Assembly: GCA_030526485.1 (NCBI GenBank)
Contig: JAUNCS010000021.1
Location: 1 to 34,767, forward strand
Direction of reading: 5' to 3'
DNA from: Erysipelotrichaceae bacterium
GTDB taxonomy: Bacteria > Bacillota_I > Bacilli_A > Erysipelotrichales > Erysipelotrichaceae
Length of the DNA stretch: 34,767 nucleotides
The translations under genes were made by a program, and so were the position numbers. The notes beneath the pieces are model-generated. The model was not told where the DNA came from and made no database searches. It saw nothing but the letters and a program-made list of their open reading frames with translations. Position 1 is the stretch's first letter; each line of letters opens with the position of its first letter. Below, one piece after another: positions 1 through 34,767 of the stretch.

Positions 1-1263
1 ATGCAAAGTATGTGGGAACATATCTACCGGTTGGATATTGCTGATGTCGTAGTATTCTCTAAAAGACACTAAATCTCTGGCCATAGTAGCTGGATTACAT
101 GAGATATAGACAATTCTTTCGATATTGCTTCTGATTAAAGAACCAATTAAGTCTTCATTTAAGCCTTTTCTTGGCGGATCTACAATGACAACATCCTTGT
201 CTTTTAGATACTTGCTTAAGTCAGCACGGGCATCATCAAGATAGAACTTGGCATTTTTGATGTCATTTAACTTGGCATTTTCTCTGGCATTTAAGACAGC
301 GGGTTCAACGATTTCTACGCCACTTACTTCCTTGCAGTACTTAGACATAAACAGCGAAATCGTACCAATGCCTGAGAATAAATCTAATAAGACAGTATCC
401 TCATTTACCATAGCTAAATCTTTGGCTACAGTATAAAGCTTAATCATCTGGTGATAATTCACCTGATAGAAAGATTTAAAGGAAATCTTAAACTTCAGAT
501 TTTCAAATTCATCAATAATATAGTCTCTGCCAAACAGGACTTTTTCCTCGTCACCCAGAATTACATTGTCATTACGGGTGTTTAGATTAAGAATAAGCGA
601 CTTTATCTCTGAATACTTATTTGTAATAGTCTCAGTGATTTCTCTTAAATGTGGGACCTCAAAATCGTTCACAATAAAGCCCAGCATCACTTCGTTAGTA
701 CCAATACCGTGTTTGATTAAGATGTGTCTAAAATATGAGTCAATGCCATATTTCAGAATCAGTTCTTTTACATCTTTGCAAATATCATTGGCGATTTCGC
801 TTTGGATATAGCACTTATCAAATTCCACGATATCATTGGAATTCTTGCGATAAAAACCAAACTTGCCCTTAGCTACTGGTACCTGTACCTTATTGCGATA
901 GAAGAATGGTTCTTCCATGCCTAATACATCATTTACTATGACATCAAGCCCCATTTTTCTAAAAGTACCTTCCAGAACCTTCTTTTTTAGTTCTAATTGA
1001 TACTTATAGTCGACATGACGATAGTCACAACCACCACACTTGGAAGCGATAGGACAGTCACTGTTTACACGGTGTTTTGATTTGCTGTCTAAATTAGAAA
1101 TAATACCAAAAGCCATATTCTTCTTTTCAGCAATAATCTTGATATCACCTTCTTCTCCCGGCAGCATTTCCTTTACAAAAACGGTCATGCCATCTCTTTT
1201 ACAGATACCCTGACCCTCACTTGATATATCAATACATTTTAGTTTTACAATTTCGTTCTTCAT
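1..1263 (-). CDS. rlmD: 23S rRNA (uracil-5-)-methyltransferase, RlmD/RumA family, 3' end cut by the window
   Basis: SAM-dependent enzyme of the TrmA/RumA family that methylates uracil C5 in 23S rRNA. The open frame runs 421 codons from ATG at 1263 to the window edge. Residues 1-60 look like a TRAM RNA-binding domain. Cys70, Cys76 and Cys79 (CPIASKCGGC) with a later FDKC cysteine match the family's Fe-S ligands. A SAM-binding loop reads LLDLFSGIGTISLF, and the catalytic cysteine lies in SCNPATMARDL. The last visible residues, QPVDMFPHTLH, are the usual C-terminal family motif, so only roughly 10-15 residues are missing. No Shine-Dalgarno sequence precedes the ATG, and a terminator-like hairpin lies just upstream. 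Which uracil is modified (747, 1939 or both) cannot be told from sequence. The family call is firm. Confidence 0.93.
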   Translation of the reverse strand, partial: MKNEIVKLKCIDISSEGQGICKRDGMTVFVKEMLPGEEGDIKIIAEKKNMAFGIISNLDSKSKHRVNSDCPIASKCGGCDYRHVDYKYQLELKKKVLEGTFRKMGLDVIVNDVLGMEEPFFYRNKVQVPVAKGKFGFYRKNSNDIVEFDKCYIQSEIANDICKDVKELILKYGIDSYFRHILIKHGIGTNEVMLGFIVNDFEVPHLREITETITNKYSEIKSLILNLNTRNDNVILGDEEKVLFGRDYIIDEFENLKFKISFKSFYQVNYHQMIKLYTVAKDLAMVNEDTVLLDLFSGIGTISLFMSKYCKEVSGVEIVEPAVLNARENAKLNDIKNAKFYLDDARADLSKYLKDKDVVIVDPPRKGLNEDLIGSLIRSNIERIVYISCNPATMARDLVSFREYYDISNIQPVDMFPHTLH

Positions 1264-1269
1264 AAATTA

Positions 1270-1298
1270 ATAAAAGAGCCTCATATTTCTATGAGGCT
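1270..1298 (-). terminator. Hairpin with T-rich tail at the end of the unknown gene, ahead of rlmD
   Basis: Eight-base arms (1277-1284 and 1291-1298, AGCCTCAT/ATGAGGCT) flank a 6-base loop. On the minus strand the stem is followed by TCTTTTATTAATTT. The stop codon of the unknown gene (1289-1291) lies partly in the loop. It could separate rlmD from the genes upstream, or act as a partial attenuator. Confidence 0.6.
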
Positions 1299-1900
1299 GC
1301 ATTAGCGTCTTCTGTTTCTTCAATGTTTTCACCTCTTAAATCAGAAGCAAGTTCTTCATCAAGAGCGCTAGACACACACTGAACAGCAAATGTTTCCATA
1401 TTTGAGTTCTTAGTTAACAGATAATAAATCATATTTTCATCTTCTTTATCGATGAAGTTATAAACATTAACCGCTAAATCATACATCTTTTTGCCATCAG
1501 CAGCTGTAAAGTAAGTCTTGGTAGGTAAATCAAAGTTAACTACATTGAATACTTCAACAGTTAAATTCTTGATTTCATCCTCAGTTAATTCATCCTTAAC
1601 ATCAACATTTACTCTAAGCTGAGCACTAGTTAAAACGATTTCACAGTTTTCAACACCCTTTAAAGAAAGGATATTATTCTTAATAGATTCGATATCACTG
1701 TCCTTGATAGCTGGATCTAAATCATTTTCAAAACGATTACCATTGATAGGTGAGCCTGTTTCCAAAGAAGCCTTTAAAAGGATTCCACCAAAGATTAGAC
1801 AAGGAACCAGGATAATGATGATACCAATAATAAGGATGATTCCACCCTTTGATAATTTCTTAGAAGACTTTTTAGCCTTTGTTCTCTTTTCTTTTTCCAT
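1289..1900 (-). CDS. Unknown membrane-anchored protein, 203 aa
   Basis: I do not recognise a named family. Residues 1-18 are very lysine-rich. One hydrophobic segment follows (about 20-44, rich in Ile/Leu/Gly), giving an N-in single-pass anchor with about 155 residues outside. The outer part alternates helix and strand; the stretch at about 73-120 (IESIKNNILSLKGVENCEIV, then a strand with VNVDV) loosely recalls the alpha-beta fold of BON or YhcN/YlaJ-type proteins. That likeness is by eye only. The C-terminus is acidic. It lies 44 bases after ligA and 25 before rlmD on the same strand. No Shine-Dalgarno sequence is visible; TAAAAT (1910-1915) with TTGCGC 17 bases upstream could be a promoter placing the transcript start almost at the ATG. 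Confidence 0.75.
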   Translation of the reverse strand: MEKEKRTKAKKSSKKLSKGGIILIIGIIIILVPCLIFGGILLKASLETGSPINGNRFENDLDPAIKDSDIESIKNNILSLKGVENCEIVLTSAQLRVNVDVKDELTEDEIKNLTVEVFNVVNFDLPTKTYFTAADGKKMYDLAVNVYNFIDKEDENMIYYLLTKNSNMETFAVQCVSSALDEELASDLRGENIEETEDANAAS

Positions 1901-1944
1901 AACGTATATATTTTAACTTTTATCTCAAATTAGCGCAAGAAAGC

Positions 1945-5608
<3,664 letters not shown>

Positions 5609-5609
5609 C

Positions 5610-5966
5610 TTAATTTTCCTTGATCCTTTCAACGTGAACATTAACTTCTTTTACGTCCACATTCAATGATTTTTCAATCGTATATTTAACACGCTTCTGA
5701 ACTTCTAATACAACTTCAGAAATTTTTACACCAAATGAAACAACAACATAGATATCAATAATTAAATCATTATTCTTACGACTTATAACAATACCCTTTG
5801 AGTAGTTTTCTTTCTTAAGAATAGCCAAGTAACTATCAACAACATAAGACTTAGAGATTACTCCTACAACGCCATAACATTCACAAACTGTACTGCCAGC
5901 AAGTGAAGCAATTGCATTATCAGTGATTTTGATATCTCCATAATTTGTTTTTTTATTTATAGGCAT
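5610..5966 (-). CDS. Asp23/Gls24 family protein (YloU-like)
   Basis: Small alkaline-shock/Gls24 family protein, 118 aa. In other Firmicutes, relatives are associated with the cell envelope and stress; the paralogue next to fakA is widely conserved but its molecular role is poorly defined. The ATG at 5966 has a strong GGTGGAGG site five bases upstream, so I prefer it to a GTG four codons earlier. The core reads GDIKITDNAIASLAG, then GVVGV, a long basic stretch, and a C-terminal VNVHVERI typical of the family. There are no membrane segments. It is the first gene of a two-gene operon with fakA, under an extended -10 promoter. Confidence 0.88.
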   Translation of the reverse strand: MPINKKTNYGDIKITDNAIASLAGSTVCECYGVVGVISKSYVVDSYLAILKKENYSKGIVISRKNNDLIIDIYVVVSFGVKISEVVLEVQKRVKYTIEKSLNVDVKEVNVHVERIKEN

Positions 5967-5990
5967 AATTACCTCCACCTAAACAACCAA

Positions 5991-5999
5991 ATTATATCA
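5991..5999 (-). promoter_or_regulatory. Extended -10 promoter of asp23-fakA
   Basis: TGATATAAT on the minus strand, an extended -10 with perfect TATAAT. The -35 region 17 bases upstream is poor (GCTTAT), which an extended -10 tolerates. It lies 25 bases before the gene start. Confidence 0.65.
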
Positions 6000-6035
6000 T
6001 AGCCATGCTTCTTATAAGCATTCGAAGCTTATTAT

Positions 6036-6066
6036 AAACAAAAGAAGTAGTTTTGAAAACTACTTC
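6036..6066 (-). terminator. Terminator after the maltodextrin operon
   Basis: Arms GAAGTAGTTTT/AAAACTACTTC (6044-6066) are nearly continuous; about eight base pairs around a short loop are likely. On the minus strand TTTTGTTTAT follows. It lies 24 bases past the stop of the ATPase gene, the last gene of the operon. Confidence 0.8.
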
Positions 6067-6089
6067 CTCTAGTTATATCTACGAATTAA

Positions 6090-7229
6090 TTACCACTCAA
6101 GGTTTGATTCATCTTCCTTAGAGAAGACGTGGCAAACATCACCAGTGAAAGTGATATTTACTGTATCACCTGTCTTGTAATTGAAGACCTTACCCTGAGT
6201 AGGAACGATCATAATCACATCCTTACCATCAACAGTTAAGTGTAAATGAACCTGTGGACCCATCATTTCTGAAACATCCACCTTACCAGCTACACCCTTT
6301 TCGCAAAGTGAAACATGGTCTGGTCTAACACCTAGTGTAACAGCTTGTGACTTAACGCCTTTCTTGGCAAGTCTTTCACACTTTTCTTGTGATAATTCTA
6401 CAGTAATGCCACATACATCAACTGTATACTTACCAGCATTTTCATTTAGTGTTGCGTCAAAGTAGTTCATCATTGGTACACCAATGAAACCTGAAACGAA
6501 TAAGTTAGCAGGATGATCAAATACTTCTTGTGGAGTACCTACTTGTTGTACAACACCATCTTTCATGATGACAATACGATCACCAAGAGTCATCGCTTCA
6601 GTCTGGTCATGAGTTACATAGATGAAAGTTGTGTTGATATTCTGTCTTAACTTAATGATTTCAGCACGCATCTGGTTTCTTAATTTAGCATCCAGATTTG
6701 ATAAAGGTTCATCCATTAATAGAACCTTAGGTTCTCTTACGATTGCTCGACCAATAGCTACACGCTGTCTTTGACCACCTGATAAAGCCTTAGGCTTTCT
6801 TTCAAGATACTGAGTGATATCAAGAGTTTCAGCAGCCGCTCTTACCTTCTTATCGATTTCAGCCTTATCAACGCCTCTAATCTTTAAAGGGAAAGCCATA
6901 TTTTCATAAACAGACATATGTGGATATAAAGCATATGACTGGAATACCATGGCGATATCTCTATCCTTTGGAGCTACATCATTTACAAGCTTGCCATCGA
7001 TATATAGTTCACCACCAGAAATATCTTCAAGACCCGCAACCATTCTAAGAGTTGTAGACTTACCACAACCAGAAGGACCTACTAAAACGATGAATTCTTT
7101 ATCTTTAATATCTAAGTTGAAATCCTGAACTGCCAGAACACCTTCATTTGTAACCTTAAGGTTCTTAGCTTTTGAAGGTTCAGCATTTGGATATACTTTT
7201 TTAATATGTTTTAATTGAACATCAGACAT
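6090..7229 (-). CDS. msmX: Sugar ABC transporter ATPase, MsmX/MalK/UgpC type
   Basis: Cytoplasmic ATPase powering uptake through the two permeases of this operon. 379 aa. Walker A GPSGCGKST at about 51-59, Q-loop MVFQSYALYPHMSVYENM, signature LSGGQRQRVAIGRA, Walker B LLMDEPLSNLDAK, H-loop TFIYVTHD, then a C-terminal TOBE/OB domain with GVRPDH. Between VYPN and AVQDFNLDI it has about 15 extra residues compared with classic MsmX; from memory such an insertion is common in low-GC Gram-positives. GAGGTAG gives the ribosome site and overlaps the malQ stop codon, three bases upstream. It is the last gene of the operon. MsmX-type ATPases often serve several permeases, so other transporters elsewhere may share it. 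Confidence 0.93.
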   Translation of the reverse strand: MSDVQLKHIKKVYPNAEPSKAKNLKVTNEGVLAVQDFNLDIKDKEFIVLVGPSGCGKSTTLRMVAGLEDISGGELYIDGKLVNDVAPKDRDIAMVFQSYALYPHMSVYENMAFPLKIRGVDKAEIDKKVRAAAETLDITQYLERKPKALSGGQRQRVAIGRAIVREPKVLLMDEPLSNLDAKLRNQMRAEIIKLRQNINTTFIYVTHDQTEAMTLGDRIVIMKDGVVQQVGTPQEVFDHPANLFVSGFIGVPMMNYFDATLNENAGKYTVDVCGITVELSQEKCERLAKKGVKSQAVTLGVRPDHVSLCEKGVAGKVDVSEMMGPQVHLHLTVDGKDVIMIVPTQGKVFNYKTGDTVNITFTGDVCHVFSKEDESNLEW

Positions 7230-7232
7230 ATT

Positions 7233-8714
7233 TTATCTACCTCTTTCGTACATTTTTACTAATTCGGCAATCTGTTTTGCCAGTTTATTATCGTATTGAT
7301 TCTTACTCATACGCCATTTCCAGTTGTTACCTAAAGAACCAGGAGCGTTAATTCTAGCGCTGTCATCAAGTTCAAAGTAATCCCAGATGCAACCTACAAA
7401 TAATTTTGAAACAGACATCATGCCAGTTCTAGTTAAAGACCAGACAAGATTATCCTCTTTATGAAGATTTAAATATTTATAAACAAAATCCAGATCAGAC
7501 TTCTTAATAGCCTTTTTCCAACCCATACAAGTTGAATTGTCATGAGTACCTACATAACAGATACTGTTTTCAGTGTAGTTATGTGGAGCGTGGTTACTAG
7601 GTTCTCTTGAATCAAAACCAAACTGTAGAACCTTCATACCAGGGAAAGTAGAATCGTCTAACAGTTTCTGAACACTTTCTGTATGGTAGCCAAGGTCTTC
7701 AGCTACAAATTCTACGTCATGGAACCAGTTCTTTAAGACGCCAACAAATTCCATACCCGGACCAGTTACCCAGTGGCCGTTAATAGCTGTTGTATCGCCA
7801 TATGGAACTGACCAGTATGAGTCAAAGCCTCTGAAGTGGTCAATTCTAACCACATCGAATAATTTAGCTGTAGCTTCTACTCTATCGATCCACCACTTAT
7901 AACCAGTAGTCTTCATGTATTCCCAGTTATATAGCGGATTACCCCATAACTGACCTTCAGGAGTGAAGTAATCAGGTGGAACACCAGCTACTGCTGTTGG
8001 AATATTCTGATCATTCAATTCGAAACATTCCGGATTAGCCCACACATCACAAGAATCAAGTGGGACATAGATTGGTAAGTCACCAATAATCTGAATTTCT
8101 TTTTCCTTGGCATAAGCCTTTAAAGCTTCAAACTGTCTAAAGAACAGGAATTGAATAAATGAATAGTATTCGATATCTTCGCTTAATAAATCGCGATAGT
8201 AATTTAAAGTATCTTCTCTTCTAAGTCTGGCATTTTCATCTTCCCAGTTAATCCAGCACTTGTTGTCGAAGTGTTTCTTTAAAGCCATGAATAATGAATA
8301 TTCATTCAACCACTTGGCATTGTTATTCTTGAATTCACCAAACTCCTCAGCGAATTTATCCTTGCCATTGTGATAAGCCTTTAATAATAGTGGGAATCTT
8401 GTGTTGTAGATATCGCCATAGTTGATATAGTTTTCATTTTCAACTTTAAGATCTTTTAGATCTTTTTTACTTAATAAGCCATCTTTTACAAGTTCATCTA
8501 AGTCGATGAAATATGGGTTACCGGCAAAGCTTGAAAAGCTCTGATAAGGTGAATCGCCATAGCCTGTTGGACCAATTGGCAGAACCTGCCAATAAGTCTG
8601 GTTGGCCTTAACCAGAAAATCAATAAACTTATATGCTTCTTTGCCTAAAGTACCAATACCATAGTTAGAAGGTAGAGATGAAATAGGACAAAGAATACCT
8701 GAACTTCTCTTCAT
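7233..8714 (-). CDS. malQ: 4-alpha-glucanotransferase (amylomaltase), GH77
   Basis: Disproportionates maltodextrins, transferring glucan chains and releasing glucose. 493 aa, standard length for the short bacterial form. The N-terminus RSSGILCPISSLPSNYGIG is the family start. Catalytic residues are visible: the Asp nucleophile in VVRIDHFRGF (Asp292), the acid/base Glu in FVAEDLG, and the transition-state Asp in YVGTHDNST. LGNNWKWRM is the conserved C-terminal motif. There is no signal peptide, so it is cytoplasmic. AAAGGGGT lies before the ATG and overlaps the end of the upstream permease gene. Its place inside the ABC transporter operon is the main reason to assign that transporter to maltodextrins. 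Confidence 0.96.
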   Translation of the reverse strand: MKRSSGILCPISSLPSNYGIGTLGKEAYKFIDFLVKANQTYWQVLPIGPTGYGDSPYQSFSSFAGNPYFIDLDELVKDGLLSKKDLKDLKVENENYINYGDIYNTRFPLLLKAYHNGKDKFAEEFGEFKNNNAKWLNEYSLFMALKKHFDNKCWINWEDENARLRREDTLNYYRDLLSEDIEYYSFIQFLFFRQFEALKAYAKEKEIQIIGDLPIYVPLDSCDVWANPECFELNDQNIPTAVAGVPPDYFTPEGQLWGNPLYNWEYMKTTGYKWWIDRVEATAKLFDVVRIDHFRGFDSYWSVPYGDTTAINGHWVTGPGMEFVGVLKNWFHDVEFVAEDLGYHTESVQKLLDDSTFPGMKVLQFGFDSREPSNHAPHNYTENSICYVGTHDNSTCMGWKKAIKKSDLDFVYKYLNLHKEDNLVWSLTRTGMMSVSKLFVGCIWDYFELDDSARINAPGSLGNNWKWRMSKNQYDNKLAKQIAELVKMYERGR

Positions 8715-8717
8715 AAA

Positions 8718-9560
8718 TTACCCCTTTACTGCACCAGAAGCGACACCCTTGATGATGTATTTCTGGCCGATGATATAAACAATAATAATTGGAATTACTG
8801 TTAAAACAATAGACGCCATCATTGGACCCATTTCAACCTTACCGTAGCTTCCCTTGAAGTACTGGATAAGCATTGGAATAGTACGATATTTCTTGATATC
8901 AAGAACCAGGTTAGGCAATAGGAAGTCATTCCATACCCACATTGCTTCAAGGATACCTACAGAAATCATTGTTGGCTTTAAAATCGGGAAGACAACAAGG
9001 AAGAATGTCTGAATTGGATTGCAGCCATCAATCATACTTGCTTCTTCAATTTCCAGTGGCACAGAAGCCATGAAACCAGTAAACATAAATACCGCTAAAC
9101 CTGCACCAAATCCTAAGTAGATGATGAAGATATTAAATGGTGTATTTAAACCTAACTGGTCAGCAGTCTGTGATAGAGTAAACATTACCATCTGGAAAGG
9201 AACTACCATTGAGAACACAAACAGATAGTAAAGGAATTTAGAGAATTTAGATTTAACTCTAACGATATACCACGCACACATAGAGCAGAATACAAGAATT
9301 GCACCAACTGAAGTGATAGTGATAACAAGTGAATACATAAATGATTTAAAGAAACCATTTAGTGTTAATGCCTTGATAAAGTTAGCAATACCAACGAATG
9401 TTTCCTTAGTTGGCAACTGGAAGATAGTACCAGTTGAAATTGCACTTTCTGCCTTAAATGAGTTGATCACAATCATCAGGATTGGATATACATAGGCAGC
9501 AGCTAACAGTAATAAGCAGATAACAAGGATAGTATCGACAATTTTATTTTTCTTTTCCAT
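8718..9560 (-). CDS. Sugar ABC transporter permease, MalG type
   Basis: Inner-membrane permease of the CUT1 carbohydrate uptake family, 280 aa, with six predicted membrane segments; the first is at about 10-30 (ILVICLLLLAAAYVYPILMI). The ATPase-coupling EAA loop reads EASMIDGCNPIQTFFLVVFP near residue 180. It ends KGVASGAVKG, the usual MalG-family C-terminus. It starts one base after the MalF-type gene and is followed by malQ after three bases. With its partner it would form the translocation pore served by the MsmX-type ATPase. Substrate is inferred from malQ, not from the permease itself. Confidence 0.93.
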   Translation of the reverse strand: MEKKNKIVDTILVICLLLLAAAYVYPILMIVINSFKAESAISTGTIFQLPTKETFVGIANFIKALTLNGFFKSFMYSLVITITSVGAILVFCSMCAWYIVRVKSKFSKFLYYLFVFSMVVPFQMVMFTLSQTADQLGLNTPFNIFIIYLGFGAGLAVFMFTGFMASVPLEIEEASMIDGCNPIQTFFLVVFPILKPTMISVGILEAMWVWNDFLLPNLVLDIKKYRTIPMLIQYFKGSYGKVEMGPMMASIVLTVIPIIIVYIIGQKYIIKGVASGAVKG

Positions 9561-9561
9561 C

Positions 9562-10410
9562 TTATTGCATCTCCTTATCTTTTGAAGCCTTTAACTGGGC
9601 AAATGAAATAATAACTACCAGGATACAGAAGATAACTGCCTTAGCCTGACCATAGCCCTTCCATTGAGGACCTGATCTGAAGTAGAAAGTATCGTAAATG
9701 TTGTAAGCCAACATTTCTGTCTGGTGGAATGGCTGACCAGCTGTTAGAGCCAGGTTCTGGTCAAATAGTTTAAATGAGTTAGTCAAAGTCAGGAACATGC
9801 AGATAGTGAATGATGACATAACCATAGGAATCTTAACCTTCCATAGAGTCTGCCAAGAATTAGCACCATCGATTTTTGCAGCTTCCAGAACTTCTTCAGA
9901 AATATTTTGAAGACCAGCTATATAGATAATCATCATATAACCAATCTGTTGCCAGCACATTAAGACAACCAAACCCCAGTAACCTGCAGTAGCATTTAGT
10001 GCAAGCAGTGGCTTAGAAATGATAGTTAAGAAACAGTTGATTAAAATCTGCCAGATATAACCAAGAACTACACCACCAATCAGGTTTGGCATAAAGAAAA
10101 TTGTTCTAAAGAAATTAGTGAATTTTAATTTTCTAGTAAGAAGTAATGCCAGAACAAAGGCAATTACGTTGATTAATACGATTGCGACAATCGCATATTT
10201 TAAAGTAAAGATAAATGCATTAACGAATGTTTCGTCTTTTAGAGCGTATATAAAGTTACTGAAACCGATAAATTTTGCGTTTTTAACAGTCGTAAATTTA
10301 CATAGTGATAAATACAAACCTTCAAAGAATGGAACGATAAATCCAATAATGAACGCTAAGAAAGTAGGTATGTAGAACACGGGGCCCCATTTTTTGATCT
10401 CTTTTTCCAT
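9562..10410 (-). CDS. Sugar ABC transporter permease, MalF type
   Basis: CUT1-family permease, 282 aa, first hydrophobic segment at about 11-33 and about six in total. The coupling loop reads EAAKIDGANSWQTLWKVKIP near residue 180. It lacks the long periplasmic P2 loop of proteobacterial MalF, as is normal in Gram-positives. AAAGGGGAATAT precedes the ATG. A stable hairpin lies in the 74-base gap between this gene and the binding-protein gene, so permease expression may be lower than binding-protein expression. Confidence 0.93.
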   Translation of the reverse strand: MEKEIKKWGPVFYIPTFLAFIIGFIVPFFEGLYLSLCKFTTVKNAKFIGFSNFIYALKDETFVNAFIFTLKYAIVAIVLINVIAFVLALLLTRKLKFTNFFRTIFFMPNLIGGVVLGYIWQILINCFLTIISKPLLALNATAGYWGLVVLMCWQQIGYMMIIYIAGLQNISEEVLEAAKIDGANSWQTLWKVKIPMVMSSFTICMFLTLTNSFKLFDQNLALTAGQPFHQTEMLAYNIYDTFYFRSGPQWKGYGQAKAVIFCILVVIISFAQLKASKDKEMQ

Positions 10411-10431
10411 ATATTCCCCTTTAATTAGTAA

Positions 10432-10461
10432 AAAGTGGGCAAGTGATTACTCGCCCACTTT
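10432..10461 (-). terminator. Intercistronic hairpin between binding-protein and permease genes
   Basis: Nine-base arms AAAGTGGGC/GCCCACTTT with a 12-base loop, followed on the minus strand by a short TTACTAATT. The T-run is modest, so partial termination or mRNA end protection is likelier than a full stop. Confidence 0.6.
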
Positions 10462-10484
10462 AAATTATTGTTTAAATTGAATGC

Positions 10485-11762
10485 TTATTTCATTGCGTAT
10501 TCTGCAGCCCAGTTGTTAACGAACTTATCAACAACGATAGCCCAGTTATCATCAGTCTGGTTTGCAGCATAGTTAGTTAGAGCTGTACCAACTTCGTTCT
10601 TCCAAGATTCAGAAGGCATAGTAGTGAAGTTCCAAGAAACTGGAGTCTTACCTTCAGCAGTGTAAGCATTGTCCTGTTTAACGAATAAGTTTGGTGATTC
10701 AACAGCATTCTTGAATGGGATAACGAAGCCCATATCATTCGCTAAAGCAGTAGTACCCTTTTCAGAAGTTACTAACCAGTTTAAGAAATCTAAAGTAGCC
10801 TGTACATTAGCAGCGCTAGCTTCCTTGTTTACGCAGATATAGTTTTCAGTACCTGTGCAAAGGCCCTGATTAGCTTCATCGCCTGCACCAACATAGATTG
10901 GAAGCATCTGTAATTCATCATCACCATAAGTGCCGTTTAAGTTGTTGTATTCCCAAGAACCATTCTGGAAGAATACAGCCTGACCATTTAAGAATTCATT
11001 TCTCGAGTCATCACCTGTCTTACCAGATAATGCTGCAGGTTCGCAAGTTGAGTTGTTGATGTATAGATCCCAGATAGCTCTGTAGTTATCTAAGTAAGCA
11101 CCAGTAAGTTCAGTCTTTGAACCAACGCCATCAGCCTGGTATTCGAAGTATAGAGGAAGGTTTGCTAAGTGAGTCTTGAATCTCCAGTCAGAAGAACCAT
11201 CCATACCAGCAGAAGTGAAGGCAGCAAAGCCAAGTTCAGCGCTTCTTGCAGTGATGTCTTCAGCAACTCTCTTAAGATCAGCGAAAGACTTGATATCTTC
11301 AACAGTGTAACCTGCTTGAGCTAAAAGTGTTTTGTTGCAGATTAGACCATAAGATTCAGTTAAGTAAGCAACTGCTAAAGCTTCACCATTTTCCTTTAAA
11401 GCGAAAGCTTCAGAAGTAAGATTGCTATAGAAATCTGTACCGCTTAGATCGTAGCAGTAGTCTTTCCAGTTAGCTAGACCGATAGGACCGTTAACCTGGA
11501 ATAGTGTAGGTGCACTTGACTTACCGATTTCAGACATTAATGTTTCTTCGTAAGTACCTGAAGCAGCAGTAACTACTTCTACCTTTACACCTGTTTCAGC
11601 AGTATATGCTGCAGCTAAATTTTTCCAAGCTTCATCTGCTTCTGGTTTGAAGTTTAAGTAATAAACTGAACCAGCTTCATCAGATGAGCCTTCCTTGCTA
11701 CCACAAGCACCTAATGTTAAGCACATTAGAACTGTTAGTAACACAACTAAAAGTTTTTTCAT
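10485..11762 (-). CDS. Sugar-binding lipoprotein of the maltodextrin-type ABC transporter
   Basis: Extracellular solute-binding protein, 425 aa, first gene of the operon. Residues 1-19 are a lipoprotein signal (MKKLLVVLLTVLMCLTLGA) with lipobox LGAC; Cys20 would be acylated and anchor it outside the membrane. A Ser/Gly/Glu linker follows. The mature part has the two-lobed family-1 binding-protein pattern, for example YLNFKPEADEAWKNLAAAYT near the start and FFQNGSWEYNN in the middle. AAAGGAG lies upstream of the ATG. Maltodextrin is the best guess because malQ is in the operon; other alpha-glucosides remain possible. Confidence 0.9.
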   Translation of the reverse strand: MKKLLVVLLTVLMCLTLGACGSKEGSSDEAGSVYYLNFKPEADEAWKNLAAAYTAETGVKVEVVTAASGTYEETLMSEIGKSSAPTLFQVNGPIGLANWKDYCYDLSGTDFYSNLTSEAFALKENGEALAVAYLTESYGLICNKTLLAQAGYTVEDIKSFADLKRVAEDITARSAELGFAAFTSAGMDGSSDWRFKTHLANLPLYFEYQADGVGSKTELTGAYLDNYRAIWDLYINNSTCEPAALSGKTGDDSRNEFLNGQAVFFQNGSWEYNNLNGTYGDDELQMLPIYVGAGDEANQGLCTGTENYICVNKEASAANVQATLDFLNWLVTSEKGTTALANDMGFVIPFKNAVESPNLFVKQDNAYTAEGKTPVSWNFTTMPSESWKNEVGTALTNYAANQTDDNWAIVVDKFVNNWAAEYAMK

Positions 11763-11802
11763 TTTATTCTCCTTTATTTGGCTTTTTTAAGCCGGCTTTT
11801 AT

Positions 11803-11831
11803 AGTTTATCCATAAAAAATGATAATGTAAA
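11803..11831 (-). promoter_or_regulatory. Promoter of the maltodextrin operon
   Basis: On the minus strand TTTACA (11826-11831) and TAAACT (11803-11808) are separated by exactly 17 bases. The -35 matches consensus at five of six positions and the -10 at four of six. The leader just after the start contains a small GGCTT/AAGCC hairpin (11780-11793). Confidence 0.6.
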
Positions 11832-11840
11832 GCGCTTTCA
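11826..11840 (-). promoter_or_regulatory. cre-like palindrome over the -35 box (CcpA or LacI-type operator)
   Basis: On the minus strand TGAAAGCGCTTTACA with a perfect AAAGCGCTTT core. It matches 12 of 14 positions of the TGWAARCGYTWNCW cre consensus; the right arm is one base longer. Overlap with the -35 predicts repression. A MalR-type LacI regulator could also use such a core. Confidence 0.6.
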
Positions 11841-11913
11841 TACACTTTCGGGCTTTTGTCTATTTATTAAACAAATCTTTACTTAAAAAGTACAAATTGT
11901 TCAAAAAGTGTTT

Positions 11914-11940
11914 AAAAAAAGAGATGCTTTGACACATCTC
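11914..11940 (-). terminator. Terminator of the atp operon
   Basis: GAGATG/CATCTC arms (11921-11926, 11935-11940) with an 8-base loop, then TTTTTTT on the minus strand. It starts six bases after the atpC stop. Confidence 0.85.
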
Positions 11941-11946
11941 TTATAC

Positions 11947-13732
<1,786 letters not shown>

Positions 13733-13742
13733 TTATTGCCTC

Positions 13743-14582
13743 CTATAGCGCATCAGCTCCAGAGACGATTTCAGTAATCTCTTGAGTGATAGCAGCCTGT
13801 CTAGCCTGATTGTATTCAAGCGTCAAACTTTCAATTAATTCATTAGCGTTATCAGTAGCGTTTTCCATTGCAAATCTTCTAGAAGCCTGTTCTGTTGTCT
13901 TTGCCTGGATATAGCGGTTATATAACGCATTATTTACAACAAATGGAACCAAAGAATCAATCAGTTCTGCACCATTTGGTTCAATTAAAACCTCACAGTT
14001 TCTACTAGTTTCAGCCTTAGCTGAACTTGGTAACAGTTTATTGATTTCTGGCTCAAAAGTTACATTGTTTACAAACTTTGTGTATGCACATTCAATAGAA
14101 CCGATTTCGCCCTTAACAAATCTGTCTAAGGCGTTAGCTAATACCTGTTCCAGATACTTAGGATCCAGACCATCAGAATTAACCATTTCGGTATTTACCA
14201 CATTAAGTTCCTTGTCTTTGAAGAAAGAACCATAGTTAGTACCAATAACAAACAGCTCATCATCCTTTGAAAACTCCGTATTTAAAAGCTTCAATAGATT
14301 AATGTTGTAACCACCACAAAGTCCTAAATCACTAAGAAAAACAAAGCAGAATCTTTTATTCGAACTGTTTTTCTTCAGATATATAGAATCAACATCTTTA
14401 CTGCCAGATAAGACTTCAGAAAGCACTTTTTCTAAAGAGCTGGTATATGCTTTCATCATATTAAAACTCTTTAGCTGTTTCTGGAATTTAACGCTGGAAA
14501 CCAGTTCCATAGCGCCAGTAATCTTCTTGGTAGAGTTGATAGACTTGATTCTTGTTTTGATGGCAGCCTTACTTTTAGCCAT
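13743..14582 (-). CDS. atpG: F-type ATP synthase gamma subunit
   Basis: Rotor shaft of F1, 279 aa. Long N- and C-terminal helices form the coiled coil: IKTRIKSINSTKKITGAMELVSS at the start (with the conserved KITxAM motif) and ASRRFAMENATDNANELIE near the end, finishing RQAAITQEITEIVSGADAL. The middle Rossmann-like part holds FLSDLGLCGGYN. The ATG overlaps the atpA stop by one base (TAATG), which points to coupled translation. Confidence 0.96.
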   Translation of the reverse strand: MAKSKAAIKTRIKSINSTKKITGAMELVSSVKFQKQLKSFNMMKAYTSSLEKVLSEVLSGSKDVDSIYLKKNSSNKRFCFVFLSDLGLCGGYNINLLKLLNTEFSKDDELFVIGTNYGSFFKDKELNVVNTEMVNSDGLDPKYLEQVLANALDRFVKGEIGSIECAYTKFVNNVTFEPEINKLLPSSAKAETSRNCEVLIEPNGAELIDSLVPFVVNNALYNRYIQAKTTEQASRRFAMENATDNANELIESLTLEYNQARQAAITQEITEIVSGADAL

Positions 14583-16105
14583 TAGTTAACTCCATAAGTC
14601 TTTAGATAATCATCACAAACACTGTTTAAAGCTTCCTTTAACTTGGCATTTAGATCATCATCCAATACTTTCTTATCTTCAATTTCATCAAGAATGTTCT
14701 GATACTTGTTGTGGAAGTTCTTGTGAACAAAGCTTTCGAAGTCCTTAACCTGTTCAACACTAACTTTTTCAAGATAACCAAACTTAGCACAATATAAGCT
14801 GATTACCATTTCTGACATCGTTAATGGTGAATACTGCTTCTGCTTTAACAGTTCAGTAATTCTAGCACCATGGTCGATAGTCTTCTTTGTAGCTTCATCC
14901 AAATCAGAGCCAAACTGTGCGAAAGATAATAATTCGTGGTACTGGGCAATATCAAGCTTTAATGAGCTTGAAACTGATTTGATAGCCTTTGTTTGAGCAG
15001 CACTACCTACTCTACTTACTGATAAGCCTGCATCAACAGCTGGTCTTACACCTGAATTGAATAATTCAGTCTGTAAGAAGATCTGACCATCAGTAATAGA
15101 AATTACGTTTGTTGGAATATATGCAGAGATATCACCAGCCTGAGTTTCAATGATTGGTAAAGCAGTTAAAGAACCACCACCCAGTTCATCATTTAACTTG
15201 GCTGCTCTTTCTAGAAGTCTAGAATGCAGGTAGAATACATCACCTGGATATGCTTCTCTTCCTGGAGGACGACGAAGCAATAATGAAAGTGTACGGTATG
15301 CTACAGCATGCTTACTTAAATCATCATAGATGATTAAAACGTCTTTGCCCTGTTCCATCCATTCTTCACCAATAGCACAGCCTGCATATGGAGCGATGTA
15401 CTGTAGTGGAGCCATTTCTGAAGCAGTAGCAGAAACGATAGTTGTGTATTCCATTGCGCCATTTTGTCTTAGTTTTTCTACAACCTGTGCAACTGTAGAA
15501 GCTTTCTGACCAATAGCCACATAGATACATAAAACATCCTTGCCCTTCTGGTTAAGGATAGTATCAATAGCGATAGCAGTCTTACCAGTCTGTCTATCAC
15601 CGATAATTAATTCTCTTTGACCCTTACCGATAGGGATGATAGAGTCAACAACTTTTAAACCAGTCATAAGTGGCTGATGAACTGACTTTCTAGTCATTAC
15701 ACCAGGAGCAACTCTTTCAACTGGACGATATTTATCTGATTTGATTGGTTCGCCACCATCAATCGCCTGACCCAGAGCATTTACAACTCGGCCCAGCATC
15801 ATATCACCAACAGGAACTTCGATGATACGACCAGTACATCTTACTTCATCGCCTTCTTTGATGTTAGTATCAGAACCCATTAATACTGCACCGATAGAAT
15901 CTTCTTCCAGGTTCAGCACAAGTCCATAAACATCATTAGGGAATAGTAAAAGTTCGCTGGCCATAGCATTCTTTAGACCCTGGACAATAGCGATACCATC
16001 ACCAACTCTGACAACTGTACCAACATCACCCTGTTCAAGTACATCATCATAGTGGGCAATCTGATCTTTAATTAGAGCACTAATTTCACCAATTTTTAGA
16101 TCCAT
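14582..16105 (-). CDS. atpA: F-type ATP synthase alpha subunit
   Basis: Non-catalytic nucleotide-binding subunit of F1, 507 aa. Walker A GDRQTGKT at 169-176, [21 protein letters not shown], and [13 protein letters not shown] containing the conserved arginine that reaches into the catalytic site. GAGAGGAAG precedes the ATG. It is separated from atpH by two bases and overlaps atpG by one. Confidence 0.98.
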
Positions 16106-16107
16106 CT

Positions 16108-16638
16108 TTACTTCCTCTCTAATAACACAGTTTTCAAGCCTTCAAGTTTATCCTTCATAGTGTGATCAATTACTTCATCATCAAAGATAACTTTAAAACC
16201 GGAAATAAGTGTTTCGTTTATTCTTGGTTTTAAGACAACGGTCTTATCGTTGCTTAAAGCCTTTTCTAATTTTGTGATTTCTTCTTCACTGATTGGTCTA
16301 GCAGTTTCTACTACACCTTCTCTAATACCTAATAAAACATTAGAAAGAGCATGATAATCATTTGCGATTTCCAAGAAAAGATTCATTCTTCCCTTATCTA
16401 CCAAAAGTTTCATAAAGTTAAGTACGTTAACTTTTACCTTACCCTTAAAAGCTTTTTCAATTAATTCTTTTTTGGTATCTTTTGAAATCTTGGCACTGGC
16501 AAAGAATGACTTCAGTTCAGAATTTTGAAGATAAACTTCCTTTATCTGATCAATTTCTTCCTTATAGCTTAAAACTGAATCAGCTTCCTTAGCTAATTCC
16601 AGTAAGCCCTGGGCATATGCCATTGAAACCTGAGACAT
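16108..16638 (-). CDS. atpH: F-type ATP synthase delta subunit
   Basis: Peripheral-stalk cap linking the b subunits to the top of F1, 176 aa. The N-terminal helical bundle begins [20 protein letters not shown], and the C-terminal part has [23 protein letters not shown], matching the family's GGxxxxxxDxVID-like ending. It overlaps the atpF stop by one base (TAATG). Sequence divergence is normal for this subunit; position between b and alpha confirms it. Confidence 0.94.
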
Positions 16639-17141
16639 TATTTACCTGCCTCTTTAACAAACTTATCAATAGATTCTCTATCTGTAGCTTCATTGACCTT
16701 TTCTTCAAGAAGTTTCTCAACAGCCGCCATAGCAACGTTGACGATTTCATCATGAAGTTCATTAGTCATTTCTTTCTTAGCAGCTTCAATACGCTTATCT
16801 GCCTCATCGATTTTAGCCTGGGCCTGTTTCTTGGCATCAACAATAAGTTCAGCTTTTAAGGCATCAGCTTCTTTCTTAGCACCGGCAATAATATCCAGTG
16901 AATCCTTCTTTGCCTTCTTAAGCTCTTCCTTAGCATCATCCAAGTTAGCCTTTGCTTCTTCATTGGTTTTAAAAGCACTGTCTAAAGATTCCTGCATGGC
17001 GCAAGCTCTTTTTTCCAAGATATTTCTAACAGGCTTCCATAACCATTTCTTTACCGCTAAAAAGATAAGACCAGTAGCACAAAGCTGCGTGATCATTGAA
17101 ATTAAATTAGGAAAAAGAGAGCCTTGAACATCAACATTCAT
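16638..17141 (-). CDS. atpF: F-type ATP synthase b subunit
   Basis: Peripheral-stalk subunit, 167 aa. One N-terminal membrane segment (about 11-28, LISMITQLCATGLIFLAV) is followed by WLWKPVRNILEKR and then a long charged, Ala/Lys/Glu-rich helix to about residue 150 that would dimerise. AAAGGAGAG lies before the ATG. The usual single b-type gene is present; no second b' gene is seen. Confidence 0.95.
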   Translation of the reverse strand: MNVDVQGSLFPNLISMITQLCATGLIFLAVKKWLWKPVRNILEKRACAMQESLDSAFKTNEEAKANLDDAKEELKKAKKDSLDIIAGAKKEADALKAELIVDAKKQAQAKIDEADKRIEAAKKEMTNELHDEIVNVAMAAVEKLLEEKVNEATDRESIDKFVKEAGK

Positions 17142-17159
17142 GAGCTACTCTCCTTTTAT

Positions 17160-17399
17160 TTACGCTCTACCACCTAATACGAAGATGATTAAGAACGAAA
17201 TTAACATACCGTAGATTGCGACTGTTTCTGTTAGACCACAACCTAGGATTAACATAGTTCTGATTTTACTTTCAGCATCTGGATTCTTACCAACTGCTTC
17301 AACTGCCTTAGACGCAGCCATACCTTCACCGATACCAGTACCTAAACCTGCAAGAATAGCGATTGCAGCACCGATAGCAACTAAACCTAAATCTGTCAT
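17160..17399 (-). CDS. atpE: F-type ATP synthase c subunit with two carboxylates in the ion site
   Basis: Membrane rotor subunit, 79 aa, two hydrophobic helices joined by a polar loop (VGKNPDAESKIR). Helix 2 carries the essential carboxylate, Glu58, in LTETVAIYG. Helix 1 has Glu25 in GTGIGEGMAA, at the place where the sodium-binding Ilyobacter c subunit has Gln32; Thr59 stands where that protein has Ser66. A pair of carboxylates with ES/ET is known from the sodium-driven Fusobacterium rotor, so sodium coupling is likely but not proven. AGAGGAGGAA gives a strong ribosome site, as expected for the most abundant subunit. Confidence 0.97.
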   Translation of the reverse strand: MTDLGLVAIGAAIAILAGLGTGIGEGMAASKAVEAVGKNPDAESKIRTMLILGCGLTETVAIYGMLISFLIIFVLGGRA

Positions 17400-17426
17400 G
17401 AATTTATTCCTCCTCTTTAGTTAGTT

Positions 17427-18158
17427 TTAATTTTTGTTTTCATCTGGAATTGTATTGCCCACAAATACCATTGTCAGCATGATAAAGATGTACATCTGGA
17501 TAGCTCCAGAGAACAAGTCAAAATACAAGTGCAGTGGTGTGGCAATAATCGGACCAACGAAATTAAATATATCTTTAAGTCCAAATAAAGACCAGAAGAC
17601 ATTTGAAATAGTGTTACCAAGTTGATATACCAGTTCCATAATGATTGAACCGGAAATGTTATTACCAAATAGACGCAGAGACATTGAAAGTAATGGAGCC
17701 AGATTACCAAAGATGTTTGGTAACAGGAATAAGAAGATAGGCTCAATAAATGAATGAGCATACGCCTTAATACCATTATTCTTAATGTCAGATCTTTGAA
17801 TCATGATATATGTGATTAAAGCCAGTACCAGAGTCACTGACCAGTTGCCGCATGGTGCTTCAAAACCCAATAAGGCAACATATTGACCAGCCAGAATGTA
17901 TAGAGCTAAAGAACCCAGATATGGACCAAGCTTTTCTACACTTCTTTGACCCATGATGTCTTTAATCATGCCATCAATAAATTCAACCGCCATAATACAG
18001 ACGACTACCAGTCCTGTTGGCTTGCTTAGTGGATCATATGCTTCTAGTTTTGTATTAATCCACTTAAGTACACCTAATAAGACGATAGTGATACCGATAA
18101 TAACAGGAACAATACCTTGAATAACAAATGAAAATGAGTTATTTATCGTGATTGTCAT
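17427..18158 (-). CDS. atpB: F-type ATP synthase a subunit
   Basis: Stator channel subunit, 243 aa, with five or six membrane helices. The essential arginine is Arg162 in SMSLRLFGNNISG, facing the c-ring carboxylates. The last helices contain LHLYFDLFSGAIQMYIFIML, the conserved closing motif. It overlaps the upstream atpI-like gene by four bases (ATGA) and precedes atpE by 27 bases. Confidence 0.96.
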   Translation of the reverse strand: MTITINNSFSFVIQGIVPVIIGITIVLLGVLKWINTKLEAYDPLSKPTGLVVVCIMAVEFIDGMIKDIMGQRSVEKLGPYLGSLALYILAGQYVALLGFEAPCGNWSVTLVLALITYIMIQRSDIKNNGIKAYAHSFIEPIFLFLLPNIFGNLAPLLSMSLRLFGNNISGSIIMELVYQLGNTISNVFWSLFGLKDIFNFVGPIIATPLHLYFDLFSGAIQMYIFIMLTMVFVGNTIPDENKN

Positions 18159-18490
18159 ACTTTACTACCTACAATAAAAAAATAGATGTTTGGCACAATC
18201 ATAGCTGCAAAACCAGCGAAGAAGCACGGCAGTTTTCCAACATAATAAGTACCAATAGCCATTAGTATAGTAAGGATGCCCTGGACCAGCATTACGCTTA
18301 GAGCTCTTAAAATAACTTCTGGCTTACCATCCAGTCTTGGAAATTTTTTAGATGAGATGAATAAATTAATGAAATAAATAAGAGTACCTACCGCAAAACC
18401 AAGTCCAATAGTCCAATTGAAAAAGAGACTTATTAAACTAAAGACTACAGCAAATATCTGATATTTTTTCCAATTAATCTGTTCAAGCAT
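18155..18490 (-). CDS. AtpI-like small membrane protein at the head of the atp operon
   Basis: 111 aa from the ATG at 18490, with about four hydrophobic segments (about 12-28, 30-47, 62-83, 88-106). Size, topology and position ahead of atpB fit ATP synthase protein I, which assists c-ring assembly in some bacteria; primary sequence is too variable to prove it. An in-frame TTG at 18523 lies inside the promoter -10 box and is therefore not used. No Shine-Dalgarno sequence precedes the ATG; instead an eight-base-pair hairpin occupies most of the short leader. Confidence 0.8.
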   Translation of the reverse strand: MLEQINWKKYQIFAVVFSLISLFFNWTIGLGFAVGTLIYFINLFISSKKFPRLDGKPEVILRALSVMLVQGILTILMAIGTYYVGKLPCFFAGFAAMIVPNIYFFIVGSKV

Positions 18491-18498
18491 ATCTAAAA

Positions 18499-18518
18499 AT
18501 GTATATGAAAATATACAT
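18499..18518. repeat. Perfect inverted repeat in the atp leader
   Basis: Eight-base arms ATGTATAT/ATATACAT with a GAAA spacer (plus strand). The predicted transcript start falls inside it, so it is either an operator or a 5' hairpin of the mRNA eight bases before the start codon. Confidence 0.65.
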
Positions 18519-18522
18519 TTCA

Positions 18523-18551
18523 ATTATAACGAAATAAATTGTTTTTGATAA
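18523..18551 (-). promoter_or_regulatory. Promoter of the atp operon
   Basis: TTATCA (18546-18551) and perfect TATAAT (18523-18528) on the minus strand with a 17-base spacer. Predicted start near 18516. Confidence 0.7.
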
Positions 18552-18609
18552 AAATAATTTGGACATATTTCCAAAAATGTCGCGATTGCGTTCAATGCCC
18601 TATTAATAG

Positions 18610-18638
18610 AGGACAAGAATATCAAAAAATGGTAAAAT
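18610..18638 (+). promoter_or_regulatory. Promoter of ppdK
   Basis: AGGACA (18610-18615), 17-base spacer, then extended -10 TGGTAAAAT (18630-18638). A six-base inverted repeat TTTGGA/TCCAAA lies about 35 bases upstream (18558-18575), between the ppdK and atp promoters. Confidence 0.6.
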
Positions 18639-18675
18639 ATTTGTACGAAATTTTACATATAAAAAGGAGACAAAA

Positions 18676-21306
18676 ATGAGCAAGAAATATGTTTATATGT
18701 TTGCTGAAGGTAATGCAAGCATGCGTGAACTTCTTGGCGGTAAGGGTGCTAACCTGGCAGAAATGTCTAGCTTAGGCCTACCTGTTCCATATGGTTTCAC
18801 AATTACAACAGAAGCTTGTACTGCTTACTATGATGACGGCGAAAGAGTAAACGACGATATCATGGCTCAGGTTAAGGAATCTCTAGCTAAGCTAGAAGAA
18901 CAAGCTGGCAAGAAGTTAGGTGATCCTGCAAACCCACTATTAGTATCAGTTAGGTCAGGCGCTCGTGCTAGTATGCCTGGTATGATGGATACTATCCTAA
19001 ATCTTGGTATCAATGATGAAGTAGTAGAAACAATCGCTGCTAAGACTGGTAACCCAAGATTCGCTTACGATTCATACCGTCGTTTCATTCAGATGTTCTC
19101 TGACGTAGTTATGGAACTATCAAAGAAGAGATTTGAAGAAATCATCGATGAATTAAAAGAAGCTAAGGGCGTTAAGCTTGATACTGAACTTGATGCTGAT
19201 GACATGAAGGAACTGGTTAAGCGTTTCAAAGAATTCTATAAGGAAAACAGAAACGAAGACTTCCCTCAGGATACTAACGTACAGTTACAGAGAGCTATTG
19301 AAGCAGTATTCAAGTCTTGGAACAACCCAAGAGCTATCTTCTACCGTAAGGAAAACGATATCCCTTATTCTTGGGGTACTGCTGTAAACGTTCAGATGAT
19401 GGTATTCGGTAACATGGGTGATGACTGTGGTACTGGTGTTGCCTTCACAAGAAACCCTGCAACTGGTGAAAACAAGTTATTCGGTGAATTCTTAATGAAC
19501 GCTCAGGGTGAAGACGTAGTTGCTGGTGTTAGAACTCCACAGACTATCGATCAGTTAAAAGAAGTTATGCCTGGTGCATATGAAGACTTCGTTAAGATTT
19601 GTGATACTCTTGAACATCATTACCATGATATGCAGGATATGGAATTCACTATCGAAAACGAAAAGCTATTCATGCTTCAGACAAGAAATGGTAAGAGAAC
19701 TGCCGCTGCTGCCTTAAAGATCGCTTGCGATATGGTAGATGAAGGTTTAGTTACTACTGACCAGGCTCTAATGATGGTTGAACCTAAACAGTTAGATTCA
19801 CTATTACACCCACAATTCAATGCTGAAGCTTTAAGCAAAGCTGAAGTAGTTGCTAAGGGCTTAGCTGCTTCTCCAGGTGCTGCTTGTGGTCAGGTAGTAT
19901 TCTCTGCTGAAGATGCTAAAGAAGAACATGCTAAGGGTAAGAAAGTTGTCTTAGTAAGACTTGAAACTTCTCCAGAAGATATCGAAGGTATGGCTGTTGC
20001 TGAAGGCGTACTAACAGTTAGAGGTGGTATGACATCTCATGCTGCAGTAGTTGCCAGAGGTATGGGCGAATGCTGCGTATCTGGTTGTGGCGATATCAAG
20101 ATTGATTACGAAAACAAACAGTTCACTATTGGTGATAGAGTATATAAAGAATTTGATTGGATTTCATTAGACGGTACTACTGGTAACGTATATGGTGAAG
20201 CAATCCCTACTGAACCTGCTACAATCTCTGGTTACTTCAAGAGATTCATGGATTGGGCAGATGAAAGAAGAACATTAAAGATCAGAACTAATGCTGATAC
20301 ACCTAAGGATGCTAAACAGGCTCTTGAATTCGGTGCTGAAGGTATTGGTCTTGTAAGAACTGAACACATGTTCTTTGAAGAAAGAAAGATTAAAGCTATC
20401 AGAGAAATGATCGTTTCTTCTACTGTTGAACAGAGAAGAGCTGCACTTGAAAAAGTACTAGTTCTTCAGCAGGAAGACTTCGAAGGTATCTATGAAGCTA
20501 TGGAAGGTAACCCAGTTACTATCCGTTACTTAGATCCACCTCTACATGAATTCGTTCCACAGGGCGAAAAGGAAATCGTTGACCTAGCTAACGAAATGAA
20601 CATGAAGGTTGAAGATCTAAAGGCTGTTATTTCTGAACTTCATGAAGCTAACCCAATGATGGGTCATAGAGGTTGCCGTCTTGCTGTAACATATCCTGAA
20701 ATCGCAGAAATGCAGACAAGAGCTGTTATCGGTGCTGCAATCGCAGTACAGAGAAGACATCTTGACTGGGATGTAGTTCCTGAAATCATGATTCCACTTG
20801 TTGGTGATGTTAAGGAACTTAAGTATGTTAAGGATGTAGTTGTTAAGACAGCTGATGAAATGATCGAAAACAGCGACGTTAAGTTAATCTACCACGTAGG
20901 TACAATGATTGAAATCCCACGTGCTGCAATCTTAGCTGGTGAAATCGCAACTGAAGCAGAATTCTTCTCATTCGGTACTAACGACTTAACTCAGATGACA
21001 TTCGGCTTCTCTAGAGATGATGCTGGTAAGTTCTTAAATTCATACTATGATGCTAAGATTTACGAACAGGATCCATTCCAGAGAGTTGACCAAAGAGGTG
21101 TAGGCGTTCTAGTTAAATTAGCTGCTGATCAGGGTAGAAAAACTAGACCTAACATCAAACTAGGTGTATGTGGTGAACACGGTGGTGACCCTTCATCAAT
21201 CGAATTCTTCCATAGAGTTGGTCTAAATTACGTTTCTTGCTCTCCATATAGAGTACCAATCGCTAGACTTGCTGCTGCTCAGGCTGCTATCAAGAACAGC
21301 AAATAA
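18676..21306 (+). CDS. ppdK: Pyruvate phosphate dikinase
   Basis: Interconverts pyruvate + ATP + Pi with PEP + AMP + PPi; in anaerobes it can work in either direction, sparing or making PEP for the PTS. 876 aa, full length. The N-terminal ATP-grasp domain includes GGKGANLAEM and SVRSGARASMPGMMDT. The swivelling phosphohistidine domain has GGMTSHAAVVARGMG with His455 (phosphorylated) and Thr453 (regulatory Thr in plant and bacterial enzymes). The C-terminal TIM barrel has GTNDLTQM and the catalytic cysteine Cys832 in LGVCGEHGGDP. A strong AAAAGGAG site precedes the ATG. It is a single-gene unit closed by its own terminator. A PDRP-type regulator is not in the window. Confidence 0.98.
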   Translation: MSKKYVYMFAEGNASMRELLGGKGANLAEMSSLGLPVPYGFTITTEACTAYYDDGERVNDDIMAQVKESLAKLEEQAGKKLGDPANPLLVSVRSGARASMPGMMDTILNLGINDEVVETIAAKTGNPRFAYDSYRRFIQMFSDVVMELSKKRFEEIIDELKEAKGVKLDTELDADDMKELVKRFKEFYKENRNEDFPQDTNVQLQRAIEAVFKSWNNPRAIFYRKENDIPYSWGTAVNVQMMVFGNMGDDCGTGVAFTRNPATGENKLFGEFLMNAQGEDVVAGVRTPQTIDQLKEVMPGAYEDFVKICDTLEHHYHDMQDMEFTIENEKLFMLQTRNGKRTAAAALKIACDMVDEGLVTTDQALMMVEPKQLDSLLHPQFNAEALSKAEVVAKGLAASPGAACGQVVFSAEDAKEEHAKGKKVVLVRLETSPEDIEGMAVAEGVLTVRGGMTSHAAVVARGMGECCVSGCGDIKIDYENKQFTIGDRVYKEFDWISLDGTTGNVYGEAIPTEPATISGYFKRFMDWADERRTLKIRTNADTPKDAKQALEFGAEGIGLVRTEHMFFEERKIKAIREMIVSSTVEQRRAALEKVLVLQQEDFEGIYEAMEGNPVTIRYLDPPLHEFVPQGEKEIVDLANEMNMKVEDLKAVISELHEANPMMGHRGCRLAVTYPEIAEMQTRAVIGAAIAVQRRHLDWDVVPEIMIPLVGDVKELKYVKDVVVKTADEMIENSDVKLIYHVGTMIEIPRAAILAGEIATEAEFFSFGTNDLTQMTFGFSRDDAGKFLNSYYDAKIYEQDPFQRVDQRGVGVLVKLAADQGRKTRPNIKLGVCGEHGGDPSSIEFFHRVGLNYVSCSPYRVPIARLAAAQAAIKNSK

Positions 21307-21319
21307 TAACAAATCAACA

Positions 21320-21346
21320 AAGGGTTGCATCGCAACCCTTTTCTTT
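21320..21346 (+). terminator. Terminator of ppdK
   Basis: AAGGGTTGC/GCAACCCTT arms with a 3-base loop followed by TTCTTTT on the plus strand, 13 bases after the stop codon. Confidence 0.88.
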
Positions 21347-21354
21347 TGCATAAC

Positions 21355-21376
21355 AAAACACCCTTGCGGGTGTTTT
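21355..21376. terminator. Bidirectional terminator between ppdK and the YgjV-like gene
   Basis: AAAACACCC/GGGTGTTTT arms with TTGC loop. T-rich on both sides, it backs up ppdK termination and ends the convergent minus-strand gene, whose stop codon is three bases away. Confidence 0.8.
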
Positions 21377-21378
21377 AC

Positions 21379-21885
21379 TTATTTTAATGGATTCTTCTTT
21401 AAAGAAATGATAGCTGTAACAGCTACAAATGTATTTAGTACCAAACCAACAATACTGTAGATTACAATTGAATAAATCGCAAAAGCAATCGTATTCAGGA
21501 TAAAGGCAATCTTGCACTGTCTTGGGCCACAGTGTTTATCAATTACACATACTGAATAATAGAAACAGGTAGCTACTGGAAGTAGTCCAATAAAGCCCAG
21601 ATTATTAAAGTAGATACCAAGAATAACACCCAGAGCAATCAGAATCTTGCCGAGGTATTTATCATCTGGTCTATATAAAGCGATAAGATTTCTTAAAACT
21701 GCTACGACATTTTGAACTGCCCCACTATAGCCCTTTAGGACAATATCAGAAATAGTGAAGAATGAAGCTGCACCAATATCGCAAAGAATCATATCTTTTT
21801 TATTTTTACGAGTACCATTTAATGTTGCAAAGAAATTGGCAATTAAAGCCAAAACGTTACCAATAATAATAGTTAATGTTGACAT
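21379..21885 (-). CDS. YgjV-family inner membrane protein
   Basis: 168 aa, almost wholly hydrophobic with about six short membrane segments. The pattern (N-terminal ALIANFFATLNGTRKNKKDM, then GYSGAVQNVVAVLRNLI, then IGLLPVATCFYYSVCV) resembles the YgjV family, whose function is not established. AAGAGGTAA precedes the ATG. It has its own promoter and a terminator, so it is a single-gene unit, unconnected to nagB by operon structure. Confidence 0.72.
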   Translation of the reverse strand: MSTLTIIIGNVLALIANFFATLNGTRKNKKDMILCDIGAASFFTISDIVLKGYSGAVQNVVAVLRNLIALYRPDDKYLGKILIALGVILGIYFNNLGFIGLLPVATCFYYSVCVIDKHCGPRQCKIAFILNTIAFAIYSIVIYSIVGLVLNTFVAVTAIISLKKNPLK

Positions 21886-21921
21886 ATTTACCTCTTCTTC
21901 CAGCTTTTAACCGGAAGCTTA

Positions 21922-21950
21922 AGTATATATAAATTAATAAAAATATGCAA
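21922..21950 (-). promoter_or_regulatory. Promoter of the YgjV-like gene
   Basis: TTGCAT (21945-21950) and TATACT (21922-21927) on the minus strand, 17-base spacer, 37 bases before the start codon. Confidence 0.65.
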
Positions 21951-21976
21951 TATAAAAGGGAGACTATTCATCTCCC
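21951..21976 (-). terminator. Terminator of nagB
   Basis: GGGAGA/TCTCCC arms with a 7-base loop, then TTTTATATT on the minus strand, ten bases after the nagB stop. Confidence 0.85.
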
Positions 21977-21986
21977 TGTTTGATAA

Positions 21987-22718
21987 TTATAGATCGCAAA
22001 GTGATAAAGCATCTTCATCAGCTACAAGAACTACATCCTTGTGGAACTGAAGAATAGAAGCTGGTACTTCTGGAGTTACTGGACCAAAGAAAGCCTTCTT
22101 AACGATTTCAGCTTTATCCTTACCAGAAACGATGATAAGTACTTTTCTTGCAGCCATGATAGTACCGATACCCATTGTATAAGCCTGACGTGGTACATCA
22201 TCAGCAGAAGCAAAGAATCTCTTGTTTGCTTCAATAGTCTGTTCTGCAAGGTCAACACAGTTAGTACCTACAGCGAAGTGATCAGCTGGTTCATTGAAAC
22301 CGATATGACCATCATGACCTAAACCTAATAACTGAATATCTACACCACCTAAGTCTTTAATTAACTGATCATATCTCTTGCATTCAGCTTCAGCATCCAT
22401 ATTTGTACCATCAGGAACATTTGTATTTTCTTCCTTGATGTTGATATGGTTGAATAGATTGTCATGCATGAAGTAGTAGTATGACTGATCGTTGTCTCTT
22501 GGTAAGCCTCTGTATTCATCAAGGTTAGCAGACTTAACATTAGAGAAGTCTAAATCGCCATCGTTATACATCTTGATTAAGTTCTTGTATAGTCCGATTG
22601 GTGATGAACCAGTAGCTAAGCCTAATACACATTCAGGATTTCTGATTACTTCAGCAGCCAAGATATTGGCAGCTTTTCTTGATAATTCTTCGTAATCTTT
22701 AGTTTTAATAATACGCAT
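21987..22718 (-). CDS. nagB: Glucosamine-6-phosphate deaminase
   Basis: Converts glucosamine-6-phosphate to fructose-6-phosphate and ammonia, the last step that brings GlcNAc or glucosamine into glycolysis. 243 aa, the short Gram-positive form without the allosteric C-terminus. LGLATGSSPIGLYKNLI binds phosphate, NLDEYRGL holds the catalytic Asp, and LGLGHDGHIGFNEP carries the ring-opening His. AAGGAGGGAAGCA is a strong ribosome site. It is followed by a terminator; upstream lies the unknown 204-aa gene with a 63-base gap. It sits beside, but is not joined to, the PTS operon. No glmS-type ribozyme is seen nearby. Confidence 0.96.
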   Translation of the reverse strand: MRIIKTKDYEELSRKAANILAAEVIRNPECVLGLATGSSPIGLYKNLIKMYNDGDLDFSNVKSANLDEYRGLPRDNDQSYYYFMHDNLFNHINIKEENTNVPDGTNMDAEAECKRYDQLIKDLGGVDIQLLGLGHDGHIGFNEPADHFAVGTNCVDLAEQTIEANKRFFASADDVPRQAYTMGIGTIMAARKVLIIVSGKDKAEIVKKAFFGPVTPEVPASILQFHKDVVLVADEDALSLCDL

Positions 22719-22781
22719 TGCTTCCCTCCTTATAAATTATGAATGCTAATTATTTACAGATATCTCTATCTTTAATATACC

Positions 22782-23396
22782 TTATTTAGAATTCTGTTCG
22801 TCGAACATTTTCATATGTTCTTCAGCTAATTTCTTATAAACCTTAGCGTTTTTGTGGTCACCCTTGTTTTCATACATTAAAGAGATTAAGAATTCATTAA
22901 CGCCCCTGTTTTGTGGCTCCATATCTTCCAAATCACTTAACATATCTTCAAGGTATTTATAACCTTTTTCAATATATATGTTGTAGGATTTATCAACTTC
23001 AGCCTTAAGTCTGTCGTTTTTTAAACCCTGAATTTTCTCATACCATTTTTTACATCTGACAGTATCTTTAACTGAAAGATAGTAATTATAAGCCTGTGAA
23101 TAAATCTTTTCCTTATCCTTTTCAGATAATTTATATTTATCCAGCTTTTCCAGATACTTTTCAATATCTACAACGTAGTTTCTTAACATTGCTTCATTTA
23201 ATCTTAAAGTATCAAGGTGAGCTTCTGGGAATAAGAACTTAGTCATCTTATCTTCACATAACTCTTTAAATGCATCGTGATTCTTACTCTGGATAGCTAA
23301 TACAATCTTCTGATACTGAGATTTTTTAAGAAACTTAATTACTAGGGCAATTAATAGTGCAAGTACTACAAATGCCGCAATTACTGTGTATTTCAT
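22782..23396 (-). CDS. Unknown N-terminally anchored helical protein, 204 aa
   Basis: Not recognised. One hydrophobic segment at residues 4-24 (TVIAAFVVLALLIALVIKFL) followed by lysine-rich, all-helical sequence. Tyr/Leu/Ala spacing in the second half (AYNYYLSV, WYEKI, GYKYLEDML, LISLMYENKGDHKNAKVYKKLAEEH) suggests two or three TPR-like hairpins, a protein-binding scaffold on the cytoplasmic face or cell surface. AGTAGGTAATT precedes the ATG. A ten-base-pair hairpin separates it from the PTS operon upstream, so it probably has a separate promoter or low read-through. No enzymatic motif is seen. Confidence 0.72.
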   Translation of the reverse strand: MKYTVIAAFVVLALLIALVIKFLKKSQYQKIVLAIQSKNHDAFKELCEDKMTKFLFPEAHLDTLRLNEAMLRNYVVDIEKYLEKLDKYKLSEKDKEKIYSQAYNYYLSVKDTVRCKKWYEKIQGLKNDRLKAEVDKSYNIYIEKGYKYLEDMLSDLEDMEPQNRGVNEFLISLMYENKGDHKNAKVYKKLAEEHMKMFDEQNSK

Positions 23397-23420
23397 AACA
23401 ATTACCTACTATAGTTTTAA

Positions 23421-23445
23421 AGAGTGCGCGGTTATCGCGCACTCT
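23421..23445. terminator. GC-rich hairpin after the PTS IID gene
   Basis: Ten-base arms AGAGTGCGCG/CGCGCACTCT with a 5-base loop. On the minus strand it is followed by TTTAAAAC, on the plus strand by ATATTTTTT. It probably ends the PTS IIB-IIC-IID transcript. Confidence 0.75.
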
Positions 23446-23488
23446 ATATTTTTTGGAAAGAAAGTGTTTTTTTATTTACACTAAACTC

Positions 23489-24352
23489 TTATGCGTGCCA
23501 AGGAACTGATACTAATGCAGTGTAGTCACCAGCCCAGATACCGAAGATAGCACCAACGATACCCATAACTAGTAATAGACCGATACACTTAGTAGCTGAC
23601 CAGCCTTTTTTCTTGATTAGGAAGTAGCACATTAAAGTAAGAAGTAGAGGGATGAATGCTGGTAAGATACCATTTAATAGACCCTGTACATCGATTGAGC
23701 TTTCACCGTTAGGGATAACCATACCTAATGCAGTACCACCGTAGTTACAAGTTAGAGCACCTACTACGAATACACCTAGCATAGAAGCTGCATGAGTGAA
23801 CTGAGTAGCATGAGCAGTTAATGTACCGATTGCAGATGTACCTAGGTTATAAGACCAGTTCATTAAGAAGAATCTTAGACCCATCTGTACACCGAATACG
23901 ATAATGAAGTATAGGATTGGTCCAATTAATGAACCATCGATAGCCATTTGAGCTGTAATACCAGCTGTGATAGGAACTAGAGTGAACCAGAAGATAGCAT
24001 CACCGATACCACCTAAAGGACCAGCACAAGCAACTCTAACCGCACGGATAGTGTTGATGTCTGACTTAGCCTGTTCTAATGAAAGAACGATACCACATAC
24101 TAGAGTTACTAGGAATGGGTGAGTATTGAAGAATTCTAGGTTATGACCCATTGAAGCTGCTAAGTCTTCTTTGTTTGTATGGATCTTTTCTAGACCTGGA
24201 AGGATACAGTATTCCCAACCAGCTGCCTGCATTCTTTCATAGTTGAAAGATGCCTGAAGCATTAATGATCTCCATACTACCTTGTTAAGAGTTGCTTTAT
24301 CTAACTGAGCAGCAGGAGTAGTGTTTGTATAAGTTGTCATATTAGATGCCAT
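23489..24352 (-). CDS. PTS mannose-family IID component
   Basis: Membrane-associated IID partner of the IIC channel, found only in mannose-family PTS. 287 aa from the ATG at 24352, which has GGAGG eight bases upstream; an earlier in-frame start would lie deeper inside the IIC gene. WRSLMLQASFNYERMQAAGWEY is the conserved start, then CGIVLSLEQAK, RVACAGPLGGIGDAIFWFTLVPI and GMRFFLMNW-like GLRFFLMNWSY, followed by two C-terminal hydrophobic stretches. It overlaps the IIC stop by 11 bases. Best guess for substrate is N-acetylgalactosamine/galactosamine from nearby agaS; mannose, GlcNAc or another amino sugar is possible. Confidence 0.94.
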   Translation of the reverse strand: MASNMTTYTNTTPAAQLDKATLNKVVWRSLMLQASFNYERMQAAGWEYCILPGLEKIHTNKEDLAASMGHNLEFFNTHPFLVTLVCGIVLSLEQAKSDINTIRAVRVACAGPLGGIGDAIFWFTLVPITAGITAQMAIDGSLIGPILYFIIVFGVQMGLRFFLMNWSYNLGTSAIGTLTAHATQFTHAASMLGVFVVGALTCNYGGTALGMVIPNGESSIDVQGLLNGILPAFIPLLLTLMCYFLIKKKGWSATKCIGLLLVMGIVGAIFGIWAGDYTALVSVPWHA

Positions 24353-25124
24353 CTGAAGAGCCTCCTTCACCAATCTTTACATTTAAGTTGTAGTCATAGA
24401 ATGCGATAGCCACACCGATGAATGCAACTAATAATAATGTTGCGCCTGAAGTTGCTGAAATGTTACCAAGAATTGCAGCAGCAGCGAAACCTGCAAGGTA
24501 GATACCCCACATGTCGTTTGCTAACATGATCTTTAGTAGAACAGCGAAACCGACGAATCTCATCATACCACCGGCAACACCAAGGCCACCCATTAACCAA
24601 GAAGCCTTTTCAGATAATGCCTGTAGCTGAGGTGCTAAAGCAGTACCAGCAACAGCTGCTAATACAGCGATAAGAGCGAATAAGCCACCTAATAAGCAGC
24701 AAGAGATAACGTTAACCTGAACGATACCAGCTGGGTTAGCTTCTTCAGCAGCCTTATCAGCCTTAGCCATAAGACCTGACATGATAGTGAATACTAATGT
24801 TACGATGTACTGACCGAAGATAGAGAAAATCATAGCAGCACCTAATGCTTCTTCGATGTTCATCTTAGCAGATACAGCGAATACCATCGCAACTACAGCA
24901 CCGATAACGGCATTTGGAGGCTGAGCACCACCAACTGGCATGTTACCGATCATCATTAATTCGTAAGTACCACCAATTGCTAAACCTGTCTTAACATCAC
25001 CTAAGATAAGACCGATGATAGGACATGCAACCATTGGACGGTATAATGTTTCAGTTAAAGAGAACTGGTCAATTGCAAAGATAAATGTTGCAACTGCCAA
25101 TAACACTACTTGAAATACATTCAT
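24342..25124 (-). CDS. PTS mannose-family IIC component
   Basis: Sugar-translocating channel component, 260 aa, highly hydrophobic. The start FQVVLLAVATFIFAIDQFSL and the motif GTYELMMIGNMPVGGAQPPNAVIG are characteristic of the AgaC/ManY/SorA group. The C-terminus ends in a charged VKIGEGGSSDGI tail whose codons contain the ribosome site for IID, so the two genes are probably coupled. GAAAGG precedes the ATG. Specificity cannot be read from the sequence. Confidence 0.94.
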   Translation of the reverse strand: MNVFQVVLLAVATFIFAIDQFSLTETLYRPMVACPIIGLILGDVKTGLAIGGTYELMMIGNMPVGGAQPPNAVIGAVVAMVFAVSAKMNIEEALGAAMIFSIFGQYIVTLVFTIMSGLMAKADKAAEEANPAGIVQVNVISCCLLGGLFALIAVLAAVAGTALAPQLQALSEKASWLMGGLGVAGGMMRFVGFAVLLKIMLANDMWGIYLAGFAAAAILGNISATSGATLLLVAFIGVAIAFYDYNLNVKIGEGGSSDGI

Positions 25125-25146
25125 TATAGTTTTTTACCTTTCTTGT

Positions 25147-25623
25147 TTATTGAAATAATTTGTTTATGTCTTCTACTGGAGTAGATGGAACTCTCTGAAT
25201 GAATAATTCAACACCTAATTCCTGAAGACGTTTGAATGCTGCAACATCAGCATCATCAACTGCAACAGAAGTAGCAACTTGTCTCTTGCCATCTGCCATA
25301 TGCATGTTACCAATGTTTACAGACTTGATTGGAACGCCGCCTTCAACTAAAGCTAATACATCCTGTGGAGTTTCGCAGATAATTGCGATCATCTGGTTAG
25401 GAGCAGCTTTACCGATAACGGCACAAGTTTTTTCGATTGAGAAAAATCTTGTTTGAGCCTGAGCAGGAGCAGCCATCTTCATTAAGCCCTGACGCATTGT
25501 ATCTGTTGATACAGCATCATTTGCACAAAGAAGTAAGTTAGCGCCTACTGAGCTTGTCCACATTGTCGCAACCTGACCATGGATTAGTCGGTTGTCGATT
25601 CTAGTCAAAACGATGTTTGGCAT
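25147..25623 (-). CDS. PTS mannose-family IIB component
   Basis: Cytoplasmic phosphocarrier that passes phosphate from IIA to the incoming sugar. 158 aa, with the phosphorylated His15 in NRLIHGQV, then LLLCANDAVSTD and the C-terminal VELFIQRVPSTPVEDI. AGAAGG lies upstream of the ATG. It is the first gene of IIB-IIC-IID; the matching IIA is encoded about 3.4 kb away beside agaS, unlike the usual contiguous arrangement. Confidence 0.95.
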   Translation of the reverse strand: MPNIVLTRIDNRLIHGQVATMWTSSVGANLLLCANDAVSTDTMRQGLMKMAAPAQAQTRFFSIEKTCAVIGKAAPNQMIAIICETPQDVLALVEGGVPIKSVNIGNMHMADGKRQVATSVAVDDADVAAFKRLQELGVELFIQRVPSTPVEDINKLFQ

Positions 25624-25677
25624 AAAAAAATTACCTTCTTTCTTCCCAGGAAAACCTTGAGATTTCCTATTACCCTT

Positions 25678-25699
25678 ATTATAGAAGAAAACCCTTTCA
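25678..25699 (-). promoter_or_regulatory. PTS operon promoter -10 box with adjacent cre-like site
   Basis: Perfect TATAAT at 25678-25683 (minus strand) with no recognisable -35, as in activator-dependent promoters. TGAAAGGGTTTTCT (25686-25699) fits 13 of 14 cre consensus positions, missing only the central C, and lies in the spacer. The divergent AraC-type gene starts 190 bases away. Confidence 0.5.
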
Positions 25700-25788
25700 T
25701 GGATTTACATAAATTATCAAATGAGTTGTGTTTTTTAACAAAATTTTCCCAAATTTTTGGCAATAAGTATAAAATATTGCATTTTTTG

Positions 25789-25816
25789 GTGTCATATTTA
25801 TCCTTTTTAGTATAAT
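25789..25816 (+). promoter_or_regulatory. Promoter of the AraC-type regulator gene
   Basis: Perfect TATAAT (25811-25816) with a weak GTGTCA 16 bases upstream (25789-25794). Predicted start near 25823 overlaps the sequence TATACAAATT. Confidence 0.5.
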
Positions 25817-25870
25817 GTATATATACAAATTGGCAATTAAGATAAGAATTGTGTGAGAAAGTGTGATAAT

Positions 25871-27034
25871 ATGTCAGCATTTAACAAGACTACAAACATT
25901 GCATTCCAGAAGTTTGGCGAAGTATATTCCGAGTCAACTTCCAAGGATGAATTCGATGATAATCGTGATTATCTAACCATTAAAGAAAAGACATTGGACT
26001 ATATGTATATAGCCGATGACTATACTTATTTCAGAGTAAAAGAAGGTATAGCCATGCTGGTAGTTACAGATGATATTGATAAGGAACCAGAAACCTTTGT
26101 CATTCATAGAATCTGTAAAATCAAGCCAGGACTTCTATATAACTTTGTTTCCATTACCGATGAATCAATAATGGAGATTAATACGCAAAAGCCTTTTTCA
26201 AGGGTTAAGTTACAAAAACCATTTGTCTTTTACCCCTACTCTTCATCTTTGACTGTTAATCAGATCCTGGGTGACTACTACGTGGTAAGAGGTCCAAACT
26301 ACGACTATCCGGGTGAGGCTCATAACTATTGGGAAATCACTTATATTGATGATGGTGAATTGTATACCAATATCGATGGTGTTGAGTATATCTTAAAGCC
26401 TCAGGAAGTAATATTCTATGCTCCCGGCCAAAGGCATACCCAAAGAACCAAGACCACCTGTTCTTATCTGACCGTCGTCTTTGATATGAGGATTGGCGTA
26501 ACCGATGCCAATGTCTTAATTAATAAAGTAATTAAAGTTGGCCAGAAACAGGGAGATATCTTATCTTTCTTTTCTAAGTCCAGCCAGCATAAAGGTCCTT
26601 TTTTGGCCAATTTATTAACGACAAGTGTTCAGATGTTTGTGGTAAGTATTCTTTACCACATCCATGAAAAACAGTCTGAGCAGCCAATGAACACCATGAT
26701 GCAACATAAGTATCAAAGTAAGCTCTTAGGTGAAATCCTTCTTTATATACAGGAAAATATCTACAATGTCATTACTGTTGAAGATATCTGTATGAAGTTC
26801 TCAATGTCGAGATCTTCCTTGCAGGCTCTATTCAATGACAATCTGGATGTTTCACCTAAACAGTATATCTCAGAGCTTAAATTCTCTAAGGCTAAGCAGA
26901 TGATTAAAGAATCTACTTATTCAATATCTGAGATATCGAGAATCTGTGGTTTCTCTTCTATTCATTACTTTTCAAGGAAGTTTAAGGAAAAGTATGGTGT
27001 AACCCCTACTTCATACGCTAAATCAATTGGATAA
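25871..27034 (+). CDS. AraC-family transcriptional regulator
   Basis: 387 aa from the ATG at 25871; a GTG 18 bases earlier is also possible, and neither start has a strong ribosome site. There is an unassigned N-terminal region of about 135 residues, a cupin-like sugar-sensing part (YDYPGEAHNYWEITYIDDGE, then EVIFYAPGQRHTQRT), and a C-terminal pair of helix-turn-helix motifs (ITVEDICMKFSMSRSSLQAL and ISEISRICGFSSIHYFSRKF, ending YGVTPTSYAKS). It is divergent from the PTS operon, whose promoter lacks a good -35, so it is the natural candidate activator of IIB-IIC-IID. The extra N-terminal region is unusual in length for the family. Confidence 0.9.
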   Translation: MSAFNKTTNIAFQKFGEVYSESTSKDEFDDNRDYLTIKEKTLDYMYIADDYTYFRVKEGIAMLVVTDDIDKEPETFVIHRICKIKPGLLYNFVSITDESIMEINTQKPFSRVKLQKPFVFYPYSSSLTVNQILGDYYVVRGPNYDYPGEAHNYWEITYIDDGELYTNIDGVEYILKPQEVIFYAPGQRHTQRTKTTCSYLTVVFDMRIGVTDANVLINKVIKVGQKQGDILSFFSKSSQHKGPFLANLLTTSVQMFVVSILYHIHEKQSEQPMNTMMQHKYQSKLLGEILLYIQENIYNVITVEDICMKFSMSRSSLQALFNDNLDVSPKQYISELKFSKAKQMIKESTYSISEISRICGFSSIHYFSRKFKEKYGVTPTSYAKSIG

Positions 27035-27038
27035 GATA

Positions 27039-27066
27039 AAAATCACCTCGCGGTGATTTTTCTTTT
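27039..27066. terminator. Terminator of the AraC-type gene, probably bidirectional
   Basis: AAAATCACC/GGTGATTTT arms with a 4-base loop, followed by TTCTTTT on the plus strand and TTTATC on the minus strand, where the ABC permease gene ends. Confidence 0.85.
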
Positions 27067-27673
27067 AGAATTCTTTGTTTTCCAGTATTTTTATGCTTAC
27101 CGTATACAGAAGATATAAAGCAGCAAGCATTATTGCGGTGATTACTAAAGCAATTAAAAGTGGTGATGCCAAAGCTTCTTCAATAATACCATAGATAATA
27201 CCAGAAAGAGTCATAACTACTATCATACAGATGATATTAACCATTCTTGATTTTTCCTGAGGAAACTTCAGTCTTAAAGGAATCTGTATACAAGATAAGA
27301 CATAGGCTATTGGTAACAGTATCACTGATTCAAATACTGTCAATAAATCAAGTTTTTTAGTCACCAGCATAATCACAATGCTTGCAATGACACCAAACAG
27401 ATAGCCAAATAACGATAAGGCAAAGACAAAAATGAACTTTTCCTTTACATAATCTTTCTTGGTGCAAGGAAGACACAGAATAAATGGCATACCATTATCA
27501 AAGTCGTCATAACTTAAAGTACCGATGGCAGTAATAGCTGCCATATATGTCATAAACATGATTGTGGTATATGAAGAAATCTGATTCATACAGATGCAGA
27601 TAAGCACCATGACGAGCAGTGTATTCTTACTCTTAAGAATAATTTCCAAGTCTTTTCTAAATAAGCCCTTCAT
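27065..27673 (-). CDS. ABC-2 type permease of a GntR-linked exporter cassette
   Basis: 202 aa with about six hydrophobic segments and a cytoplasmic N-terminus (MKGLFRKDLEIILKSKNTL). The sequence DDFDNGMPFILCLPCTKKDYVKEKFIF is typical of ABC-2 membrane proteins (YtrC/ABC2_membrane_5-like) next to YtrA-type regulators. It starts one base after the ATPase gene. The exported substrate is unknown. Confidence 0.82.
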   Translation of the reverse strand: MKGLFRKDLEIILKSKNTLLVMVLICICMNQISSYTTIMFMTYMAAITAIGTLSYDDFDNGMPFILCLPCTKKDYVKEKFIFVFALSLFGYLFGVIASIVIMLVTKKLDLLTVFESVILLPIAYVLSCIQIPLRLKFPQEKSRMVNIICMIVVMTLSGIIYGIIEEALASPLLIALVITAIMLAALYLLYTVSIKILENKEF

Positions 27674-27674
27674 G

Positions 27675-28520
27675 CTATTCTCCCTTCACCATCATGTAGA
27701 TGATATTGTCGATACCACCCTGTTCAACCACACAATCCTTATAGTTATCGATATAGTATTGCTTATCGCTTACCAGCAGCATATAGCCATAATCTTCCTT
27801 CTTGGTCTTGATTAAAGCCCTTAAATCCATAGAAGCATATAATTCATCACTGACCTTGATAATGCCATAATTCGAAAGTAAGACATCGCTATCTTCATGC
27901 AAGATAATTCTTCCATCATCAATCATAAAGATCTCATCGCACAAATGTTCCAGATCACTGGCAATATGTGAACTGATAAGAATAGTATTATCCTCATCCT
28001 TTGCCATATACTCTCTTAACATTTCCAGTATTTCTTCTCTGGCAATGACATCCAGTCCCAGTGTTGGCTCATCCAATAGTAATAGCTTAGCATTATGAGA
28101 AAGAGCACAAAGCATCTTTAATTTAGCTCTCATACCAAAAGAGAAGTCTTTAATGGCCTTATCCACTGGCAAGCCAAACTGTTTAACTTTTTCATTGAAA
28201 TAGTCTTCATCAAATTCTTCATAGCTGGCCCTTAAGATATTTCGAATATCCTTAATATTCAAATAAGAACCAAAGAAAGAATCAGCCAGTATAACGCCAA
28301 TCTTTGCCTTATCTTCATTACTTAGCTGTTTGGCGTCTTGATCAAAAACTTTGATATCACCGCCGTCCAGCTTAATTAAATTTAAAATAGCTTTGTAGAT
28401 GGTTGACTTACCGGCACCATTCTTGCCAATAAGACCAGTAATGCTTCCCTTTTTGATATTCATGGAAACCTTTAAGTCGAAACCATGATACTTCTTTTCG
28501 ACATTGTTTAATCTAATCAT
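27675..28520 (-). CDS. ABC transporter ATPase of the GntR-linked cassette
   Basis: 281 aa. Walker A GKNGAGKST at about 33-41, degenerate signature DFSFGMRAKLKMLCAL, Walker B LLLLDEPTLGLD, and H-loop ILISSHIASDL. The C-terminal 80 residues are variable. The ATG overlaps the GntR gene end by four bases (ATGA). In relatives such as ytrB the cassette responds to cell-wall-active antibiotics; that is an analogy, not seen here. Confidence 0.92.
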   Translation of the reverse strand: MIRLNNVEKKYHGFDLKVSMNIKKGSITGLIGKNGAGKSTIYKAILNLIKLDGGDIKVFDQDAKQLSNEDKAKIGVILADSFFGSYLNIKDIRNILRASYEEFDEDYFNEKVKQFGLPVDKAIKDFSFGMRAKLKMLCALSHNAKLLLLDEPTLGLDVIAREEILEMLREYMAKDEDNTILISSHIASDLEHLCDEIFMIDDGRIILHEDSDVLLSNYGIIKVSDELYASMDLRALIKTKKEDYGYMLLVSDKQYYIDNYKDCVVEQGGIDNIIYMMVKGE

Positions 28521-28891
28521 TTTTCCTCCATGATAAGTTCAAAAATATCCCTAATTTCTTCCTTGCTTAAGCCCCTTCTAAGAGCCTTAGAAACAAGTTC
28601 CTCCATATCGTTCTCAATCTCAACCTTTAAATGCTCACTTAGCATCTGTCCGTTGATAGCCTTGATATAGCTGCCCTTTCCATGAACCGTTTCAATATAA
28701 CCTTCACTTTCCAGATAGTCATAAGCCTTCTTTACAGTTAAAGCCGATATCTTTAATTCATTTGCCAGGCTTCTCACTGAAGGCAAGGGATCGTTTTCCT
28801 TTAGTATTTCCTTAGACACCATCTTCTTAATCTGATCAGTGATTTGTTCATAGATGGGTGTCATTGATGTGTTATTAACAATAATTTTCAT
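28517..28891 (-). CDS. GntR-family regulator, YtrA type
   Basis: 124 aa: a winged helix-turn-helix (PIYEQITDQIKKMVSKEIL, LPSVRSLANELKISALTVKKAYDYLESEGYIETVHGKGSYI) plus a short C-terminal helix pair, with no large effector domain, which defines the YtrA subfamily. It heads the three-gene operon with the ABC exporter and probably represses it. GAGGT lies five bases before the ATG, close to the predicted transcript start. Confidence 0.92.
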   Translation of the reverse strand: MKIIVNNTSMTPIYEQITDQIKKMVSKEILKENDPLPSVRSLANELKISALTVKKAYDYLESEGYIETVHGKGSYIKAINGQMLSEHLKVEIENDMEELVSKALRRGLSKEEIRDIFELIMEEK

Positions 28892-28906
28892 AGGTACCTC
28901 ATAAAC

Positions 28907-28935
28907 ACTATATAACAGTATATAACAGTAGTCAA
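28907..28935 (-). promoter_or_regulatory. Promoter and likely operator of the GntR/ABC operon
   Basis: TTGACT (28930-28935) and TATAGT (28907-28912) on the minus strand with a 17-base spacer. Two exact tandem copies of TATAACAGTA (28911-28930, plus strand) fill the spacer, placing a probable GntR site between -35 and -10. Confidence 0.7.
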
Positions 28936-28943
28936 CAGGACAT

Positions 28944-28970
28944 AAAAAAAAGAGATTACCGAAGTAATCC
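28944..28970 (-). terminator. Terminator of the agaS-IIA operon
   Basis: GATTAC-TTCG-GTAATC stem (28953-28968) with a UUCG tetraloop, extended by further pairs, then TTTTTTTT on the minus strand. Confidence 0.9.
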
Positions 28971-28995
28971 CTTTTAGAAGTTTGTTTATAAGTTA

Positions 28996-29427
28996 TTAGA
29001 TGCCGTCTTCGCCATCAGCTGGACCATCATCGATAGTAGGCATAACAAACTCCTGTACGCCATCCTTACCTGTAGCTAATGCTGAAGAAACAAGCATTTC
29101 TACATCATTGATGAAAGTTCTGCCCATTGCGATTTCACAAAGCATTGGTAAGTTAGTACCAGCTAAAACCTTAACGTTAGGAATGCCAGCAGAAACTAAT
29201 GCTGCAGTTCTGAATGGTGAACCTCCAGCTAAGTCAGAGAATACTAGAATGCCTTCACAATCTTTAAGAGTTTCAAAAGCAGCCTTTAAATCAGCTTCTA
29301 ACTTATCTGTACCGTTACCATCAAAGTCAACAGCTACATAGTTTTCCTGTGGACCAGCGATTAGATCGATTGAACTAGTTAAACCAGTTGCGAAATGGCC
29401 GTGGCCTGTTACGATTAAACCTACCAT
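28996..29427 (-). CDS. PTS mannose-family IIA component
   Basis: Takes phosphate from HPr and passes it to IIB. 143 aa; His9 in IVTGHGHFATG is the expected phosphorylated residue, and LVFSDLAGGSPFRTAA and LAGTNLPMLCEIA are typical later motifs. The C-terminal FVMPTIDDGPADGEDGI is an acidic tail longer than in short IIA proteins. It starts four bases after the agaS stop with GAGAGG upstream, forming a two-gene operon. It is probably the IIA for the IIB-IIC-IID set at 23489-25623, since no other IIA is in the window. Confidence 0.93.
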   Translation of the reverse strand: MVGLIVTGHGHFATGLTSSIDLIAGPQENYVAVDFDGNGTDKLEADLKAAFETLKDCEGILVFSDLAGGSPFRTAALVSAGIPNVKVLAGTNLPMLCEIAMGRTFINDVEMLVSSALATGKDGVQEFVMPTIDDGPADGEDGI

Positions 29428-29431
29428 TAGA

Positions 29432-30616
29432 TTAGCCTCTCATTTCTCTTGAGTATGGGTAAATGTTAACACCCTTAACTACTCTGTTTACCTTGCCTGA
29501 TGGACATGGTGTATCAGGTCTAACGCCTGTCTTGATTGACTTTAATAGAGCGAAAGTCTGACCAACGTTAACGAACTGGATACCTAAGAATACATTGTCG
29601 TATCTGTTCTTGTTGTCAAATGAAATGAAGTAGTCAGCATATTCCTTAGCTTCTGGATCATCATAAGAAGAAACTACTACTAGCTTGTTACCAGCTCTTT
29701 CGCCAGCCATTTCCTTAACGATGTCTAAGTCATACTTTCTTGTGTATGGATCATCTGATAGATAGATTACATCTAATGAACCAGGGCAGATAACTGACTT
29801 AGGACCATGTCTGAAGCCCATAGTTGTATCATAAGTAGTCATGATACCACCAGCAGTTAATTCACAAAGCTTTAATGCTGATTCCTGAGAAACACCCTTT
29901 AAGCAGTTAGAACCTAAGTAAACGATTCTAGTGAAATCGAATTCATCAACGATCTTTTCAACTGTGTGGTAACCGTTGTCAGCGAACTTAGCAGTCTGTT
30001 CAGCGATTTCCTTGATAACTGGTTCATACTTATCTAAGTCATCAATTAAGAATGAAAGAACTGTAGCTAAGTACATGTTTGTATATGAAGAAGTCATAGC
30101 GAATGACTGGTCATGAGTTTCTGGAGTTAGGTTGATAGCGTAGCAGTTATCCTTACCTTCAGCGAACTTAGAAAGAGCGCCTTCATTGTTACAAGTAACG
30201 AATAAGTGATAGATGTTGTCACATACTACGTTTGCAGCTTCTACAGCAGCTACTGATTCTGGAGAGTTACCAGATCTACCAAAAGAGATTAATAGAGTTG
30301 GCTTAGTTCTAGATAGGAAGTCTTCAGGATAAGCAACGATATCAGTTGTAGCGTAAGACTTTACCTTGTAATCCATTAAAGGTGAAAGGAATGGGAATGT
30401 TGAGTTACCAACGAATTCAGATGTACCTGCACCTGTTAATACGATATCGAAATCTGGCTGAGAAGTCACCTTGCTGATGAAAGCCTTGATAGCAGCACCT
30501 TCTGCCTTGATCTGATTGAATGTTTTTAACCATGTTTCTGGTTGCTGGTGGATTTCTTTAGATGTTAAGTGAGCACCTACTTCAGTCCACTGTTCTAATG
30601 TTCTATTGAATACCAT
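29432..30616 (-). CDS. agaS: AgaS-type SIS-domain sugar-phosphate deaminase/isomerase
   Basis: AgaS converts galactosamine-6-phosphate to tagatose-6-phosphate with release of ammonia. 394 aa with two SIS domains: DIVLTGAGTSEFVGNSTFPFL and LISFGRSGNSPESVAA in the first, VYLGSNCLKGVSQESALKLCEL and TTMGFRHGPKSVI in the second. It ends with IYPYSREMRG. AGAGGAAA lies 11 bases before the ATG. It is the first gene of an operon with IIA. The other SIS possibility, a GlmS-like isomerase domain, is less likely because there is no glutaminase domain and AgaS-specific motifs are intact. Confidence 0.9.
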   Translation of the reverse strand: MVFNRTLEQWTEVGAHLTSKEIHQQPETWLKTFNQIKAEGAAIKAFISKVTSQPDFDIVLTGAGTSEFVGNSTFPFLSPLMDYKVKSYATTDIVAYPEDFLSRTKPTLLISFGRSGNSPESVAAVEAANVVCDNIYHLFVTCNNEGALSKFAEGKDNCYAINLTPETHDQSFAMTSSYTNMYLATVLSFLIDDLDKYEPVIKEIAEQTAKFADNGYHTVEKIVDEFDFTRIVYLGSNCLKGVSQESALKLCELTAGGIMTTYDTTMGFRHGPKSVICPGSLDVIYLSDDPYTRKYDLDIVKEMAGERAGNKLVVVSSYDDPEAKEYADYFISFDNKNRYDNVFLGIQFVNVGQTFALLKSIKTGVRPDTPCPSGKVNRVVKGVNIYPYSREMRG

Positions 30617-30685
30617 TTTTGAAATTTCCTCTCTTTCGTTTTTATTTTAACAATTTAACATTTTTTGAATATTCAATTATTAAAA

Positions 30686-30713
30686 AGTATAAATTCTAAA
30701 ATAAATCATACAA
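30686..30713 (-). promoter_or_regulatory. Candidate promoter of agaS-IIA
   Basis: TATACT (30686-30691) with weak TTGTAT 16 bases upstream (30708-30713) on the minus strand, about 70 bases before agaS. Confidence 0.4.
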
Positions 30714-30717
30714 CTAG

Positions 30718-30751
30718 TATAATAGGTTTAATTAGCCTACTTGGCTATAAT
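30718..30751 (+). promoter_or_regulatory. Candidate -10 boxes for the membrane protein/HAD pair
   Basis: Two perfect TATAAT hexamers on the plus strand, at 30718-30723 and 30746-30751. Neither has a clear -35. The second would give a leader of about 25 bases before the ATG at 30783. Confidence 0.35.
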
Positions 30752-30782
30752 GGAAATAGAATATTTTAGAAGGACAAAAATT

Positions 30783-31307
30783 ATGAAAAATAAATTCGCA
30801 AATACTGAGCTTGAAGGCTTAAATATCTACCGTGACAGAAAGGGCCAAAAAGTCTATTTAGACCCCATCACTAAGAATGGCTATGTGATTCCACCAAATA
30901 AAGAAAAGACCTTCAAAGTCTTGGAAAACGTTGTATTATATACAGCCTTAACTGGTGTTGTTGCCTACGCCTTATTTGATTTCTCAATTATTGTGACAAT
31001 CATCATTATGGCAGCTGTCTTTGCCTTCCTGGAATTCAGATGGCGCAAATTTTTAAGCAACTGTACAATGATTACCAAGTTTAAACCAGTTAAAAAGAAT
31101 GAATCAGAAATCTACTCTTCACCTGATTCAATGATTATCTTAAAAATTGTTGCTTACTTGGCTGTAGCTTCATTATTAATTGTTACTGCCGTACTTGATA
31201 AGTCTGGCAACACTACAATGTTTGCTGTATCAATTGCGGTTGCTGTAGCTGCTGCCTTTATTGGCGTTAAATATATCACTATCCTATACGCAAGAAAGAA
31301 ACACTAA
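30783..31307 (+). CDS. Unknown membrane protein, 174 aa
   Basis: No family recognised. The ATG at 30783 has GAAGGA ahead of it; an upstream in-frame start at 30741 overlaps the promoter region and adds non-conserved-looking residues. The N-terminal 45 residues are polar and soluble (ELEGLNIYRDRKGQKVYLDP, NGYVIPPNKEKTF). Four hydrophobic segments follow in two pairs, about 46-62, 64-84, 116-135 and 139-160, joined by a basic cytoplasmic loop with WRKFLSNCTMI. The C-terminus YARKKH is basic. It overlaps the HAD gene by one base (TAATG), so the two proteins are probably co-translated. No catalytic motif is visible. Confidence 0.78.
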   Translation: MKNKFANTELEGLNIYRDRKGQKVYLDPITKNGYVIPPNKEKTFKVLENVVLYTALTGVVAYALFDFSIIVTIIIMAAVFAFLEFRWRKFLSNCTMITKFKPVKKNESEIYSSPDSMIILKIVAYLAVASLLIVTAVLDKSGNTTMFAVSIAVAVAAAFIGVKYITILYARKKH

Positions 31308-31945
31308 TGATTAAAACACTGATATTTGATTTAGATAATACCTTAATCGACCGTCAAAGAGCTTTTAGAGAAATGCTTTACCGCAAGTTTAATGATCTGT
31401 TTGAAGATAAGGACTTAATTGATCAGATGGTAAATGACATTATGATCTGGGACAATAATGGTGCTGTTGAAAGAATAGTTGTTTTTAAAAGATGGGCTGA
31501 AAAATACAATGTTACCTGTATCAGTCCTGAAAAGCTGGAACAGGACTGGTCTAATGAATCAGGTTCTGTTGCCTTCTTATATGACGATGTAAGAGAAACA
31601 CTTACTGAACTTAAAAAGAAATATAAGATTGGTCTTTTATCTAATGGCAATACTCATTCCCAAAGAAGAAAGATCAATACTATTAAGATTGATGATTTAA
31701 TTGATTATTCCCTGGTGTCTGGTGAATATATCTGTAAGAAACCGGATGAAAGAATCTTCAAATACGTTTGTGAACAAATGGATTCTAAACCTGAAGAATG
31801 TATCTATATCGGCGATAGTTACCATATCGATGTTGAGGGTTCAAGAAATGCCGGTTTAAATCCTATCTTTGTCTCAAGAAAAGGCGAAGAATATAACGAT
31901 GTTACAACAATCTATCAAATAAAAGAGCTTCTGGATATTCTCTAG
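31307..31945 (+). CDS. HAD-superfamily hydrolase
   Basis: 212-aa haloacid dehalogenase-like phosphatase. Motif I FDLDNTLID gives nucleophile Asp8 and Asp10. A helical cap (class I) covers about residues 15-85. Motif II is LLSNGN, motif III the lysine in CKKPDERIF, motif IV YIGDSYHIDVEGSRNAG. Likely a small-molecule phosphatase; substrate is unknown. Coupled to the upstream membrane protein gene, and its stop codon lies in the loop of the terminator hairpin. Confidence 0.9.
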   Translation: MIKTLIFDLDNTLIDRQRAFREMLYRKFNDLFEDKDLIDQMVNDIMIWDNNGAVERIVVFKRWAEKYNVTCISPEKLEQDWSNESGSVAFLYDDVRETLTELKKKYKIGLLSNGNTHSQRRKINTIKIDDLIDYSLVSGEYICKKPDERIFKYVCEQMDSKPEECIYIGDSYHIDVEGSRNAGLNPIFVSRKGEEYNDVTTIYQIKELLDIL

Positions 31946-31960
31946 AAGCTCTTCTTTTGT
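31923..31960. terminator. Bidirectional terminator between the HAD gene and nagA
   Basis: Ten-base arms AAGAGCTTCT/AGAAGCTCTT (31923-31932, 31944-31953) with an 11-base loop. CTTTTGTTTATT follows on the plus strand and TTATTTG on the minus strand, so it can end both convergent units. Confidence 0.85.
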
Positions 31961-31967
31961 TTATTTC

Positions 31968-33107
31968 TTATTTCTGAGGCTTACCCATGCAGTAAGTCTG
32001 TTCTACTGAATAGTCATCATTTAAGACAACGATATCTGCATCCTTACCAACCTGGATAGATCCCTTACGATCAGCTACACCAATACAAGTTGCTGGGTTG
32101 ATAGTAACTGAATTTAGGGCGTAGTTAAATGGTACCATAGCCTTTTCAACCAGGATTCTTAAACCCTTATTTAAGTTAAGAGTTGAACCAGCCAAGCCCT
32201 TAGTAGAAACTAAGTGAGCTGAACCATCTGGGTAGATTTCAATTTCATTGCCACCAAAGATATGATGAGAACCAATTGGAGTACCCTTAGCCATTAATGC
32301 GTCTGAAACCATGATTGAGTAATCAGGGCCCTTAGACATATAGAAGTTATTTAAAGCTGCATAAGTTGAATGGTTACCATCACAGATGATTTCACCATAC
32401 ATAGTTCTGAAACGATAAGCAGCACCAACTAAGCCATTAGCACGGTGATTGAATGGAGTCATACCATTGTAGACATGAGTCATTGACTTAGCACCATGAG
32501 CCCAAGCCATAGCAGCCTGTTCATAGGTTGCGTTAGAGTGACCGATAGAAACAGTTACACCATTCTTTGCACAATATTCAGTTAAAGCGAAGTCTTCATC
32601 AGTTTCAGTAGCCATAGTGATGTATTTGATATGGCCTTCTGCAGCTTCCTGATAAGCCTTAAACTGTTCAATTGTTGGCTTAACAATATACTGTTCAGGT
32701 TGAGCGCCCTTATATTTCATATCAAGGTAAGGACCTTCGAAGTGGATACCTAAGATTTCAGCACCCTCATAGCCCTCTCTCATTACCTTTGCCACATTCT
32801 TCACTGCACCAGTTAATACTTCAACTGATTGTGTAATAGTAGTAGCCAGGAAAGAAGTACAGCCTTCATCTACGATGCCCTTTGTCCATCTTCTTAAGCC
32901 TTCTTCATTTGCGTCATTAGTATCGAATTCATAAGCACCATGACAATGGATATCGATGAAGCCTGGGACAATTCTCTTTTCACCATAATCAACATCAACT
33001 TCCTTAGTACCATAGTCTAAAACGTTCTTGATTTTGCCGTCTTCCATTTCAATCTGAGCTGGGAAGAACTGGTCAGCGATCCATACCTGTTTACTTTGAA
33101 TGATCAT
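31968..33107 (-). CDS. nagA: N-acetylglucosamine/galactosamine-6-phosphate deacetylase
   Basis: Removes the acetyl group from GlcNAc-6-P or GalNAc-6-P. 379 aa from the ATG at 33107, which has AAGGAGAAT ahead; the longer in-frame start adds 30 residues with no family match. The amidohydrolase metal site is visible: His54 and His56 in FIDIHCHG, the Glu of HFEGPY, His in GHSNATY and THVYNGMTPFNHR, and the catalytic Asp in VSDAL. Position opposite kbaZ and near agaS suggests it may be the galactosamine-pathway enzyme (AgaA) as well as, or instead of, NagA; sequence alone does not decide. Confidence 0.93.
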   Translation of the reverse strand: MIIQSKQVWIADQFFPAQIEMEDGKIKNVLDYGTKEVDVDYGEKRIVPGFIDIHCHGAYEFDTNDANEEGLRRWTKGIVDEGCTSFLATTITQSVEVLTGAVKNVAKVMREGYEGAEILGIHFEGPYLDMKYKGAQPEQYIVKPTIEQFKAYQEAAEGHIKYITMATETDEDFALTEYCAKNGVTVSIGHSNATYEQAAMAWAHGAKSMTHVYNGMTPFNHRANGLVGAAYRFRTMYGEIICDGNHSTYAALNNFYMSKGPDYSIMVSDALMAKGTPIGSHHIFGGNEIEIYPDGSAHLVSTKGLAGSTLNLNKGLRILVEKAMVPFNYALNSVTINPATCIGVADRKGSIQVGKDADIVVLNDDYSVEQTYCMGKPQK

Positions 33108-33140
33108 AAAATTATTCTCCTTTTTGGATTCCTTACTTAT

Positions 33141-33146
33141 ATTATA
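33141..33146 (-). promoter_or_regulatory. Candidate -10 box of nagA
   Basis: Perfect TATAAT on the minus strand, 33 bases before the ATG. The -35 position (AAATGT) is poor. Confidence 0.45.
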
Positions 33147-33181
33147 GGGATTTATACTATTTAACATTTTATATATTTCAA

Positions 33182-33205
33182 AAACTAATTTATACAAATT
33201 AGTTT
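33182..33205. promoter_or_regulatory. Perfect 10-base inverted repeat between divergent nagA and kbaZ
   Basis: Arms AAACTAATTT and AAATTAGTTT around ATAC. It lies just upstream of the -35 positions of both divergent promoters, a placement suited to one regulator acting on both genes. Confidence 0.7.
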
Positions 33206-33232
33206 AGACAAAAAATATTGTAAACAATTCCT

Positions 33233-33238
33233 TATAAT
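33233..33238 (+). promoter_or_regulatory. Candidate -10 box of kbaZ
   Basis: Perfect TATAAT 28 bases before the ATG, with an A-rich and non-consensus -35 region, so activation by a bound regulator is plausible. Confidence 0.5.
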
Positions 33239-33266
33239 TAGGATAAAGAAATAGAGGTTTAAATTG

Positions 33267-34583
33267 ATGAAAAATGCATTACAAAGACTAGTTTCTATTC
33301 AAAAAGAAGGCAAGGCTGTTGGCATCTATTCTGCCTGTTCAGCTAATCCTTTCGTAATTGAAGCAGTATTAAGAAAAGGTAAAGAAGACAACAGTTGTGT
33401 TCTAATTGAATCAACAGCTAATCAGTGTGACCAGTTTGGTGGTTATACTGGTATGACTCCAAAAGATTTCAGAGATTTCGTATATTCTATCGCTGATGAA
33501 ATCGGCTTTGATAAAAACAGAATCTTCTTAGGTGGCGACCACCTTGGTCCTCTTACTTGGACTTCATTAAGTGAAGAAGACGCTCTAAAGAACGCTACAG
33601 ACCTGATCAAGGCTTATGTAGGTGCTGGTTTCACTAAGATTCACTTAGATACCTCAATGAAAGTAGCTACTGATGATCCAAATGTCAGACTATCTGATGA
33701 AATCATCTCTAAAAGAGGTGCTATGTTATGTAAGGTAGCTGAAGAAACTTATGCTGAACTATTAAAGGAAAATCCAGATGCAGTTGAACCAGTATATATC
33801 GTTGGTTCAGAAGTACCAATCCCTGGTGGTTCTCAATCTGCTGTTGATGAAGGTGTTCAGGTAACTAAGGTTGAAGACTTCAAGGCTACTATGGAAGCAT
33901 TCAAAGAAGCATTCAAGAATGAAGGTCTTGAAAGTGTTTGGGAAAGAGTATTAGCGGTTGTTGTTCAGCCAGGTGTTGAAGAAAAAGACTCAGGCTGTAC
34001 TGAATATGATAGAGAAAAGGCTAAGCACTTAGCTGCAGCTATCAAGGAAATCCCTGATATCGTATTTGAAGGCCACTCTACTGATTACCAGACAAAGATC
34101 AAATTAAGAGAAATGGTTGAAGATGGCGTAGCTATCCTAAAGGTTGGTCCTGGTCTTACATTTGCTGCCAGAGAAGGTTTATATGCCCTGTCATTTATTG
34201 AAGATGAAATGTGCAAGATCAATGGCTTGACTCCTTCAAACTTCAGAGATGTACTAGATGCTGAAATGTTAAAGAACGACAAGAACTGGAAGAAGCACTA
34301 CCATGGTACTGCTGATGAAATCGCTCTTAAGAGAAAGTATTCATTCTCAGACAGATCTAGATATTACTACACTACTGAGGCTGTAGAAAAAGCAATCAAT
34401 ACTATGATGGAAAATCTAAAGGATGGTTGCCAGTTAAATCTTCTATCACAGTTTATGCCAATCCAGTACACTAAGGTTAGAGAAGGTTCTTTAAAGAACG
34501 ATCCTAAGGAACTTGTACTAGATAGAGTTGGTAATACTATTGATGAATATCTATACGCTACTCATCAAAGCGAACTATTCTAA
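33267..34583 (+). CDS. kbaZ: KbaZ/GatZ-type tagatose-1,6-bisphosphate aldolase subunit
   Basis: 438 aa from the ATG at 33267 with AGAGG nine bases upstream. Family members (GatZ, KbaZ/AgaZ) are needed for full activity and stability of the class II tagatose-bisphosphate aldolase GatY/KbaY; they were once annotated as tagatose-6-phosphate kinases. Motifs: VGIYSACSANPFVIEAVL, LIESTANQCDQFGGYTGM, FLGGDHLGPLTW, HLDTSMKV, IVGSEVPIPGGS, FEGHSTDYQ and KVGPGLTFAAREGLYALS. It is full length. The catalytic partner is not in the window and a group II intron end begins about four bases past the stop, so any following operon genes are displaced. Some relatives have other epimerase-type activities, so the function is inferred from context. 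Confidence 0.9.
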   Translation: MKNALQRLVSIQKEGKAVGIYSACSANPFVIEAVLRKGKEDNSCVLIESTANQCDQFGGYTGMTPKDFRDFVYSIADEIGFDKNRIFLGGDHLGPLTWTSLSEEDALKNATDLIKAYVGAGFTKIHLDTSMKVATDDPNVRLSDEIISKRGAMLCKVAEETYAELLKENPDAVEPVYIVGSEVPIPGGSQSAVDEGVQVTKVEDFKATMEAFKEAFKNEGLESVWERVLAVVVQPGVEEKDSGCTEYDREKAKHLAAAIKEIPDIVFEGHSTDYQTKIKLREMVEDGVAILKVGPGLTFAAREGLYALSFIEDEMCKINGLTPSNFRDVLDAEMLKNDKNWKKHYHGTADEIALKRKYSFSDRSRYYYTTEAVEKAINTMMENLKDGCQLNLLSQFMPIQYTKVREGSLKNDPKELVLDRVGNTIDEYLYATHQSELF

Positions 34584-34586
34584 TAA

Positions 34587-34767
34587 ATAGAGTAGAGGGA
34601 GATTTTAAATAATCTCGCCCCTCTCATTGCACCGTACGTACGGGTCTCGTATACGGCGCTACATTTATATTTAAGTCACAAATTACTTAGCCAAGTAATA
34701 TTCAAGGGGATTAACCGATAGTGTAAATTAATCTGTGTAAGTTAGTTAAGAGCGTACGGCTTAGCTG
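34587..34767 (-). mobile_element. 3' end of a group II intron (domains V and VI), antisense to kbaZ, 5' part outside the window
   Basis: Read on the minus strand. Domain V is at about 34629-34660: lower stem GCGCCGTA/TACGGTGC after an AGC triad, upper stem TACG/CGTA, and the two-base CG bulge, the standard layout. Domain VI is at about 34590-34627: a long stem whose base pairs GAG with CTC and leaves one bulged A (complement of 34593), the branch point. The intron would end AT at 34587, seven bases from that A. Upstream, 34661-34767 looks like domain IV and holds a seven-base hairpin (34682-34699). I cannot identify a reverse transcriptase end; an 18-codon open stretch runs from the edge to a stop at 34711-34713 but matches nothing I know. 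Confidence 0.85.

Follow-up and report, generated by a model that had tools for sequence, protein, structure and literature searches.

Group IIC intron 3' end antisense to kbaZ, three bases behind its stop codon and interrupted by an IS256-type element, in an Erysipelotrichaceae genome

Why should the tail of a group II intron, read on the opposite strand, all but touch the stop codon of an intact gene? The question arises at the right end of a 34,767-nucleotide stretch of Erysipelotrichaceae DNA (the window), which is the entire contig C62 of a 1.95-Mb assembly in 72 contigs. The following features define the locus.

33267–34583, plus strand: intact kbaZ/gatZ-like gene (open reading frame [ORF]; PF08013, E 1.3e-177)
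34587–34716, minus strand: 130-nt 3' portion retained from a group IIC intron (RF00029 match; 92% identity to the copy on contig C67; junction from 77 flanks)
34590–34625, minus strand: domain VI, with a bulged branch A at 34593
34629–34659, minus strand: domain V, with the catalytic triad CGC at 34658–34656
34683–34715, minus strand: final ten codons, with the stop, of the reverse transcriptase (RT) that the intron encodes, VNPLEYYLAK-stop, truncated by an insertion sequence (IS)
34717–34767, plus strand: end of a Mutator/IS256-type IS inside the intron, with the contig stopping within the IS (same end on C11 and at other contig ends)

The initial annotation had placed a group II intron 3' end on the minus strand right behind the kbaZ stop, and the covariance-model search that it proposed bears this out: Rfam model RF00029 gave a full-length match to 34587–34661 of the minus strand (41.5 bits, gathering threshold 40; E 5.1e-5). 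The fold suggested for domains V and VI stands in its outline, including a branch A seven bases from the intron 3' end, but the GAAA loop that is canonical for domain V is missing. The catalytic triad, described earlier as AGC, is C34658-G34657-C34656 on the minus strand; the AGC letters sit one helix step too early. A CGC triad is typical of group IIC introns. The 3' splice junction was placed by 77 distinct 3' flanks, in which divergence starts straight after the intron end, so that the intron's final base is 34587 and the junction falls between 34587 and 34586; the first 3'-exon base is T in 73 of these flanks. Because the kbaZ stop (TAA, 34581–34583) is followed by a second in-frame TAA (34584–34586), the junction lies exactly 3 bases past the stop, a slight correction to the about four bases first given for an adjacency that is otherwise correct.

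When the last 208 bases of the window were compared with their own genome by BLAST, they resolved into two separate repeats. Positions 34588–34708 recur on C67 at 92% identity, and 34582–34636 recur at the end of contig C36; the last 51 bases (GATAGTGTAAATTAATCTGTGTAAG...) are found on C12, C71, C43, C11, C60 and C50, beside unrelated DNA and mostly at contig ends. Since 34588–34708 and the last 51 bases recur separately, the intron extends only to 34716, and from 34717 the sequence belongs to an IS256-type element; the range originally assigned to the intron, 34587–34767, therefore holds for its first 130 bases, and the remainder is IS. On C11 this IS end (GATAGTGTAA) adjoins a Mutator-family transposase gene (Transposase_mut, PF00872, E 5e-60), which together with its many copies likens the element to the IS256/Mutator family, as judged from the one end per copy that is visible in the assembly. 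Copies of this multi-copy IS account for breaks in the assembly at many ends of contigs. The peptide encoded just inside the IS boundary resembles the RT C-terminus of intact relatives (GLVNPLEYYL, GLVNPLEYYLSYS, GLVNPLAYYLR), and on this sequence evidence the IS interrupts the intron's RT gene ten codons ahead of its end. As the contig ends inside the IS, the 5' half and the 5' exon of this copy lie off the contig.

The element is ordinary in kind and belongs to an already-known type, group IIC or bacterial class C, exemplified by B.h.I1, GsI-IIC and the 7uim intron, with which it shares the CGC triad, a short domain V and a 3' exon beginning with T. There is no difference in kind, only that the copy beside kbaZ is broken by an IS and visible at its 3' end alone. 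With a covariance model trained on five copies, among them the one beside kbaZ, the same structure was found in 92 sequence stretches, and by this model such introns occur in 9 of 36 genomes of the genus and in 94 of 272 genomes of the family (28 of 59 genera). In an alignment of 48 distinct copies, 98% of cells were paired and there were 56 two-sided changes where shuffles averaged 20, counts biased towards the model to which the alignment was fitted; together with the RF00029 score, they identify the domain V and VI structure, with its bulged A, as that of a group II intron. Of 47 distinct copies, 45 have CGC as their domain V triad and two have UGC. Intact relatives are 1922–1925 nt long and start with GTGTGCCGGGCATGG. 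Their protein contains RVT_1 and GIIM domains only and matches group IIC enzymes best (the maturase of PDB 7uim, E 1e-106; GsI-IIC RT 6ar1, E 8e-98), with LtrA far behind at E 1e-41.

Class C introns insert behind intrinsic terminators (PMC4424553; PMC8919778). The intact relatives resemble this class both in their RT and in their placement: in all 15 copies that could be read across both junctions, the 5' exon closes with a strong terminator-like hairpin 0–7 nt before the 5' junction, followed by a short, mostly U-rich tail. Numbers can be high, with 10–15 IIC introns in each of five single genomes (G172, G202, G105, G067 and G199). At locus L057 (G004:C37), the 3' exon from position 139 onward (TGTGTGCCGGGCATGGC) resembles an intron 5' end, and two IIC introns seemingly lie back to back. 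At locus L076 (G013:C179, 494–534), a domain V-like stub passes into CCCGAATTCGGGATAACACCAC, possibly as a deletion product or a misassembly.

Three further contigs of the same genome carry parts of such introns. C67 holds one whole but decayed intron of 891 nt, inserted directly behind a hairpin with GGGTTTTTAT (T-tract), with RT remnants (tblastn E 9e-26) and a borderline match to domains I–IV (RF02001, 31.0 bits versus 32, E 0.011); a long opposite-strand ORF after its 3' end runs into the intron. C36 terminates 50 bases into an intron 3' end that runs antisense to a gene of the HIT family; intron sequence supplies the TAG stop of this gene, and the first 50 intron bases are identical to the copy beside kbaZ. 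C46 opens 50 bases inside an intact-looking intron 5' end (GTGTGTCGGGCATGACAC..., reading GTGTGTCGGGCATG), which sits behind a hairpin (GCACTTCGTTATGAAGTGC) with its long T-run on the other strand. C36 and C46 may be the two sides of one copy, in which case the HIT gene formerly ended in a TAA at that position and still encodes an unaltered protein. Gene order tied C46 to neither kbaZ nor the HIT gene; in the genus, no RloB, AAA, RbfA or IF-2 homologue was found beside the latter. A weak match on C37 (E 0.0025) was rejected, as comparison with intact introns or their RT did not support it. Directly before the intron 5' end on C46, and after rbfA, an RloB-like gene (PF13707) and an AAA_21 ATPase gene occupy 102–1987 of the minus strand (L206). 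Such a combination is the kind of pair known from defence islands.

Could the intron beside kbaZ be an old 3' remnant that is no longer mobile, its domains I–IV missing beyond the IS? The decay of the C67 copy would fit such a history, as would the outcome of RVT_1 and TIGR04416 searches, which found no RT gene of the intron's kind in the assembly and thus place the intact element outside it. However, the domain V and VI pairs of the kbaZ-side copy are intact and its RT tail is open. Together with the identical 50 bases on C36 and the intact-looking 5' end on C46, these features indicate that near-intact copies existed recently, and we regard an old remnant as unlikely. Intact copies are presumably present in this genome and were lost as unassembled repeats.

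Instead, the locus is very probably the product of a group IIC intron that inserted antisense at the kbaZ terminator hairpin and whose RT gene was later interrupted by an IS256-type element. A mobile intron would have entered the minus strand at the hairpin after kbaZ, which would then form its 5' side, much as hairpins do for the C67 copy and the 15 intact relatives. On this reading, the intron 3' end came to rest right behind the stop because the hairpin began a few bases from the kbaZ stop and the intron went in just beyond it, again by a few bases, on the opposite strand. The kbaZ protein is unchanged, but the terminator would now be on the intron's far side, and kbaZ would have lost it as a neighbour. 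In a later step, the IS entered the last codons of the RT gene; the kbaZ-side copy can thus no longer make the normal protein and, its RT gene being cut, is probably immobile on its own. We infer that this copy is inactive, and that any splicing or movement would take the help of another copy as well as an RNA that still folds.

The surroundings of kbaZ in other genomes are consistent with this insertion. A scan of named genomes showed its closest relatives, 70–74% identical, to be in Erysipelotrichaceae and other Firmicutes metagenome bins, which makes this the most likely group of the host, and because the best of them reaches only 74%, the exact empty site was not obtained. As a stand-in, kbaZ of L143 has a hairpin at most 10 bases from its first TAA, and in several of the closest relatives (L141, L143, L145 and L152) a hairpin and then a convergent gene follow kbaZ, though some more distant ones (L157 and L018) have a same-strand gene there. 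The suggestion that the intron puts distance between kbaZ and a downstream aldolase or kinase gene therefore finds no support. Two other early claims agree with the data: the kbaZ coding sequence is left intact, its ORF being complete to the first TAA, and the intron, by its orientation, would be unspliceable from kbaZ mRNA.

The arrangement beside kbaZ would follow more generally from insertion at gene ends, because IIC introns target terminators, which are often common to convergent genes. We counted opposite-strand ORFs of at least 100 codons in the 77 distinct 3' flanks. Such an ORF has its end among the 25 nt beside the junction in 15 flanks, compared with about two in each 25-nt bin at greater distance. 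In another 17 flanks it enters the intron and halts at built-in stops, the three antisense frames of the intron 3' end each reaching a stop codon within 26 nt; these 17 alone are no sign of a gene end, because any junction-crossing ORF must stop there. When the empty site was restored by joining the flanks, the ORF was longer in L101, L104 and C67 and ended at the same or nearly the same place (within 2 residues) in L110, L114 and L115. HIT genes of most relatives in the genus have a hairpin that overlaps the stop or comes just after it.

From these flanks one might go further and propose that an IIC intron landing between convergent genes as a rule re-caps the gene on the other strand and moves its terminator about 2 kb away, with this gene gaining a long transcript antisense to the intron and the domain VI end possibly selected for mildness. 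Re-capped genes do often keep the protein C-terminus, as in L110, L114 and L115 and, if C36 and C46 are one copy, in the HIT gene (TAA to TAG), but we hold such a general rule to be quite improbable. Still less credible is that the antisense domain VI region was recruited as a new transcription terminator and 3' end for kbaZ. The sense RNA of this region does form a stem of about −13.6 kcal/mol, yet the bases after it are CATTGCAC, which hold no T run, and a simple scan of 34450–34767 returned no terminator-like site. The stem needs no second role because domain VI must fold anyway, and the initial view that this dyad supplies the kbaZ 3' end does not survive. A chance antisense insertion, merely coincidentally close to a stop codon, could appeal to the fact that an opposite-strand ORF ends at the junction in only 32 of the 77 flanks and hence by no rule, but it is highly improbable given the roughly sevenfold excess of such ends at the junction over farther bins and the presence, or near presence, of the arrangement at all three intron 3' ends of this genome.

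If a group IIC intron inserted at the kbaZ terminator hairpin as proposed, the known targeting rule accounts for the striking layout of an intron tail that lies antisense and touches a stop codon. The case also makes plain why contigs from short reads stop in elements of this sort. The tally, across the family, of opposite-strand genes whose ends meet the 3' junction makes a small, testable addition to what is known of IIC introns and their convergent neighbours.
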